Source: Methylohalomonas lacus (GTDB lineage Bacteria > Pseudomonadota > Gammaproteobacteria > Methylohalomonadales > Methylohalomonadaceae). From it: a stretch of 64,000 nucleotides of DNA. Position numbers and translations under genes: made by a program. The notes beneath the pieces were generated by a model that worked only from the letters and a program-made list of their open reading frames with translations, searched no databases and had not been told where the DNA came from. Below, in pieces: positions 1-64,000 of this stretch. Within the stretch, counting starts at the first letter, position 1; each line of letters opens with the position of its first letter. The stretch lies in the NCBI RefSeq assembly GCF_024808875.1, contig NZ_JANUCT010000002.1:62001-126000 (forward strand), read 5' to 3'.

Positions 1-1
1 G

Positions 2-991
2 AAGTACGGCCTCACCGTGCACAACGTACTCGGCATCAAGTTCATTACCAGCGATGGCGAACTGATCGAACTCGGCGGCCAGACGCTGGACTCGCCGGGG
101 CTGGATTTACTGGCCCTGTTCAACGGTTCCGAGGGCATGCTTGGCGTCATCGTCGAGATTACCGTCAAGCTGCTGCCGCAGCCGCCGGTCACGGAAGTGT
201 TGCTGGCGGCTTTCGATGACGTCGGTGCCGCCGGCAACGCGGTCGCCGCGATTATTGCCGCCGGTATCATCCCCGCCGGCCTGGAAATGATGGACCAGGG
301 CATCACCCGCGCGGCCGAGGACTTCGTTCATGCCGGCTACCCGCGCGATGCCGCCGCGATCCTGTTGTGCGAACTCGACGGCATTGCCGAGGAAACCCGG
401 GCCCAGTTGCAGGCCGTTGAACAGATTCTGCGCGACGCCGGCGCCAGCGATATCCGCGTCGCCGCCGACGCCGCCGCGCGGGCACGCTTCTGGGCCGGGC
501 GCAAGGCGGCATTCCCCGCCAGCGGCCGTATCGCCCCAGACTACTACTGCATGGACGGCACCATTCCGCGCAAGTGCATTGCCGAAGTGCTGGAACGCAT
601 CAGCGCTCTGGCGCGCGAACACGAGCTGGAAGTCGTCAACGTGTTTCATGCCGGCGACGGCAACTTGCACCCGCTGGTGCTGTACGACGTCAGCCAGCCC
701 GGCGAGCTCGAGCGCGCCGAGCAGCTCGGCGGCAGAATCCTCGAGGCCTGCGTCGCCGCCGGCGGCACGGTCACCGGCGAACACGGTGTCGGTGTCGAGA
801 AGATCAACCAGATGTGTGTGCAATTCAGCAGCGCCGAGCTGACGCAGTTTCATGCCGTCAAGGCTGCGTTCGACGAACACGGCCTGCTGAATCCCGGCAA
901 GGCAGTGCCGACCCTGAACCGCTGTGCCGAATTCGGCCGCATGCATGTCCACCACGGCCAGATCAGTCACCCGGAACTGGAGCGCTTCTAG
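2..991 (+). CDS. glcD: Glycolate oxidase subunit GlcD, C-terminal part (truncated by window edge)
   Basis: This is the FAD-containing catalytic subunit of glycolate dehydrogenase, which oxidises glycolate to glyoxylate. The frame is open from base 2, so the N-terminal FAD-binding half lies outside the window. The visible 329 residues are the FAD-linked oxidase C-terminal domain: a DGTIPR segment, the HAGDGNLHP motif that lines the active site in this family, and TGEHGVGVEK near the end. The C-terminus LNPGKAVPTLNRCAEFGR is typical of GlcD. The following genes glcE and glcF supply the other two subunits, which makes the identification firm. A downstream gene begins one base after the TAG stop. 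Confidence 0.95.
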   Translation, partial: KYGLTVHNVLGIKFITSDGELIELGGQTLDSPGLDLLALFNGSEGMLGVIVEITVKLLPQPPVTEVLLAAFDDVGAAGNAVAAIIAAGIIPAGLEMMDQGITRAAEDFVHAGYPRDAAAILLCELDGIAEETRAQLQAVEQILRDAGASDIRVAADAAARARFWAGRKAAFPASGRIAPDYYCMDGTIPRKCIAEVLERISALAREHELEVVNVFHAGDGNLHPLVLYDVSQPGELERAEQLGGRILEACVAAGGTVTGEHGVGVEKINQMCVQFSSAELTQFHAVKAAFDEHGLLNPGKAVPTLNRCAEFGRMHVHHGQISHPELERF

Positions 992-992
992 C

Positions 993-1496
993 ATGAATTT
1001 GCCCGACACCGCCCGCGCCGACGCGCTCGGCCTGCTGCAGGCCGAACAGCCGGCAAGCCTGCTGCTCAGTATCACCGACACGGCCCTGAACGAACGCATC
1101 CAGGCCGCGTTGCCGGATACGCCGCTGGAAACGATTGCGCCGGCGGATTTGCCGGATCGCGTTGTCGATTTACCGGTCTATGATGTCATTTTGCTGGTCG
1201 GCGTGATCGAGCAGCTGGACAAGCAAAGTGCGCACATCCTTATTGGCCGGCTGCGCGACCTGCATTCACGCCACCTGTTCCTGCTGGTGCGCACCGGCGA
1301 CCGCTGGACCGGGCTGGCCAGTCACTGGCAACGCAACGACCTGCTGGCGCACGGTTTTACGCTGCTGCACCACTATGACGATGACGGTGACTGGCAACTG
1401 TGCCGCTTCGAGCTCGACACCTACAAGGCGACGCCGGAGTGGCTGAACAGCAAGTACTGGGCGAACCCGGAACTGTTCGGTAAGTACCGCTGGTGA
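993..1496 (+). CDS. DUF6231-like hypothetical protein inside the glc operon
   Basis: A 167-residue protein of unknown function, acidic and leucine-rich, with no signal peptide or membrane segment. It looks like the family I know as DUF6231, found in gammaproteobacteria; I am only moderately sure of that name. The central VYDVILLVGVIEQLDKQSAH stretch resembles a degenerate Rossmann/methyltransferase core (strand then helix), but no SAM-binding glycine motif is visible. The ATG at 993 sits one base after the glcD stop; an upstream in-frame ATG at 924 would overlap glcD by 68 bases and is less likely. The stop TGA overlaps the GTG start of glcE, so it is translated within the glc operon and may have a role in glycolate oxidase assembly (inference). 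Confidence 0.75.
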   Translation: MNLPDTARADALGLLQAEQPASLLLSITDTALNERIQAALPDTPLETIAPADLPDRVVDLPVYDVILLVGVIEQLDKQSAHILIGRLRDLHSRHLFLLVRTGDRWTGLASHWQRNDLLAHGFTLLHHYDDDGDWQLCRFELDTYKATPEWLNSKYWANPELFGKYRW

Positions 1497-2587
1497 CCAC
1501 GACCGCGCCGACCATGGCCGACGGGCTGATCGCCGAACTGCAGGAACGCGTTCGCGCGGCGACGGCCGCCGCAACGCCGCTGGTCATTCATGGCAGCGGC
1601 AGCAAGGCGTTCTGCCGGCCAACGGTCACGGGCGAGCCGCTGGACGTCAGTGGTCTGACCGGCATCGTCGACTACGAACCGACCGAACTGGTCGTCACCG
1701 TGCGCGCCGGCACGCCGCTGGCCGAATTGCAGGCGGCGCTGGCGGCCGAGGGGCAGATGCTGGCGTTCGAACCGCCGGCGTTTGCCGCCACGGCGACGCT
1801 CGGCGGCACGGTCGCCTGTGGCCTGTCCGGGCCGCGCCGGCCGTACGCCGGTGCGTTGCGAGATTTCGTCCTCGGCGTGCGCTGTCTCAACGGCCACGGT
1901 GAAGACCTGCGTTTTGGCGGCCAGGTGATGAAGAACGTCGCCGGCTACGACATCGCCCGGCTGCAGGCCGGCGCCTACGGCCGCCTCGGCGTGTTGCTGG
2001 AGATATCGTTCAAGGTATTGCCGTTGCCGGAAGCCGAAACCACCGTGGCGTTAGAATTATCACCGGCGGCGGCGATCGAGCGCATGAATCGGCTCGCCGG
2101 CCGGCCGTTGCCATTGTCGGCCGCCGCCCATATCGACGGCGGGTTGTACCTGCGTTTTTCCGGCAGCGCCGCCGCCGTGGCCGCTGCGTGCGCCGACTGT
2201 GGGGGCGCGGTGCTGACGGACGCTGCCGCGTTCTGGACGGCCGTGCGCGAGCAGCAGCACGATTTTTTCCAGACCGGGCGCCCGCTGTGGCGCCTGAGCC
2301 TGCCGGCCACCGCTGCCATGCCGGCTATTGATGGAGCCGACGCGGCGGACTGGCTGATCGACTGGGGTGGTGCCCAGCGCTGGTTGCGGGCCGAGGCACC
2401 GGCAACGGCCGTGCACGCCGCGGCGCAGGCGGCCGGCGGCTGGGCACGCGGCTGGCGCGGTGTCGCCGATGATCGGCGCTGGCCGGTGCAGCCGGCGGCC
2501 TTGCAGCAGCTGCAGCACAGGCTGAAGGCGGCCTTCGACCCGGCCGCCGTGTTCAATCACGAAGCCGACGCCGCCGGGGGCACCTGA
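1493..2587 (+). CDS. glcE: Glycolate oxidase FAD-binding subunit GlcE
   Basis: This 364-residue protein is the second flavin subunit of the GlcDEF complex that passes electrons from glycolate toward the quinone pool. The N-terminal half is a PCMH-type FAD-binding domain with a GSGSK loop near residue 35, ATLGGTVACG for pyrophosphate binding and NVAGYDIARL further on. The C-terminal half is shorter than in GlcD, as usual for GlcE. The start is GTG at 1493, overlapping the previous stop as GTGA. The end overlaps glcF by one base (TGATG), so the three proteins are translationally coupled. Confidence 0.93.
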   Translation: MTTTAPTMADGLIAELQERVRAATAAATPLVIHGSGSKAFCRPTVTGEPLDVSGLTGIVDYEPTELVVTVRAGTPLAELQAALAAEGQMLAFEPPAFAATATLGGTVACGLSGPRRPYAGALRDFVLGVRCLNGHGEDLRFGGQVMKNVAGYDIARLQAGAYGRLGVLLEISFKVLPLPEAETTVALELSPAAAIERMNRLAGRPLPLSAAAHIDGGLYLRFSGSAAAVAAACADCGGAVLTDAAAFWTAVREQQHDFFQTGRPLWRLSLPATAAMPAIDGADAADWLIDWGGAQRWLRAEAPATAVHAAAQAAGGWARGWRGVADDRRWPVQPAALQQLQHRLKAAFDPAAVFNHEADAAGGT

Positions 2588-3795
2588 TGCAGACGAAACT
2601 GCCGGCCGATATGGCCGCAACACCGGCCGGACAGGATGCCGATCGCATCCTGCGCAATTGCGTGCACTGTGGTTTCTGCCTAGCGACCTGCCCGACCTAT
2701 CGCCTGCTCGGCGATGAGCTGGACAGCCCGCGCGGGCGCATCTACCTGATCAAGTCGGCGCTCGAGGGTGAGCCCATGACGCGCGAGACCCAGCTGCATC
2801 TGGACCGATGTCTGACCTGCCGCGCCTGTGAGACGACCTGTCCGTCGGGGGTGGAATACGGCCGCCTGCTGGAGATCGGCCGCGACCATGTCGAGCAGCG
2901 GATCCGGCGGCCCTGGTACGAGCGCCTGCAGCGGACCCTGCTGATGAAACTGCTGCCATACCGGGCACGCTTTACGCCGCTGCTGCGGCTGGGGCAGGCC
3001 GCACGGCCGCTGCTTCCGCCGATCCTGAAGCGCCAGGTGCCGCGGCGGCGGCCGGCCGGGCCACTGCCGCAGCGGCAGCATGCCCGGCGCGTCATCCTGT
3101 TTCAGGGTTGCGTGCAGCCGGCGCTGGCGCCGGGCATCAATGCCGCTGCGGCGCGGGTGCTGGATCGCATGGGCGTCAGCTGCGAACAGCCGGCCGCGGA
3201 AGGCTGTTGCGGTGCGATCAACCTGCACCTCGGCGACAACGCACGGGCGCGCGATTTCGCGCGCCGCAATATTGACGCCTGGTGGCCGCTAATCGAGGCC
3301 GGTATTGAGGCGATCGTGGTGACCGCCAGCGGCTGCGGTGTCACCGTTAAGGACTACCCGGCGCTGCTGGCCGATGATCCGGACTACGCCGACCGCGCTG
3401 TGCGCGTCGCCGGGTTGGCCCGCGATCCGGCGGAATACCTGGCCAGCCTGGATCCGGCCCTGCTGCCGCGCCTGCATCAGCGCGTGGCCTTTCAGTCACC
3501 CTGCACGCTACAGCACGGTCAGAAGCTGGCCGGGGTGACGGAAAACCTGCTGGAGAAAATGGGGCTGGAACTGACGCCGGTAGCGGACGGTCATCAATGC
3601 TGTGGTTCGGCGGGCACGTATTCAATCCTGCAGCCGCAACTGGCCCGACCGATACGCGATCGCAAGATCAGGACGCTGGAACAGGGTGACCCGGCGCTGA
3701 TACTGACCGCGAATATCGGTTGCCTGCTGCACCTGCAACAGGCAACCGCGCGCCCGGTCCGGCACTGGATTGAACTGATCGACGAAGCGGACTAG
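2587..3795 (+). CDS. glcF: Glycolate oxidase iron-sulfur subunit GlcF
   Basis: This 402-residue electron-transfer subunit carries two 4Fe-4S ferredoxin motifs: CVHCGFCLATCP about 25 residues in and CLTCRACETTCP about 50 residues later. Two cysteine-rich CCG domains follow, with EGCCG and HQCCG cores, as in heterodisulfide-reductase-like quinone-interacting proteins. This matches GlcF in length and order. It is the last gene of the glc operon. Its TAG stop overlaps, on the opposite strand, the stop codon of the convergent lipoprotein gene, leaving no intergenic space for a terminator. Confidence 0.95.
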   Translation: MQTKLPADMAATPAGQDADRILRNCVHCGFCLATCPTYRLLGDELDSPRGRIYLIKSALEGEPMTRETQLHLDRCLTCRACETTCPSGVEYGRLLEIGRDHVEQRIRRPWYERLQRTLLMKLLPYRARFTPLLRLGQAARPLLPPILKRQVPRRRPAGPLPQRQHARRVILFQGCVQPALAPGINAAAARVLDRMGVSCEQPAAEGCCGAINLHLGDNARARDFARRNIDAWWPLIEAGIEAIVVTASGCGVTVKDYPALLADDPDYADRAVRVAGLARDPAEYLASLDPALLPRLHQRVAFQSPCTLQHGQKLAGVTENLLEKMGLELTPVADGHQCCGSAGTYSILQPQLARPIRDRKIRTLEQGDPALILTANIGCLLHLQQATARPVRHWIELIDEAD

Positions 3796-4241
3796 TTCTG
3801 TGCCACCCAACGGCCGTCGCTTTCGCGGCAGGCCGTGCCGTGGACCACTTCACGCTGGCCATCGATGACCGCCTCGGTCGTGTAGTCGCGGCACGGCCGA
3901 TCGTTGCGCTGGTAGGTTTCGGTCGGCGTCACCGAATAGTTGTGGCCCGTGTCCGGGTTCTCCCAGGTGGAGGCACGGCCGGTGGGTTGTTTCTCCAGCG
4001 CCTGGTTCATCTTCATGCGGTCGACGTCGTCCATGGTCTTGCCGATCGAGCCACCGATATAGCCGCCGACCAGTGTGCCGATGGCAACCGCCGCCAGCTG
4101 ACCGGTGCCGTCACCGATCTGGGAACCGACCGCCGCACCGGCGCCGGCGCCGGCCACGGTGCCGATATCCTGCTTGGTCGGGTTACAGGCTGTCACAACC
4201 AGTGCGCTGGCCAACAGGCCGGTTAAGACGCGTATTTTCAT
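3792..4241 (-). CDS. Glycine-zipper 2TM outer-membrane lipoprotein
   Basis: A 149-residue lipoprotein: a short signal peptide ends in a lipobox VTAC with Cys19. A glycine-zipper region with repeated small residues (GAGAGAAVGSQIGDG, then GGYIGGSIGKTMDD) occupies roughly residues 28-75. A C-terminal domain follows with a WENPDTGHNYSVTP motif and CRDYTTEA, common in Rickettsia 17-kDa-antigen/SlyB-like proteins. The ATG at 4241 is preceded by a strong GGAGGGGG ribosome site. The longer frame to 4355 would put the signal peptide inside the protein and is rejected. Likely role: envelope integrity, in the outer membrane. It converges on glcF with overlapping stops. Confidence 0.85.
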   Translation of the reverse strand: MKIRVLTGLLASALVVTACNPTKQDIGTVAGAGAGAAVGSQIGDGTGQLAAVAIGTLVGGYIGGSIGKTMDDVDRMKMNQALEKQPTGRASTWENPDTGHNYSVTPTETYQRNDRPCRDYTTEAVIDGQREVVHGTACRESDGRWVAQN

Positions 4242-4465
4242 TACAAACCCCCTCCGTATGGGAACCGTTCTTGGTTCGATTTTAGACGTATAGTTGACTG
4301 AATGGATTCCGGAAACAATGTGCAAACCGCATCCCGGATACAGGTTGTCATACATTCTGCGCCAATGGATGGAACGCGGCTACTTTAGTTCAGGGCCCGG
4401 CCTCGACCAGCCGCCGGAATGCTAACCCCATCACAGATTCGACGCGACCGTACGGCGGCACCGTA

Positions 4466-5251
4466 TCATTGTGATGCACCGGGTTGCGCGGCAGGTATAT
4501 CGCCGAATAGGTCGTCATAGCCGGTGGTAGGCGGATCGCCATCATGGATCAGGTTGCTGCGCCTTTGCAGATAGGCCTCACGGGTAAAGATGTACGCATC
4601 AACGGCGGCTTCGTCGCGCATGCGCGTGGCTTCGAGGTGTTCAGCGCGCTTGCTGATGAGACCGAGCGCGGCCACGGGATAGAGAATGCTGCCGGAGACG
4701 TAAAACAGCGGGTTGGTCAGCGTACTGCTGGCGAGATCCGGCGTATGCCGGGTCGAATAGGGGCCGAGCAGGGGCAGGTACAGGTAGGGGCCCGGGTCGA
4801 TCCCCCAGATGGCTAGAGTCTGGCCGAGATCCTCTTCGTGGCGTTTCATGCCGGCCTCGGTGGCAACGTCGAACAGGCCGCCGAGGCCGATGGTCGAGTT
4901 GACGAAGAAGCGTGACAGCCCGGCAAAGCCTGCGTCGACCTTGCCCTGCAGGAACGCGTTCAGGATAACGTTAATGGAGCCGAGGTTGGTGAAGAAGTTC
5001 GCGACCGACGCACGCACCGGTGCCGGCGTGGCGAACACGTAGAATTCCGCCGTCGGCCTGATCAGTGCGTTATCGAGCGTGTCGTTGAACGTGTAGAACG
5101 CGCGGTTGGCCGGCTCCAGCGGATCGCTGTTCGCTTCGCCATTGTCGTGCAGGCTGGCACAACCGGACAACGCCAGACTGAACGCAATCAACAGCGCACC
5201 GGCCAGGTTGCCCGGGCGAACGCGACGCATGTACTGCTTCCCGGCTGACAT
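4466..5251 (-). CDS. mlaA: MlaA (VacJ) outer-membrane phospholipid-transport lipoprotein
   Basis: This 261-residue lipoprotein of the Mla system removes mislocalised phospholipid from the outer leaflet. A signal peptide ends in LSGC with Cys31. The mature part starts with DPLEPANRAFYTFND, then NLGSINVILNAFLQGK and FVNSTIGLGGLFDVA, all hallmarks of MlaA. It is the last gene of a leftward operon hpnH-hpnB-mlaC-mlaA, three bases after mlaC. MlaA normally works with a porin and the MlaC shuttle. Its placement after hopanoid genes suggests that it handles hopanoid-containing or modified lipids (inference; hpn clusters in other bacteria carry similar genes). Confidence 0.93.
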   Translation of the reverse strand: MSAGKQYMRRVRPGNLAGALLIAFSLALSGCASLHDNGEANSDPLEPANRAFYTFNDTLDNALIRPTAEFYVFATPAPVRASVANFFTNLGSINVILNAFLQGKVDAGFAGLSRFFVNSTIGLGGLFDVATEAGMKRHEEDLGQTLAIWGIDPGPYLYLPLLGPYSTRHTPDLASSTLTNPLFYVSGSILYPVAALGLISKRAEHLEATRMRDEAAVDAYIFTREAYLQRRSNLIHDGDPPTTGYDDLFGDIPAAQPGASQ

Positions 5252-5254
5252 CCT

Positions 5255-5890
5255 CTAGTCGTTTTCTGTGCCGCGCGCGAGGCTGTCGATTTTATCCTGC
5301 AGCGTGGCCAGCAGCGCCGCAAACCCGTCCTTCTCGATAATGGCGGTATATTCAGCCCGTTTCAGCGACAGGTCATTCACGCCCTCGGCAGTCACGCTGA
5401 CGATGTGCCAGCGATCATCGCGTTGCTGCAACAGGTAGTCGAAACGCACCGGCTCGTCGTCGGCCGGTTGCATCTCGGTCTTCACCACCTGCCGGTTGCT
5501 GTTTAGTGCCTTACTGCCGAGGTGCGCGAAGGTTTCGCCGTCGTAACTGTTGAAGCGTGCGGCATAGGTTGCGACGGTCAGCCGTGTGAAGACATCGATG
5601 AACTGTTGCTGCTGGTCGTCATCGAGCTCGCGCCAGTGTTGACCGAGTACGACGCGGGCAATGACCGGCAGGTCGAAGGTCTCCCGGATCAACGGTTGCA
5701 GTTTGTCGTAGCGTCCGCGGTAGCCGAGTTCCGGGCCTGCCTGCATGGTCGCTTTCAGTTCGGCATGGAATGCCGCGACGCGATCGCTGGCCGTTGATTC
5801 GGCATGCGCGCTGGCGCTGATGAGCAGCCCTGCCACTAGGGCCGTGAGTAGACCGCGAAGCGGCCACGGGATGGTTGTTGTGCGCGTCAT
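5255..5890 (-). CDS. MlaC/HpnM family periplasmic phospholipid shuttle
   Basis: This 211-residue secreted protein has a cleavable signal peptide ending around SASAHA (residues 25-30). The body fits the MlaC/Ttg2D fold: FDLPVIARVVLGQHW, then FTRLTVATYAARFNSYDGE and a VSVTAEGVNDLSLKRAEYTA tail. In Mla pathways this protein carries phospholipid across the periplasm between MlaA and the inner-membrane MlaFEDB complex. In hopanoid clusters the paralogue is called HpnM. The neighbours hpnB and hpnH favour HpnM, but sequence alone does not separate the two here. No MlaFEDB genes occur in the window. Confidence 0.88.
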   Translation of the reverse strand: MTRTTTIPWPLRGLLTALVAGLLISASAHAESTASDRVAAFHAELKATMQAGPELGYRGRYDKLQPLIRETFDLPVIARVVLGQHWRELDDDQQQQFIDVFTRLTVATYAARFNSYDGETFAHLGSKALNSNRQVVKTEMQPADDEPVRFDYLLQQRDDRWHIVSVTAEGVNDLSLKRAEYTAIIEKDGFAALLATLQDKIDSLARGTEND

Positions 5891-5938
5891 GGATCGGCGA
5901 CCTGTATCGAATTGTCAGTACCTATGGACGTCCGCCAT

Positions 5939-7057
5939 TCAGCCCGGTTCGCTGTAGTGACGCTGTTTCCATTGTGTGCCGTGGCCGCTGATGTGCTGGC
6001 GCGCGGAGTCGAGGGTCATGAGGGCGAACAGGATCGCGGCCAGTGGCAGTGTCAGCAACCATACCAGCGATAGATTGTAGTACAGCAGCGTTGGCCCATA
6101 GCTGAGCGCCATGGCCATGATCGCCACGATGGCCATGGTCTGCACCGGGCCCGGGAAAAACAGTGCGATAAGCGGCACGATGAAGCTGATGCCGAGCAGG
6201 GCCACACAGATCAGCAACAGCCAGGGCGAGTAACGCAGCTGGGTATAGGCCGTGCGACTGACCATCTGCCAGATTGTCGTCAGCGACTCGTAGCAGCGCA
6301 GGCTGATCGCGGCATGGCTCAGTCCCAGCCAGATGCGGCCGCCGTTGCGCTTGATCCGCTGCGCCAGCGTGCAGTCATCGATCAGGGCGCCGCGCAGGCT
6401 CTGCAGGCCGCCGATATTATCGAGGGCGGCCTTTTCCAGCAGAATGCAGCCGCCGGCCGCGGCGGCTAGCCTTGAACCCGGCCGGTTGGCCAGGGCGAAC
6501 GGGTACAGCAACTTGAAAAAATACACGAAGGCCGGCATCAGCAGCTTTTCCCAGGCGCTGACCATGCGCAGGCGCGCCATCAGTGAGACCAGCTGCAGAC
6601 GCTCGCGCCTGAGCTTGTCGAGCAGCCCGCCGACCACGCCAGCCTGCAACAGGATATCGGCGTCCAGCAACAGAATGTAGGGGGTGCTGACCTGGCGGTA
6701 ACCCTGTTCCAGGGCCCACAGCTTGCCGCTCCAGCCGGCCGGCAACGCTGGCGTGCGCAGGATATCGAGGTTTTTCAGGCCCGCGTAGCGACAGGCTGCC
6801 GCGGTACCGTCGGTCGAGTCGTCGTCGATCACGATCACGTTGATATCGGCGGCCTGGGCGCGCAACGCCGTCAGGGTCGAGCCGATCACGTCGGCTTCGT
6901 TGCGGGCCGGGATCAACACGGTGACCTCGCGCAGCGACGGCGTAGGCTGTGCCGTTGGCGTGAAGCGTTCGCGCACCCGCCACGGCTGCCACGGCAGCAA
7001 CAGAACGCTGATCCAGAGACACAGCGCGAGCGTGACCAGGGCGAATGCCGCCATCAT
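5939..7057 (-). CDS. hpnB: Hopene-associated glycosyltransferase HpnB
   Basis: A 372-residue membrane-bound family-2 glycosyltransferase. An N-terminal membrane helix (residues 1-22) is followed by the GT-A core. This shows TVLIPARNEADVIG, VIDDDSTDGT, a LLDADILL metal-binding DxD-like site and GALIDDCTLAQRIKRNGG, which I recall as characteristic of HpnB. At least three C-terminal hydrophobic segments cover about residues 280-360. The acceptor in hopanoid pathways is not settled. It lies between hpnH and mlaC in one leftward operon, and the 70-base gap to hpnH contains a GC-rich imperfect hairpin (7090-7113). Confidence 0.85.
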   Translation of the reverse strand: MMAAFALVTLALCLWISVLLLPWQPWRVRERFTPTAQPTPSLREVTVLIPARNEADVIGSTLTALRAQAADINVIVIDDDSTDGTAAACRYAGLKNLDILRTPALPAGWSGKLWALEQGYRQVSTPYILLLDADILLQAGVVGGLLDKLRRERLQLVSLMARLRMVSAWEKLLMPAFVYFFKLLYPFALANRPGSRLAAAAGGCILLEKAALDNIGGLQSLRGALIDDCTLAQRIKRNGGRIWLGLSHAAISLRCYESLTTIWQMVSRTAYTQLRYSPWLLLICVALLGISFIVPLIALFFPGPVQTMAIVAIMAMALSYGPTLLYYNLSLVWLLTLPLAAILFALMTLDSARQHISGHGTQWKQRHYSEPG

Positions 7058-7126
7058 GAAGCCGGGATCAGGCGCTTGCTGACAGGCATCCGGGGCCGCC
7101 GCTGACGGCCCGGCGACGAACCGGCG

Positions 7127-8254
7127 TCAGGCGACCTTCTGGCTGCTGCAACTGGAACCGCCCTTGTTCTCAGAGACCAGATGCGGCTTGGCCACATCCT
7201 CGTCGCTGTAGCGGACCGGCAGTTCCGGTGCCATCGGCCCGTCGGTGCGCGGTCCCTTGAGAAACACCTTCAGCGCCTTCAGCGGGCTGGCAAAAGTATC
7301 ATCGACTGCCGTCGGTTCATAGCCACAGTGCACCATGCAGTTGGCGCACTTGGGATTGCGGCCGGTGCCCCACTGCTCCCAGTCGACTTCCTCCATCAGC
7401 TGATTGAAGCTGGACGCATAGCCCTCGCCAACCAGCAGGTAGCAGGGTTTCTGCCAGCCGAAGATGTTGCGCGTCGGGTTGCCCCAGGGGGTGCATTCGT
7501 AAGTCTGGTTGCCGGCGAGGAAGTCGAGATACAGCGACGACTGGTTGAAGCGCCATTTCCGGCCCTTGCCAAGCTTGAAGATGTCACGGAACAGCTGCTT
7601 GGTCTCGCTGCGCTTGAGGAACACGTCCTGGCGCGGCGCCCGCTCATACTCGTAGCCGGGCGAGATGGTCGCGCCCTCGACACCGAGTGCCATCATTGTA
7701 TCCATGAACTCGGCTACATCGTTGGCGGTTTCACCCTGGAACAGGGTGCAGTTGACCGTGACCCGAAAGCCACGGTCCAGCGCCTTGCGCACGACCTCGA
7801 CGACCTTGTCGTAGACGCCTTCGCGACAGACCGAGGCGTCATGATGCTCGCGGTTGCCATCGAGGTGGATCGAGAACGTCAGATACGGCGATGGCGTGTA
7901 GTCGTCCATGCGCTTGTCGAGCAGCAGCGCGTTGGTGCACAGGTAGACGAATTTCTTCTTGCGGATATAGCCGTCGACGATCTCCGGCATTTCCTTGTGA
8001 ATCAGCGGTTCGCCGCCGGCGATCGAGACGACCGGAGCGCCGCATTCATCGATCGCTTCCATGCAGTCCTCGTAACTGAGACGCTTTTTCAAGATTTCGT
8101 CGGGGTAGTCGATCTTGCCGCAACCGGCGCAGGCAAGGTTGCACTGGAACAACGGTTCCAGCATCAGCACCAGCGGGTATTTCTTTTCCCGGCGGATTTT
8201 CTTGCCGAGGATGTACTTGCCGACACGATATTGCTGGATCAGGGGTACGCCCAT
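7127..8254 (-). CDS. hpnH: Adenosyl-hopene transferase HpnH (radical SAM)
   Basis: HpnH joins a 5'-deoxyadenosyl group to diploptene/hopene to give adenosylhopane, the first step of C35 bacteriohopanepolyol synthesis. The 375-residue protein has the radical-SAM cluster CNLACAGC (Cys38, Cys42, Cys45). SIAGGEPL follows, then a SPASM-like C-terminal cysteine set with ECTPWGNP and CANCMVHCG. It opens with MGVPLIQQYRVGKYI, as in known HpnH. It is the first gene of the leftward operon and diverges from dxs across about 240 bases. No squalene-hopene cyclase gene is in the window, so the substrate must be made elsewhere. Confidence 0.95.
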   Translation of the reverse strand: MGVPLIQQYRVGKYILGKKIRREKKYPLVLMLEPLFQCNLACAGCGKIDYPDEILKKRLSYEDCMEAIDECGAPVVSIAGGEPLIHKEMPEIVDGYIRKKKFVYLCTNALLLDKRMDDYTPSPYLTFSIHLDGNREHHDASVCREGVYDKVVEVVRKALDRGFRVTVNCTLFQGETANDVAEFMDTMMALGVEGATISPGYEYERAPRQDVFLKRSETKQLFRDIFKLGKGRKWRFNQSSLYLDFLAGNQTYECTPWGNPTRNIFGWQKPCYLLVGEGYASSFNQLMEEVDWEQWGTGRNPKCANCMVHCGYEPTAVDDTFASPLKALKVFLKGPRTDGPMAPELPVRYSDEDVAKPHLVSENKGGSSCSSQKVA

Positions 8255-8492
8255 AGTAAAGATGCTCCAAATTGTTCTTGATAACCACGACTGCCCGGTG
8301 CGCCACGGGCTTGCTTCCGACCAAATGGTAAAGGTTAAGGGATGCCCGTCAAAATGTACAGGTGTGGCATGGGGTTATGCCGTTTGCATCACGCCCTATC
8401 CAGGGACCGTTCAGTCGGCCTGAGATTCCCTTGCACGGTTTTCATGCACTGGTGATAATGGTCGTTTACCTAGATTGATACGGACCCGAGTG

Positions 8493-10394
8493 ATGGCCGA
8501 GAACCACGCGACCCCGTTGTTAGACACGATCCAGATCCCCGCGGACCTGCGCCGACTGCCGGAATCCCAGCTTGAGACGCTGGCCGAGGAACTGCGCACG
8601 GCGCTGCTGGATTCGGTCAGCCAGAGCGGCGGCCATTTCGCGGCCGGGCTCGGTACCATCGAACTGACCATCGCGCTGCACTACCTGTACAACACGCCCG
8701 AGGATCGACTGGTCTGGGATGTCGGCCACCAGGCCTATCCGCACAAGATCCTGACCGGCCGCCGGGCCCAGTTGCCGAGCATCCGCCAGTGGGGCGGCCT
8801 GGCGCCGTTTCCAAAGCGCGAGGAGAGCGACTACGACACCTTTGGTGTCGGCCATTCGAGCACCTCGATCAGTGCCGCTCTGGGCATGGCCATAGCGGCC
8901 CGGCAAAGCAATAGCGGCCGCAAGTCCGTGGCCATCATCGGCGATGGGGGGCTGACGGCCGGCATGGCTTTTGAAGCCCTGAACCACGCCGGCGATCTCA
9001 ACGCCGACATGCTGGTCGTCCTCAATGACAACAACATGTCCATATCGCCGAATGTTGGTGCGCTGTCAAACCGCTTCGCGCAGATCCTGTCCGGCCAGAT
9101 CTACGCCTCGGTCAAGGAGCAGGGCAAGCGCGTGCTGTCCATGATGCCGCCGATGTGGGAACTGGCGCGTCGCGCCGAGGAACACGTCAAGGGGCTGATC
9201 GTGCCCGGGACCCTGTTCGAGGAGTTCGGTTTCAATTACATCGGCCCCATCGACGGTCACGATCTGCCGACGCTGCTCAGCACGCTGCGCAATATCCAGC
9301 AGCTCGAGGGGCCGCAGTTCCTGCATATCATTACGCAGAAGGGCAAGGGCTACGCACCGGCCGAGGACGACCCGGTCAAGTACCACGGCGTCACGCCGTT
9401 CGATCCCCAGCTCGGGATCGTACCGTCGAAAAAGGCCAAGCAACCGAGTTACAGCAACATCTTCGGCGACTGGGCCTGCGACATGGCCGCCGAGGACGAC
9501 CGCCTGGTGGCGATTACGCCGGCCATGTGCGAGGGCTCGGACCTGAAGCGCTTCCAGCAGGAGTACCCGGATCGCTATTTCGACGTCGGCATCGCCGAAC
9601 AGCACAGTGTGACGGTAGCCGCTGGCATGGCCTGTGACGGCCTCAAGCCGGTGGTGGCGATCTATTCAACCTTTCTGCAGCGCGGCTATGATCAGCTGAT
9701 TCATGACGTCGTTGTGCAGAAGTTGCCGGTCCTGTTCGCCATCGATCGTGCTGGCGTGGTCGGTGCCGACGGCCCGACACACAACGGCTCCTACGACATC
9801 AGTTTCATGCGTTGTCTGCCGGGCGTGGTGCTGATGGCACCGGCCGATGAGAACGAGTGCCGGCAGATGCTCTATACCGGTCATTGCCTGGACCAGCCGG
9901 CGGCTGTGCGTTATCCGCGCGGCAGTGGCCCGGGCGTGGCGGTCGACAAGCAGATGACCGCCCTGCCTGTGGGCAAGGCACAACTGCGGCGACAGGGACA
10001 GGGTACTGCTATCCTCGCTTTTGGCGTCATGCTCGATATCGCCCTGCAGGTAGCCGAGACGATCGATGCGACGGTTGTGAATATGCGCTTCATCAAGCCG
10101 ATCGACGAGGACATGATCCTGCAGCTCGCCGCCAGCCACGGGCAGCTGATTACTATTGAGGAAAATGTCGTCCATGGTGGTGCCGGCAGCGCCGTCAACG
10201 AGGTGCTGGCCGCGCATAACGTCCATGTGCGCATTGCCAATTATGGTCTGCCGGACCGCCTGCTGGAACATGGTTCGCGCGAGGATATGCTGTATGACGC
10301 CGGGCTGACAGTTGAGGCTTTCAGTACCTTTGTCGCCAGCGTCTGCGACGGCGCCGAACCGGCCATTATCAAGAACCAGGCCGGCCAGGGCTGA
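8493..10394 (+). CDS. dxs: 1-deoxy-D-xylulose-5-phosphate synthase
   Basis: Dxs condenses pyruvate and glyceraldehyde 3-phosphate with thiamine diphosphate, the first step of the MEP isoprenoid pathway, and so supplies precursors for hopanoids and quinones. The 633-residue protein has [15 protein letters not shown], the TPP motif [15 protein letters not shown]...[16 protein letters not shown]-like [11 protein letters not shown] and a C-terminal transketolase domain. I chose ATG 8493 over TTG 8475 because ATG is commoner and the residue count fits; neither has a clear ribosome site. Divergent pairing with hpnH is an arrangement seen in other hopanoid producers. Confidence 0.96.
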
Positions 10395-10402
10395 CCGCGG
10401 CG

Positions 10403-11707
10403 TCAGTCTGACAGGGCGGAAAAACCCGGATCGGTATCCGTGTCAGGAAGGTGACCCTGATCACCGTCACGCCATTCAAGGTCGCAGCATAACACGGCCC
10501 GTTCATGCTGCAGTTTGACCATCCGGGTCAGCGTCAGGCACATGCGCGCATCGACCAGCGACAGGTAGGGGCGTGTCATCTGTACCTCGTTCGGGTGTGC
10601 CATGGCACGCCGGAAGTAGGGGCGGTGTCCCCAGTTGGCGCCCTGGGTGTCGGTCAACGGCGCCAGTCGCGGATCGCGCGTTTTGCTGCGTTGCTGTGAG
10701 CTGATGTTCTCGCCGATCTGGGTGCCTGATTCATCGAGCAGATAAAACCGCATGACGCGATCCATGCGCGCCATTTCCTCGGTGGCGGTATGAATGTTCA
10801 GACCGGCAGCGAGCATGTTCGCGCAACGGGTAAATGCCTCGACATAGTCTTTGACCGAGCGCCGGAATTCGTCTTCATCGTCGATGTTCTGGCGAATCAT
10901 CAGTTCGTTGATGCGTTCGAATAATTCCGCGTGATCCGGCGACGGGTTGGCCGGGTTGAATGACTCGGCGAACAGAAAACCCTGCACGAGATCGATGTCG
11001 GCATTGATTGCCATGACCGCCTGTTGCTCGGTTTCTATGCCCTCGGCCAGTACCAGGCCCCCCATTTCGTGAACCAGTGCAACGATTGTGCCGAGACTGC
11101 GACGAATACTGGTATCCATGGCGGCTCGCTGGATCATGATTCGATCCAGCTTGACGATATTGGGCTTGAGACGCCAGATACGCTCGAAATTGGAGTGGCC
11201 GGCACCGAAGTCATCAATGGCAACCATGCAGCCCAGTTCCTGGTAATGCGCAACGGTTCTTTCCAGCGCGTTTTCGTCAGGTATGGCGGTTTCCATGATC
11301 TCGATGACAACGCGCTGGGGCGGAAAGTCGTATTTCTTCAGCAGCTCGCTGAAGAAGGGTTGATGCCGGTTGCCATTAATGACCACGACCGGGCTGACAT
11401 TGAGAAACAGCCAGGCGTTGTCACGTTTGCGCATGGTGAAATTACCGATATGCAGGGCACGCATCAGCCGGTCCAGGTGAATGGTATCCTGCATTGACTG
11501 GGTGGAGCCGAACAGGCGGCCCGGTGGAATAAGCCGGCCGGTTTGATCGACGCAGCGCGTGAGGCCTTCACAGCCCACCAGTCGTTTGTGTGCGAAGCTG
11601 TAGATAGGCTGGAACAGACTGAACAGTTCGAACTGCGAAAAACGGCCCGTTAGCAAGCCGTCGTTTTCACGGATGGAACGTTCAATCTTGAGCAGGGCGT
11701 CGGACAT
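10403..11707 (-). CDS. EAL-domain cyclic-di-GMP phosphodiesterase with C-terminal sensor-like domain
   Basis: This 434-residue soluble protein probably hydrolyses c-di-GMP. The EAL domain covers roughly residues 25-265. The signature motif is EGLTR (Glu47) rather than EALLR. Metal and catalytic residues elsewhere are kept: FLNVSP, EIMET, AIDDFGAG, NIVKLDR, LAEGIET and a VQGFLF glutamine, so activity is expected. Residues about 285-430 form a second domain with RPYLSLVDARMCLTLTRMV, resembling the Cache/PAS-like C-terminal domain of YkuI. It converges on dxs with an eight-base gap. Its 5' end is divergent from the first kinase gene, so both may share the 185-base region between them. Confidence 0.88.
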   Translation of the reverse strand: MSDALLKIERSIRENDGLLTGRFSQFELFSLFQPIYSFAHKRLVGCEGLTRCVDQTGRLIPPGRLFGSTQSMQDTIHLDRLMRALHIGNFTMRKRDNAWLFLNVSPVVVINGNRHQPFFSELLKKYDFPPQRVVIEIMETAIPDENALERTVAHYQELGCMVAIDDFGAGHSNFERIWRLKPNIVKLDRIMIQRAAMDTSIRRSLGTIVALVHEMGGLVLAEGIETEQQAVMAINADIDLVQGFLFAESFNPANPSPDHAELFERINELMIRQNIDDEDEFRRSVKDYVEAFTRCANMLAAGLNIHTATEEMARMDRVMRFYLLDESGTQIGENISSQQRSKTRDPRLAPLTDTQGANWGHRPYFRRAMAHPNEVQMTRPYLSLVDARMCLTLTRMVKLQHERAVLCCDLEWRDGDQGHLPDTDTDPGFSALSD

Positions 11708-11812
11708 GACGCAATCATATATGATCGCACCGCGGTGGCCTACCGGTAGCGGCGCTGGCCGGCAAAGAAGCTGTCATCGGGCAGTTCCGGCGCAGGCTGG
11801 TTCCGATCGGGG

Positions 11813-11841
11813 TTTCCACAACCGCTTGATTCGATTATAAA
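11813..11841 (+). promoter_or_regulatory. Candidate sigma-70 promoter of the first kinase gene
   Basis: TTTCCA (11813-11818) and TATAAA (11836-11841) are separated by 17 bases. The -10 box matches the consensus at five of six positions and the -35 at four of six. Predicted initiation near 11848 would give a leader of about 44 bases before the GTG start at 11892. Seen in sequence; function not tested. Confidence 0.45.
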
Positions 11842-11891
11842 GTGATTGTTGGCAATCGGGCCATGAATAGACCATCAGGGGTGGACCAGGC

Positions 11892-13187
11892 GTGACCGAC
11901 GCTATTCCGGAAAAACTGGGAAAATACGATATTGTCCGGCAGATTGGTCGCGGCAGCATGGGGATTGTTTACGAGGGCTACGATCCCTATGAGAAGCGCC
12001 GTGTTGCCGTCAAGGTAGCGTTGGCCGAATCCCTGCGCGATAAGGAAGTCGGACCGCGCTATCGCAAGATGTTCTTCAATGAAGCGCATACTGCCGGTCG
12101 CCTGCGGCATCCGAATATCGTGCAGATGTTCGATGCCGGCGTCGATGGTGATGCCTGCTATATCGTCATGGAACTGGTGGATCACGCCGAGACACTACGT
12201 CACTACTGTCGGGCTAAAAACCTGCTGCCCTACAAGCGTGTGATCGAGATCATCTTCATTTGTGCCAAGACACTGGATTATGCACACCGCAAGGGGGTTA
12301 TCCACCGTGATATTAAGCCGAGTAATATACTGCTGACCCAGGAGGGCATGGTCAAAATCAGCGATTTCAGTATCGCTCATCTGATGACGGCAGATACGGC
12401 CAATACTCTGCCGACCGGTTTCGTTGGTTCGCCCCGCTATATGTCCCCGGAACAGGTGCAGGAAGACACGATCACCAATCAGACGGATCTGTTTTCGCTT
12501 GGTATCATCATGTACGAATTATTAACCGGCAGCCATCCGTTTGCGGCTGACACTTTTTCCCGCCTGATACATAAGATCACCAATGAAGCTCCGCCACCGC
12601 TGCGCACCTATCGAAGCGACATGCCGGATATCCTGGAAAAGATCATTTTCCATTCACTACAGAAACTGCCCGCCAAGCGTTACAAAATGGGGCTCAATCT
12701 GGCTGCCGATTTGAGCCTGGCTTTTGATCATCTGGAGCAGCCAGAGACCGAAATCGAAATCAAGGAGAAATTCAACACCATCCGGGATCTGGATTTCTTT
12801 GCCGATTTCAGTGATGCCGAGTTATGGGAGATCGTTCGTGCCTGTAGCTGGCAGGAGTTTGCAGCGGGCGAAGTTATCATCAGTGAAGGGGGCATGGACG
12901 ATTCGTTTTTCATCCTGCTCGATGGTGTCGTCGAGGTTCGCAAGAACCAGATTTATGTCGGTTTGCTGGAAGCCGGCGACTGTTTCGGCGAAATGGGTTA
13001 TCTCACCAAGGCCGGCCGCAGTGCCAGTATCGTGGCCCGTACCGGGGTCAGCCTGATGAAGATCAATGCTACCCTGATCGAGCAGGTTTCCACCGAGTGT
13101 CAGTTGCATTTTACGCGCATGTTCATGAAGACACTGGTGCGGCGTCTGGCCGATACGACCAGCTTGCTGGCGGCACAATCCGGCTGA
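11892..13187 (+). CDS. Ser/Thr protein kinase with C-terminal cyclic-nucleotide-binding domain (copy 1)
   Basis: This 431-residue cytoplasmic Hanks-type kinase has glycine loop GRGSMGIV (19-26), Lys41 in VAVKVA, Glu64, HRDIKPSN (138-145), DFS at 158-160 in place of DFG, and SPRYMSPEQ. A complete C-lobe follows. Residues about 290-400 form a cNMP-binding domain with the phosphate-binding cassette FGEMGYL...GRSAS, where Glu and Arg are both present, so cAMP or cGMP could bind. There is no membrane helix. The start is GTG at 11892 after a GGGGTGG-like ribosome site. It is a close paralogue of the gene at 16650. It converges head-on with pgi, the two stops being adjacent. Expected role: second-messenger-controlled phosphorylation; substrate unknown. 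Confidence 0.9.
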   Translation: MTDAIPEKLGKYDIVRQIGRGSMGIVYEGYDPYEKRRVAVKVALAESLRDKEVGPRYRKMFFNEAHTAGRLRHPNIVQMFDAGVDGDACYIVMELVDHAETLRHYCRAKNLLPYKRVIEIIFICAKTLDYAHRKGVIHRDIKPSNILLTQEGMVKISDFSIAHLMTADTANTLPTGFVGSPRYMSPEQVQEDTITNQTDLFSLGIIMYELLTGSHPFAADTFSRLIHKITNEAPPPLRTYRSDMPDILEKIIFHSLQKLPAKRYKMGLNLAADLSLAFDHLEQPETEIEIKEKFNTIRDLDFFADFSDAELWEIVRACSWQEFAAGEVIISEGGMDDSFFILLDGVVEVRKNQIYVGLLEAGDCFGEMGYLTKAGRSASIVARTGVSLMKINATLIEQVSTECQLHFTRMFMKTLVRRLADTTSLLAAQSG

Positions 13188-14774
13188 TTATTCAGCCCCG
13201 GTGGCGGCGCGGTAACGTTCCAGTAGGCTGCGTGTCGAGGCATCGAGGCTGGTGTTGCTCGCGGGTGTCTCCACCTGCTGCGCCAGTTCCCGGGTCATGC
13301 TTTTACCCAGTTCCACGCCCCATTGATCGAAGGGATTGATCTGCCAAAGCTGGGCCTGGACAAAGGTCTTGTGTTCATACAGGGCCAGCAGCATACCGAG
13401 CACCTCGGCGGACAGTTGCGGGTAGAGCAACGTGTTGCTGGGGCGGTTGCCCGGACAGTCGCGCTGTGGCTCTCCGGGATGGTGTTGACCGCACATCAGC
13501 GCGCGCGATTGTGCCAGGCAGCTGAGCAGTAAATTGCGCTGACGTGTGTCGCTGGCGTCGCCGGCCAACGGCGCCATGAAATCCACCGGTACCACCCGAG
13601 TGCCCTGGTGCAGAGCCTGGAAGAATGAATGCTGGGCGTTGCTGCCGACACCACCCCAGGTGACGGGGGCTGTTTGCCAATCGATGGGCTGGCCATCCTG
13701 ACGCAGCGATTTGCCATTGCTTTCCATGACCAGCTGGCACAGATAGTCGGGCAAACGGCTGAGGCGCTGATCGTAGGGGACGATGGCATGGCTGCCATAA
13801 TTGAAGAAATTCACCTGCCAGACGCTGATGAACGCGAGCAGGGCCGGCAGGTTATGGCGCCAGTCACTGTCGCGGAAATGTTGATCCATGCGCCGGGCGC
13901 CGGCTAGGAATTGTTCAAACGAAGCTGGACCGACGGCGAGGAAGGCGCCCAGACCGGCTGCCGACCAGACGGAGTAGCGGCCGCCGACCCAGTCCCAGAA
14001 ACGATAGATGTTATTCGCATCAATGCCGGCGGCAATGGCGGTGTCGCTACTGGCAGTGGCGGCGATGAAGTGGCGTTGCAGGTCAGCATCGTGGCAACCG
14101 GCTGCCTGCAACCAGCGGCGCGCGGCGTCGAAATTGCTGCGCGTCTCCAGGGTCGTGAACGACTTCGATGAAATGATGAACAGCGTACGGGCCGGTGCGC
14201 AGTCGGCCAGGGTCCGTTCCAGGTCAGCCGGATCCAGGTTGGCGACAAACCTGATATCGAGATTGGTCTGTTGTGTCCCCAGGGCCTCGGCGAGCAGGCG
14301 CGGTCCGAGATCCGAGCCACCGATGCCGATATGGATGACGTGACTTATGGCCTGGCCGGAAAAACCCGTCACCTGGCCGATGGTCAGGCGGCGGTGGAGA
14401 TCGGTCATGCGTGCCAGTTCGTGACGGATGGCGGACTGAGTTTCCGCCGCCAATGACGCGTCCGTATCAGCAGCGCGTAATGCCGTATGCAGGGCCGCCC
14501 GGTTCTCGGTTACGTTGATGTTTGCGCCATTGAATAACTGTTTGCGGGCGCTGGACAGTTCCATCTCGTCGGCCAGGCGTGCAAACAGGTCGAGTGTCGT
14601 CGCGGTGATGGGTTGCTTGGAAAAGTCGGCATACAGTGGGCCAACCTCCAGTGTATGACATCGCACCCGTTCCGGGTCAGCGGCAAATAGATTCCGCAAA
14701 TGCTGATCGCGCATTTCCGGAAAATGCTCGGTCAGCGCCTGCCAGGCGCGCGCCTCGGTAAGTCGCAGGTTCAT
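13188..14774 (-). CDS. pgi: Glucose-6-phosphate isomerase, divergent
   Basis: Pgi interconverts glucose 6-phosphate and fructose 6-phosphate. The 528-residue protein shows the SIS-fold landmarks: HIGIGGSDLGPRL, SSKSFTTLET, VGGRYSVWSA, and the C-terminal FDQWGVELGK lysine motif. Two sites differ from the E. coli and rabbit enzymes as I remember them. The WGEPGTNGQH segment with the catalytic Glu reads WGGVGSNAQH, and the conserved HH pair before LL..FLAQ reads RQ (in DTRQRNLLL). This may be a subfamily feature or mark altered activity. It is first-to-stop convergent with kinase 1, and the next leftward-reading gene lies 30 bases upstream. Confidence 0.88.
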   Translation of the reverse strand: MNLRLTEARAWQALTEHFPEMRDQHLRNLFAADPERVRCHTLEVGPLYADFSKQPITATTLDLFARLADEMELSSARKQLFNGANINVTENRAALHTALRAADTDASLAAETQSAIRHELARMTDLHRRLTIGQVTGFSGQAISHVIHIGIGGSDLGPRLLAEALGTQQTNLDIRFVANLDPADLERTLADCAPARTLFIISSKSFTTLETRSNFDAARRWLQAAGCHDADLQRHFIAATASSDTAIAAGIDANNIYRFWDWVGGRYSVWSAAGLGAFLAVGPASFEQFLAGARRMDQHFRDSDWRHNLPALLAFISVWQVNFFNYGSHAIVPYDQRLSRLPDYLCQLVMESNGKSLRQDGQPIDWQTAPVTWGGVGSNAQHSFFQALHQGTRVVPVDFMAPLAGDASDTRQRNLLLSCLAQSRALMCGQHHPGEPQRDCPGNRPSNTLLYPQLSAEVLGMLLALYEHKTFVQAQLWQINPFDQWGVELGKSMTRELAQQVETPASNTSLDASTRSLLERYRAATGAE

Positions 14775-14804
14775 GTCCGGACGTCTCGGCTGACTGCCAG
14801 TGTT

Positions 14805-15881
14805 TCAGGAACGTGACTCGGAACGGGTCACGAAATGTTCATAAATCTGGTAGAGCTCTTCGGGGGTGAAGCCGATGAGCACGATTTCCTGCCCCGGGTG
14901 GATGATGTCAGGACTTTTACCCATCTTGCCCTTCTGATAATTGTAGACGAATGACTCATGCGTCTTGCGATCGATCATCTTGCCGAGAAAGGAGCTTGAC
15001 TGGTCAGCCAGTCGCTCGTCGGCATCGGTAGGAATATCGACCTGGTATTTGCGTATTTTCTGGCCACGCCGCAGGGCGATGCCGCTGGCAAAATTCTTGA
15101 CCAGGCCATTGTGTACGATGCCCCAGAGACCCTGGATGTCGTCCTTGGTGATATTTCGAATGTAGAAGATCGAATTTTCAGATACGGCTTCTTCGCCCAT
15201 GAGCAGCTCATTAATCGTGGTACTTTGCAGCCGATAGGGTTCACGGATGACTTTCAGGGACTGATCGGCCGTAATGCTGTCGTCTTCCATCAGCTCGCTA
15301 ACGGTGGTGATTTCCAGATGCTCCGTTTCCCGGATCACCGAGATTGGCGCTTCCGCATTGTCGCGCTGCTCGATGATTTCGCCGATCGTGGTTTCGCGAA
15401 CGTCGCCGCCATCAAGCACCAGCACCGACGTTTTCAGGTTGCCACCACTTTGCGTCAGCAGTTCCTTGGTCGTGGTCATTTCTACCTGTTCCTGCTGGCG
15501 TACAATGGTCAGTGGCGCGTCCGGCTTCATCTCTTCCTTGAGCTGATTCAGCGTGCGTGTCTCATACTGCTTGCCGGCAAGCAATGCAATTGGTTCGTCA
15601 CGACTGATGAAGTCGTCGGCACTTTCGACTTCAACCGTATTGTCTTCGTGTTCTATGATCTCGGAAACATATCGCTCGGCTTCCTGGCGCAGTTGCTTTT
15701 CATCAGCGGCCGGATTGTTCGTGTCGTTACTGGCTGCATCCTGTGGTGCAGCTGGTTCATTTTCCTCTTCCGCCAGTGATTCGGCCGGGCGCGGTGCGGC
15801 CGGATCCGCTATCGGTTGGAAGTGAAGATAACCAGCAACAATAAGGATGAGAATGACAAATGTGATCAGTACATTGCGCAT
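14805..15881 (-). CDS. Membrane-anchored protein with five ~28-residue repeats and LysM-like C-terminus
   Basis: I do not recognise this 358-residue protein. Residues 1-20 are a signal anchor. Residues 25-95 are acidic, rich in Ala, Glu, Asp and Asn, and look disordered. Residues about 97-237 hold five tandem units of 26-29 residues with the pattern (I/V)RExxxhExTTxxELh, for example VIRETEHLEITTVSEL. The C-terminal 110 residues contain GLWGIVHNGL and IHPGQEIVLIGF, spaced like the start and end of an enlarged LysM domain. It probably sits in the inner membrane facing the periplasm. It lies between CBS and pgi genes on the same strand and may be co-transcribed with them. Confidence 0.8.
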   Translation of the reverse strand: MRNVLITFVILILIVAGYLHFQPIADPAAPRPAESLAEEENEPAAPQDAASNDTNNPAADEKQLRQEAERYVSEIIEHEDNTVEVESADDFISRDEPIALLAGKQYETRTLNQLKEEMKPDAPLTIVRQQEQVEMTTTKELLTQSGGNLKTSVLVLDGGDVRETTIGEIIEQRDNAEAPISVIRETEHLEITTVSELMEDDSITADQSLKVIREPYRLQSTTINELLMGEEAVSENSIFYIRNITKDDIQGLWGIVHNGLVKNFASGIALRRGQKIRKYQVDIPTDADERLADQSSSFLGKMIDRKTHESFVYNYQKGKMGKSPDIIHPGQEIVLIGFTPEELYQIYEHFVTRSESRS

Positions 15882-15917
15882 ACAATCATGGCAAGTCGGA
15901 ATGCAGGGGCGGCATCA

Positions 15918-16355
15918 TCAAACCGCGCCGGAAATGTAGTTTTCCAGCTGTTCTATGATGAATTCTTTTTCCGAGATGATGGTTTTTACAACATCCATCA
16001 CCGACAGCATGCCTACCGCCATGCCGTTTTCCACAACCGGCAGATGGCGTATCTGGTGGCCGGAAATCATGACCAGGCAATCCTCGATATTCTGGTCCGG
16101 CCTGACGGAAACCACGTTGGAGGTCATGATGTCGCGCACTCGTGTGTTTTGTGACGAGCGATTATTCAATATAACCTTGCGGGTATAGTCGCGTTCGGAA
16201 ACAATACCGGCGACCTGATCATTGTCCATTACGAGAAGGGCGCCTACGCTGGCTTCAGCCATGAGTTTGATAGCATCGATAACCCATGTGTCAGGGGTGA
16301 CCGAATGTATGCTGTAGCCTTTGTTTTCCAGTATTTGCCGGACCGTGGTTGTCAT
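15918..16355 (-). CDS. CBS-domain pair protein
   Basis: This 145-residue soluble protein is made almost entirely of two CBS domains (a Bateman module), about residues 8-65 and 75-130. They show VSERDYTRKV in the first repeat and HLPVVENGMAVGMLSVMDVV in the second. Such modules bind adenine nucleotides or SAM and report energy or ligand state. A short C-terminal helix ends the protein. It is the first gene of a possible leftward operon CBS-repeat protein-pgi and diverges from kinase 2. Function here is unknown; sensing of adenine nucleotides next to cNMP-linked kinases is an attractive inference. Confidence 0.88.
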   Translation of the reverse strand: MTTTVRQILENKGYSIHSVTPDTWVIDAIKLMAEASVGALLVMDNDQVAGIVSERDYTRKVILNNRSSQNTRVRDIMTSNVVSVRPDQNIEDCLVMISGHQIRHLPVVENGMAVGMLSVMDVVKTIISEKEFIIEQLENYISGAV

Positions 16356-16649
16356 TTAAACACCTCTGTGCCTCAGATTGTCCCCGTGCGAGCTACGTCA
16401 CCGTCACGCAAACCGGTTTTATATATAATTGGTCTTGTCGTGCCGGTACCAGGCGACACTGCGGACGTGCCGACAATGCCTCGAACAACGATAGCACAGT
16501 CGCAGTCAGCGGCAAAAAAGCGTCAACCGGGCGGTGTGCCGGCGTTACCAATCCAGTACCATGGGGTGCCGGTGAGGCGCTATTGACGTCTTTCCGGTCA
16601 TGAAACAAGACACCAGAAATACAGTATTTTATAAAAAAAACATAGGGTT
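16356..16649. other. Divergent intergenic region between CBS gene and kinase 2
   Basis: This 294-base stretch has no convincing gene. It is noticeably more AT-rich at two points. The first is an ATATATAAT tract near 16419-16430 that contains a TATAAT on the + strand and TATATA/TATAAA on the - strand. The second is an AT-rich run at about 16620-16645 just before kinase 2. No good -35 boxes accompany them, so promoter positions stay uncertain. Confidence 0.4.
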
Positions 16650-17936
16650 ATGATTAATACCATCCCCGACAAGCTGGGCAAATACGAAGTCAGGGGGCAG
16701 ATCAGCCGTGGCAGCATGGGGATTGTCTATCTGGGCCACGACCCGTATGCGGACCGCCCCGTCGCCATCAAGGTGGCCCTGTCGGAGTCCCTGAACGATC
16801 CTCATTCCGGCGAACGCTATCGCAAGATGTTTTTTAACGAGGCGCATACCGCCGGCATGCTGAAACACCCCAATATCATCAGTATTTTCGATGCCGGTAC
16901 GGATGATGACAATTGCTATATCGTCATGGAATTCATTGATGGCGGCCAGACGCTCAAGGATTTCTGCCGTGTCGATAACCTGCTGCCGGTGGAGCGTGTC
17001 ATAGAAATTGTCTTCAAATGTGCCAAGGCTTTGGATTATGCGCATCGTCAGGGTATCGTACATCGTGATATCAAGCCTTCGAATATCCTGATCACCCCGG
17101 ACCAGGACATCAAGATCGGTGATTTCAGTATCGCCCATATCAACAAGGCGGACTCCACAGAAACGATGCCGCTGGGCATGATCGGATCGCCACGCTACAT
17201 GTCACCCGAGCAGTTGCGCGAGGACTTTGTGACCAGTCAGAGTGATCTGTTCTCCCTCGGTGTTGTCATGTATGAGCTGCTTACGGGCCGGCACCCATTT
17301 TATGCCGAAAATTTTTCACGTCTGGTGAGCAAAATACTGAATGAAGAGCCGCCAGCCATGCGCGGGTACCGGACAGAATTGCCCGGCGTCCTGGAAGATA
17401 TCTTTCGCAAGGCCGTTGCCAAGGATATAAATGAACGTCATCGCATGGGCCTGGACCTGGCCTCGGATCTCAGCCGGGCATTTGATTCACTGGAGGGGCC
17501 CAGCGAGGAAGTTTCCAGCCAGGAACAGTTCTACTCGGTCAAAAATCTCGAATTTTTCCTCGGTTTTCCGGATGTCGAAATCTGGGAAATACTGCGTGCC
17601 AGCACCTGGCAGGACTATGGAATGGACGAGGAAATTATTGTTGAGGGTGATCTCGACGACTGTTTTTACATTATCGTTGGCGGTAGCGTGGCGGTAAAAA
17701 AAGGCGGTAGCAGTATCCGCGTGCTGGGCAAGGGTGACTGCTTCGGTGAAATGGGTTATCTCGCCAAGACCAAGCGCACTGCCACCATCACGGCGGAAGA
17801 GAAGACCTCGCTGCTGAAAATCAATTCCACCGTCATATCCCAGGTGTCGATGAACTGCCAGGTGCGGTTCCTCAAGGTGTTCCTGCGTACCATGATCCAT
17901 CGCCTGTCGACCACCACGGAGCGGCTGTCCGCCTGA
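16650..17936 (+). CDS. Ser/Thr protein kinase with C-terminal cyclic-nucleotide-binding domain (copy 2)
   Basis: A 428-residue paralogue of the kinase at 11892; the first 160 residues align without gaps. Lys41, Glu64, HRDIKPSN (138-145), DFS (158-160) and SPRYMSPEQ are all present. The first glycine of the glycine loop is serine (SRGSMG, Ser19), an extra deviation from copy 1. The cNMP domain (about residues 290-400) keeps FGEMGYL and the KRTAT arginine. The start is ATG 16650 with an AGGG ribosome site. The gene reads away from the CBS gene; the DUF1302 operon starts 100 bases downstream and seems unrelated. Shared architecture suggests duplication within this locus, with pgi and two other genes now lying between the copies. 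Confidence 0.9.
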   Translation: MINTIPDKLGKYEVRGQISRGSMGIVYLGHDPYADRPVAIKVALSESLNDPHSGERYRKMFFNEAHTAGMLKHPNIISIFDAGTDDDNCYIVMEFIDGGQTLKDFCRVDNLLPVERVIEIVFKCAKALDYAHRQGIVHRDIKPSNILITPDQDIKIGDFSIAHINKADSTETMPLGMIGSPRYMSPEQLREDFVTSQSDLFSLGVVMYELLTGRHPFYAENFSRLVSKILNEEPPAMRGYRTELPGVLEDIFRKAVAKDINERHRMGLDLASDLSRAFDSLEGPSEEVSSQEQFYSVKNLEFFLGFPDVEIWEILRASTWQDYGMDEEIIVEGDLDDCFYIIVGGSVAVKKGGSSIRVLGKGDCFGEMGYLAKTKRTATITAEEKTSLLKINSTVISQVSMNCQVRFLKVFLRTMIHRLSTTTERLSA

Positions 17937-17988
17937 ACTAATGTGTATCCGGTATTTGCTTCATGAGCGGCTAACGCTATGATGCCGA

Positions 17989-17994
17989 TATAAT
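17989..17994 (+). promoter_or_regulatory. Possible -10 box of the DUF1302 operon
   Basis: An exact TATAAT lies 43 bases before the DUF1302 start. No recognisable -35 is found at the right distance, so an activator would be needed if this is used. A GGGGGA ribosome site precedes the ATG. Confidence 0.3.
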
Positions 17995-18037
17995 AATCAG
18001 CCGGTTTAACCGGTAACTTGGCGGGGGACCCTTTGTA

Positions 18038-19825
18038 ATGTCGTGTGGCTACAGTCGGCCTGGATGCAGCATTGTCAGACGGGGGGCGCTGATTGGCTTG
18101 CTGGGCGTTATCGCGCCCGCGGCCCCGGCGGTGGACTTCGAGCTGGGCGATATCAGCGGCCGTCTGGATACTACGCTGTCCTGGGGGCAGAACTACCGGG
18201 TCAGTGCTCGGGATCCGGACCTGGTAGGTATAGCCAATGGCGGCAACGCCTACTCGGTCAACGCCGATGACGGTAACCTTAATTACGACCGCGGCCTGAT
18301 AAGCAATGCGTTCCTGGTTACCAGTGAACTGGAGGCGCACTATCGCAATTTCGGTCTGTTCGTGCGCGGTACCGGCCTGCGCGACACACTCAACGATGGC
18401 GGCTCGACCGAGCGTACGCCGCTTACGGAAGCGGCCATCGACCGGGTGGGTAAGGACTTGCGCCTGTTGGATGCCTATCTGTCGGTACGTTTTGATGTGG
18501 CTGATCGGCCGGCGGAGCTGCGCATTGGTGAACAGGTGGTGAACTGGGGTGAAAGCACTTTCATTCAGAACGGCATCAATGCCATCAACCCGTTTGATGT
18601 CAGCAAGCTGCGGGTGCCCGGTGCCGAATTACGCGAGGCGTTGTTGCCGGTCGGCGTGATCTGGGGCAACCTCAGCCTCAGCCCGAACCTGTCGCTGGAG
18701 GCGTTCTACCAGTACGACCACGAGGAAACCGAACTCGAACCGCCCGGCACGTATTTCAGTACCAACGACTTTGTCGGCGACGGCGGCCGCTTTGTCTATC
18801 TCGGTTTCGGCGGTCTTGACGATTTTATTGGCGATCAGCCATCACCGGTTGGCGCCGTACCGCGTGGCGCCGACGATCGGCCCGAGCATGGCGGCCAGTA
18901 CGGCGCCGCACTGCGCGCCTATCTGCCGGACTGGAACTACAGTGAAGTCGGCTTTTACTTCATCAATTACCACAGTCGTCTGCCGATCGTGAATGCACGT
19001 ACAGGCACCGCCGCCGGTGCCATGGCAGGGAACTATCCCGGCTCGGCGCGCTATTTCATCAGCTATCCCGAGGACATCCGGTTGTTCGGCGCCAGTCTTA
19101 ATACCGAACTCGGCAATACCGGCATAGCCCTGCAGGGCGAGATTTCTCACCGCCTCGATCAGCCCCTGCAGGTGGATGATGTCGAGTTGCTGTTTGCGGC
19201 CCTGGGCGCACAATGCGGCATTTCACCCGCCGCCTGTCCGCTGGCCAATCAGAACCAGATTGGCAGCTTCGGCTTCGCCACCGATGTTCCCGGGCACATC
19301 GAACGCGACGTCAGCCAGCTGCAGTTCACGGCCACAAAGGTGCTGGGACCGCTGCTCAAGGCCAACCAGGGTCTGCTGCTTGCCGAGGTCGGCATCACCC
19401 ACGTTCATGACATGCCGGACAAGCGCGACCTGCGCCTGGACGGGCCGGGTACGTTCATCAGCGGTAACGAAGCGCTGGCGGCTTTCCATGCGCCGACTGC
19501 TGCCGGCGAGACCGAATCCTGGACGCATTTTGCCGATGCCACGTCGTGGGGCTATCGGCTGGTCGGGCGTCTGGAGTACAACAACGTTTTTGCCGGCATC
19601 AATCTGCAGCCGCGCATCGCCTGGTCGCACGACGTCAGCGGCACCACGCCGGCGCCGATCACCAATTTTGTTGAGGATCGCAAGGCGGTGACGCTGGGCC
19701 TGAAGGCGACCTATCAGCAGAACTGGGAGGCCGACTTCAGCTATACGAACTTCTTCGGCGCCGGCCGCCATAATCTGCTCAACGACCGCGATTTTGCTTC
19801 ATTCACGCTCAGGTATTCGTTCTGA
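18038..19825 (+). CDS. DUF1302 family outer-membrane beta-barrel protein
   Basis: A 595-residue protein of the DUF1302 family. The N-terminus is a signal peptide ending near APAAPA (about residue 30). The mature part has alternating aromatic strands and ends in FASFTLRYSF, the terminal Phe signature of an outer-membrane barrel. NWGESTFIQNGINAINP near residue 170 is a sequence I associate with DUF1302. Function is unproven; in Pseudomonas and relatives the gene sits with DUF1329, a Ycf48-like gene and an RND transporter, exactly as here. A role as an outer-membrane channel or receptor for a hydrophobic compound is inferred. Confidence 0.87.
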   Translation: MSCGYSRPGCSIVRRGALIGLLGVIAPAAPAVDFELGDISGRLDTTLSWGQNYRVSARDPDLVGIANGGNAYSVNADDGNLNYDRGLISNAFLVTSELEAHYRNFGLFVRGTGLRDTLNDGGSTERTPLTEAAIDRVGKDLRLLDAYLSVRFDVADRPAELRIGEQVVNWGESTFIQNGINAINPFDVSKLRVPGAELREALLPVGVIWGNLSLSPNLSLEAFYQYDHEETELEPPGTYFSTNDFVGDGGRFVYLGFGGLDDFIGDQPSPVGAVPRGADDRPEHGGQYGAALRAYLPDWNYSEVGFYFINYHSRLPIVNARTGTAAGAMAGNYPGSARYFISYPEDIRLFGASLNTELGNTGIALQGEISHRLDQPLQVDDVELLFAALGAQCGISPAACPLANQNQIGSFGFATDVPGHIERDVSQLQFTATKVLGPLLKANQGLLLAEVGITHVHDMPDKRDLRLDGPGTFISGNEALAAFHAPTAAGETESWTHFADATSWGYRLVGRLEYNNVFAGINLQPRIAWSHDVSGTTPAPITNFVEDRKAVTLGLKATYQQNWEADFSYTNFFGAGRHNLLNDRDFASFTLRYSF

Positions 19826-21186
19826 TGAGACGCCGTTTTTACAGCGAAAGTATTCTGCTTGCCATGCTGCTACTGGGTGTCGGCGCGCCGCTGGCCGCCG
19901 ATGACACGAAATTACAGCAACTGGGCGATGAGCTGACGCCGCTGGGCGGCGAGCGTGCCGGCAGCGCGGACGGCCGCATCCCCGAGTGGCGCGGCGGCAT
20001 CACCGAGCCGCCGGCGGACTACCGCCCGGGCGAACACTATGTCGATCCTTATGCCGATGAAACGCCGCGGCTGACGATTACCGCCGACAACATGGACGCC
20101 CATGCCGATCAGTTGACGGCGGGTCACAAGGCATTGCTGCGGCAGTACCCGGACAGCTACTTCATGCCGGTTTATCCCAGTCATCGCAGTGCCAGCGTAC
20201 CGGCGCGTATTGCCGAAGCGACGCGCGCGATCGCCGGGCAGACGCAACTGACGGCCGACGGCAATGGCGTCGAGGATGCGGCGGTGGGTATCCCGTTCCC
20301 GATCCCGGACAGCGGTCTGGAAGTGATCTGGAATCACATGCTGCGCTACCGCGGCGATTACATCGACCGGCGTATCATTCAGGCGGCGCCGACCCGTTCC
20401 GGCGACTACAGCCTGGTCGAGTTTCGCGACCGCTTCAGCATGAACTACAGCCTGGCGGAGACCACTGTCGATAACCTCGACAACATCCTCCTGTACTTCA
20501 AGCAGGAAGTGCTGGCGCCGGCGCGCCTGTCGGGCAGCATTCTGCTGGTGCATGAGACCCTGAACCAGAACCGCGAGAACCGCCAGGCCTGGATCTACAA
20601 TCCCGGCCAGCGGCGCGTTCGGCGCGCGCCCAGCGTCGCCTTCGACAACCCGGGTACCGCTTCCGACGGTATGCGCACCAATGATCAGCTGGACATGTTC
20701 AACGGTTCGCCGGAGCGCTACAACTGGGAGTTGAAAGGCAAACGCGAAATGATCGTGCCGTACAACAACTATCGTTTGCAGAGTCCCGAGCTGTCCTACG
20801 CCGACATTCTCACACCCCGGCACATCAACCAGGCGCACACGCGCTACGAATTGCACCGGGTCTGGGTGGTGGAGGCGACACTGAAGGAAGGCGCCCGGCA
20901 TATCTACAAGCGGCGCACGTTTTATATCGACGAGGACTCCTGGCAGATCCTGGCCGTCGATCAGTACGACAATCGCGACGAGCTCTGGCGTGTCTCCGAG
21001 GCCTTCGCCATGAATTTCTATGACGTGCCGATGACCTGGTCGGCGCTGGACGTACACACCGATTTGCAGTCCGGACGTTACCTCGCCATCGGTCTGTATA
21101 ACGAGGGTCAGCCCTATGACTTCGACGTCGAGTTCGACGCTTACGAGTTCACGCCCAACGCCCTGCGCCGTGACGGCATGCGCTAA
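19825..21186 (+). CDS. DUF1329 family periplasmic protein
   Basis: A 453-residue secreted protein with a signal peptide (residues 1-22, ending in APLAA). The body matches DUF1329: GGERAGSADGRIPEWRGG near the N-terminus, VYPSHRSASVP, NPGQRRVRRAPSVAFDNPG and a tail FDVEFDAYEFTPNALRRDGM. The family is thought to have a LolA/LolB-like fold able to hold lipids. The start overlaps the DUF1302 stop (TGATG), so the two are translationally coupled. It probably works as the periplasmic partner of the barrel and the RND protein. Confidence 0.88.
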   Translation: MRRRFYSESILLAMLLLGVGAPLAADDTKLQQLGDELTPLGGERAGSADGRIPEWRGGITEPPADYRPGEHYVDPYADETPRLTITADNMDAHADQLTAGHKALLRQYPDSYFMPVYPSHRSASVPARIAEATRAIAGQTQLTADGNGVEDAAVGIPFPIPDSGLEVIWNHMLRYRGDYIDRRIIQAAPTRSGDYSLVEFRDRFSMNYSLAETTVDNLDNILLYFKQEVLAPARLSGSILLVHETLNQNRENRQAWIYNPGQRRVRRAPSVAFDNPGTASDGMRTNDQLDMFNGSPERYNWELKGKREMIVPYNNYRLQSPELSYADILTPRHINQAHTRYELHRVWVVEATLKEGARHIYKRRTFYIDEDSWQILAVDQYDNRDELWRVSEAFAMNFYDVPMTWSALDVHTDLQSGRYLAIGLYNEGQPYDFDVEFDAYEFTPNALRRDGMR

Positions 21187-21287
21187 TGCGTGCCGTACGC
21201 GGCTGTCTGATTGCTGCGTCCGTTCATAACCTGGCGTTGCCAGCCATCGTCATACGGTGGGCTTGATAACGACATAGCGGGGAATCC

Positions 21288-22265
21288 ATGCGCTGTCCGG
21301 GCACCATATTTTTATTGTTCACACTGGTTTGCCTGCCCGGCGCCGGGGTCCATGCCGACAGTGCCTGGCCGGCGCCGCTGGCAGACGAGTCGCTGCTGCT
21401 GGATCTGGTTCGCACGGACGAAGGTTTTCATGCTGTCGGTGCACGCGGACACGTGCTTTTTTCCACTGACGGTAACGACTGGCAACAGCGAATCGTGCCG
21501 ACGCGTGTGTTGCTGACGGCAGTTGATTTTCATGACAACAAGCGCGGTTGTGCCGTCGGGCACGATGCGGTCATTCTCTGTACCGATGATGGTGGTGAAC
21601 ATTGGCAACGGGCCCACGCACAGCCCGACTGGCAGGCGCCGTTACTCGATGTGCTGTTCATCAATGAACGCGAGGTGATCGCGATCGGCGCCCATGGCCT
21701 GTACCTGGTCTCGCAGGACGCCGGCCGCAGCTGGCAGCGCCGGCCGTTCACGCCGGCGGCGGATGCCAGCGACGCCACGGATTACGAACCACACCTGCAC
21801 ACCGTGCTACAGCATGACGGCCGCCTGCTGATCGCCGCCGAGGCGGGTCAGCTTTTTGCCTCGTCGAATGCGGGTGCTGACTGGCAGCAGCTGTCCTCGC
21901 CTTATACAGGTTCCTGGTTTGCCCTGGTGGCTGGCGCTGCCGATACGTTTTACCTGGCCGGACTGCGCGGTCACCTGTACGCCGGCCAATTACGGTCGCC
22001 CCGGCAGTGGCGGCGCCTGCCAGCCGACACGCGACAGACGCTGACCGACGGTCGGGTGCTGGCCGGTGGTGAGCAGGTGTTTGTCGGTCACGGTGGCGTG
22101 GTGCTGTATCGCGCGACGGCCAGTGCCGCCGTTCACGTCTGGCGGTATCCGGGGCGGCCGGCGCTGCAGGCCGTGGTCCGGGGGCCGGGCGAGACTTTGC
22201 TGCTGGCCAGCGACGCGGGTCTGTTAAGCGTGGATCTCGCCGAGTTGCGCGCGCTGGAGCCATAG
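21288..22265 (+). CDS. Ycf48-like beta-propeller protein
   Basis: A 325-residue exported protein: a signal peptide ends near VHADS (residue 24), followed by a seven-bladed propeller of the Ycf48/BNR type. At least four blades show the motif G..G....S.D.G..W, for example HVLFSTDGNDWQQR, ILCTDDGGEHWQRA, LYLVSQDAGRSWQRR and LFASSNAGADWQQL. Ycf48 itself helps photosystem II assembly, but non-phototrophs use relatives in RND operons. It lies three bases before the MMPL gene and 101 bases after DUF1329, with a GGGGAA ribosome site, consistent with one operon. Confidence 0.85.
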   Translation: MRCPGTIFLLFTLVCLPGAGVHADSAWPAPLADESLLLDLVRTDEGFHAVGARGHVLFSTDGNDWQQRIVPTRVLLTAVDFHDNKRGCAVGHDAVILCTDDGGEHWQRAHAQPDWQAPLLDVLFINEREVIAIGAHGLYLVSQDAGRSWQRRPFTPAADASDATDYEPHLHTVLQHDGRLLIAAEAGQLFASSNAGADWQQLSSPYTGSWFALVAGAADTFYLAGLRGHLYAGQLRSPRQWRRLPADTRQTLTDGRVLAGGEQVFVGHGGVVLYRATASAAVHVWRYPGRPALQAVVRGPGETLLLASDAGLLSVDLAELRALEP

Positions 22266-22268
22266 TCG

Positions 22269-24584
22269 ATGTCGCCGGTGATACTGCAACGCCTGTCCGC
22301 AACCGTGTTCCACTGGCGCCGGTTCATCATCGGCGGTTTTGTGCTGGTCACGTTGCTGATGCTGGCGGCGGCGACACAGTTGCGCTTCGATGCCGGTTAC
22401 GCGAAACAGGTGCCACGCGCGCATCCGTACATGCAGGTGTTCAGCGAACACGCGGATACCTTCGGTGGCGCCGACCGCATACTGGTGGCACTGCACAGTC
22501 GTGACGGCGACATGTTCACGCCGGCGTTTTTCCGGGATCTGCAGACGCTGACCGACAAACTGTTCTTCCTGCCCGGCGTCGATCGCACCCAGGTGCGTTC
22601 GCTGTTCACGCCCAACGTACGCTACACCGAAGTGGTCGAGGAAGGTCTGCGTGGCGGTAATGTCATTCCCGCCGATTTTGACTTCAGCGACTCGGCGCTC
22701 GAGCAGGTGCGCGCCAATATTCTCAAGGCCGATCTTGTCGGCCGGCTGGTGGCCGATGATTTCAGTGGCGCGCTGGTCCGTGCGGAACTGCTGGAAACCG
22801 ATCCGCAGACCGGCGAGCGACTCGATTACCTTGCGGTGGCCGAATACTTGGAACGCGAAATCCGCGCGCCGTTCGCCGAACAATACGACGTGCATATCAC
22901 CGGTTTTGCGCCGCTGGTGGGGGCGATCGCCGACGCCGCGTACACGGTCGCAGCCTTCTTTTTAATCGGCCTGCTGGTGACCTGGTTGCTGGTCACCGTC
23001 TATGCCCGCTCGTGGCGGCTGGCAATGCTGCCGATCGTCTGTTCGCTGGTTGCGGTCAGCTGGCAGCTGGGGCTGCTGCCGTTACTCGGCTTCGGGCTCG
23101 ATCCCATGTCGATGCTGGTGCCGTTTCTGGTATTTGCCATTGGTGTCAGTCATGGCATCCAGATGCTCGGGCGCTGGCGCACCGGCATCAGCGCGGGGCA
23201 AAGCGTGGCCGCGGCCAGCCGCTCGACATTCGAACGCCTGTTGTTGCCGGGGGCCATGGCCCTGCTGACCGATACCCTTGGCTTTGTCACCATCCTCGCC
23301 ATCGACATCGGCATCATCCGCGAAATGGCGTTGACGGCCAGCCTCGGGGTGGCGGTCGTGATCCTGACCAACCTGTTGCTGTTGCCGCTGCTGCTGGCCG
23401 GCGTGACCCTGCCGGCGACCTACCGGCAGGGCATGCAGCAACGTGCCCGGACTCTGGGGCGATGCTGGCGCGCGCTGGCGCTGGTAGCCGGGCGCCGTGG
23501 TTCGCTGATAGTTCTGATTATGGCCGCGTTGCTGTTTGCCTATGGCCTCTACGCCGGCAGCCAGGTGCATATCGGCGATCGCCAGATCGGTGTGCCCGAG
23601 CTCAGGACCGAGGCCCGATACAACCAGGACAGCCGTGCCATCGCCGAGCGTTTCCGTATTGGCGTCGATACCCTGAGTGTCTACGCCACTACGCAAGCAC
23701 AGGCCTGCACCGATCACACGACCATGCAGGCCGTCGACACGTTTGCCTGGCGCCTGCTCAACCATCCGCAGGTGACACTGGTGCAGTCACTGCCGCAGCA
23801 GGCAAGCCACATCAACGCGGCACTGAACGAGGGCAGCCTGAAATGGGCGACGCTGCCGCGGCATCCGGCGGCGCTGGCGCAGGCAGTGTCGCATGTGCCG
23901 ACATCGAGTGGTCTGCTGAACAATGACTGCAGCGTCATGCCGGTGATTGCCTACACGCGTGATCACAAGGCGGAAACGATCACCAGCATCATTGATGCTA
24001 TTGAGAGCCACCGCGCCGCCCAGCCGGACAGCGGCGTCGATTACCGGCTGGCTGGTGGCAACGTCGGCGTCATGGCCGCCAGCAACGATGTCATCGCCGC
24101 GGCGCAGTTTCCGATCCTGCTGTACGTATACGCAGCGGTCATACTGCTGTGCCTGCTGTACTTCCGTTCGCCGGCCGCGACTGTCGCGATCGTATTGCCG
24201 CTGGCGCTGACTTCGTTGTTGACGTATGCCTTGATGAGTCACCTGCACATTGGTCTGAAGATCAGCACGCTGCCGGTGGTGGCGCTGGGCGTCGGCATCG
24301 GTATTGACTATGGCATCTATATTTTCAGCCGCCTGCGCGAATACCTGGACGCCGGATTCACGTTCACGCAGGCCTATGAACAGACGCTGGCGTCGACCGG
24401 TACCGCGGTACTGACAACAGCACTGACGCTGTCGGCCGGCGTGATGACCTGGATTTGTTCAGCGTTGCAGTTCCAGGCGGATATGGGCATGCTCCTGGTT
24501 TTCATGTTTCTGGTCAGCATGCTTGGGGCCATGCTGTTGCTGCCGGCGCTGGCCCGCTGGTTGCTGATCGTCAATCGCACCTGA
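22269..24584 (+). CDS. RND superfamily (MMPL/HpnN-like) transporter
   Basis: A 771-residue inner-membrane protein with the two-fold RND layout. TM1 (residues 18-36) precedes a large periplasmic domain. TM2-6 fall around 225-385 with the SHGIQMLGRW loop, TM7 near 400-425, a second periplasmic domain follows, and TM8-12 lie around 615-765 with GIDYGIYIFSRLREYL. A proton-relay Asp is plausible at GIGIDYG. It most likely exports or moves a hydrophobic compound with DUF1302, DUF1329 and the propeller protein. HpnN hopanoid exporters share this fold, but the neighbours point to the DUF1302-type system. Confidence 0.87.
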   Translation: MSPVILQRLSATVFHWRRFIIGGFVLVTLLMLAAATQLRFDAGYAKQVPRAHPYMQVFSEHADTFGGADRILVALHSRDGDMFTPAFFRDLQTLTDKLFFLPGVDRTQVRSLFTPNVRYTEVVEEGLRGGNVIPADFDFSDSALEQVRANILKADLVGRLVADDFSGALVRAELLETDPQTGERLDYLAVAEYLEREIRAPFAEQYDVHITGFAPLVGAIADAAYTVAAFFLIGLLVTWLLVTVYARSWRLAMLPIVCSLVAVSWQLGLLPLLGFGLDPMSMLVPFLVFAIGVSHGIQMLGRWRTGISAGQSVAAASRSTFERLLLPGAMALLTDTLGFVTILAIDIGIIREMALTASLGVAVVILTNLLLLPLLLAGVTLPATYRQGMQQRARTLGRCWRALALVAGRRGSLIVLIMAALLFAYGLYAGSQVHIGDRQIGVPELRTEARYNQDSRAIAERFRIGVDTLSVYATTQAQACTDHTTMQAVDTFAWRLLNHPQVTLVQSLPQQASHINAALNEGSLKWATLPRHPAALAQAVSHVPTSSGLLNNDCSVMPVIAYTRDHKAETITSIIDAIESHRAAQPDSGVDYRLAGGNVGVMAASNDVIAAAQFPILLYVYAAVILLCLLYFRSPAATVAIVLPLALTSLLTYALMSHLHIGLKISTLPVVALGVGIGIDYGIYIFSRLREYLDAGFTFTQAYEQTLASTGTAVLTTALTLSAGVMTWICSALQFQADMGMLLVFMFLVSMLGAMLLLPALARWLLIVNRT

Positions 24585-24605
24585 GATCCTTTTATCGTTT
24601 ACAAC

Positions 24606-26051
24606 ATGACTGCTGCCATTGTCTGGTTTCGCCAGGATTTGCGCCTGGCTGACAATCCCGCCCTCAGGGCCGCCTGCGATCGCGGTGGGGTGGTGATCCC
24701 GGTGTTCATCTGGGCGCCGGACGAGGAGGGCGACTGGCCACCGGGCGGTGCCGGTCGTTACTGGTTGCATCAGTCGCTAGCCTCGTTGAGTGCCGAGCTG
24801 GAACGGCTGGGCTCGCGGCTGATCATTCGCCGGGGTGACAGCCTTGCCGAACTCGGCAAGCTGATCAAAAGCAGCGCGGCCGAAGCCGTGTTCTGGAACC
24901 GTCGTTACGAACCCGCTGTCGTCGAGCGCGATGCCGGCATCAAGGCACAGCTGCGTGACCAGGGCGTGACCGTCGAAAGCTTCAACGGCAATCTGCTGCT
25001 GGAACCGTCGCAGACGTTCAATAAACAGGGCCGGCCGTTCCGGGTGTTCACGCCGTTCTGGCGTCATTGCCGCAAGCTCGGCGAACCCGTCGCGCCGTTG
25101 CCGGCGGTGCGCAAGCTGCGCGCGCCGGACAAGTGGCCGCGTTCATTGAAACTCGATGCGCTCGAACTCGAACCCCGGATCGACTGGGCCGGCGGTATTC
25201 GTGCCCACTGGACTTTCGGCAGTAAGGGCGCACGCGAATCATTGCGTGAATTTCTTGCAGACGATTTTCAGGGCTATCCGAAGCAGCGCGATTATCCCGG
25301 CGTGCACGGTGTGTCGCGATTGTCGCCGCGGCTGCACTTCGGCGAACTGAGCCCGCGCCAGGTCTGGCACGCGGTGCGCGAACACGAGATCGAACGGGGT
25401 TACGTCAGTGAAACCCGGCATGCCGAGGCCTATCTGCGCCAGCTTGGCTGGCGCGAGTTCGGCCATCACCTGCTGTATCATTTTCCGCATACCGCGCAGG
25501 CCCCACTGAACGACGCCTACCGTGATTTTCCCTGGCGCTGGAACACGGCCGGCCTGCGCGCCTGGCAGCGTGGCGAAACCGGTTACCCGCTGGTTGATGC
25601 CGGCATGCGCGAGCTCTGGCATAGTGGCTACCTGCACAACCGCGTGCGCATGGTGGTGGCGTCGTTTCTGGTCAAGCATCTGCTGGTACACTGGCTGGCA
25701 GGTGCGCGCTGGTTCTGGGATACGCTGGTCGACGCCGATCTGGCCAACAATACGCTGGGCTGGCAGTGGGCAGCCGGCTGTGGTGCCGATGCCGCGCCGT
25801 ACTTTCGCATCTTCAATCCGGTGCGTCAGGCCGAGCGCTTTGACCCCAATGGCGACTATGTGCGTTACTGGGTGCCGGAACTGAACGCATTGAGCAACAA
25901 GGCGTTGCTGGCACCCTGGCAGGCGGATGCGGATGAACTGAAAAGTGCCGGTGTGGTTCTGGGGAAGACCTATCCGCAGCCGATTGTCGATCACAAACAG
26001 GCACGCCAGGCAGCGCTGGCGGCCCTGGATACCATCAAGAAAAAAACATGA
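24606..26051 (+). CDS. phrB: Deoxyribodipyrimidine photolyase
   Basis: This FAD-dependent, blue-light-driven enzyme repairs cyclobutane pyrimidine dimers. The 481-residue protein starts IVWFRQDLRLADNPAL, the antenna domain motif. The C-terminal FAD domain has RVRMVVASFLVKHLL, DADLANNTLGWQWAAG and DAAPYFRIFNP, nearly identical to class I CPD photolyases. It starts 22 bases after the RND gene. Its stop overlaps the next ATG (ATGA). Pairing with lipid-modification genes downstream on the opposite strand resembles photo-oxidative stress regulons. Confidence 0.96.
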   Translation: MTAAIVWFRQDLRLADNPALRAACDRGGVVIPVFIWAPDEEGDWPPGGAGRYWLHQSLASLSAELERLGSRLIIRRGDSLAELGKLIKSSAAEAVFWNRRYEPAVVERDAGIKAQLRDQGVTVESFNGNLLLEPSQTFNKQGRPFRVFTPFWRHCRKLGEPVAPLPAVRKLRAPDKWPRSLKLDALELEPRIDWAGGIRAHWTFGSKGARESLREFLADDFQGYPKQRDYPGVHGVSRLSPRLHFGELSPRQVWHAVREHEIERGYVSETRHAEAYLRQLGWREFGHHLLYHFPHTAQAPLNDAYRDFPWRWNTAGLRAWQRGETGYPLVDAGMRELWHSGYLHNRVRMVVASFLVKHLLVHWLAGARWFWDTLVDADLANNTLGWQWAAGCGADAAPYFRIFNPVRQAERFDPNGDYVRYWVPELNALSNKALLAPWQADADELKSAGVVLGKTYPQPIVDHKQARQAALAALDTIKKKT

Positions 26052-26482
26052 AACATCTGACCTGTCTGTTGTTGTTGTTCATCATGGCCGGCTGCAATAC
26101 CACGCCGGCCAACCTGGGGGCCGACGACGGCCGACTGGCGGACTGCCCGTGGGCGCCACGCTGCGTCTCTTCACAGGCCAGTGATCCGGACGATCGCGTC
26201 GCGCCGATCCGCTACAGCGGCAGTCTCGCCGAAGCCCGCCAGACCCTGCTCGATGTGTTGCAGGCCATGGACGAGGTGCGCATCGTCAAGGTGGAGGAAC
26301 ATTACCTGCACGCCAAGGTACGCAGCGACTGGTTCAATTTCGTCGACGATCTCGAATTCCTGTTTGTACCTGCAGAGCAGCTTATCCACGTGCGTTCCAG
26401 CGCGCGCGTCGGCCTCTACGATTTCGACGTCAACCGCGATCGCATCAACACGCTGCGCAGTCGCTTTCTGACCGCGCAATAG
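26048..26482 (+). CDS. DUF1499 family lipoprotein
   Basis: A 144-residue lipoprotein with lipobox IMAGC (Cys16). The DUF1499 core is visible as CPWAPRCVSSQA, with ASDPDDRVAPI shortly after, EHYLHAKVRSDWFNFVDDLEF and HVRSSARVGLYDFDVNRDRI. Function is unknown; the family is widespread in the envelope and often lies near photolyase genes. The start is coupled to phrB by ATGA. It converges on the methyltransferase gene with only two bases between stops. Confidence 0.88.
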   Translation: MKHLTCLLLLFIMAGCNTTPANLGADDGRLADCPWAPRCVSSQASDPDDRVAPIRYSGSLAEARQTLLDVLQAMDEVRIVKVEEHYLHAKVRSDWFNFVDDLEFLFVPAEQLIHVRSSARVGLYDFDVNRDRINTLRSRFLTAQ

Positions 26483-26484
26483 GC

Positions 26485-27513
26485 CTAGCCGTTTTTGCGG
26501 AAGCGGTAATGGCCGACCAGCCACTGGTTGCCATCTTCGTAACCGAACAGCTCGGCGCAGGCCATGTAGAACATGCGCCAGCGTTGCAGCCAGATCGCCG
26601 CCTGCGTGTCGCCGTAGACATCGCGAAACAGCGCGAGAATGCGGGCGCGATGACAGTCGGTGTTCTCTAGCCAGGCCTCGGCGGTGCGTGCATAGTGGCG
26701 ACCGGACAGCCGCCACTGCGCGTCCAGCAACAGCTGCTGCTGGAAGTTGAGCAGGTAGTTTTCCGATGGCATCAGGCCGCCGGTGAAAAAGTGCCGCCCC
26801 ATCCAGTTGTCTTCGCCTTCGGTTTCGAACGGATAGGTGAGCAGACGGTGACAGAAGATGTGCACGAACAGCTTGCCGCCGGGTTTGAGCCAGCCGCTGA
26901 TGCGCTGCATCAGTTCGGCGTGATTGCGTACATGTTCGAACATCTCCACCGAGACAATACGATCGAAATGCCGGTCGCCGGCAAATTCGTTGATGTCGGC
27001 GGTGACGATGCGCACGTTGTCGATACCGCGCTGGCGGCACTGTTCCATGATGTGGGCTTTCTGGCTGGCTGAATTGCTCACGGCGGTAATGAGTGCCCGC
27101 GGATAGTGTTCGGCCATCCACAGTGTGACCGAGCCCCAGCCGCAGCCCAGCTCGAGAATGTCCATGCCGTCGTCGAGTTCGGCGCGTTCACAGGTCAGCG
27201 CCAGCATGGCGGCCTCGGCGGCATCGAGATTGTCGACGCCCACAGGCCAGTAGCCGCTGCTGTATTTCAGGTGCCGGCCCAGTGACAGCTGGAAGAATTC
27301 CGCCGGCACTTCGTAGTGCTGTTCATTCGCCTTGTCGGTGGCCACGGCGATCGGGCCGTGGCTGAAGTCAGTCAATAATTGTTGATAACGCGCGAACTGC
27401 TGTTCGGCGTCACGAAATTCATCGTTCAGGCGCTGGCGCATGAGTCGGCGCATGCCAATACGCGTGAGCCTGTCGGGGACCAGGCCGCGTTCGCAGAGTT
27501 CTATCGGTGTCAT
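26485..27513 (-). CDS. Cyclopropane-fatty-acid-synthase-like SAM methyltransferase
   Basis: This 342-residue soluble enzyme is a short member of the CFA synthase family. It has AEFFQLSLGRHLKYSSGYW, the SAM-binding loop LELGCGWGSVTLW, VSNSASQK and VSVEMFEHVRNH. Members add a methylene or methyl group to the double bond of membrane phospholipid acyl chains. It is shorter than the second copy (28907-30205) and belongs to a distinct branch, so it may perform another methylation, for example methyl- or furan-fatty-acid synthesis (inference). It is the last gene of the leftward desaturase operon. Confidence 0.87.
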   Translation of the reverse strand: MTPIELCERGLVPDRLTRIGMRRLMRQRLNDEFRDAEQQFARYQQLLTDFSHGPIAVATDKANEQHYEVPAEFFQLSLGRHLKYSSGYWPVGVDNLDAAEAAMLALTCERAELDDGMDILELGCGWGSVTLWMAEHYPRALITAVSNSASQKAHIMEQCRQRGIDNVRIVTADINEFAGDRHFDRIVSVEMFEHVRNHAELMQRISGWLKPGGKLFVHIFCHRLLTYPFETEGEDNWMGRHFFTGGLMPSENYLLNFQQQLLLDAQWRLSGRHYARTAEAWLENTDCHRARILALFRDVYGDTQAAIWLQRWRMFYMACAELFGYEDGNQWLVGHYRFRKNG

Positions 27514-27561
27514 GGTGCTTTATCTATGCAGGGGGATGAGTTGTTGAAGCGCCAGGCGTGA

Positions 27562-28359
27562 TTATCGCCGCCGCGGAAACCAGGGAAAGAAGGCACTGGT
27601 GGTACGCTGGTAGTCGCGGTAGTCGTCGCCGCGTGAGCGGATCGCCTGCTGCTCGGTGTAGGGAATGCCGGTGAAACGAAACAGAAAAACAAACATCAGC
27701 ACCGGTCCGGTCAGCAGCGCCAGCCACCAGTACGGATGACCCACTGCCAGGCAGACATAGGCGAACCAGTGCAGCCATTCGAAGAAGTAGTTCGGGTGGC
27801 GCGAGTAGCGCCACAGACCCTCGCGGCAGGTTCTGCCCTTTGCGTCAGGGCGTGCCTTGAAGCGGGCCAGTTGCCAGTCGGCGATCGATTCACCGGTCAG
27901 TGCCACCAGCCAGAATACGACGGCCAGCGCGATCCAGGGCGTGAAATCGGCCACCGGGTTGCTGGCCGCGACCAGAAACGGGATCGAAAAGATGATCGCG
28001 AAACCGGCCTGGGCCTGGAAGAACCAGAAAAAGCCGGTTTGCTCGCGTTCGCCCCAGTAGTCGCGCAAATAACGGTAGCGGCCGTCCTCGGGATAGTCAC
28101 GGATACGCACGAACAGGTGCACGGCCAGGCGCAATGACCAGACCAGCGCAAACAGCAGCATGAACAGCTTCGGCAGCAGCGCACCGGGCGCCAGCGCCGC
28201 ATAGCCAATCGCCAGGCCGCCCAGGCACAGCGACCAGGCCAGGTCGACGATGCCGGCATCTTTGAGTTTGACCTGCAGCCACCAGACGCCGGCCATGATG
28301 ATGCAGACAACGGGGGTGGCATAAAGCAGAAGCCAGAGTGGTTGCATGGACCCGAGCAT
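27562..28359 (-). CDS. DUF1295 membrane protein (steroid-reductase/ICMT-like fold)
   Basis: A 265-residue integral membrane protein with about six hydrophobic segments. The C-terminal signature WRYSRHPNYFFEWLHW is typical of DUF1295 and of the isoprenylcysteine methyltransferase/steroid 5-alpha-reductase superfamily, which use SAM or NADPH at the membrane. I chose ATG 28359, which overlaps the end of the DUF2878 gene's region by position only (its stop ends at 28365). The open frame extends to 28641 but lies inside DUF2878 there. It probably acts on unusual fatty acids made by the surrounding enzymes. Confidence 0.85.
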   Translation of the reverse strand: MLGSMQPLWLLLYATPVVCIIMAGVWWLQVKLKDAGIVDLAWSLCLGGLAIGYAALAPGALLPKLFMLLFALVWSLRLAVHLFVRIRDYPEDGRYRYLRDYWGEREQTGFFWFFQAQAGFAIIFSIPFLVAASNPVADFTPWIALAVVFWLVALTGESIADWQLARFKARPDAKGRTCREGLWRYSRHPNYFFEWLHWFAYVCLAVGHPYWWLALLTGPVLMFVFLFRFTGIPYTEQQAIRSRGDDYRDYQRTTSAFFPWFPRRR

Positions 28360-28364
28360 GGTGA

Positions 28365-28910
28365 TCAATCCGGTTGGGGTTTCTGGATGAACACGCCGGT
28401 GCGCGTCCACAGCGCGATCGCGGTCAGTAACGGCGTCACCACGGCCCAGGCCAGACCGAATACGATCATGACCTGCAGCAGTGGCACCTGCGGAAACACC
28501 GCATCGAGCTTGATGCCGCCGTAGTAGGCCAGCGGCCCGCCGATCAGGCCGAACACCGAGGCCAGCAATGGATACGGTTGCAGCCATTTGAGCGAATGAT
28601 TCAGCGCCAGGGCGAAATTCATCCACAGGGCGACGATCCACCAGGGCGCGGTGCCGCTCGACGGCGCCGGATCAGCGTACTGTACGAGCCCGCTCCAGGC
28701 GTAGCCGGTGTCGACGATGAACCCGATGATACCGGCGATCAGTAACAGGCGGATGTCGGCAAAGCGATGCGGGCTGATACCGATCTGCCAGGCGGCAAAG
28801 GCGGCCAGCGCCAACAGACCAATCCAGGCATTGCCGGCGGCGGCACCGAGTACGCAGGCAAACCAGACGGCATTAAAGAAAACGAAGTTGGCGATGATCG
28901 CGGGTTTCAT
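28365..28910 (-). CDS. DUF2878 membrane protein
   Basis: A 181-residue integral membrane protein with five or six hydrophobic helices and few charged residues. GYAWSGLVQYADP and WMNFALALNHSLKWL identify it as a DUF2878 family member by recollection. No enzymatic motif is seen. The start overlaps the stop of the upstream cfa gene by four bases (ATGA). It recurs next to cyclopropane synthases and DUF1365 in other gammaproteobacteria, so a structural or accessory role in modified-lipid synthesis is likely. Confidence 0.83.
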   Translation of the reverse strand: MKPAIIANFVFFNAVWFACVLGAAAGNAWIGLLALAAFAAWQIGISPHRFADIRLLLIAGIIGFIVDTGYAWSGLVQYADPAPSSGTAPWWIVALWMNFALALNHSLKWLQPYPLLASVFGLIGGPLAYYGGIKLDAVFPQVPLLQVMIVFGLAWAVVTPLLTAIALWTRTGVFIQKPQPD

Positions 28911-30205
28911 TGCGGTATTACGCCGGCAAGCGACTGCCAGTTGCGGCAGCGGGGTTTGGTCAGCAACATCTGAACATCGCTAATGCTGCGTTCGAGGAAA
29001 CCGCCTTCGCAGTAGCACAGGTAGAATTCCCACATGCGCTGGAAGGTGGCGTCGTAACCGCGTGCTTCAAGCGCGCCTTGATGGGCGAAGAACTGCTCGC
29101 GCCACAGGCGCAGTGTTTGCGCGTAATGCAGGCCGATGTCTTCCAGATCAGTTAGTCGCAGGTCGCTTACCCGTGCCAGCGACTGGTTGATCGCCGCGAC
29201 CGACGGAATAAAGCTGCCGGGGAAAATATAGCGCTTGATGAAATCGGCTTCCTTGATGGCATGGGCATAGCGCTGGTCCTCGATGGTGATCGCCTGCAAC
29301 AGCATGCTGCCATCGGCCTTGAGCAAATCGCTGCACTGCTTGAGATAGGTGTCCAGGTACTGGTGGCCGACCGCCTCGATCATTTCTATCGACACGAGTT
29401 TGTCGTATTGGCCCTCGAGTTTACGGTAATCCTCAAACAGCAGTTCGACGCGATCGCCGAGACCGGCGGCACGAATCCGCTGTTGGGCGAAGTCGTATTG
29501 CTCCTGCGAGATGGTTGTGGTGGTGACCCGGCAGCCGTAATGCCTTGCCGCATGGATGGCGAAGCCACCCCAGCCGGCACCGATTTCGATGACATGATCG
29601 TCTGGGCTCAATTCCAGCTTGCGGCAGATGCGATCCAGCTTGTTCAGTGACGCCTGCTGCAGCGAATCGTAGGAGTGCTCGAAAAAAGCACAGGAATACA
29701 TCATGGTCTGATCGAGCATGCGTTCGAACAGATCGTTACCCAGGTCATAGTGCGCGGCGATATTCTTGCGGCTGCCCTTGCTGCTGTTGCGGTTCAGCCA
29801 GTGCAGGCCCTTGTTGGCCAGGCTGCTGACCCAGGCGGTGCCGCCTTCCAGGCGGTCGAGCAGCGCGCGGTTGCGGGCGAGTATCCGGATCAGGGTGGTC
29901 AGTTCGGTGCAACGCCAGTGGCCGGCCATGTAGGCCTCGCCGGCGCCGACGCTGCCGCCGAGTGCGACCTGGCGATAGAACGCCGGGTCGATGACCTCGA
30001 TAGTCGCCTGCAATGCCTGCGGGTCGTCGTCACCGAGCGTCTGCGCCTGATCGCCTTCCTGCAGCGTGACACGTCCGCCCTGCAGTGCCGCCAGGCTGTC
30101 GATGATGCGCTGGCGCAGCCAGCGATCGATCCAGCCGCCGGTGGCCGGCAGAGTGCTGGCGTCGGTCTCGGTCGATAATGACTTGTCGGAATCAGTCTCG
30201 TTCAT
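28907..30205 (-). CDS. cfa: Cyclopropane-fatty-acyl-phospholipid synthase
   Basis: This 432-residue enzyme transfers a methylene group from SAM to unsaturated acyl chains of phospholipids. The N-terminal lipid-binding domain (to about residue 150) is followed by YDLGNDLFERMLDQTMMYSC. Then come the SAM loop EIGAGWGGFA, TISQEQYDFA and VSIEMIEAVGHQY. ATG 30205 is chosen; it lies 12 bases after the DUF1365 stop with an AGGAC ribosome site. The frame to 30349 would overlap DUF1365. Length is a little over the E. coli enzyme. Confidence 0.92.
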   Translation of the reverse strand: MNETDSDKSLSTETDASTLPATGGWIDRWLRQRIIDSLAALQGGRVTLQEGDQAQTLGDDDPQALQATIEVIDPAFYRQVALGGSVGAGEAYMAGHWRCTELTTLIRILARNRALLDRLEGGTAWVSSLANKGLHWLNRNSSKGSRKNIAAHYDLGNDLFERMLDQTMMYSCAFFEHSYDSLQQASLNKLDRICRKLELSPDDHVIEIGAGWGGFAIHAARHYGCRVTTTTISQEQYDFAQQRIRAAGLGDRVELLFEDYRKLEGQYDKLVSIEMIEAVGHQYLDTYLKQCSDLLKADGSMLLQAITIEDQRYAHAIKEADFIKRYIFPGSFIPSVAAINQSLARVSDLRLTDLEDIGLHYAQTLRLWREQFFAHQGALEARGYDATFQRMWEFYLCYCEGGFLERSISDVQMLLTKPRCRNWQSLAGVIPQ

Positions 30206-30216
30206 CTCGTACAGTC

Positions 30217-31005
30217 CTAATTCGTGTGTTGGTGATCGTTCAGTGACTGCCCGGCCGTCTTGTTCGGATGCGTATGAAACGGGCAGCCCTTGAGCCACAG
30301 TTTGAAAGCCTGCCAGTAAATGCCACTGATAACCTGCAGCGTCATGCATGGGTAGGCCAGCAGCACGCGGGCCATTGAGCCGGCCGTCAGCGGTTGGCGC
30401 TGCAGCGCCAGGGTCGCGTCGAACAGCCGACCGTCACTGTCGTGGTTGATCATGTGTATGGTCACTTGCTCGTCCTGCCATGTAAAACGCCAGTCATAGT
30501 ACTGGTCCATCGGCATGAACGGGGATACGTGAAAGGCCTTGGCAAACTCGAAGCGCCGGTGGTTCGCCGCGGTGTGTTCGCGGCAATCGAGCACGTAGGC
30601 GTGACGTTCCTGCCACGGCGTGTTGGTGATCTCGGTGACGATGGCGCTCAGTGACTGATCGGCGGCATGGCAGAAATAGAAACTGACCGGGTTGAAGAGG
30701 CAGCCGAAATAGCGCAGATGCGTCAGCAGGACGACGCGGCCGCCGGGACGAAAGCCCAGTTCGGTCGCGACGCGATCGAGCACGGCCTGCTTGAGCGGCA
30801 CATTGGCATCACCGAGATAGTCGGCGCGCCGGAATCGCGCCGGCGCCGGGCGCCGCGTCGACCAGAACCAGCGGCCGGCGAAGACGCGGTCGAGTTCATC
30901 GAGATCCAGCCCGACCATGAACAGCGGGTAACGGAAGTGATTGACCACCGGCCTGTCGCGGCGGTGGCGGACCCAGCCCCGGTAGAGTGCGCTGCCCGTG
31001 ATCAT
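30217..31005 (-). CDS. DUF1365 family protein
   Basis: A 262-residue soluble protein of the DUF1365 family. Landmarks are [20 protein letters not shown] at the start, [31 protein letters not shown] and [18 protein letters not shown]. The biochemical role is not firmly known. In Rhodobacter a homologue is induced by singlet oxygen and has been tied to furan-fatty-acid formation, as I recall. The start overlaps the FAD oxidoreductase stop (ATGA), so they are co-translated. Confidence 0.9.
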
Positions 31006-32246
31006 GGCTGATCATCCCGCAGCTGCCGGCAAACTGCCAGCGCGCTGTTGACGCCGTCCTCGTGGAAGCCGTGACCCCAGTAGGCACCGCAGTAGTGACG
31101 GCCGTTGACGCCGGAAATTTCCGACCAGCGCGACTGCGCGGCGACGGCCGGGGCCACGAACAACGGGTGTGTGTAACGCAGGCGCTTGATGATACGTTCG
31201 GGGGCGATGGACTGCGTCTGGTTGAGGCTGACACAGATCGGTTCGCGGCTGTTCAGACGCTGCAGGCTGTTCATGTAATACGTCACCATCGCCTGGCCGC
31301 TGCCTTGCACCGGAATGCGGTAATTCCAGCTGGCCCAGGCGCGCCGCCGCTGCGGCAGGCGGCCGGCGTCGGTGTGGATGACCGCCTCGTTGGCCTGGTA
31401 GGGCATTGCTGACAGCAGCGCTCGTTCCACCGCTGTCGGCGCCGCCAGTAATTCCAGTGCCTGGTCGCTGTGGCAGGCGAAGATCACCCGGTCATAGTCG
31501 GCGCTGTCATTATCCGTCAGTACGCGCTGGTGGTTGCCGTGATCCTCGACCCGCCGGACCGGTGTGTTCAGGCGGATGCGATCGCTGAAAGAACGGGTCA
31601 GGGCATGGACATAGCGCGCCGAACCGCCGCTGACCACGAGCCACTGTGGCCGATCGTTGATCGCCAGCATGCCGTGATTGTGAAAGAACTGCACCAGGAA
31701 ACGGATCGGGAAGGTTTCTATCGTTCCGGGCGGTGCCGACCAGAGCGCGGCACACATCGGGATCAGGTAATGATCGCGGAACCCGGTTGAGTAGCCGTGC
31801 TCGGCAACGTAGTCCGCCAGCGTCTGCTGGTTGTCGCTGCCGGCCAGCAGACGTGGGCAGTCCCGGTTGAAGCGGAGGATGTCCAGTACCATGCGATGAA
31901 ACGACGGCCGCAGCAGGTTACGGCGCTGGGCGAACAGGCGGTTGACCGAGGTGCCGTTGTATTCTAGGCCGCTGGCCTCGTCATGCACGCTGAAACTCAT
32001 CGATGTTGGTTGGGCGCTGATGCCGATCTGATCCAGCAGCCGGCTGAAGTGCGGATAGTTGTAACGGTTGAAAACGATGAAGCCGCTGTCGACCGCATGC
32101 TGTTGGCCGTCAATGTCGAGATCATGGGTGTGCGTATGGCCGCCGATATAGTCGTTGGCCTCGTAGACGGTAATATCGTGTTGCTCATGTAGCCGGTAGC
32201 CACAAACCAGACCGGAGATGCCACTGCCGATGATCGCGATGCGCAT
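31002..32246 (-). CDS. FAD-dependent amine-oxidase-like oxidoreductase
   Basis: A 414-residue flavoprotein. The dinucleotide-binding motif [15 protein letters not shown] starts at residue 4, followed by [20 protein letters not shown]-terminal FAD-contact region ends in [19 protein letters not shown], as in NAD(P)/FAD-dependent proteins of the amine-oxidase/phytoene-desaturase group that accompany DUF1365 and cfa. It probably desaturates or oxidises a modified acyl chain (inference). Ten bases separate it from the desaturase gene upstream in the same operon. Confidence 0.9.
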
Positions 32247-32255
32247 GGTCGGTGA

Positions 32256-33206
32256 TTACTGTCGCGCCACGGCATTACGCCGGTGTTCGGGTACCGGGCG
32301 CAGGCCGTGCACCAGCCCGAGGGCTTGCAGCAGATACAGCAGGTAATAGGTCAGATCGATTTCCCACCAGAAGAATCCCTGGCGCGCTGCACCGGGGTAA
32401 TGATGATGGTTGTTGTGCCAGCCTTCGCCCAGCGTCAGCAATGCCAGCCAGAAGTTGTTGCGGCTGTCGTCACGGGTGGCATAGCGGCGGCTGCCGATAC
32501 GATGCGCCAGTGAATTGACTGTGAAGGTGGCATGAAACAGCACGATGGTTGAAACGCAGAAGCCCCAGATGAACAGTTGGGCGCCACTGGTGCCCAGCTG
32601 CGGCTGGTAGGTGGCCAGCAACTCGCCGCCGGCATACAGGCTGATGCCAAAGGTGATCGGCACCAGGCTGTCGAAACGATCCAGGAAACGCAGCTCCGGG
32701 TAGCGCGCCAGGTCCGGTACCGCCTCAAGCCGGGTGGCAAAATTGCCACGCGACAGGAACCAGCCGATATGACTCTGGAAAAAACCGTACTGGCGCGGTG
32801 AATGCGTGTCCGCCGGTGAATCGGCATGGCGGTGATGCAGGCGGTGGTGCGCGGCCCACCACAGCGGCCCGCGCTGCATGGCGGTATTGCCCAAAAGCGC
32901 GAACAGGAACTGCAAGGCCCGCGAGGTGCGGAATGCCCGGTGGGAAAAGTAGCGATGATAGAAGCCGGTGATGAAAAACATGCGCAACAGATACAACATG
33001 CCGGCGACGGCAACCGCGGTCGCGCTCCAGCCTACCCAGAATACGCCCAGACAGGCCAGATGCAGGCCGATGAACGGCAATACCCGGGCCCAGTCGATCT
33101 CGCTGCCCGCCGCGGCGTCCGGCTGTTCGGCGGTCGGCGGGTCATCGATGGCGGCATTGTCGACCCAGCGGCGCAGGGCGATTAAGTAGCTTCTGATAAT
33201 CGGCAT
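32256..33206 (-). CDS. Membrane fatty-acid (acyl-CoA delta-9-type) desaturase
   Basis: A 316-residue integral membrane di-iron desaturase. The three histidine boxes are present: HRYFSHR, HRLHHRHAD and EGWHNNHHHYP. Two hydrophobic hairpins flank them. It would make the monounsaturated chains that the CFA-type enzymes modify. I chose ATG 33206. The frame is open to 33302, but a likely promoter at 33247-33276 lies inside that extension, and family members begin near MPIIRSYL. It is the first gene of a seven-gene leftward operon. Confidence 0.92.
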   Translation of the reverse strand: MPIIRSYLIALRRWVDNAAIDDPPTAEQPDAAAGSEIDWARVLPFIGLHLACLGVFWVGWSATAVAVAGMLYLLRMFFITGFYHRYFSHRAFRTSRALQFLFALLGNTAMQRGPLWWAAHHRLHHRHADSPADTHSPRQYGFFQSHIGWFLSRGNFATRLEAVPDLARYPELRFLDRFDSLVPITFGISLYAGGELLATYQPQLGTSGAQLFIWGFCVSTIVLFHATFTVNSLAHRIGSRRYATRDDSRNNFWLALLTLGEGWHNNHHHYPGAARQGFFWWEIDLTYYLLYLLQALGLVHGLRPVPEHRRNAVARQ

Positions 33207-33246
33207 GTGGTCTACAGGATCGTGCCTCGGGCAGTCATGTCCAGTA

Positions 33247-33276
33247 TTTGTACAGTACGGGAAGTTTTCTGGATCA
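33247..33276 (-). promoter_or_regulatory. ECF-sigma-like promoter of the lipid-modification operon
   Basis: On the - strand TGATCC (33271-33276) and TACAAA (33247-33252) are 18 bases apart, about 40 bases before the desaturase ATG. The -35 equals the TGATC core recognised by RpoE/ChrR (ECF11) sigma factors of Rhodobacter as I recall it, while the -10 only resembles TAAGA. No such sigma factor gene is in the window. Confidence 0.45.
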
Positions 33277-33396
33277 AATCCGGATAGCCGGGTAACGGCC
33301 AAGCCGGGCGCATCAACCGTTTACCCGGCCAACCGTGATTGTGGATATCCGTCCCCGTAGTACGCTCGGTGCCAGGCGTACAGATGCATCGGCCGC

Positions 33397-33978
33397 TCAG
33401 TCGAATTCGCCCTTGAGGAGGGTTTTCTTCAGGTGCCTGTTGAACGGCCTGTCGCCGAACCAGATGTGAAAATAGGTGTTGGCAAACATGTCGCCCGCGA
33501 CCGTGCCCAACACTTCGCCATTATGTGCCAGTTCCAGTCCCCGTCCCGGAACATAACTGATGGCATAACGGTCGTTTTTCTCGATATCGACATAGAGATC
33601 GTTGAAGGCATCGATTTTCGGGCGCAGTTTTTCCAGGGTTTCAGCGTCGAGGTTTTCCGCCAGCGATTCGTTTGCGGCAGCGACAAAATCGTCGGCGTCC
33701 AGCCCTCCAAAGTAGACGAATTCCAGCCGCTTGGCCGTATCCGCCAGGACGTCATCCAGACTGGCCGGATCGTCCAGATACAGGCCGGCCACGGCGCCGG
33801 TAAAGATGACCTTGTAATACAGTCGTGACAGCCCGGCCAGCTCGAGATCAGTGCCGGCGACGCTGACGCTTTCACTGAATTCGACATTTTCAATCTCGGC
33901 GGCGCCGATGTTTTGTGTGGCGATGATTGCTGTCAGTGTCAGAACAGCTCTTCTGAACATATTCATGGTTGCTGGCAT
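33397..33978 (-). CDS. Chalcone-isomerase-like secreted protein
   Basis: A 193-residue exported protein of the chalcone isomerase-like family. A signal peptide precedes AAEIENVEF. The core reads LELAGLSRLYYKVIFTGAVAGLYL, then RLEFVYFGGLDADDFVAA and ends YFHIWFGDRPFNRHLKKTLL. Bacterial members are mostly fatty-acid-binding or uncharacterised. ATG 33978 is preferred because AGGTC lies at ribosome-site distance; ATG codons at 33966 and 33960 are alternatives. It follows the metallo-hydrolase by 39 bases and may be the last gene of the APE transcript. Confidence 0.82.
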   Translation of the reverse strand: MPATMNMFRRAVLTLTAIIATQNIGAAEIENVEFSESVSVAGTDLELAGLSRLYYKVIFTGAVAGLYLDDPASLDDVLADTAKRLEFVYFGGLDADDFVAAANESLAENLDAETLEKLRPKIDAFNDLYVDIEKNDRYAISYVPGRGLELAHNGEVLGTVAGDMFANTYFHIWFGDRPFNRHLKKTLLKGEFD

Positions 33979-34017
33979 CGTGAACGACCTGTTATAGGGA
34001 GTCCCCATACAGACCCT

Positions 34018-34947
34018 TTATTCCCATTCTAGTTCACGGTAGGCGCGGCTTACATTGCGCCGGTGATGCTGATCGGCCAGTTGCCATTTCGCCGCTTCTT
34101 CGCTCGCCACGTTGTCCATCGCGGTGTCGAGAAACAGGCCGTCGTCGATAGCGGCGCGGGTCTGCTCCAGCAGCGTGGTGAGATAGCGTCGTTGATCGGC
34201 GAGCGCCTGCGGCCAGTCGGCAACGGCCGGGCCGTGGCCGGGAACGACGCGTTCAGCGGGGATGGTTTCGAGTTCATCCATGATGGCCAGCCAGCCTTTC
34301 AGGCTGGCATCCAGTGCCGGGATGCGTTCCATGAACAGCAGGTCGGCGGCCCACAGCGTGCGCGTCTGTTTGTCGTATATCGTCAGGTCGCTGCTGGTAT
34401 GGCCGGACGGCCAGGCCCGCAATTCCAGTTGCCGGCCACCCAGGTCCAAGGTCAGGCGCTCATCGACCAGGCGTCCCGGGGGAATGATCGCGTCTTGCGG
34501 TTTGTCGCCGAGGTACTGTGGAAACTGTTCGATAAAAAACTGGCGATTGCCGGCGATGGCGTCGGCCAGTTCGGCGTGACCGATGAACTCGACATCGTCG
34601 TGCTTCTGAAAGGCCTGGTTGCCGAGGATGTGATCGTAGTGCACGTGCGTGTCGATCACGTAGCAGATCGGTGTGTCGGTGGTCGCCCGGATAGTCTGCT
34701 CCAGGTCGCGGCCGATTTCGACCGAACCGCCGGTGTCGATCACGGCAACGCAGTCACTGCCGACGATGAAACCGATATTGGCAACGTCATCACTGGCCTC
34801 AGAGTCGACGGGTTCGTGTTTGCCGACATGAACGTAAATGCCGTCGGCGACTTCTTCAATGGACAGCGCCGCCTGCGGACGCTCGTTATCGGAACAACCG
34901 GCCACCAGCGCCAGTAGTGTAAAGACAAGTCCGTATATGAATTGCAT
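34018..34947 (-). CDS. Metallo-beta-lactamase-fold lipoprotein hydrolase
   Basis: A 309-residue lipoprotein, lipobox LVAGC with Cys18. The MBL zinc ligands are visible: DTHVHYDHILGN (HxHxDH), a SGHTSSDLTIYD histidine, AADLLF and VVPGHGPAV. The arrangement is like the quinoprotein-relay-system metallohydrolases and subclass-B hydrolases rather than true carbapenemases, so antibiotic resistance should not be inferred. A strong AGGAGG ribosome site precedes the ATG. It lies 43 bases downstream of the last APE ketosynthase on the same strand. Confidence 0.88.
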   Translation of the reverse strand: MQFIYGLVFTLLALVAGCSDNERPQAALSIEEVADGIYVHVGKHEPVDSEASDDVANIGFIVGSDCVAVIDTGGSVEIGRDLEQTIRATTDTPICYVIDTHVHYDHILGNQAFQKHDDVEFIGHAELADAIAGNRQFFIEQFPQYLGDKPQDAIIPPGRLVDERLTLDLGGRQLELRAWPSGHTSSDLTIYDKQTRTLWAADLLFMERIPALDASLKGWLAIMDELETIPAERVVPGHGPAVADWPQALADQRRYLTTLLEQTRAAIDDGLFLDTAMDNVASEEAAKWQLADQHHRRNVSRAYRELEWE

Positions 34948-34989
34948 GACCGTACCTCCTGCCCACAGGTTTGAATTCTGGGATTGCTG

Positions 34990-36222
34990 TCAGTCGCAAC
35001 GGCGAAAGACCAGCGACGTGTTGATACCACCGAAGGCGAAATTGTTCGACATGAAATACTCGGCCGCCAGCTGTCGCGGTTGCATATGAATGTAATCCAG
35101 ATCGGCACAGTCCGGATCGATCCGCTCGAGGTTGGCGGTGGGCACGAAGCGCTGCTCGCGCAGCATCTCCAGGCCGAGCCAGGACTCGATCGCGCCACAG
35201 GCGCCAAGCGTATGACCGAAATGGCCCTTGAGCGTATGAAATGCGATCCGCTCGCCGAATACCGCGTGGGTCGCCAGCGATTCGGCCCGGTCGCCGTGCT
35301 CGGTGGCGGTGCCGTGACCGTTGACCAGTTGGATGTCGCCGGCCGCCACTCCGGCGTCAGCCAGCGCCAGGCACATGGCGTCCGCCATGGTTGTTTCCGA
35401 CTGCTGGGTGACGTGGACGCCGTCGGTGTTGGTGCCGAAGCCGGTCACCTCGGCGAGTATCGGCGCGCCGCGGGCGACGGCGTGATCATAGGCTTCCAGG
35501 ATCAGCGTGCCGCCGCCTTCGCCGATGACCAGGCCGTCGCGATCGCGGTCGTAGGGACGCGGGGTCCGGGCCGATTCCGTGTTGCGTACGCTGGTGGCGA
35601 ACAGCGTGTCGAACACGGCCACCTCGCTGGGACAGAGTTCCTCGGCACCGCCGGCGATCATGACGTCCTGCTGGCCGTAACGGATCGCCTCGCAGGCGTA
35701 ACCGATCGCCATGCTGCCCGAGGTACAGGCCGTCGACGTCGGAATGATGCGGCCGCAGATGCCGAACAGAATGCCGATGTTCACGCAGGTGGTGTGACTC
35801 ATCATCTGGATGTAACTGGTGGCACTGATGCCGTTCGAGGTGCCGTCCGTGATCAGGCGGGTGAAGCCGAGTACCGGCGGCGTGCTGCCGAACGAAGAAC
35901 CATAGGCAATACCGACGCGGCCGCTTTTCAGCAGACGGGTCTCGTCGCGCAACCCTGCCTGCGTCAATGCCTGATCACTGGCGGCGATGGCGAACTGGGC
36001 GACACGGCCGCTGCTGCGCAATTGCTTGCGGCTGAAACGGTCGCTGATGTCGAAGTCGGGCACTGGCGCGGCCAGCTGCGTGCGCAGGTCATAGTCGTTC
36101 GCCCAGCTTGCCATGTGGCGCGTACCGGTCTGGCCGGCCGCCATGTTGGCGCGGATGCTCGGCCAGTCATTGCCGAGTGCGGTGATGCCGGCCATGCCGG
36201 TGACGACGACGCGGCGGTTCAC
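34990..36222 (-). CDS. Beta-ketoacyl-ACP synthase (APE cluster)
   Basis: A 410-residue FabF-type condensing enzyme that extends the polyene chain. Catalytic Cys166 is in STACTSGS; the two histidines lie in NGHGTATEHGD and KGHFGHTLGA. The start is GTG 36222, which overlaps the ketoreductase stop as GTGA and gives the expected N-terminus NRRVVVTGMAGITALG. The frame extending to 36282 is rejected. It stands next to FabG-like, ApeP-like and a second ketosynthase gene, as in aryl-polyene clusters of E. coli and Vibrio. Confidence 0.92.
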   Translation of the reverse strand: MNRRVVVTGMAGITALGNDWPSIRANMAAGQTGTRHMASWANDYDLRTQLAAPVPDFDISDRFSRKQLRSSGRVAQFAIAASDQALTQAGLRDETRLLKSGRVGIAYGSSFGSTPPVLGFTRLITDGTSNGISATSYIQMMSHTTCVNIGILFGICGRIIPTSTACTSGSMAIGYACEAIRYGQQDVMIAGGAEELCPSEVAVFDTLFATSVRNTESARTPRPYDRDRDGLVIGEGGGTLILEAYDHAVARGAPILAEVTGFGTNTDGVHVTQQSETTMADAMCLALADAGVAAGDIQLVNGHGTATEHGDRAESLATHAVFGERIAFHTLKGHFGHTLGACGAIESWLGLEMLREQRFVPTANLERIDPDCADLDYIHMQPRQLAAEYFMSNNFAFGGINTSLVFRRCD

Positions 36223-36944
36223 AGCATGCCCCCGTTGACGCTGATCACCTGGCGGGTGACGTAGGCGGCCTCGTCGGAACACAGGAAGGCGACCACCGCT
36301 GCGACTTCCGCGGCGCTGCCGTAGCGGCGCATCGGGATCAACTGGCGAACCTCTTCTTCCGGCAGTTCAGCGGTCATCTGCGTGTCGATGATCCCCGGCG
36401 CGACGGCATTGACGGTGATGTTGCGTTTCGCCAGTTCCACCGCCAGTGCCTTGACCGCACCGATGATGCCGGCCTTGGAGGCGGAGTAGTTGACCTGGCC
36501 GCGGTTGCCGCTGATACCGGCGATCGAGGTCAGCGCGACGATGCGTCCCGGCGCCCGCCGCTGGACCAGCGGCATGACCAGCGGTTTCAGTACGTTGTAG
36601 AAACCGTCGAGGTTGGTATGAATGACGCTGTCCCAGTCGTCGTCACTGAGCGCCGGAAAGGCATTGTCGTGAGTCAGGCCGGCGTTGAGGACCACGCCGT
36701 AGTAGCATTCGTGATGGCTGATGTCGTCGTTCAGCACCTGCTGGCACTGGGCGCGATCGGCGATATCGAACTGCAGCAGCCGGGCCTGGCGACCGGCGGC
36801 TTCGACCGTGGTCTTTGTTTCTTCGGCACCGGCGCGATCGCTGTGATAATGCACGGCGATGTCATAACCGGCTGTTGCCAGCCGGCCGGCCACGGCGGCA
36901 CCGATACCCTTGCTGGCGCCGGTTACAAGAATGGTCTTGTTCAT
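36219..36944 (-). CDS. fabG: 3-oxoacyl-ACP reductase (FabG-like, APE cluster)
   Basis: This 241-residue short-chain dehydrogenase reduces the beta-keto group during polyene extension using NADPH. The cofactor motif is TGASKGIGAAVAG; the catalytic set is in LTSIAGISGNRGQVNYSASKAG (Ser-Tyr-Lys), and NAG appears as LNAGLTHDN. The C-terminus YVTRQVISVNGGML is typical of FabG. Both ends overlap neighbouring genes by four bases. This is the pathway-specific copy; the general FabG gene presumably lies elsewhere. Confidence 0.93.
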   Translation of the reverse strand: MNKTILVTGASKGIGAAVAGRLATAGYDIAVHYHSDRAGAEETKTTVEAAGRQARLLQFDIADRAQCQQVLNDDISHHECYYGVVLNAGLTHDNAFPALSDDDWDSVIHTNLDGFYNVLKPLVMPLVQRRAPGRIVALTSIAGISGNRGQVNYSASKAGIIGAVKALAVELAKRNITVNAVAPGIIDTQMTAELPEEEVRQLIPMRRYGSAAEVAAVVAFLCSDEAAYVTRQVISVNGGML

Positions 36945-37414
36945 GATTGCGTGGACTGGTTATTGATCAATGTGGCGAAACTGTCGGCGTCGTCGGGCTG
37001 ATAGACGGTCGTACGGGCATCGAGTATGAGCTGTCCGCCTGGTGCGTGGATATGACCGTCGAACACCGCCATGCCGCCGTCGCTGTAGACGCTCGTGACC
37101 GTGATACTAATGATCTCGTCAGGTACGAACCAGGAACGCTGCGGCGCCAGCTGGCGACTGCCGAGCAGCAGGCCCGGACGGATCGGCGTGCCTTCCTGCC
37201 AGGCGCGCCAGCCGCTCAATGCGGCGATCGCCTGGGCGATGTATTCGATGCCGACGTAACTGGGTACGCCCTGACCGGCAATGTAGAACGGGTTGTCGCT
37301 GCGGATACCGGCGGTTGCCGTCAGCGTATCCTCGGCAGCGGCGGTTACCGCGTCGAGTAACCGCATCGGTGGTTCATGCGCCAGCAGTTCGCCGATGGGC
37401 GGATATGCTGTCAT
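36941..37414 (-). CDS. ApeP-type 3-hydroxyacyl-ACP dehydratase
   Basis: A 157-residue hot-dog-fold protein of the ApeP family, which dehydrates 3-hydroxyacyl-ACP intermediates during aryl-polyene synthesis. It opens PIGELLAHEPPMRLLD, a landmark of ApeP, followed by VPSYVGIEYIAQAIAALSGW and GLLLGSRQL. The true start is ATG 37414, overlapping the upstream ketosynthase stop (ATGA). The same frame runs open to 38149 only because it is antisense-free sequence inside the ketosynthase gene. Confidence 0.88.
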   Translation of the reverse strand: MTAYPPIGELLAHEPPMRLLDAVTAAAEDTLTATAGIRSDNPFYIAGQGVPSYVGIEYIAQAIAALSGWRAWQEGTPIRPGLLLGSRQLAPQRSWFVPDEIISITVTSVYSDGGMAVFDGHIHAPGGQLILDARTTVYQPDDADSFATLINNQSTQS

Positions 37415-38610
37415 GCCGTAGACTCCGGCCAGCCGCGGCCGAGTATCAGGGTGACATTGCTGCCGCCGAACGCGAACGAGTTGCTCATCATGGCCGCGCG
37501 CCGGGCCGTTGGCAATCGCGCCTGATCGGCATCGATGAGGTTGAGCGCGGCGAGTTCCGGATCGGGTTCGCCATCCCAGCAGTGGGGCGGCACAGGAGCG
37601 CCGTTTTCCAGTTGCATCAGCGACAGCCACAGCAGCGCCGCTTCCAGCGCGCTGGCGGCGCCGAGGGCGTGGCCGGTCAGCGGCTTGCTGGAACTTGCCG
37701 CAACGGTGTCGCCGAGTACCGCGGACACGGCGTGGCTTTCCATGTGATCGTTCAGCCGCGTCGCTGTGCCGTGCAGGTTGATGTAGTCGATATCCGTTGC
37801 CGCCAGGCGGGCATTGTCCAGCGCCGCCTGCATGGCCAGACGCGCGCCGTGGCCCTGCGGATCCGGCGCGTTCGGATGATGCGCGTCGGTGCTTTCGCCG
37901 ACACCGAGCAGCTGGATGTCGGCCGGTTCGCGCGATAACAGGAAGACCGCCGCCGCCTCGCCGATGTTGATGCCGTCGCGGTTGCGGCTCATCGGATTGC
38001 AGCGCTCGGCAGCAATTGATTGCAGCGACTCGAAGCCGCTGATGGCCATGCGGCAGAGACTGTCGGCGCCGCCGACGATGACCGCGTCGCAAAGACCGGC
38101 GTTGATCAGCCGTGCACCGGCGCTGAAGGTCTTGCCGCTGGACGAGCATGCCGTCGAAATGACGTAGGCAGGTCCGGTGAGATCGAGGACCTGGCGCAGA
38201 AATCGGGCCGGCGCGCCGAGTTCCTGGCGACCGTAATGGAAATTGTCGGGCAAGCGACCGTGTTCCAGGTAATGGGTGTAGTCGGCTTCACCCTCGGCGA
38301 TGCCGGAGGTGCTGGTGCCGAGAATGACGCCGACACGCTCGCGGCCGTGACTGGCGACGGCGTGTTCGATTGCGGTCAGTATCTGCGTGCAGGCGGTCCA
38401 CAACAGCCGGTTGTTGCGGCTGGCGAATTCCGCCCGGTTATCCGGTAGCGGCGCCAGTGGTTCGGCGACGCGACCGACCGTGATCGGTCGGGACAGCAGG
38501 TGATCGTCGCGCTGCATGCCGCCGGCGTCGGCGTTGCTGAACGCCGTCAGGGTTGACTGGCAGTCAGGACCGAGCGGGCTGACGATGCCCAGTGCATTCA
38601 GGTACAGCAT
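37411..38610 (-). CDS. Beta-ketoacyl-ACP synthase, second APE copy
   Basis: This 399-residue condensing enzyme has Cys155 in STACSSSGK and histidines in NLHGTATRLND and LTGHALGAA. It is divergent from the neighbouring ketosynthase and is closer to the ApeO/ApeR partner types. With the chain-length-factor-like protein at 49970 it may form a heterodimer, as reported for APE synthases. It is coupled by overlap to the ApeP gene and follows the FAD enzyme by 11 bases. Confidence 0.9.
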   Translation of the reverse strand: MLYLNALGIVSPLGPDCQSTLTAFSNADAGGMQRDDHLLSRPITVGRVAEPLAPLPDNRAEFASRNNRLLWTACTQILTAIEHAVASHGRERVGVILGTSTSGIAEGEADYTHYLEHGRLPDNFHYGRQELGAPARFLRQVLDLTGPAYVISTACSSSGKTFSAGARLINAGLCDAVIVGGADSLCRMAISGFESLQSIAAERCNPMSRNRDGINIGEAAAVFLLSREPADIQLLGVGESTDAHHPNAPDPQGHGARLAMQAALDNARLAATDIDYINLHGTATRLNDHMESHAVSAVLGDTVAASSSKPLTGHALGAASALEAALLWLSLMQLENGAPVPPHCWDGEPDPELAALNLIDADQARLPTARRAAMMSNSFAFGGSNVTLILGRGWPESTA

Positions 38611-38621
38611 GATAATGTCGA

Positions 38622-39872
38622 TTATACCTGCTGATCGCTGAGTTCATGCAGCATGTTCAGATAGCGCTCAGTATGCGTGACCAGCGGGTTAGCCGTATTC
38701 CAGGCGTAGCCGGCGAGGATCGACACCATCATGCGCCGCAGCTGGCTGTCGGCCGCGTCCTGCGGCTGGTTGAAAATGATCGTCTGCAGGCGACCGTCGT
38801 ACCAGGCATCGACATAGGCGCGGAAGGTCTCGACCCCGGCGGCCAGCGGTTCGGCGTAATCGCGCTGCCAGTCGACGGTCTGGCCGGCCAGTTCGCGCAG
38901 CAGCGTGCTGGTGGCCAGTTCGGCGGATTTCATGGCGATGGTCACGCCGGACGAGAAGATCGGATCGAGAAAGCCGGCGGCGTTGCCGAGCAGCGCGTAG
39001 CCGTCGCCATGCACCTGGCTCGAGGTACTGCTGTAGGCCTGTATCGCGCCGAGCTCGCGCAGCAGTTCGGTCCCGGCCAGCAGCGTGCCGATGCGCGTCG
39101 CGTTGACCAGTGACCAGAACGTATCGAGATCCGTGCCAGCCCCGGCCAGCGGATGATCGACGGGGAACAGCACGCCGAGCGAGGCGCTGCCGTCGTTGAA
39201 CGGGATCAGCCAGTACCAGATGTCGTGCGCCTGCGGATGCACCGTGATCAGAATCTTGTTGCGGTCGAAGTCGGCCGCCGGCGCCAGGCGCACGTGCGAG
39301 AACAGCGCCCGCCGCGGGATCGACTCTACCGGCGCGTCCAGGCCCAGCAAGCGCGGCAGGACGCGGCCAAAGCCGCTGGCATCGATGACGAATCGTGATG
39401 CCAGCGTGGCGGATCGGCCGGCCGCATCTCTGTAGTCGAGCCGGCAGTCATCACGCTGCAGCCTGGCCGCCGTGACCCGGGATTCGAAGCGGACATCGAC
39501 GCCGCTGGCGGCGACCGTGTTGGCGAGCGCCTGGTCAAAGCGGGCGCGCTGCACCTGGTAGGTGGTGGCCCAGCCGGCCTCGAACTTGTCGCGGAAATCG
39601 ATGTGCTGGCAGGCGTCGCCGCGCTCGAATACGGCGCCGTTCTTGTACTGGAAGCCGGCCTCGACCACCGTCTGCAGCAGGCCGCAGCGCTCGAGTACGT
39701 TCATGCAGTAGGGCAGCAGACTTTCGCCGATGCTAAAGCGCGGAAAGCGGCTGCCCTCGAGCACGGTGACGGCGTGGCCGGCGTCGGCCAGCAGCTTGGC
39801 GGCGACACAGCCGGCCGGGCCGGCGCCGATGATCGCCACGTCGGTCGTCTGTTGGTCCGGGCGAGCGCTCAT
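38622..39872 (-). CDS. FAD-dependent oxidoreductase, tryptophan-halogenase-like (APE cluster)
   Basis: A 416-residue flavoprotein. The FAD motif IIGAGPAGCVAAKLL begins at residue 15 and GSRFPRFSIGESLLP follows, the segment seen in geranylgeranyl-reductase and halogenase-type flavoproteins. FVIDASGFGRVLPRLL and DGYALLGNAAGFLDPIFSSGV complete the fold. In APE and flexirubin clusters homologues are thought to modify the aryl head or the polyene. No WxWxIP halogenase tryptophan motif is visible, so halogenation is not claimed. It overlaps the MMPL gene by four bases. Confidence 0.88.
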   Translation of the reverse strand: MSARPDQQTTDVAIIGAGPAGCVAAKLLADAGHAVTVLEGSRFPRFSIGESLLPYCMNVLERCGLLQTVVEAGFQYKNGAVFERGDACQHIDFRDKFEAGWATTYQVQRARFDQALANTVAASGVDVRFESRVTAARLQRDDCRLDYRDAAGRSATLASRFVIDASGFGRVLPRLLGLDAPVESIPRRALFSHVRLAPAADFDRNKILITVHPQAHDIWYWLIPFNDGSASLGVLFPVDHPLAGAGTDLDTFWSLVNATRIGTLLAGTELLRELGAIQAYSSTSSQVHGDGYALLGNAAGFLDPIFSSGVTIAMKSAELATSTLLRELAGQTVDWQRDYAEPLAAGVETFRAYVDAWYDGRLQTIIFNQPQDAADSQLRRMMVSILAGYAWNTANPLVTHTERYLNMLHELSDQQV

Positions 39873-42175
39873 GAAGGGTTGTGCTCTTTATCGTCGGGAT
39901 GGGCTGCCAATGACAGGGTCGCACACAGCCAGGCTGCCGTCAGGCCGACGACGATGACCAACCCCAGGTCGTGGACTAGCGGAATCCGGCTGCTGGCCAG
40001 CAGGCCGAAGGTCAGCAGGCTGCTGGCCAGTGACAGGAGCACGGCCAGGTAGGTTTGTTCGATGAATGCGTCGGCGTGGCTCTCGCGCAGAAAGATGGCG
40101 TAGTCGGCGCCGATAGCGAAGACCAGAAACAGCGCCATGGTGGTGAAAAAGTTGTGCGTAACGCCGAGCAGCGGCGTCGCCAGCAGCGCCAGCAGCACGC
40201 CGCTGGCCGGGGCCAGCAGCGTCAGCAGGCCGTGGCGCCGTCCGTAGCGCGAGACCAGCAACACTGCCGCTCCGGCCAGCAGCAGCAGCAATGCCACGTA
40301 GGCCCAGACGCGATAGCCGGCGAGCGCATTATTAACGACGGCGACCGGGTTGATGCGCTGGGCGCCGGCCAGATCCGCCAGCGCCGCATCGACCGCGTCC
40401 GCATCGTCCATGCCCTGCAGTCGTACCAGATGGGTGCCGGGTTGTTGCGCGACCAGCAGCGTGTCGAGTTGCGGCCAGAGTGCCAGCGTTTGCCGATCCG
40501 GCCGTAACAGCTCGTCCGTGTCCGGCGGCGTGACCGGGTTGCCGATCGCGGCCGCCAGTTCGTCGGCGTAGGGCGCATGGAGTTTTTCTGCAACCAGCTG
40601 ACGATTGTCGCGCTGGCGCTGCAGCGATGGGATGAAGTCGGCGATGGCGATCAGCCCGCCCAGCTGGCCGCGCTCGATCAGTGGTGTCAGTCGCTCGCGG
40701 ATGGTTTCCTCCAGCTGCAGTGCCGTCTGCGTGTCGGCCGCCTCGATCAGGAGGAAATCCGCCCGGCCACCCTGACCGGTGATGGCCTGGATGGTTTCGC
40801 TGTTACTGACGAGCTGCGCCTCGCTGTAACCGAGCACGCGTACATCGTCGTCGGGTTGCAGCCACCAGGGCAGGGCGATCAGGCCGATAAACCACACAGC
40901 CAACAGCGCGTAACGCGCGCTGTTGCGCTGAAACAGCCGCCGATGCCGGTGGACCAGTTGCATCAGCCCCGGGTTGTCGTGCAGCCATGGCGCCGGACCG
41001 CGTTCCGGTAGCAGCGGTAGCAGGCAGACTACCGTGAGATAGGCGCCGGCGAGGCCGAAGGCCGAGAACACGGCGATCTGGGTCAGCAGTGCCGCGGGTG
41101 TGACGGCCAGTGCGGCGAAGCCGATCAGCGAAGTCAGCAGGCCCAGCGTCAGCCCCGGCAATATGCGCCGCAGTCGCCGGTTGCCGTAACCATCGCCGAG
41201 GCGGTCGTGGACAGCAAAGTAATGGAACGCATAATCGACACTGATGCCGATCAGGCTGCTGCCGAAAACCAGGGCGATGACGTGGATCGTGTCCATCAGG
41301 GTTACGGCCGCGGTCAGGCCGGCCAGCAGGCCGCCGCCGATCGTGATCAGCAGACCGGCTACCGGCAACCACGACAGAAACACTGCCAGCGCCAGTAAGA
41401 CGATACCCGCAGTCGACAGCAGGGCGATGCGGCGGACTTCCTGACGTGCCCGGTTTTCCTCGGCGCGGGCGAAAAACAGCGGCCCGGTATGCAGGATTTG
41501 CGTCGCCGCGTCGGCGTCATGGACGCGATCGATCGCGGCCGTCACGGCCGCCGCCCAGTCATGACGCTGCGCTGTCGTCACCTCGTCCAGGCGCACGCTG
41601 ATCGGGACATGGCTGCGGCCGTTATGCTTGATGGCACGATCGAATCCGGCGCTGCGTTCTTGCAGCTGGCGCAGGAAGGCGGGTAGCAGCCGGAACGGAT
41701 CGGCTCGCAGCCCGGCGCCGGTTGTCATGGCAGCGGGCGCGTAGATCTCTGCCAGGGCACGCTCGTAGATCGGCCGTGCCTGACCGTTTTCCAGTTTGCG
41801 CCGATCCGCCCGGCTGAGCAGACCGCCGCCGTGCGCGGCGTAGTGTTTGAGCAGTCGTTCGCCGCGGTCATCGCTGTCCGCGACGGGCGAGTTGATGGCC
41901 GCCGTCTGCGGCAGCGCCTTCAGGCTGGCAATGAAATCACGTGCCTGTTGTCGTGCTGTATCGTGGTTGTCGTGGCCGACGACAAACAGGGCCCGGCGAT
42001 TGTCTTCGGTGAGCAGGCGGTGGGTGGCCTGCAGACCGGAAGCGGCGTTTTCGCCGCTGTCGACGAATGCCAGGTAGTCGGCATCGATCGCGATCGCGCC
42101 GGCGTTCAGTTGCCAGGCCGACCACAGACTGGCCGCGATCAACAGTGCGATCCAGACCAGCGCGCGGTATTTCAT
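39869..42175 (-). CDS. MMPL-family exporter of the APE cluster
   Basis: A 768-residue inner-membrane RND/MMPL protein. TM1 is residues 6-24, a periplasmic domain spans about 25-240, and TM2-6 (about 250-390) include SLIGISVDYAFHYFAVHDRL. A second periplasmic domain and TM8-12 follow, with IGADYAIFLRES near the C-terminus. In APE clusters this transporter is thought to move the finished aryl-polyene lipid toward the outer membrane, together with the LolA-like protein encoded just upstream. Confidence 0.9.
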   Translation of the reverse strand: MKYRALVWIALLIAASLWSAWQLNAGAIAIDADYLAFVDSGENAASGLQATHRLLTEDNRRALFVVGHDNHDTARQQARDFIASLKALPQTAAINSPVADSDDRGERLLKHYAAHGGGLLSRADRRKLENGQARPIYERALAEIYAPAAMTTGAGLRADPFRLLPAFLRQLQERSAGFDRAIKHNGRSHVPISVRLDEVTTAQRHDWAAAVTAAIDRVHDADAATQILHTGPLFFARAEENRARQEVRRIALLSTAGIVLLALAVFLSWLPVAGLLITIGGGLLAGLTAAVTLMDTIHVIALVFGSSLIGISVDYAFHYFAVHDRLGDGYGNRRLRRILPGLTLGLLTSLIGFAALAVTPAALLTQIAVFSAFGLAGAYLTVVCLLPLLPERGPAPWLHDNPGLMQLVHRHRRLFQRNSARYALLAVWFIGLIALPWWLQPDDDVRVLGYSEAQLVSNSETIQAITGQGGRADFLLIEAADTQTALQLEETIRERLTPLIERGQLGGLIAIADFIPSLQRQRDNRQLVAEKLHAPYADELAAAIGNPVTPPDTDELLRPDRQTLALWPQLDTLLVAQQPGTHLVRLQGMDDADAVDAALADLAGAQRINPVAVVNNALAGYRVWAYVALLLLLAGAAVLLVSRYGRRHGLLTLLAPASGVLLALLATPLLGVTHNFFTTMALFLVFAIGADYAIFLRESHADAFIEQTYLAVLLSLASSLLTFGLLASSRIPLVHDLGLVIVVGLTAAWLCATLSLAAHPDDKEHNPS

Positions 42176-42780
42176 GATCCGGTCGCCGTGAACAGGGTTC
42201 GGATATCCTCCGGCAACGGCCCGTCGTGCAGCGACTGGTCGCTGAATTCGATGCGATCGCGGTTCTGGCTGCCCTTGTGAATGCTGAGACGTTCAACGAA
42301 GCGGCCGCCGCTGATCTCGATGCGTTGAAACAAGGCCCCCTGTTCGTCGGGTGTCAGTGTCTTGTGCCAGCGATCGGTATCGCTGCCGCTATCCTCGAGA
42401 TGAAACCGTGATTCGATCGCCGACCAGTCACCGTTCAGCAGTTTGTTGATGAGTTGCGTGTATTGGCCGACCCGGTCCGAATCGGACGTCAAAGCCTCAA
42501 CTTCGCCGTCAGCGGTCAGTCGCGACAGGCTGCGCCCGCTGAGGATGAGGGTCTGTTTTACCGGCACCTCAGTCTGCCAGAGCAGACCGTGTTCGGCCGA
42601 CAGGATGAAACGGCCATGCGAACGCAGCGGCGCCTCGAAATGGTTGAGTCTGCGTTCCAGACTGAATTCGCCGCTGATGTATTGATCGTCCTCGAGGCTG
42701 ATCAGCGTCGTTTCCGCGGCGGCCGTGCCGACGAGCAGTATCAGCAGCAGACCGTTCGCCAACAGCGTTCGCCGGTTCAT
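42172..42780 (-). CDS. LolA-like periplasmic carrier (APE cluster)
   Basis: A 202-residue exported protein: signal peptide ends near TAAAE (residue 23). The body resembles LolA-type carriers with YISGEFSLERRLNHFEAPLRSHGRF and GLLWQTEVPVKQTLIL. Such proteins form a half-barrel that holds acyl chains. It overlaps both neighbours by four bases, and its position beside the MMPL exporter suggests it shuttles the aryl-polyene lipid through the periplasm (inference). Confidence 0.87.
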   Translation of the reverse strand: MNRRTLLANGLLLILLVGTAAAETTLISLEDDQYISGEFSLERRLNHFEAPLRSHGRFILSAEHGLLWQTEVPVKQTLILSGRSLSRLTADGEVEALTSDSDRVGQYTQLINKLLNGDWSAIESRFHLEDSGSDTDRWHKTLTPDEQGALFQRIEISGGRFVERLSIHKGSQNRDRIEFSDQSLHDGPLPEDIRTLFTATGS

Positions 42781-43184
42781 AGCAGGGCGCGGATCCGCTC
42801 GATCAGGAAATCCGGCGTGCGATACAGCATTTCGCCGGAATGGCGTTCGACCGCCGCCTGGATCGTGAAGCCGCTGCAGACCGGGTGTTCGTGATCGTCT
42901 GCGCGCGTGACGTAGTCGATGCGGAGGCGGTTTTCATATTCGCCCAGCGTGGCGGTGGTGCACAACTGCTGTCCAAACGTGGCCGGGCGCAGAAATTTTA
43001 CCCGCATATCGACGATCGGCCACAGGTAATCGGAGGTGTCCATCTGTGGATAGTTGTAACCGATGCGATCGAACAGGGCGCTGCGTGCCTGTTCGAACAG
43101 GCGCACGTAGTTGCCGTGCCAGACAACCTGCATTGCATCGAGGTCGAACAGTTGTACGCGGTGTTCATGGCAGGCGCTGATCAT
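42777..43184 (-). CDS. Acyl-CoA/ACP thioesterase, hot-dog fold (APE cluster)
   Basis: A 135-residue 4-hydroxybenzoyl-CoA-thioesterase-type protein. The signature is LFDLDAMQVVWHGNYVRLFEQAR, with the Asp and downstream VDMRVKFLRPATFGQ. It may release or proofread acyl chains. The ATG at 43184 comes 11 bases after the ammonia-lyase stop. The frame extending to 43271 falls inside that gene and is not used. Confidence 0.86.
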   Translation of the reverse strand: MISACHEHRVQLFDLDAMQVVWHGNYVRLFEQARSALFDRIGYNYPQMDTSDYLWPIVDMRVKFLRPATFGQQLCTTATLGEYENRLRIDYVTRADDHEHPVCSGFTIQAAVERHSGEMLYRTPDFLIERIRALL

Positions 43185-43194
43185 TGTTGCAGTT

Positions 43195-44739
43195 TCAGTC
43201 CAGGGACCACTGGCGCGACTGGATGCGTTGCACAAGTGTCCGCAGTACATCTTCGAGCGGCTGATCCTCATCGATGAACGGCACCGTTTCGGACAGTGCG
43301 TCGATGAATGTCTGTACGTCGCCGGTCAGTTGTTGCCGCGCCAGTTGCCCCTGCTGCAGGCGCAGCTGAATGGCCTGGTGCACCGCGATCAGCTGCGCAG
43401 CGGCAACCTGTTCGCTGAGTTCCAGTACGCGCAGGCAGTCGCGCGCGGCGATCGTGCCCATGCTGACCTTGTCCTGGTTGTGGCACTCGGTCGAGCGCGA
43501 GAACACGCTGGCCGGCATGGTGTTCTTCAGCGCTTCCGCGGCCCACGCCGAGGCGCCGATCTGCACCGCCTTGAGGCCGTGGTTGATCGAGGCGCGCGCC
43601 GGCGGCGCACCGGACAGGTTGGCGGGCAGGCCGTGATTGAAGCGCGGGTCGACCAGCAGGGCGAGCTGGCGGTCCAGCAGGTCGGCGATGTTGGCGACCA
43701 GGTTTTTCATGCTGTCGGCGACGAAGGCGACGTGGCCGCCGTAGAAATGGCCGCCGTGCAGCACGTCGCCGCTGTCCGGGTCGATCAGCGGGTTGTCGTT
43801 GGCGCTGTTGAGTTCGGTTTCCAGCGTCTGGCGGAACACTGGCAGCATGTCCGCGAGTACACCGATGACGTGCGGCGCACAGCGGATCGAGTAGCGGTCC
43901 TGCAGCCGCGCGGGCTGGTAATCGGCGCCGAGCCCGGCCAGATCCCGGTGCATGCGCGCGGCGATGTCGGTCTGTCCCGGATGCGGCTTGGCGGTCGCCA
44001 GTCGCGCGTCGAAGTGGCCCGGGTTGCCCTGCAGACCGATGACGGCGAGCGCGCTGATGCGGGCGGCCAAATGCGCCATGTATTCGGCCCGCCGCCAGGC
44101 GCAGCAGGTCAGCGCGGTCATCACTGCCGTGCCGTTCATGATCGCCAGCGCTTCCTTGATGCCCGGTTCGAACGCCTGCAGTCCGGCCTGCTGTAATGCC
44201 TGGCGGCTGGGCATGCGCGTGCCGCGATAAATGACCTCACGTTCGCCGGCCAGCGTGGCGGCGATGTAGGACAGCGGCGTCAGATCGCCGCTGGCGCCCA
44301 CCGAACCCTCCGCCGGTATGACCGGGACGATGTCGTGGTTCAGGAATTCAACCAGCTGCTGCAGCAATGCCCGACTGACACCGGAGTAGCCGCTGCAGAG
44401 TGAGGCCAGGCGCACGGCCATGACCGCGCGGGCGTGTTCGACCGACAGGGGATCGCCCAGACCACAGCCGTGAAAACGGCTCAGGTGCAGCGGCAGTTCG
44501 TCCAGCAGCCCGGCAGCGACGCTTCTGGAAACGGAATCGCCGTAGCCGGTGGTGACGCCATAGACCACAACATCCTCGGCCAGGTGTCGATCCAGTTGCT
44601 GTCGACCCTGCTCGATGCGTTGCACGAACACCGGCTGGTCGGACAGCTGTACCGGTCGGTGCTCGCCGGCAATGGCGATGATTGACTCGATCGACAATGG
44701 CGTCTCGCCAAAAACAATGGTTTGGGGATCAGCGTTCAT
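43195..44739 (-). CDS. Aromatic amino acid ammonia-lyase (HAL/PAL/TAL family)
   Basis: A 514-residue lyase with the self-forming MIO cofactor triad Ala149-Ser150-Gly151 in SVGASGDLTPL and the catalytic loop YGVTTGYG (60-67). In an aryl-polyene cluster it would deaminate tyrosine or phenylalanine to give a coumarate or cinnamate starter. The selectivity loop reads SRFHGCG (87-93); the residue pair aligned with His-Leu of bacterial tyrosine lyases appears to be Phe-His, so substrate is not settled. Histidine is unlikely because no hut genes are near. It overlaps the next upstream gene by 11 bases. Confidence 0.9.
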   Translation of the reverse strand: MNADPQTIVFGETPLSIESIIAIAGEHRPVQLSDQPVFVQRIEQGRQQLDRHLAEDVVVYGVTTGYGDSVSRSVAAGLLDELPLHLSRFHGCGLGDPLSVEHARAVMAVRLASLCSGYSGVSRALLQQLVEFLNHDIVPVIPAEGSVGASGDLTPLSYIAATLAGEREVIYRGTRMPSRQALQQAGLQAFEPGIKEALAIMNGTAVMTALTCCAWRRAEYMAHLAARISALAVIGLQGNPGHFDARLATAKPHPGQTDIAARMHRDLAGLGADYQPARLQDRYSIRCAPHVIGVLADMLPVFRQTLETELNSANDNPLIDPDSGDVLHGGHFYGGHVAFVADSMKNLVANIADLLDRQLALLVDPRFNHGLPANLSGAPPARASINHGLKAVQIGASAWAAEALKNTMPASVFSRSTECHNQDKVSMGTIAARDCLRVLELSEQVAAAQLIAVHQAIQLRLQQGQLARQQLTGDVQTFIDALSETVPFIDEDQPLEDVLRTLVQRIQSRQWSLD

Positions 44740-46429
44740 CGGTCGTCATGCCTGCTTCTTTGGCACTGTGAAAATCCGCCCAGAAATCGTAGAAGTTGAA
44801 CCATTGCAGCGGTTGCGCCAGCACCAATGGTTCCAGCCAGCGTGCGTAGTCGTTCATGTAATGTTGTATGGCCGCTTCACGATCCGCGCGCGGCAGTTCA
44901 ACACGCTCGGCGAGTTGTTGCCATGCTACCTGAAACAGGTCGCCCTCGCGCCAGGCGGCGACCATATAGACCGGGCACTGCAGCACATGGGCGAGGATGA
45001 TCGGTCCCTGCGGAAACTCGGCCGGACTGCCGAGGAAATTCACCGTAACGCTGCGCTCGCGGGCGCCGATGGCGACGCGGTCGGCGGCAATGACGATCCA
45101 TTCGCCGGCCGCAATCTTTTCCTGAAGCAATAATGCCGTGTCCGGGCCGATGTCGTTGACCTCGATCAGCTTGATCTGCGAGTCCGGGGCCAGCTGTTCC
45201 AGGGCGTGATTGAAAAGCCGGGCATTGTTGCGATGGATGAGCACGTTGACCTGGAAGTTGCGGGCACGGTTGGCGATCGCGCGGATGCATTCGATGTTGC
45301 CGAAGTGCGGTACCAGCAGCAAGACGGCCTGGCTGTGATCGATCTGCTTGAACAGCGTGTGGCTGCCGTCGACCAGGCGAACCTGGTCCGTTTTGATGGC
45401 GCCGCACCAGGCCGCGACCTTGTCGACGGCCGCATTGGCGAAGCTGAAGAAATGGCGCAGGCTTTGCCAGCGGCCCGGTGGTGGCTGTCCGTTCAGATGG
45501 GCGACGCGGGTCAGGTAGGCCTGTGAGGCGCGACGCTGTTCGCGGCCACTGAGGTAAAAATAGATCACCGCCGGCATGAGCAGGGCCAGGCAGGTTCGCC
45601 GCCCGCCGTAACGGTAGGCGGCAAGCAACAGCTGCAGGCCCCGGGCGGTACCGCGTTCCTGCAGCCGGGCCCAATGACTGGACGCCCGTGTCGGCGCTTG
45701 CCAGCCGCGGTCGCGGATAAAGCGCGGCAGTCGATACAACATGCCTGTCAATAATCGCAGGTGCATCCGTGTGATGCGGACGTTGTCACGCCAGAGCCGG
45801 AAATTGGACGGGTTGCCTGGCGGGTAACGTACGGCAACCGGCAGATGCACCGTCGTCACGCCGCGCCAGAACAATCGCACCATGATGTCGGTGTCAAAAT
45901 CCATGCGGCTGCCCAATGGTTCACTGTCGGCCAGCATTAGACAGTCGGCCAGCGGATAACAACGAAAACCGCACATGCTGTCGCGGATCCGCAGCGACAG
46001 GGTTTCACACCAGACCATGACATTGGTCAGCCAGCGGCCATAGCGGCGCATGACGGGGACGCCGGCATCGAAGCAGGGCCGACCGCTGATCAGGGCCCGC
46101 GGCTGTTGCCGGGCCTGTTCGAGCAGCGCCGGTAGCTGTTCCAGATCATGTTGGCCGTCGGCGTCGATCTGGACTGCGTGCGTATAACCCTGGGCGACCG
46201 CAGCGCGCATGCCGGCGATGACCGCGCCGCCCTTGCCGCTATTCTGCGCCAGACGCAGAACGTGAATGCCGCGCTCGGGATCGTGCTGATCGGCCATGGC
46301 GCGGGCGGCGGTTGTTCCGGAACCGTCATCAATGATGAACACCGCCAGTTGCAGCGTACGCAGGTATTCAATGATACGGGGCAGTTCACGATAGTGATCG
46401 TAACTGGGAATGAGGGCACAGATGTTCAT
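44729..46429 (-). CDS. Fusion: family-2 glycosyltransferase + lysophospholipid-type acyltransferase
   Basis: A 566-residue two-domain protein. Residues 1-240 are a GT2 domain with ALIPSYDHYRELPRI, VFIIDDGSGT and HAVQIDADGQHD. Residues about 270-560 match the lipid-A-type acyltransferase superfamily, with VLLLVPHFGNIECIRA and SPAEFPQGPIILAHVL. It would glycosylate and acylate the polyene or its lipid anchor. ATG 46429 is preferred for the N-terminus MNICALIPSYDHY; TTG 46444 overlaps the previous stop and is an alternative. Such fusions are known in APE clusters. Confidence 0.87.
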   Translation of the reverse strand: MNICALIPSYDHYRELPRIIEYLRTLQLAVFIIDDGSGTTAARAMADQHDPERGIHVLRLAQNSGKGGAVIAGMRAAVAQGYTHAVQIDADGQHDLEQLPALLEQARQQPRALISGRPCFDAGVPVMRRYGRWLTNVMVWCETLSLRIRDSMCGFRCYPLADCLMLADSEPLGSRMDFDTDIMVRLFWRGVTTVHLPVAVRYPPGNPSNFRLWRDNVRITRMHLRLLTGMLYRLPRFIRDRGWQAPTRASSHWARLQERGTARGLQLLLAAYRYGGRRTCLALLMPAVIYFYLSGREQRRASQAYLTRVAHLNGQPPPGRWQSLRHFFSFANAAVDKVAAWCGAIKTDQVRLVDGSHTLFKQIDHSQAVLLLVPHFGNIECIRAIANRARNFQVNVLIHRNNARLFNHALEQLAPDSQIKLIEVNDIGPDTALLLQEKIAAGEWIVIAADRVAIGARERSVTVNFLGSPAEFPQGPIILAHVLQCPVYMVAAWREGDLFQVAWQQLAERVELPRADREAAIQHYMNDYARWLEPLVLAQPLQWFNFYDFWADFHSAKEAGMTTDER

Positions 46430-46440
46430 GCGGTCGCTAT

Positions 46441-48138
46441 TCAATCCCAGTGCAATATGCCGGAGGCGTGAACGCCGCGGTCCGATTCATAGCGGAAATG
46501 AACACATGCCCGGGCGGTTTCGTGACGCAGTTCCAGTCGTACGTTCATGCCGGGCAGAATAACCTGTCTGAACTTGAGTTGGCGGATGCGGCTCGGCGAT
46601 CCGCTTACGGTGAAATGATCGGCCGCCTTGAGCACCGCCCAGTGCAGCTGGGTGACGCCGGGCAACACTGCCTGATCGGGAAAGTGGCCCCGGAAATGGG
46701 TCAGGTCCGCGTCGACGGACAGTGCCAGGACAACGTGCTCAGCGGTCGCGGTCAGCGTTTCGATTGTCGGCATGGCGTGCAGTTCGGTTGCCTGATCGAA
46801 CAGTGCCGCGAGTTCGGATTGCCGGTGTTTGGACTGGGCATCAGCCGGCAGTTCGGTGACGAAGCGCCAGTGCCGGGGCAGGGCCGCGCTTTCTTCGTAA
46901 TCGCCCAGTTCGGACCGTAGCCGGCGGCCGAGGCGGAAACGGCCGAGCTGCGTCAGTTGCTGCCGGCCCGTGGCGGACAGTTTCACAACGGCGCCGAGTT
47001 GCTGACCGCGCTGTGCCAGCAGTAGCAGGCGGGCCTGCTCGACCAGTGGTGAGGCCGCCAGACGCTGTTCAACCTGTTCCAGCGAGACGCGTTTGCCTTC
47101 GATCTTGACGATGCGATCGGCACGGCCGAGTAATTCGAAGGTTTGCCGATCCGGCGCCATGCGCACGCGGTCATCCGTCGTCAGCCAGGTACCGGTTTGA
47201 TCGTCGGGTAAGTGCATGTGCGTCGCCGTTACCTGCAGGCGCTGTTCGTCGTCGTTGGCAACAGCCACGCCCGGTAACGGTGTCCAGACACTGCCGGTAG
47301 CTTGCCGGCGCCAGGCGATGCCGCCGGTCTCGGTGCTGCCATAGACCTCGCAGGGCGGACAACCGAAATAGTGTTGCACCTTGTTGGCATCGGCGGCAGG
47401 CAGCGGGCCGCCGGAACAGAAAACCTGGGCCGGCCGGATGGTGCTGGCCTGCGCGGGCAGGCGTTGCAGATGGGCCGGACTTGCCACCAGCACATCGCCG
47501 CTGCGCATGACTGCCAGCAGTTCTTCCCAGTAGTGCGCCTGCCGCGCTGCGAATGGCCGCCCCGTCATCACCGGCCAGAATACCCGGAACAGCAGGCCGT
47601 ATATATGCTGCTGGGAAACCAGGCCGTGAAAGCAGGCTGCTGCCGCGATCGAGTCGCCCCACAGGCTTTCCAGCAGGCCGACCTCGGTTTCCAGCTGCTG
47701 ACGGGTCCTGGTGATTGCCTTGGGCGTGCCGCTGGATCCGGACGTGTAGAAAACGATGTGCTGCTCGCTGTGCCGAGGGTCCGGTCGCTGGTCCGTCGTT
47801 GCCGAACCGTCCGGCGTCGCAGCGGTTTCTTTGAGCACGCTGCGGACGGCGTCGTCATCAAGCAGCCGGTCGTATTGCCGGTCGAGTTCCTGCAGATAGG
47901 CCGGCTGACCGTGCGCCGGCAGGATGGCCAGCGCATTGTTGTGCCAGGTGGCCGCCAGCGCGATCGCGAAGTGCAGCGCGGAATCACAGTGGATGGCAAC
48001 CCGTTCTGCCGACAGCCCGGCAGCCAGCTGTTCGATCACCCGGCCGGTCGTCTGCCGATCCACGCTGCGGTCGTGATCCATGCAGACCGTAGCGGCCGGT
48101 TGTTGCGGATCGGTCAGTGCCTCGAGGAAACCCTGCAT
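46441..48138 (-). CDS. Fusion: AMP-dependent acyl ligase + ApeI-type dehydratase
   Basis: A 565-residue protein. The N-terminal adenylate-forming domain has FYTSGSSGTPKAITRTRQQLE, EVYGSTETGGIAWR, LTTDDRVRM and KIEGKRVSLEQVE, and would activate the aromatic starter acid. The last roughly 110 residues are a hot-dog domain with FRGHFPDQAVLPGVTQLHWAV, which is the ApeI/FabZ-like dehydratase signature. The ATG at 48138 overlaps the upstream stop by one base; the frame to 48192 is discounted. Confidence 0.88.
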   Translation of the reverse strand: MQGFLEALTDPQQPAATVCMDHDRSVDRQTTGRVIEQLAAGLSAERVAIHCDSALHFAIALAATWHNNALAILPAHGQPAYLQELDRQYDRLLDDDAVRSVLKETAATPDGSATTDQRPDPRHSEQHIVFYTSGSSGTPKAITRTRQQLETEVGLLESLWGDSIAAAACFHGLVSQQHIYGLLFRVFWPVMTGRPFAARQAHYWEELLAVMRSGDVLVASPAHLQRLPAQASTIRPAQVFCSGGPLPAADANKVQHYFGCPPCEVYGSTETGGIAWRRQATGSVWTPLPGVAVANDDEQRLQVTATHMHLPDDQTGTWLTTDDRVRMAPDRQTFELLGRADRIVKIEGKRVSLEQVEQRLAASPLVEQARLLLLAQRGQQLGAVVKLSATGRQQLTQLGRFRLGRRLRSELGDYEESAALPRHWRFVTELPADAQSKHRQSELAALFDQATELHAMPTIETLTATAEHVVLALSVDADLTHFRGHFPDQAVLPGVTQLHWAVLKAADHFTVSGSPSRIRQLKFRQVILPGMNVRLELRHETARACVHFRYESDRGVHASGILHWD

Positions 48139-48725
48139 CAGTTCGGATCCGGCCCGGTCTGACGCCGGCGCAGATAGTGACGCAGCGGCCATTCACCGAA
48201 GAACAGTGCGCCGATCAGCAGGTAGGAGATGAAGCCGTTGTAAAGTGTCCACTGTTCCAGCGTGCCGGCTGTTGCCGTCCACGCCGCGATGCTTGCATTG
48301 ATCAGGAAAAAGACGATCCAGACAAGGGTCAGGCGGCGCGTGTAGCGTATGCCATGGTCGTCGAGCGTTGCCTGTTGCAGGCGCGCGAAGCGTTCAATCA
48401 TCGGCGGCGGATAGAGCAGCGTCAGTGTAAAGGCGCTGGCCAGCAACAGGCTGACGAGGACCGGGTACAGCAGCAGGGCGAGTTCAGTCTGGCTGATCGC
48501 GACGATCGTCATCATGACTGCCAGCAACAGACAGGCCAGGCACCCCGGCCACTGCCGTTGCCAGCCGAACAGCAGGGCACGCAACAGCAACAGCGCCATC
48601 AGCAGCGCCAACAGGCCGGTGCCGGGCAGGGTCTGCAGACCAAAGTAGACGATCAGCGGATACAGCACGCCGAGCGTTGCAAACGCGGCGGTCAATACAC
48701 GGCCGTTATTCCTGAACCAGAGCAT
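48138..48725 (-). CDS. Integral membrane protein of APE clusters (COG4648-like)
   Basis: A 195-residue protein with five or six membrane helices. The segment LLYPPPMIERFARLQ links helix pairs, and RRLTLVWIVFFLINASIAAW is characteristic of the COG4648-type membrane protein found in APE operons. Function is not known. It overlaps the carrier-protein gene by 20 bases and the ligase gene by one. Confidence 0.85.
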   Translation of the reverse strand: MLWFRNNGRVLTAAFATLGVLYPLIVYFGLQTLPGTGLLALLMALLLLRALLFGWQRQWPGCLACLLLAVMMTIVAISQTELALLLYPVLVSLLLASAFTLTLLYPPPMIERFARLQQATLDDHGIRYTRRLTLVWIVFFLINASIAAWTATAGTLEQWTLYNGFISYLLIGALFFGEWPLRHYLRRRQTGPDPN

Positions 48726-48957
48726 GAACCTTGTCGACCACGTCGGCGACAGTGCGTACCGACTTGAATTCTTCCGGCGGGATCTTCTTGCCGATGAGAC
48801 CCTGGAACCGCACGATCAGATCGACGGCGTCGATGCTGTCGAGGTCCAGGTCTTCGGCCAGCCGGGCCTCGGGCCGGATTGAGGCCGCCGGTACCTCGAA
48901 CATCTCGACCAGGTATTCGCTGAGCTTGGCGTAGATGTCATCTTTCGAATACGCCAT
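48706..48957 (-). CDS. Acyl carrier protein (APE, copy 1)
   Basis: An 83-residue ACP. The phosphopantetheine attachment site is Ser41 in DLDLDSIDAVDL. It is acidic and predicted to be four-helical. It would carry the growing polyene chain. The ATG overlaps the stop of the second ACP gene by one base (TAATG). Confidence 0.94.
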   Translation of the reverse strand: MAYSKDDIYAKLSEYLVEMFEVPAASIRPEARLAEDLDLDSIDAVDLIVRFQGLIGKKIPPEEFKSVRTVADVVDKVHALVQE

Positions 48958-49220
48958 TACTGATCCTCGCGTGCGGTTTCGATAAAGCGGGCCAGGTTAT
49001 GCACGGATGCAAAATGCTGTTTGACGTTTTCGTCGCGGGCATCGATGCGGACACCGTATTTTCTCTGTATGGCAACGCCGAGTTCCAGCGCGTCTATCGA
49101 ATCCAGCCCGAGCCCGTCAACGAACAGGGGCTCATGACTGTCGATTTCGCCGGCACTGATATCTTCCAGGTTCAGTGTTTCTATAATAAACAGCTTGAGT
49201 TCATCTTCCAGCGCTTGCAT
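48957..49220 (-). CDS. Acyl carrier protein (APE, copy 2)
   Basis: An 87-residue ACP with Ser41 in GLGLDSIDALELGV. It differs clearly from copy 1, in line with APE clusters that encode two dedicated carriers, which are thought to hold starter and elongating units. It overlaps the acyltransferase gene by 20 bases. A 4'-phosphopantetheinyl transferase for both could be the gene at 53349. Confidence 0.94.
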   Translation of the reverse strand: MQALEDELKLFIIETLNLEDISAGEIDSHEPLFVDGLGLDSIDALELGVAIQRKYGVRIDARDENVKQHFASVHNLARFIETAREDQ

Positions 49221-50010
49221 GCGATAACCTGTCTCTAAAATTGTGTTTCATATAGTCTGTCAGATGGCGTGCCTGTCTACCGCGTGGCTGCGAGCAATCA
49301 ATAACCTGCGCCGGAGAAAAAGCGGGCGCGACCTCGATGTCGTAAATAATCGTTGTTGCCGGCACGGCATACCAGGGGCTGCCTTTCTTGAGTGCGTCGT
49401 GATTGCAGCGAATGCAGACGGGTAATATATCCGCCTGCGCTGCCAGCGCAATATTTGCCACACCGCGTTGCAGTGGTCCGAGGACCTGACCGGATGGCGT
49501 GCGCGTGCCTTCCGGAAAGATCACCAGCGGCACCTGTTGTTGCAAAGCATGCCTGCATTGTTCGAGCAACTGCTCCGCCGGCTGGTCATTGCGGATGTAA
49601 CCGGCGGCACTGATAAAGGGCGCCAGAAACGGGTTGCGCCACAACTGGTGCTTGACGAGGCAGTGGGCACGCGGCAACCGCCCCAGCAGGATCACGACGT
49701 CCAGCAGGGTTGGGTGATTGGCGATGATCAGTACACCGCCTGCCTTACCGAGCTGTCCTTTACCCTGTATGGTAACTCTGATGAGGCCGAGACAGTCGAG
49801 GAAATCCACGAACAAGCCGAATGCGTGGCAGATCAGGCGCTGGGTCTGTCGTTGCCGGACTGTACGAAGTGGAATGAGCAGCAGTGGCGCCGCCAGCAGC
49901 GCCAGCAGCACGGCACCGCCGCCGAAGGCAGCAAACGCCAGCGCCGTGGCCGCCAACCGGCGGCCGCGTTCAAGCGTCTGTCGTAACCCGGCGTAGTTGC
50001 CAGCCGCCAT
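49201..50010 (-). CDS. 1-acyl-glycerol-3-phosphate-type acyltransferase (APE cluster)
   Basis: A 269-residue membrane-associated acyltransferase. A hydrophobic N-terminal segment (about residues 18-48) precedes the catalytic NHPTLLDVVIL motif (HxxxxD) and FPEGTRTPSG. It would transfer an acyl or aryl-polyene chain to a glycerol-type acceptor. It overlaps the ketosynthase-like gene upstream by 41 bases, the longest overlap in the operon. Confidence 0.9.
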   Translation of the reverse strand: MAAGNYAGLRQTLERGRRLAATALAFAAFGGGAVLLALLAAPLLLIPLRTVRQRQTQRLICHAFGLFVDFLDCLGLIRVTIQGKGQLGKAGGVLIIANHPTLLDVVILLGRLPRAHCLVKHQLWRNPFLAPFISAAGYIRNDQPAEQLLEQCRHALQQQVPLVIFPEGTRTPSGQVLGPLQRGVANIALAAQADILPVCIRCNHDALKKGSPWYAVPATTIIYDIEVAPAFSPAQVIDCSQPRGRQARHLTDYMKHNFRDRLSHASAGR

Positions 50011-50698
50011 GTTCGCCGCTTAACAGTAAGCAATCTTCATCATTATTTACTTCATCCAGCCAGCGCGCCAGCGCCAGCGCCTGCCGCAGGGGCCAGACGT
50101 CGGCGCTTTGATCCGCATGGGCGCTGAACTCAAGGCGCACACCCGGCCCGCCGGGCGCCGCAAGTAGCAGGGCCAGTGCACAGCTGCAGGTATCGGGCGG
50201 GTCATTGTCCGCATACGCGTCAGGCAGTGGCAGATCGGTGTAGACCAGCAGTACCGGCTGGTCGGGTTGTACCTGCAGCTGGGCGACAGCCTCGGTCAGG
50301 CCGGCCAGCAGTGTATCGCGGCCGGCGGCGAGCGCGGAGTGGGGCGTATTGATCGCCCACTGGATGGCGGCGATACCGAGCGGTGCATTGTGTACCGACA
50401 TGCTGAAGTCGGTCGGCGAGGGTGATTCGCCGGCGGCAATGTCGGCTATCATCTTCAATGTCCGCTGCAGGTCGCCGTGGCGTGACGCCAACACGAGCGA
50501 CGGACTGGCGCCGTCCGCACCGGCCGTGGCGATCACCTGGGCGGTGGCACGGCCGAACAGGCCCTGGCGCCGACGCATGCCCGCGTCGAGCTGTTTGCCG
50601 AGCTCGGCGGCCGGCAGCTGCTCGCCATGCAGCGCGTTGCTGGCCGGATCATCGGTCCATACGTACCAGTCTACCAGTGTCAGTTCAACGGATGGCAT
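49970..50698 (-). CDS. Ketosynthase-like chain-length-factor protein (ApeC type)
   Basis: A 242-residue protein matching only the N-terminal half of a ketosynthase. It has no active-site cysteine motif; the landmark SMSVHNAPLGIAAIQWAIN is what I associate with the beta-ketoacyl synthase N-terminal domain (ApeC-like) of APE clusters. It probably pairs with one of the complete ketosynthases as a chain-length factor. It is the first enzyme gene of the leftward operon, 18 bases after the small lipoprotein gene. Confidence 0.87.
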   Translation of the reverse strand: MPSVELTLVDWYVWTDDPASNALHGEQLPAAELGKQLDAGMRRRQGLFGRATAQVIATAGADGASPSLVLASRHGDLQRTLKMIADIAAGESPSPTDFSMSVHNAPLGIAAIQWAINTPHSALAAGRDTLLAGLTEAVAQLQVQPDQPVLLVYTDLPLPDAYADNDPPDTCSCALALLLAAPGGPGVRLEFSAHADQSADVWPLRQALALARWLDEVNNDEDCLLLSGEHGGWQLRRVTTDA

Positions 50699-50716
50699 GG
50701 GCTGGAGCGGCCGGTT

Positions 50717-51121
50717 TCAGTCGCCGGTAGCGGCCAGCGCGGCTACTTCAGCAATAATATCGTGACGCAGATTGTTGACCCAGCGATTGTAGTTTCGGTG
50801 AATCTTCTCGCCTTCGTGCAGCAGGTTGTCGCTGTCGGCGTAATGAATGGAGAACTGCTGGCGATCGAATTCCACGCGCACCTTGGCCATATGATCGCGG
50901 GGGCTGTAAGTGCCCAGCAGTTTGCCCGATCCTTCGGCCTGCAGAATCCAGCCGCGTTTGGCACCGGCACGAATGATCGCCGCTTCGATCTGTTCGAGTT
51001 CGAGCTGTTCGCTGCCCGCCGGCAACGGCTCCGATGCGATATTTTCAATGGGCTGCAGGCGCGAACAGGCTATCAGTGCGATCAGCAAGCATAGCCATAG
51101 GCCGTGTTTAATGTGTTTCAT
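50717..51121 (-). CDS. Small lipoprotein at the head of the APE operon
   Basis: A 134-residue predicted lipoprotein, lipobox LIAC with Cys19. The mature part includes EAAIIRAGAKRGWILQAEGSG and HRNYNRWVNNLRHDI. I do not recognise the family; short lipoproteins of this type do occur in APE clusters. A strong AGGAGG ribosome site lies before the ATG. It seems to be the first gene of the long leftward transcript. Confidence 0.82.
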   Translation of the reverse strand: MKHIKHGLWLCLLIALIACSRLQPIENIASEPLPAGSEQLELEQIEAAIIRAGAKRGWILQAEGSGKLLGTYSPRDHMAKVRVEFDRQQFSIHYADSDNLLHEGEKIHRNYNRWVNNLRHDIIAEVAALAATGD

Positions 51122-51155
51122 GGGTCCTCCTGGAATCGTTTCTGTAAATCACTGC

Positions 51156-51260
51156 CCTCTGAGCAGAGGCCAGGCAACGGTTGTTCACATGTGAATATGA
51201 TTACACGGCCGTGGCAGCAGGCGACAGTGATAACGGAAAGTTGGCAAACGGGCGTGCCAA
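51156..51260 (-). promoter_or_regulatory. Dyad-rich upstream region of the APE operon
   Basis: The 214-base leader region holds two perfect dyads: CCTCTG-AG-CAGAGG (51156-51169) and TTCACATGTGAA (51184-51195). Further upstream on the - strand TTGGCACG then TTTGCC (51243-51260) resembles a sigma-54 site but with one extra base between the GG and GC elements. The dyads lie 35-75 bases before the lipoprotein start, suitable for operator sites. No regulator gene is identified in the window. Confidence 0.3.
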
Positions 51261-51303
51261 TATTGCTGATTTCAGGGTTTGAATCCGGCTTCATTGATCC
51301 ATA

Positions 51304-51330
51304 AAAAAAGGACCGCAAGGGTCCTTTTTT
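51304..51330 (-). terminator. Intrinsic terminator of tRNA-Ser
   Basis: An 11-bp stem (51304-51314 with 51320-51330) has a GGACC/GGTCC core and six A-T pairs. It is followed on the - strand by a run of T, six bases past the tRNA 3' end. It is symmetrical enough to work in either direction. Confidence 0.8.
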
Positions 51331-51335
51331 CTGTT

Positions 51336-51428
51336 TGGCGGAGAGGGAGGGATTCGAACCCTCGAAGAGGCTATAAACCCCTTACACACTTTCCAGGCGT
51401 GCGCCTTCGACCGCTCGGCCACCTCTCC
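51336..51428 (-). tRNA. tRNA-Ser (anticodon GGA)
   Basis: A 93-base type-II tRNA. The acceptor stem GGAGAGG/CCTCTCC, discriminator G and encoded CCA are visible. The anticodon loop CTGGAAA gives GGA (reads UCC/UCU). The long variable arm and the GGTTCGAATCC T-arm are present. A terminator follows. Confidence 0.95.
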
Positions 51429-51446
51429 AGATTTTCAAGATGCGCG

Positions 51447-51475
51447 AGCGTATACAAATTAACGCTGTAGCGCAA
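51447..51475 (-). promoter_or_regulatory. Candidate promoter of tRNA-Ser
   Basis: On the - strand TTGCGC (51470-51475) and TACGCT (51447-51452, overlapping a TATACG) are 17 bases apart. A GC-rich discriminator follows, as in stable-RNA promoters. The tRNA begins about 18 bases after the -10. Confidence 0.4.
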
Positions 51476-51478
51476 TTT

Positions 51479-52114
51479 TCAGATACTGGATACGCCGTCC
51501 GTGACAAGCTCCGGCGGCAGTCGTTCGAGATCTTCGGGCCGGTCGATATCGCTGTACTCCGGCAACTCGTGCCAGGCGAGCCCGGCGTGGCGCAGGCGCT
51601 GCCGGGTTTCATCCAGCACGCTGCCGGTGCCCCAGGGCATGTCGTCAAAGATCCCGACGACCGGCCGGCGCAGGCCGATCAGGTAATAGCCGCCGTCGCT
51701 GGCCGGGCCGAGCACGGCATCGGCGCCGGCGCGCAGCCAGCCGGCCGCCTGACGCAGATCGGCCACAGTCAGCGCCGGGCAGTCGCAGCCCATCAGCAAC
51801 GCGAACCGCGCCCGTGACAGGGCGGTACTCAGTGCCCGCGACATACGCTGGCCCAGGTCGTCGCCCTGCTGTTGCTGCAGGCGTACGCCGAAATGACCGG
51901 CCAGCCGGCGGATGCTGGTGGCGCTGACATCCGTCGACCAGAGTTCGACCGTCGCAAAGCCGCTGCCAGTGGCGGTTTGCAAGCTGTGACGCAGCAGCCG
52001 CTCATACAGCTCGGCGGCGCCGGTCTCGCCCAAGGCCGGGATCAGCCGGCGCTTGGCCTGGCCCGGTTCCGGCGGCTTGCTGAAGACCTGCAGGGTGCCG
52101 CGGATGTCTTTCAT
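51479..52114 (-). CDS. DUF2064 / TIGR04282-type glycosyltransferase
   Basis: A 211-residue protein of the GT-A fold family known as DUF2064, sometimes named arsenosugar glycosyltransferase TIGR04282. It has FSKPPEPGQAKRRLIPALGE, LMGCDCPALTVADL and DAVLGPASDGGYYLIGL, the nucleotide-sugar binding elements. It usually accompanies the next gene. The substrate here is unknown, since no arsenosugar genes are in the window. Confidence 0.88.
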   Translation of the reverse strand: MKDIRGTLQVFSKPPEPGQAKRRLIPALGETGAAELYERLLRHSLQTATGSGFATVELWSTDVSATSIRRLAGHFGVRLQQQQGDDLGQRMSRALSTALSRARFALLMGCDCPALTVADLRQAAGWLRAGADAVLGPASDGGYYLIGLRRPVVGIFDDMPWGTGSVLDETRQRLRHAGLAWHELPEYSDIDRPEDLERLPPELVTDGVSSI

Positions 52115-52124
52115 GAACGCTGCC

Positions 52125-52853
52125 TCATTGATAATAGTCGCGCGCCAGCCGTGCCGGGTCGGCGCCGAGCCGGTAGGCCAGGCGCAAGCGCCACATGATC
52201 AGAATCGTTCGCAGACGGCCATGACGCTGCCAACGACGGGCCGAGGTTAACACGCGCGTACGCAGACAGGCCGGCGGGCCGATGCTTTTCAGACGATCCG
52301 ACAGTGCCAGGTCCTCCATCAAGGGGAGCTCCGGGTAGCCACCGACCGCGGCAAATGCCTGCCGGGTAACGAAAATCGCCTGGTCGCCAGTGGCTACACC
52401 GGTCAGGCGCGAGCGCAGGTTCATGCAGGCTGCAACTAGCAGCAGGATTCCATCGGCCGGTTCGATACGGACGTCGAAACGCCCCCAGCGATATCCTGTC
52501 GCCAGCGCGTGGCGGGCATCTTCCAGCGCCGTCGGTGGCAGTTGCGTATCCGCGTGCAGGAACAGCAACAGCGGATGCCGGGCCACGGCCGCACCGGCGT
52601 TCATCTGCCGGGCGCGGCCGCGTTCACCGGCCAGCGTCCGATCGGCAAGGCCCTGCGCCCGCTCGACGGTCGCGTCGCTGCTGTCGCCGTCGACGACGAT
52701 GACCTCGTGCCCGGCCTCGCGCAATGGCTGCAGGGCGCGGAGCGCCGCCTCGATGCCGGCCGCCTCATTGAAGACCGGCATGATTACGGAAACCTTATCG
52801 TCGACGGGTTGACCGGGCATGGGGCGGCTGTCTGCGGGCATGATGAACGCCAT
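52125..52853 (-). CDS. TIGR04283-type family-2 glycosyltransferase
   Basis: A 242-residue GT2 enzyme: VSVIMPVFNEAAGIEAAL, VVDGDSSDAT, LFLHADTQLPP and LPLMEDLALSDRLK. It is ten bases upstream of the DUF2064 gene in the same orientation, forming the usual pair. ATG 52853 is my choice; ATG 52841 is equally possible since neither has a clear ribosome site. The frame running to 53006 reads through tRNA-Ala on the other strand and is not a real extension. Confidence 0.87.
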   Translation of the reverse strand: MAFIMPADSRPMPGQPVDDKVSVIMPVFNEAAGIEAALRALQPLREAGHEVIVVDGDSSDATVERAQGLADRTLAGERGRARQMNAGAAVARHPLLLFLHADTQLPPTALEDARHALATGYRWGRFDVRIEPADGILLLVAACMNLRSRLTGVATGDQAIFVTRQAFAAVGGYPELPLMEDLALSDRLKSIGPPACLRTRVLTSARRWQRHGRLRTILIMWRLRLAYRLGADPARLARDYYQ

Positions 52854-52874
52854 TATGCCGTGGTGGTATGACTG

Positions 52875-52903
52875 TAGCGATGTCGGTATGTATTCGTTAG
52901 AAT
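52875..52903 (+). promoter_or_regulatory. Candidate promoter of the tRNA-Ala/tRNA-Arg unit
   Basis: TAGAAT (52898-52903) is a five-of-six -10 box followed by a CGCGC discriminator, 16 bases before tRNA-Ala. The best -35 with 17-base spacing is TAGCGA (52875-52880), weak. No promoter is obvious in the 50-base gap between the two tRNAs, so they are probably co-transcribed. Confidence 0.42.
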
Positions 52904-52918
52904 ACGCGCAGTCTTGAA

Positions 52919-52994
<76 letters not shown>

Positions 52995-53044
52995 ATTTCT
53001 CTCCATCCGCTATCATCCATCCTGAGTCTCCCGGATAAAACCAC

Positions 53045-53120
53045 GCCCTGGTAGCTCAGGGGATAGAGCGACGGCCTCCTAAGCCGTAGGTCGCAGGTTC
53101 GAATCCTGCCCGGGGCACCA
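53045..53120 (+). tRNA. tRNA-Arg (anticodon CCT)
   Basis: A 76-base cloverleaf: acceptor GCCCTGG/CCGGGGC, anticodon stem ACGGC/GCCGT with loop CTCCTAA giving CCT (reads AGG), T-arm GGTTCGAATCC and encoded ACCA. A perfect hairpin starts at the final A. Confidence 0.95.
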
Positions 53121-53159
53121 TCTTCATTAGGGGAGCTTTTGAGCTCCCCTAATGAAGAT
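53120..53159 (+). repeat. Perfect 18-bp hairpin directly after tRNA-Arg
   Basis: Bases 53120-53137 pair perfectly with 53142-53159 around a four-base TTTG loop. There is no T-run after it, so it is not a standard terminator, although it could still stop transcription or protect the tRNA 3' end. The repeat extends further with mismatches (see the inverted T-arm copy). Confidence 0.9.
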
Positions 53160-53176
53160 TGGGTTTCCAGCTGGCC

Positions 53177-53192
53177 ATTCGAACCTGCGGCC
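53177..53192 (-). repeat. Inverted partial copy of the tRNA-Arg T-arm
   Basis: Reading the - strand, 15 of these 16 bases match the tRNA-Arg segment 53089-53104 (GGxCGCAGGTTCGAAT). It lies almost symmetrically opposite the original across the hairpin at 53120-53159, so the 3' part of the tRNA and its flank look like an imperfect inverted duplication. Confidence 0.75.
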
Positions 53193-53348
53193 GTATCGAC
53201 AACACGGTTCGACCGCTTCATTCATGGCATAACCCTAGTTGCTGCTTGAGCTCTCGGTTTATCAAGGGCGACAGGCCATGAGGCGAACACTCTGCGATCA
53301 ATCGCTGCGTACCGGGATCGCTGGCATCATTCATGCGATACTTGCGCT

Positions 53349-53996
53349 ATGCATTTTCCGTCATTGAACGTATGCGCCGGGCCAGGGTATGGCTATGCCT
53401 GGCTCGGCAGGCGTGATGCCCAAGCATGTACAGGTGTTGAAGCGCTGACCACGGCGGCGGATTCCAATGCCGTCGCACACTATCATCATGCCGATCGCCG
53501 CCAGGCATCACTGCTGGCACGCGGTTTATTGCGGTATCTTTACCAGCGTCTGTACGCGATGGAGACTGACGTGGCCATAGTCAAAAGCGCGGACGGTTGT
53601 CCGGCGCTGGCTGACAGTGCGGGCAGGTATTTGCTGTACGCCAGTATTACTCACAGTCACGATATGGTTGCCGTGGCCCTCGACGAGACGGGCGCGATCG
53701 GTATCGACGTGGAATTGTGCAGGACTGAACGCGACTGGCCGGCTATTGCCCGGCGCATCTTTCCAAAAAGGATTGCCGAACGGTTGCAGTCAGCGGAAAA
53801 CTTTTACCGTGCCTGGTGTCTTTATGAAGCCTGGGGCAAGGCGAATCATCTGCAACATATCAATGTAACGCAAAATTCCGGCTTGCTGTCGTTGCTCGAA
53901 GACTGTTTGAATGATGCCATTCATCCAAATGTCATCATGTTTTGTCCCGATGACGATTATCAGGCCAGTGTCTTTCGACGTTCGGCGTCGGCATAG
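53349..53996 (+). CDS. 4'-phosphopantetheinyl transferase (Sfp/AcpT-like)
   Basis: A 215-residue enzyme that would convert apo-ACP to holo-ACP with coenzyme A. The family motifs are SITHSHDMVAVAL, GIDVELCR (metal-binding Asp and Glu) and AWCLYEAWGKANHL. AcpT/Sfp-type enzymes often serve secondary-metabolite carriers, and the two APE ACP genes are 4 kb away, so it is a good candidate for activating them (inference). A codon-poor 190-base stretch separates it from tRNA-Arg. Confidence 0.87.
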   Translation: MHFPSLNVCAGPGYGYAWLGRRDAQACTGVEALTTAADSNAVAHYHHADRRQASLLARGLLRYLYQRLYAMETDVAIVKSADGCPALADSAGRYLLYASITHSHDMVAVALDETGAIGIDVELCRTERDWPAIARRIFPKRIAERLQSAENFYRAWCLYEAWGKANHLQHINVTQNSGLLSLLEDCLNDAIHPNVIMFCPDDDYQASVFRRSASA

Positions 53997-54011
53997 CTAT
54001 GGGGGAGGCGT

Positions 54012-55448
54012 ATGCGCATTTTTCGCAGCAAGCGACAGGCATGCCGCAACTGGCTGCTGTTACTGATCGTTACCACTATTATGGCGACTGCCTGTAGTGA
54101 CGCCGGTGACGCAGGCAATAGGCACCAGAACGGTGAATCCGATGACGGACCGGAAACCATGGTCCGGGATCTGGATGAGATTCGCGACTCCGGCACTTTA
54201 AAGGTACTGACGCGCAATGCGCCAACGACCTGGTATATCGATCAGGATGGCATGCCGGCCGGACCGGAACACGATCTGGTGCAGGCATTCGCCGATGAGC
54301 TCGGTGTTGAGATCGACTATCAGCTGGTGGACAGCGTCAGTGAGATACTGGATGCGCTGGCACGCGGTGAGGCGGACCTGGCCGCCGCCGGCTTGACGGT
54401 TACGCCCGAACGCCAGCAGCGTTTCCGTTTTGGACCCAGCTATCAGGACGTGACCCAGCAGGTGGTATGCCGGCGTGACCGTGTGCAGCCCGAGGAACTC
54501 GGGGACCTGGTCGGTCTTGATATTCGCGTCATTGCCGACAGCAGTTACAGCGAGACCCTGCAACAGCTCAAGGCGAAACGGTTTCCGGAACTGGCCTGGA
54601 GCGAGTCCGACGACACGACCAACACCGAGCAGCTGATGCACCAGGTCTGGCAGGGCGAGTTTGATTGCACGGTGGCCGACTCGAATATTGTCGACATCAA
54701 CCGCCGCTATTATCCGGAATTGATCGCGCCGCTGAACCTGCGCCGCGAGGAGTCACTCGCCTGGCTGATGCCGCAGGCCGCGGGAGATCTGGAAGCGGCA
54801 ATCGGTGACTGGTTGCAGACGTATAAGGATGCCGGTCGGCTGGATGCCTGGCAGGAGCGTCATTACGGTTTTTTCGAGGTGTTTGACTACGTCGACATAC
54901 GCGCCTACATCCGCCGTATCGACAAGCGCTTTCCAAAGTATCGTGGCTATTTCCGCAAGGCCGCGCAGGAACATGATCTGCCGTTCACGCTATTGGCCGC
55001 GCAGGGCTACCAGGAATCACACTGGAATGCGCTGGCCAGGAGCCCCACCGGTGTACGCGGTATCATGATGCTGACCCAGAATACGGCCAAGGCCATGGGC
55101 GTGGATAATCGCCTCGATCCGCGACAGAGCATTTTCGGCGGCGCCAAGTATCTGGCCCGCATGAAACAGCGCTTTGTCGACGAGGTCAGCGAACCGGATC
55201 GCACCTGGCTGGCTCTGGCCGCCTACAATGTCGGCCGCGCTCACCTGCACGATGCCCAGACACTGGCGCGGCGTCAGGGGCTCAGCCCGCACACCTGGCG
55301 CGATATCAAGCAGGTCTTGCCGTTGCTGGCGGACAAGCGCTATTACGCCGACCTGAAATACGGCTATGCCCGTGGCACCGAGCCGGTCCGTTATGTTCAG
55401 CGGATCCGCGAGTACCGTCACGTACTCGAAGAGGAACACAGCGACTGA
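54012..55448 (+). CDS. mltF: Membrane-bound lytic transglycosylase F
   Basis: This 478-residue lipoprotein cleaves peptidoglycan to leave 1,6-anhydroMurNAc ends. Lipobox MATAC gives Cys28. Residues about 60-290 are a periplasmic solute-binding-protein-3-like domain (LKVLTRNAPTTWYID, ARGEADLAAAGLTVTPER). Residues about 310-440 are the SLT catalytic domain with catalytic Glu in QGYQESHWNALARSPTG and NTAKAMGV, AAYNVGRAHL. This order is diagnostic of MltF. Confidence 0.94.
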   Translation: MRIFRSKRQACRNWLLLLIVTTIMATACSDAGDAGNRHQNGESDDGPETMVRDLDEIRDSGTLKVLTRNAPTTWYIDQDGMPAGPEHDLVQAFADELGVEIDYQLVDSVSEILDALARGEADLAAAGLTVTPERQQRFRFGPSYQDVTQQVVCRRDRVQPEELGDLVGLDIRVIADSSYSETLQQLKAKRFPELAWSESDDTTNTEQLMHQVWQGEFDCTVADSNIVDINRRYYPELIAPLNLRREESLAWLMPQAAGDLEAAIGDWLQTYKDAGRLDAWQERHYGFFEVFDYVDIRAYIRRIDKRFPKYRGYFRKAAQEHDLPFTLLAAQGYQESHWNALARSPTGVRGIMMLTQNTAKAMGVDNRLDPRQSIFGGAKYLARMKQRFVDEVSEPDRTWLALAAYNVGRAHLHDAQTLARRQGLSPHTWRDIKQVLPLLADKRYYADLKYGYARGTEPVRYVQRIREYRHVLEEEHSD

Positions 55449-55563
55449 GTACGGCACCGCAACATTGCGGCGTTGGAACCGTTGCGCTGCCTTTGATAGG
55501 GTGACAGGATCATTTTATCGCCATAATAGAATCCCGGCTGTTTGCCGGGCCAAGGAGTATTGA

Positions 55564-56058
55564 ATGCAAGTCAATGAAAATTGTGCAGTTTCCATCCATT
55601 ACACGCTCTCCGACGAGGAAGGCCAGCAGCTCGATTCCTCGGTCGGCCAGGAGCCGCTCGTCTATCTGCACGGTGCCAACAACATCATTCCGGGCCTGGA
55701 ACAGGCGCTGACCGGCAAGGCCGAGGGCGAACAGGTCCAGGTCACGGTACAGCCGGAGGAAGGTTTCGGTGAAGTCAATCCCGAGCTGGTACAGAGCGTG
55801 CCGCGCGAGGCATTCCAGGGCGTCGACAAGGTCGAGCCGGGCATGCAGTTCGGTGTCCAGGGTCCGGAAGGCCAGACCCAGCGCGTCACCGTCAGTGAAG
55901 TGCACGACGACACCGTGACCATCGATGGTAACCATCCGCTCGCCGGCCAGGTGCTGCATTTCGATGTGACCGTCGAGAAAGTCCGCGAAGCCTCCGCCGA
56001 GGAAATCGAGCAGGGTATGCCGGGCGAGCAGGAAGAACCGGGCCAGGCACAGGCCTGA
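55564..56058 (+). CDS. SlyD-like FKBP peptidyl-prolyl isomerase
   Basis: A 164-residue FKBP-type isomerase and chaperone. The FKBP core brackets an insert-in-flap domain, as in SlyD: SIHYTLSDEEGQQLDSS, GANNIIPGLEQALTG, GFGEVNPELVQSVPREAF and HPLAGQVLHFDV. The C-terminus is short, acidic and glutamine-rich, and lacks the metal-binding histidine/cysteine tail of E. coli SlyD, so nickel binding is not expected. Confidence 0.93.
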   Translation: MQVNENCAVSIHYTLSDEEGQQLDSSVGQEPLVYLHGANNIIPGLEQALTGKAEGEQVQVTVQPEEGFGEVNPELVQSVPREAFQGVDKVEPGMQFGVQGPEGQTQRVTVSEVHDDTVTIDGNHPLAGQVLHFDVTVEKVREASAEEIEQGMPGEQEEPGQAQA

Positions 56059-56095
56059 TCACGCTGTAACCTCTTCTGCTGCAGGTCGCGCGTCG

Positions 56096-56122
56096 CGCCG
56101 CTTTGTTGTCAATAAAGCGGCG
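56096..56122 (+). repeat. Hairpin after the FKBP gene
   Basis: CGCCGCTTT (56096-56104) pairs with AAAGCGGCG (56114-56122) across a nine-base loop. It lies 38 bases after the FKBP stop. The downstream sequence has no T-run, so it may be a weak or Rho-assisted terminator. Confidence 0.4.
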
Positions 56123-56178
56123 GGCGCGTCGTGCGCCAGTGCCATGCCTGCGGTAAACTACACGCCGTTTTGATCAAT

Positions 56179-56295
56179 GGTGGCCTGTGCCGGTCCGCCC
56201 GGTGGCGTTGCGCCGTAAACCCCGTCAGGCCCGGAAGGGAGCAGCGGTAGCGGTTGCAATGGGTGCCGGTGTGGGGCGGGTATGGGCCGCCACCC
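56179..56295 (+). ncRNA. ffs: Small bacterial signal recognition particle RNA (4.5S)
   Basis: The conserved apical hairpin core GTCAGGCCCGGAAGGGAGCA begins at 56223; E. coli has GTCAGGTCCGGAAGGAAGCA. The ends GGTGGCC (56179-56185) and GGCC-GCC-ACC close a long stem-loop. Exact ends are estimated. A TAAACT box at 56154-56159 might be the -10. It is upstream of dnaX, a common position in gammaproteobacteria. The 350-base gap between FKBP and dnaX holds only this RNA and the hairpin above. Confidence 0.9.
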
Positions 56296-56408
56296 TTAAA
56301 TATTTCCGTGGCGGTTGCCGGCCGGATTCTCTCGACCCGTGGTCTCTGGCATGATGGCCTCAGCATGATGATGACGATGACGCTGTTTCCTGTCCCGCGA
56401 GGCGACGC

Positions 56409-58073
56409 ATGAGTTACCAGGTTCTGGCCCGCAAATGGCGGCCGCATCGTTTTGAAGACGTGGTCGGCCAGGAGCACGTGCTCAGGGCGCTGGCGAATGC
56501 GCTCGATAGTGACCGCCTGCACCACGCCTACCTGTTTACTGGCACACGCGGCACCGGCAAGACCACGCTGGCGCGCATTCTGGCCAAGTGCCTGAATTGC
56601 GAGCAGGGCGTGAGCTCGACGCCCTGCGGTGAGTGCGATACCTGCCGCAGTGTTGATGAGGGTCGTTTTGTCGATCTGATCGAGGTCGACGCTGCTTCTC
56701 GTGCCAAGGTCGACGAAACCCGCGATCTCATGGACAACGTCCAGTACGCGCCCAGCGTCGGCCGCTTCAAGGTGTACCTGATCGACGAGGTGCACATGTT
56801 TTCCGGGCACAGTTTCAATGCGCTTTTAAAGACGCTGGAGGAACCGCCGCCGCATGTGAAATTCCTGCTGGCGACCACCGAACCGAAGCGCATTCCGATC
56901 ACGATCCTGTCACGCTGCATCCAGTTCAACCTCAAGCACCTGGCGCCGGCGCAGATCGAGTCCCAGCTGACGAAGATCCTCGACGCCGAGACACTCAGCT
57001 ACGAGCCCGCCGCCTGCCGGCTGATTGCGCAGTCGGCCGAGGGCAGCCTGCGCGATGGCCTGAGTCTGCTCGACCAGGCGATTGCCTACGGCAACGGCAG
57101 TCTCGCCGAGGCGCCGGTGCGGGAGATGCTTGGCACGCTTGACGCCGGCGCGCTGCTGGAGATTCTCGAACAGCTGGCGCAGGCCGACGCCGCCGGGCTG
57201 ATGCGCTGCGCCGCGCGCCTAGCCGAACACCAGCACGACTACGCCGCCGCGTTGGCGGAAATCAGCAATTGCCTGTACCGCATCGCCGTCATTCAGGTGG
57301 CCGGCAGCGATCCGGAAAGCGGTGTCGACAGCGAGCGGCTACAGGCGCTGGCGCAGGAGATGAGTCCCGAGGACGTGCAGCTTTACTACCAGATCGCGTT
57401 GCAGGGCCGTCGCGATCTGGCGATGACGCCGGATCCGCAGGTCGGCTTCGAGATGACCCTGGTGCGTATGCTGGCGTTTCGCCCGGCCGTCGCCGTCGCA
57501 AGCGATGGCACGGCGGGTGGCGGTCAGACCCGGGCAGTGAGCCAGGCCACCACCAGCGCTGCTGCGCCCGCGGCGGCGGTCGGGGCGCAAGCGTCGGCGG
57601 CGCTGGCAAAACCGGCGGGTGCAGACAATACGGCGAGCGCGCCCACGGATGATGCCGTGGCCGAGCCGCGACCGGCGACTGTAGCGGGTACGCTGCAGCC
57701 GGACGACTGGGGCCAGGCAATCGATGCCATGCAGCTGTCCGGCCTGGTGCGCCAGCTGGCCAGTCACTGCGTGCTGAAACAGCACAGCGGCCAGAAGCTG
57801 GAATTGATCATGCCGCCGGAACACGAGCCGCTGCTCGCCAGCGTGCAACAGGAAAGGCTGCAACAGGCGTTGCGCGACTATCTGGATCCGGACCTGAAAC
57901 TGGTCATCACGGTCGAAAAGACCGAGCGTGAATCACCGGCGGATGTGCGTTTGCGCGAGGCTGATGAACGCCAGCGTGAGGCGGTTCGGGCGGTGGAACA
58001 GGACCCGCTGGTGCAGTCGATGATGGAAACCTTTAATGCCGAGATCGACCCGCAGTCGATCCAGCCCGAATAA
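56409..58073 (+). CDS. dnaX: DNA polymerase III gamma/tau subunit
   Basis: The clamp-loader subunit that couples replicative polymerases. The 554-residue protein opens YQVLARKWRPHRFEDVVGQEHV. The Walker A motif is GTRGTGKTT, zinc ligands lie in CEQGVSSTPCGECDTC, Walker B/DExx is LIDEVHMFS, and SRC is in TILSRCIQFNL. Residues about 365-425 form an Ala-rich linker before the tau-specific C-terminal domain. I see no A-AAA-AAG slippery site in the gene, so a shorter gamma form by that route is not expected. Confidence 0.96.
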   Translation: MSYQVLARKWRPHRFEDVVGQEHVLRALANALDSDRLHHAYLFTGTRGTGKTTLARILAKCLNCEQGVSSTPCGECDTCRSVDEGRFVDLIEVDAASRAKVDETRDLMDNVQYAPSVGRFKVYLIDEVHMFSGHSFNALLKTLEEPPPHVKFLLATTEPKRIPITILSRCIQFNLKHLAPAQIESQLTKILDAETLSYEPAACRLIAQSAEGSLRDGLSLLDQAIAYGNGSLAEAPVREMLGTLDAGALLEILEQLAQADAAGLMRCAARLAEHQHDYAAALAEISNCLYRIAVIQVAGSDPESGVDSERLQALAQEMSPEDVQLYYQIALQGRRDLAMTPDPQVGFEMTLVRMLAFRPAVAVASDGTAGGGQTRAVSQATTSAAAPAAAVGAQASAALAKPAGADNTASAPTDDAVAEPRPATVAGTLQPDDWGQAIDAMQLSGLVRQLASHCVLKQHSGQKLELIMPPEHEPLLASVQQERLQQALRDYLDPDLKLVITVEKTERESPADVRLREADERQREAVRAVEQDPLVQSMMETFNAEIDPQSIQPE

Positions 58074-58103
58074 TCCCTTTATCAAGTAACGGAAGGTAAT
58101 GCG

Positions 58104-58427
58104 ATGAAAGGCGGAATTGGAAACATGATGAAGCAGGCGCAGCAGATGCAGGAGCAGATGCAGAAGGCGCAGGAAGAACTGGTCAATGTCGAGGTGACCG
58201 GCGAGGCCGGTGCCGGCATGGTCAAGGTCACCATGACCGGCAAGCATGACGTCAAACGGGTCGAGATCGATCCCAGCCTGATGACCGACGACAAGGACAT
58301 GCTTGAGGATCTCCTGGCAGCCGCCATGAACGATGCCAACCGGCGCGTCGAGACCGCCAGCCAGGAAAAGATGTCCGAGCTGACTGCCGGTATGGGGTTG
58401 CCCGACGGCTTCAAGATGCCGTTCTAG
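58104..58427 (+). CDS. ybaB: YbaB/EbfC nucleoid-associated protein
   Basis: A 107-residue DNA-binding protein that forms a dimeric tweezer-like fold. It starts [25 protein letters not shown], a coiled-coil helix, and continues with [26 protein letters not shown] ribosome site precedes it. The order dnaX-ybaB-recR is strongly conserved and fits a role in recombination or DNA repair. Confidence 0.96.
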
Positions 58428-58566
58428 TCAGTTCGCCGACGTCCCCAGGACCATCCGTCTGACAACACGCGTGGTCACCGGTTAGCGATACTATGCCCGA
58501 ACTTTTTGATCGAGTCTTTCGATTGGCTGTTACCTTGATCGGCCAGTCCGTCTGTCGCCTGCATGC

Positions 58567-59166
58567 ATGAACCAGTCAAATAACCTTATCGAGGACCTGG
58601 TCGACGCGCTGCGCTGTATGCCCGGTATCGGCAAGAAGTCCGCGCGGCGTATTGCCTACCATCTGCTGGAACGCGATCGCGAAGGTGCCCGCCATCTCGC
58701 CGGTCGGTTAACTGCCGCAATGGATCAAATCGGCCATTGCCAGCAGTGTCGCATGCTCACCGAGAAAACGATCTGCGATTTCTGCAGCCAGGAGCGCCGC
58801 GATCCTACGCTGCTGTGTGTCGTGGAAACACCGGCGGATGTCTACGCCATGAACGAGGCCGGCTACAAGGGCCGGTTTTTCGTGCTCATGGGGCACCTGT
58901 CGCCGCTGGACGGTATCGGTCCGGAGGAACTGGGCCTGGATCAGCTGGCGACCCTGCTCGACAGTGGCGAGGTCGAGGAAGTCATTCTGGCCACCAACCT
59001 GACGGTCGAGGGCGAGACCACGGCGCATTTCATCAGTGAAATGGTGCGCGCCCGTGATATCCGTACCACCCGCATCGCCTACGGTGTGCCGTACGGCGGC
59101 GAGCTGGAGTATATCGACAGCAGCACACTGACTCACGCTCTCAACGGTCGTCGTGACTTCACATGA
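58567..59166 (+). CDS. recR: Recombination mediator protein RecR
   Basis: A 199-residue RecFOR component that helps load RecA on gapped DNA. It has an N-terminal helix-hairpin-helix (MPGIGKKSARRIAYHLL), the zinc finger CQQCRMLTEKTICDFC, and a Toprim domain with CVVETPADVYAMNEAG. The C-terminus TRIAYGVPYGGELEYIDSST is typical. The end overlaps the HAD gene by four bases. Confidence 0.97.
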   Translation: MNQSNNLIEDLVDALRCMPGIGKKSARRIAYHLLERDREGARHLAGRLTAAMDQIGHCQQCRMLTEKTICDFCSQERRDPTLLCVVETPADVYAMNEAGYKGRFFVLMGHLSPLDGIGPEELGLDQLATLLDSGEVEEVILATNLTVEGETTAHFISEMVRARDIRTTRIAYGVPYGGELEYIDSSTLTHALNGRRDFT

Positions 59167-60047
59167 GCGCGCAGAAGGATTTCAACCGTCACACCATCGC
59201 CATCGTTTACGATTTCGATGGCACCCTGTCGCCGCAACCGATGCAGGAATACACCGTGCTGCCGAAGATAGGCGTGCCGGCGAAACAGTTCTGGCAAACG
59301 GTGGACCGGGAAAAGGAAGCCGATCAGGCGGAGGGCATGCTGGTTTACATGCGCCACCTGCTCGAAGAGGCGGAACGCAAGCGCATTCATATTGGCCGCA
59401 AGGATTTTGCCGAGATGGCACGCTCGATCGAGTATTTTGCCGGCGTCGAAACCTGGTTCCAGCGGCTCAACAGTTTCGTGCGCAAGGCCGGCCGTGGCCA
59501 GGTCAGGCTCCGCCATTACCTGATTTCCGCGGGCCTCAGGGAAATTCTCGAGGGTACGTCGATTCGCCGCCACTTCGAACAGATCTATGCCTCGGAGTAT
59601 CATTACGATCATCACGGCGTTGCCACCTTCCCCAAGGTGTTGATCACCGATACCACGAAGACCCAGTACCTGTTCCGTATCAACAAGGGTCGTGAACGCC
59701 AGACCGAAAGCATCAACGAGCACATGCCCGAGTACCAGCGGCCGATTCCGTTCAGTAACATCATCTATATCGGCGACGGTCATACGGACGTGCCGAGCAT
59801 GACGGTGACGCGGCAGAACGGCGGCAACGCCATTGCCGTTTACAAGCCGGACTCGCAGCGTGCCTTGCATGTTTGCCGGGAACTGCTGCAGGCACGCCGC
59901 GCGGATTTCATCGCGCCGGCGGACTACCGTCACAACGGTGTGCTGGAAAAGCGCACCAAGCTTCTGCTGTCCGCGGTTATGGCGAACATTGCCTACGAAC
60001 GCGAGCTGTTCCGCTGTCGCGTGGAAAACCATATTGCTGAAATATAA
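59163..60047 (+). CDS. HAD-superfamily phosphatase
   Basis: A 294-residue cytoplasmic HAD hydrolase. Motif I is VYDFDGTLSP (nucleophile Asp), motif II probably the serine in LISAGLREILE, a lysine follows in the TTKTQYLF region, and motif IV is YIGDGHTDVPS. A cap domain occupies about residues 40-120. The substrate is unknown; relatives act on phosphoserine-like or sugar phosphates. It is translationally coupled to recR. Confidence 0.87.
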   Translation: MSAQKDFNRHTIAIVYDFDGTLSPQPMQEYTVLPKIGVPAKQFWQTVDREKEADQAEGMLVYMRHLLEEAERKRIHIGRKDFAEMARSIEYFAGVETWFQRLNSFVRKAGRGQVRLRHYLISAGLREILEGTSIRRHFEQIYASEYHYDHHGVATFPKVLITDTTKTQYLFRINKGRERQTESINEHMPEYQRPIPFSNIIYIGDGHTDVPSMTVTRQNGGNAIAVYKPDSQRALHVCRELLQARRADFIAPADYRHNGVLEKRTKLLLSAVMANIAYERELFRCRVENHIAEI

Positions 60048-60108
60048 TCGTCTAAACTGTTGTTTCCGACACAGTCCGGTTGACTGTCAGGCAGTAACAT
60101 GAGGATTT

Positions 60109-61986
60109 ATGATCAGACTGATCAGTCTTTTGTTGTTGTCGTGGTGTCTGTCCCCGCCGCTGGCCGCGCAGTCACGCAGCCTGGAATTCCCGCTGAATCT
60201 GCGCCCGGCCTTTATCGAACAGTTGCTGGCCCGCCAGGTGTTTGCCGGTGCCGATACGAGCCTGCGGGTCTGGGAGGACGGCCAGGCCTGTAACTACCTG
60301 GATCTGGCCGAGCCGGAACCGCGTCTCGCGGACGGTCATATCACCACCCGGGCGCGTGCCAGTGCCCAGGTCGGTACGGCGATCGCCGGCCGCTGTTTGT
60401 CGGTGGTGAACTGGCAGGGTTACGTCGAGGTGGATCAGCAGCCGGCGCTGGGTATCGAGCCCGGCACCGTGCAGTTCCGGGTTACCGACTCACGCGTATT
60501 TGCCGCCGATGGCGAAACGGCCGGTGTCGTCGGCACAGTCTGGAAATGGGTCAAGAAGCACGTGCAGACGCGTTTCGAGCGCCTGCAGGTAGACCTCAAC
60601 CCGTTGCTCGGCGAACTCCGCCAACTGCTGCCGCAGGTCTATCCGCAGCAACCGGCACCGATACAGCGCATACTCGAAGGCATTTCATTGCAGTCTGCCA
60701 CAGTCGATGCCGAACGTCTGACGCTGACCCTGCAGATGGATTTGCCGCCGGGTTTTGTCGATGTGCCGATGCCGGCCGATGAGCCGGTACTGACACCAGC
60801 AGAACTGGAACGCTGGCAACAGAGCTGGCGCCAGTGGGATGCCTTCCTGACCCATTTCATTCGCCAGGCCGGGCAGACGGCCGTCTCGGCGCAGACACGC
60901 GCCGAACTGCTGGCGGTGTTGATTGAAGCACGGCGTGACCTGTTGCCGGTCCTGACCCGGCCCAACGCGGATACGCGCTCGCTGACCGATCTGTTCGTAA
61001 AAACCTGGCAACGACTGGAACCCGTGCTACAGGATCTGAGCGCGCAGTTGCCGGCAGAATCGGCAATGCACTACCTGACTTTCATGGCAGCCGCTGACAT
61101 GCTGGCCACCATAGAGTCGATCGAGGGTCAGACCGGTTTGACCCTCAACGCCGATGCCCTGCGCCGTCTGGCACGACTGGCCAATCCCGACGTCGGCGCT
61201 GAACTGTTGCAATACAGTACGGACGTCGATCCGCAGTTGCGTACGATCTTCGGTTTTGGCCCGCCTTTGCCACGCCTGCCGTCCGCTTTACCGCCACCAG
61301 AGTCGCGCGCCGATGACCCAGAAGCGCGGGCCGTGAGTGGACTGGGCGGCTACATGTTGGCGGTGCGTCCCATGCTGGTACTGCAGGACAGCCATTATGT
61401 GGAACTGGTGGAACGTCTCAACGGTTGGGCACCCACATTGCAGGTACTCGATGAATACCTGCCGCTGGTGCAGGAACTGCTGGATCGGGTCGTCGGTGCG
61501 ACCCTGAACCGGCACGAACTGGCACAGCGCTACAAAACCCTTTTCCGGCCACTGGTTCTGGCTATCGCCTGGCAGGAGAGCTGCTGGCGCCAGTATGTAA
61601 AGCAGGCGGGTGAAGTCAGACCGATCCGTTCAAACGCCGGTGCCGTCGGTATCATGCAGGTCAACCAGCATGTCTGGCGCGGCTTCTATGAACTCGACGC
61701 TTTGCAGCATGACGTCGGTTATAACGCCATGGCCGGTGCGGAGATCGTGCATCACTACCTGGTCGATTACGCCATCGCCCATAAGGAACATGAGCATGAA
61801 GGCGGCATGGATAACCTCGTGCGCGCGACCTACGCTATATACAACGGTGGTCCCTCACACCGCGATCGCTATCGACGCGATAACGTCAGGGCTTCGCTCA
61901 AGCGGATCGACCAGTCGTTCTGGCATAAGTATCAGAAAGTGCGTGAGGGTGATCCGCTGGTCGTCGCGGAGTGTTATACAGGGTGA
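60109..61986 (+). CDS. Secreted lytic-transglycosylase-domain protein
   Basis: A 625-residue exported protein: signal peptide ends near LAAQS (residue 22). The large N-terminal region is not a known domain to me; it looks periplasmic and all-alpha/beta. The C-terminal domain (about residues 475-615) is lysozyme-like: catalytic Glu in AIAWQESCWRQYV, AVGIMQVNQHVWRGFYEL, and YAIYNGGPSHRDRY. It is probably a peptidoglycan hydrolase of unusual length; the long N-terminal extension sets it apart from Slt70 and MltD. Confidence 0.86.
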   Translation: MIRLISLLLLSWCLSPPLAAQSRSLEFPLNLRPAFIEQLLARQVFAGADTSLRVWEDGQACNYLDLAEPEPRLADGHITTRARASAQVGTAIAGRCLSVVNWQGYVEVDQQPALGIEPGTVQFRVTDSRVFAADGETAGVVGTVWKWVKKHVQTRFERLQVDLNPLLGELRQLLPQVYPQQPAPIQRILEGISLQSATVDAERLTLTLQMDLPPGFVDVPMPADEPVLTPAELERWQQSWRQWDAFLTHFIRQAGQTAVSAQTRAELLAVLIEARRDLLPVLTRPNADTRSLTDLFVKTWQRLEPVLQDLSAQLPAESAMHYLTFMAAADMLATIESIEGQTGLTLNADALRRLARLANPDVGAELLQYSTDVDPQLRTIFGFGPPLPRLPSALPPPESRADDPEARAVSGLGGYMLAVRPMLVLQDSHYVELVERLNGWAPTLQVLDEYLPLVQELLDRVVGATLNRHELAQRYKTLFRPLVLAIAWQESCWRQYVKQAGEVRPIRSNAGAVGIMQVNQHVWRGFYELDALQHDVGYNAMAGAEIVHHYLVDYAIAHKEHEHEGGMDNLVRATYAIYNGGPSHRDRYRRDNVRASLKRIDQSFWHKYQKVREGDPLVVAECYTG

Positions 61987-62071
61987 GCAGCAACTTTTTC
62001 TCTACTAACCGATGTGTTTTGCTGTTCATTACAATGATGCAATATTACCCCATGGCCCAAGCTGAAAGCTT

Positions 62072-62440
62072 ATGCTAAAAAAAAGTCACAACCCTTACGC
62101 CAGGTTCAGGAACCACTCGCTGAGCCTGAACGATTACCTGGCCATCGATCGGACCATTCTTTCCAACGAACGTACCCTGCTGGCCTACGGGCGTACCGCC
62201 CTGGCGCAGGTCATTATCGGTGGCTCCTGCCTGAAGTTCTTCGATTCTTTCCTGCTGAATGTTATTGGCTGGGCCTTTCTCGCCGCCGCAGTTGTCACCA
62301 TGGCCATAGGCTGGCGGCGTTACCTGCACACTGACCGGTTGCTGCGTGCGGCGCTGGAAAGCCAGACCGGCGGGCATGAACATCCACTGGAGGACAAGCT
62401 TACCGAGGCGGATGCTGCGAGTTCGGAGACAAAGGAGTGA
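62072..62440 (+). CDS. DUF202 inner-membrane protein (YidH-like)
   Basis: A 122-residue membrane protein. The DUF202 mark is DRTILSNERTLLAYGRTALA, followed by two membrane helices (about residues 48-90). The N-terminal positive stretch and acidic C-terminal tail are hydrophilic. The function of the family is not established. Confidence 0.88.
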   Translation: MLKKSHNPYARFRNHSLSLNDYLAIDRTILSNERTLLAYGRTALAQVIIGGSCLKFFDSFLLNVIGWAFLAAAVVTMAIGWRRYLHTDRLLRAALESQTGGHEHPLEDKLTEADAASSETKE

Positions 62441-62461
62441 ACAGCCGCAGCCGCATGGTGA

Positions 62462-64000
62462 CTAGACCGGCCAGATCCAGAGTATCAGCGGCGTCGCGAT
62501 AATGACGATCATGATTTCCAGCGGCAATCCCAGGCGCCAGTAATCGCCGAAGCGGAAGCCGCCCGGTCCGAGGATCAGCGTATTATTCTGGTGGCCGATT
62601 GGCGTCAGGAAGGCACATGAAGCGCCGACCGCTACCGCCATCAGGAACGGATCCATGCTGCTGTTCAGGCCGCTCGCGATACTGATGGCGATTGGACACA
62701 TGACAGCGGCGGTGGCGGCATTGTTCATGAAGTCAGACAGGATCATCGTGATGACCATCAGTACCGCCAGTGTCACCATGATACTGTTAGTGCCCGTGGC
62801 GTCGACCACCAGTCGCGCCAGCAGATCGGCGGTACCGGTGCTGGTAACGGCACCGGCAACCGGAAGCAGTGCTGCCAGTAGTACGATGACCGGCCAGTCT
62901 ATGGCTTCATAAAGATTCCGGGCGGGCAGGGCCTGGCTGATGACTGCCACAAGCACGGCAAGCGCAAAGGCGATTGCCGTGGGCAGTAGACCCGTGGCAG
63001 CGGCAGCAACCGCGGCAGCCATGATGACCGTGCTGGTGATTGCCCGGCGCTTGTCGGGCAGACGCAGATTTCTTTCGGCCAAGGGTACACAGCCAAAATG
63101 TTCGGCGAATTCCATCAGTGTTTCCGGCGCGCCCTGCATCAGCAATACATCGCCGGGCCTGAGGCTCATCGAATGCAGCCTGGACATGGAACGCTGGCCC
63201 TGGCGTGATACCGCCAGCAGGTTGATACCAAACCGGCTGCGTAGCTGGATGTCGGTAATGGAACGGCCGGCCAGCCTGGAATCCGGCAGTACTGCGAGTT
63301 CGGCCAGCTTGATCTCGTCGGACTCGATCGCCGGTTTTTTATCAGCCTCATCCTTCTTGTCATTTCCATCCTTGTCTCTGTTTTCATCTTCGCCGACCAG
63401 TTTCAGGTCGAGACTGGACAGGGCGGCTGTCAACGCTTCCGGTTCCGCCTCGATGATCAGAATGTCGCCGCTTTGCGCCTTGCGGCTCGGGTTGGCGGCC
63501 GGTAGTCGCATATCGCCGCGTACCAGGCCGATCACCTGGGCATCGGCCTCGTCGAGGGCGGCCTCGATTTCATAAAGGCTCAGACCATCGGCCTTGCTGT
63601 CCTCGGGAATGCGCGCCTCGGTGAGGTAGGTGTCGGTCTTGAAGCTGTCCGTGTCCGTGCGCTCGCGGGCCGGCACCAGTCGCCAGCCGCCTAGGACAAT
63701 AAGGGCGATGCCGCTGACGGCGACGACGATACCGACCGGGGTGAAATCGAACATGCCGAAGGCGGGTTGACCGGCATCGGCGCGGAAGCCGGCAACGATC
63801 AGGTTGGGCGGCGTACCGATGAGGGTGGTCATGCCGCCGAGAATAGAGCCGAAGGCCACCGGCATGAGCATGGTACCGGCCGCCAGTTTCTGGCGCTGGG
63901 CGGTCTGCAGGGCCAGCGGCATCAACAGGGCCAGGGCGCCGACGTTATTCATGAAACTCGACAGTACACCGGCGAGTATTGTCAGCAGGGCGACCGCCAT
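62462..64000 (-). CDS. SLC13/DASS-type transporter with TrkA-C domains (5' end cut by window)
   Basis: The visible 512 residues are an anion/dicarboxylate sodium symporter-type permease: an N-terminal membrane half, then two TrkA-C regulatory domains (about residues 145-205 and 230-300, with VSRQGQ and LRPGDVLLMQG). A second membrane half follows with FMNNAATAAVMCPIAISIASG. A highly charged linker between the TrkA-C domains, DENRDKDGNDKKDEADKKP, is unusual. The frame remains open at the right edge, so the true start is outside. Confidence 0.87.
   Translation of the reverse strand: MAVALLTILAGVLSSFMNNVGALALLMPLALQTAQRQKLAAGTMLMPVAFGSILGGMTTLIGTPPNLIVAGFRADAGQPAFGMFDFTPVGIVVAVSGIALIVLGGWRLVPARERTDTDSFKTDTYLTEARIPEDSKADGLSLYEIEAALDEADAQVIGLVRGDMRLPAANPSRKAQSGDILIIEAEPEALTAALSSLDLKLVGEDENRDKDGNDKKDEADKKPAIESDEIKLAELAVLPDSRLAGRSITDIQLRSRFGINLLAVSRQGQRSMSRLHSMSLRPGDVLLMQGAPETLMEFAEHFGCVPLAERNLRLPDKRRAITSTVIMAAAVAAAATGLLPTAIAFALAVLVAVISQALPARNLYEAIDWPVIVLLAALLPVAGAVTSTGTADLLARLVVDATGTNSIMVTLAVLMVITMILSDFMNNAATAAVMCPIAISIASGLNSSMDPFLMAVAVGASCAFLTPIGHQNNTLILGPGGFRFGDYWRLGLPLEIMIVIIATPLILWIWPV

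Follow-up and report, generated by a model that had tools for sequence, protein, structure and literature searches.

A probable relic of an RtT-like tRNA-end repeat unit behind a tRNA-Arg(CCT) gene of Methylohalomonas lacus

What is the stretch of DNA behind a tRNA-Arg(CCT) gene of Methylohalomonas lacus, in which a long hairpin is followed by a part of the tRNA in reverse? The gene lies in the 64,000-nt stretch that was analysed as a whole (the window), and is surrounded by ordinary genes for a glycosyltransferase, a phosphopantetheinyl-transferase-like protein, a solute-binding/transglycosylase protein, an FKBP protein, and dnaX. A small SRP RNA (RF00169, 59.2 bits) is located at 56192-56285, just upstream of dnaX. 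An earlier note on this DNA had described a perfect hairpin starting at the last base of the tRNA and, on its far side, 16 bases that match the T-arm in reverse with one mismatch, and had read the whole as a decayed palindromic duplication of the tRNA 3' end. Both pieces were recovered by a repeat search, and re-reading the letters of both gave the same result. The hairpin arms (53120-53137 and 53142-53159) are complementary at all 18 positions, and the first base of the hairpin is indeed the last base of the tRNA. It is the longest perfect inverted repeat with a loop of 3-8 nt in the window, the runner-up being an 11-bp hairpin behind tRNA-Ser(gga). The outer arms (53089-53104 and 53177-53192) are 16 nt long and 94% identical. 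A copy in inverted orientation is real, but it covers the variable region, the 5' T-stem, and the T-loop, and the acceptor part of the tRNA 3' end is absent from it.

The match spans just 16 bases. We inspected the 41 tRNA genes of the genome, searching 20-120 nt away for an inverted copy of a 16-mer offset by two bases from the repeat-search arm, with up to four mismatches allowed. Such a copy occurs downstream of five tRNA genes and in none of the 41 mirror-image upstream stretches. This result indicates that the match is not due to chance and that tRNA-Arg(CCT) is not alone. With the shifted 16-mer, tRNA-Arg(cct) has three mismatches, a value that was not equalled in any of 200 shuffles of the DNA downstream of it. 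The octamer GGTTCGAC is found within 130 nt of four of the 41 tRNAs, all four of which also have an inverted T-arm with at most five mismatches. Across 369 genomes of the class, the pattern of a T-arm, 42-72 bases, and an inverted T-arm occurs in 31, and the reversed pattern in none. Given the reversed-pattern and upstream controls, a chance match is hardly credible. A worn convergent tRNA gene is equally improbable as the origin of the match, as neither ARAGORN nor Rfam finds an opposite-strand tRNA downstream of tRNA-Arg. Another inverted T-arm copy (GGATTCAAACCCTGAA, minus strand), in a more advanced state of decay, is present at 51271-51286, past the terminator-like hairpin of tRNA-Ser(gga) (51336-51428, minus strand), so that the window holds two such relics.

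In other genomes, the inverted T-arm is one part of a unit whose order recurs behind many tRNA species. Specifically, the tRNA 3' end with CCA is followed by, in most cases, a terminator-like hairpin, and then by the inverted T-arm, GGTTCGAC, short hairpins, and a direct copy of the tRNA 3' end, which in intact units runs from the T-loop through CCA. The inverted T-arm often includes some of the variable region, and a second form of it has GGATGAGAACC in place of GGATTCGAACC. Its mean local score is 23.9 against the own tRNA and 17.0 against other tRNAs, with the own tRNA strictly the best of seven isotypes in 34 of 71 units. A pattern for the unit body matched in 53 of the 369 genomes, compared with 5 matches for the control. 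Thirty loci were fetched; they contain 33 body places, 22 of them with a same-strand tRNA upstream, and in 20 of these 22 the 18 bases at the body end are exactly the 3' end of that very tRNA. The direct copies are tRNA-specific. Among the remaining 11 body places, four are unrelated-looking matches (L144, L145, L157, and L159), and in another four (one in L152, three in L155) a contig begins at the body place. At L146-L148, the body sits directly inside the T-loop of a tRNA copy, and an intact tRNA-Ser follows downstream in L146 and L147.

These units bear on how the inverted piece arose. In a foldback duplication, the template would have switched at the hairpin, the 3' half of the tRNA would have been copied backwards, and the middle would then have decayed. 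The two arms of the window locus are nearly concentric on the hairpin, and the near-contiguous inverted copies of L109, L123, and L166 include acceptor bases, so that the inverted piece could have had such an origin. In the intact units of other genomes, however, the middle is usually unmatched: the hairpin stem is unrelated between loci and the acceptor stretch usually lacks a match, while the inverted T-arm is constant. Foldback also leaves the adjoining GGTTCGAC at its expected place unexplained. We consider it unlikely, and the decayed palindrome of the earlier note is probably not the right description. By that note's own criterion, its reading would fall if all relatives lacked the inverted copy and the hairpin were a plain terminator; this is not the case, as similar copies stand behind many other tRNA genes.

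The window locus has the left half of the unit. Its inverted T-arm is offset by 56 nt from CCA, compared with 46-58 nt in first complete units elsewhere, and GGTTCGAC, which occurs only once in the window on either strand, fits the usual range (mostly 47-89 nt past CCA in other first units). For the body, we used a covariance model, R1, made from 50 bodies, none of them from the genome studied here; a first consensus fold based on a poor alignment had two pairs and was superseded by A2/R1. At tRNA-Arg(CCT), R1 matches the GGTTCGAC 8-mer alone (6.5 bits, E 0.09 in 1.2 kb). The Rfam model RtT (RF00391) has no match at E≤1 within 50000-57000, and the hairpin-array body expected of RtT between GGTTCGAC and ATCC was not found at this locus. 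A direct copy of the tRNA-Arg(CCT) 3' end is absent within 900 bp, the best candidate having 7/20 mismatches at +620. With the left half kept at usual spacing and the hairpin body and the direct copy undetectable, the locus is best read as a decayed unit, probably an RtT-like tRNA-end repeat of which the left half survives in worn form. As it fails the RtT model, we call it a relic and not a member. The earlier note had advised looking for integrated elements at tRNA-Arg(CCT); units with bodies were found behind tRNA-Arg(cct) itself in two genomes (G689 and G697), where the direct copies are reduced to the first few bases. These two units illustrate how a relic like that of the window can arise.

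Table 1. Parts of the tRNA-Arg(CCT) junction in the window and places of R1 bodies in the same genome
Feature	Position	Strand	Evidence or remark
tRNA-Arg(CCT), intact, CCA encoded	53045..53120	+	ARAGORN; Rfam RF00005, 72.1 bits
Original of the inverted copy (GGTCGCAGGTTCGAAT): variable region, 5' T-stem, and T-loop	53089..53104	+	Inverted repeat arm
Perfect 18-bp hairpin, 4-nt loop, in terminator-like position, without T-run behind it	53120..53159	+	Repeat search, letters re-read
Inverted copy of the tRNA variable-region/T-arm stretch, 15/16	53177..53192	-	Repeat search, genome tRNA control
Conserved octamer GGTTCGAC that opens the unit body, 85 nt past CCA	53206..53213	+	
R1 body, 62.3 bits			Beside tRNA-Arg acg
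R1 body, 61.8 bits			tRNA-Thr cgt
R1 body, 46.5 bits			tRNA-Gln ctg
R1 body, 38.8 bits			tRNA-Ser tga
R1 body, 30.3 bits	G000:C5:61703-61789	-	Behind tRNA-Leu(gag), on the strand opposite to the tRNA
R1 body, 30.0 bits	C1 contig start		Flanks resemble tRNA-Arg ccg
R1 body, 22.1 bits			Beside tRNA-Ser gct

In the same genome, R1 finds bodies at seven places, six with at least 30 bits and one with 22 bits (Table 1). The body at tRNA-Leu(gag) is the only one of the seven on the opposite strand. Some contig starts of this genome (G000) may carry traces of other elements. The starts of contigs C7 (1-105, L077) and C17 (1-105, L068) are identical to each other, resemble an insertion-sequence end, and are separated from tRNA 3' ends by no more than about 10 bp; the start of contig C1 (1-140, L008) is similar to, yet different from, the C7/C17 end. 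The tRNA-Arg(ccg) on C7 and the right half of a unit on C1 look like the two sides of one insertion. At L005, upstream of the body at tRNA-Arg(acg), a transposase-like open stretch, identified by eye, adjoins the inverted T-arm, and this unit appears as if it had been split from its tRNA by a mobile element.

tRNA 3' ends are common targets of integrative elements, and the earlier note had taken the junction as a possible scar of one. The structure does fit the scar of an occupant of the tRNA end; the occupant, however, measures about 110-200 bp and is non-coding, unlike a gene-carrying island. The scar of a large gene-carrying integrative element is very improbable, as no integrase family is represented among the eight neighbouring ORFs scanned between 49204 and 58070, the direct tRNA-end copy is lacking in the 900 bp mentioned above, and the anatomy of the small unit accounts for the pieces. 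The units share with tRNA-targeting integrative elements (att at the tRNA 3' end) a direct duplication from the T-loop through CCA that keeps the tRNA whole, but differ from them in being short and gene-free, in having an inverted T-arm, and in forming tandem copies.

The closest known counterpart is found in Escherichia coli. The tyrT/tyrV repeats with the RtT RNA (rttR, RF00391) have the same parts, namely the tRNA end, an inverted T-arm-like stretch, GGTTCGAC, hairpins, and a direct copy of the tRNA end. In contrast to these repeats, the window locus has tRNA-Arg(CCT) as host instead of tRNA-Tyr and lacks a detectable body and direct copy, and most other units have the terminator-like hairpin between the tRNA and the rest. 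With the Rfam RtT model (cut-off 45), units of tRNA-Lys and tRNA-Tyr in other genomes score 68.4, 60.0, and 46.8 bits, and two units of the own genome stay under the cut-off (31.1 and 26.7 bits). A K-12 RtT query matched in 4695 of 5426 E. coli genomes, with a median of 3 places per genome (range 1 to 14). RtT is absent from strain 98203, which has two tRNA-Tyr genes; strain NCCP 13963 carries a single unit, located behind the second tRNA-Tyr gene. In the alignment of the two, one 178-bp block differs there, between GGTTCG and AATCCTTCCCCCACCACCA, and the tRNA is intact in both. AATCCTTCCCCCACCACCA is present twice where the 178-bp unit is present, and the flanking direct repeat of the tRNA end is 19 bp long. 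K-12 has a further, different unit behind the first tRNA-Tyr gene, which is absent from both strains. Units are thus gained and lost cleanly at a tRNA gene. The exact loss could be plain recombination between the 19-bp repeats, and site-specific movement is not proven by it. Copy-number change is already in print, as PMC2658671 lists a 175-bp variable-number repeat at the rtT RNA among the differences of Salmonella Paratyphi A strains.

According to its annotation, the RtT RNA is processed out of the tyrT transcript. The stretch behind tRNA-Arg(CCT) might itself be a functional RNA or DNA element maintained in its present form: in read-through transcripts, the inverted T-arm would pair with the T-arm of the tRNA, or else transcription would end at the hairpin. 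A 161-nt stretch of the locus has a very stable predicted fold (-88.3 kcal/mol, z -7.95), in which the T-arm pairs with its inverted copy. Covariation in support of RtT, a tandem GA motif included, is given in PMC7657543, and PMC8092127 reports RtT to be induced by cold in Thioalkalivibrio. At tRNA-Arg(CCT), however, the body of RtT is missing; no T-run follows the stem, and the hairpin has no intrinsic-terminator score in a consensus scan. A plain terminator was rejected on this score, and we regard a functional element kept as such as quite improbable.

As to the units at large, one body per genome and tRNA species was used for a similarity test (58 bodies, 46 genomes). Bodies at different tRNAs of the same genome have a mean similarity of 0.751 in 15 pairs, compared with 0.708 for label shuffles, 47 of 5000 of which reach it, uncorrected for base composition. 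For bodies that share the tRNA species but not the genome, the mean similarity barely exceeds chance (0.718 compared with 0.708; 164 of 2000 shuffles), likewise uncorrected. In the clearest same-genome pair, the bodies at tRNA-Gln(ttg) and tRNA-Val(gac) of G015 are 95% identical, so near-identical bodies do sit at different tRNAs within one genome. The central hairpin has a C-GNA-G loop in 49 of the 50 bodies. G-U pairs, which bear on RNA versus DNA as the level of folding, number 54/1305 in the forward and 66/1289 in the reverse direction, both below shuffles, and so favour neither level. A subtype comprising only part of the bodies (L142, L160, L161, L166, and others) has GGA in hairpin loops, for example CACAGGGATGTG, which we take to resemble CsrA/RsmA sites.

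R1 at E≤1e-5 finds bodies in 62 of 398 genomes of a phylum sample, many of them from one family of another class. Of 83 checked hits, 56 have a same-strand tRNA upstream, with a direct copy of at most 4/16 mismatches in 30 of them; the other 27 lack a tRNA, and 19 of these are dispersed repeats of genomes G683, G572, and G560. The body hence also exists away from tRNAs. These dispersed repeats (L245-L264) are possible relatives of AaHKsRNA22 (RF02902): body relatives in G683 and G572 match that family below its cut-off, with five (L246, L247, L250, L256, and L257) of the eight loci submitted to Rfam doing so. AaHKsRNA22 differs in not being tied to tRNA genes, and has no match at the window locus. 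REP elements and integron attC sites are likewise short, palindromic, and possibly folded as single strands, but their motifs differ; the target of the units is the tRNA T-loop, and no transposase or integron integrase is linked to them here. A phage attachment site was tried and rejected: in the 80 viral stretches checked, out of at least 120 with a match, R1 finds a single body, and the tRNA in front of it may be host DNA. A unit from G015 matches 3 of 50,697 phage records, and the window stretch, among the phage and plasmid matches listed, matches with its tRNA part only. The E. coli unit is found in 24 of 72,556 plasmid records, several of chromosome size.

Among the relatives listed, none is of the same genus, family, or order, so an intact ancestor of the window's own unit was not seen. 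Synteny via the MltF-like gene (54012-55448) gave 27 relatives, and the 18 that were scanned hold one tRNA in all, a tRNA-Met; there is therefore no orthologous tRNA junction among them. In a search for empty sites within genus g351, the syntenic flanks were too broken to be of use.

An intact unit sits after the T-loop of a tRNA gene and carries its own copy of the tRNA 3' end, so that the tRNA is whole with or without it. We propose the following for the origin of such a relic. Entry may occur by recombination in the T-loop, perhaps through a recombinase acting in trans on a folded strand, with the inverted T-arm as a putative recognition or folding element, and the direct repeats may allow units to be amplified or lost between them. 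At tRNA-Arg(CCT), body and direct copy would have eroded, and the tRNA transcript would be left with a 3' hairpin at best. More tentatively, and as a possibility we would not yet favour, RtT-type units may form a general gene-free mobile class at tRNA genes of Gammaproteobacteria and of one or more further classes of the phylum, in which a hairpin body of about 80 bp enters the T-loop, carries or re-makes the T-arm (inverted) and the 3' end (direct) of its target, and depends on functions supplied in trans for its mobility, perhaps in the form of a folded DNA single strand as in integron attC recombination.

The feature of the window is a relic that would have a minor role at most. The tyrT repeats are annotated in E. 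coli as a small RNA processed from one transcript; their architecture is widespread, specific to the host tRNA, and cleanly gained and lost; in the literature searched, we found no description of the inverted T-arm or of the spread of the unit over tRNA species. Two questions can now be put to the test: how a gene-free unit is brought into the T-loop of a tRNA gene that stays unharmed, and why the unit has an inverted T-arm. If the proposed class is real, the tyrT repeats of E. coli would be captured copies of a mobile element and not a peculiarity of tRNA-Tyr.
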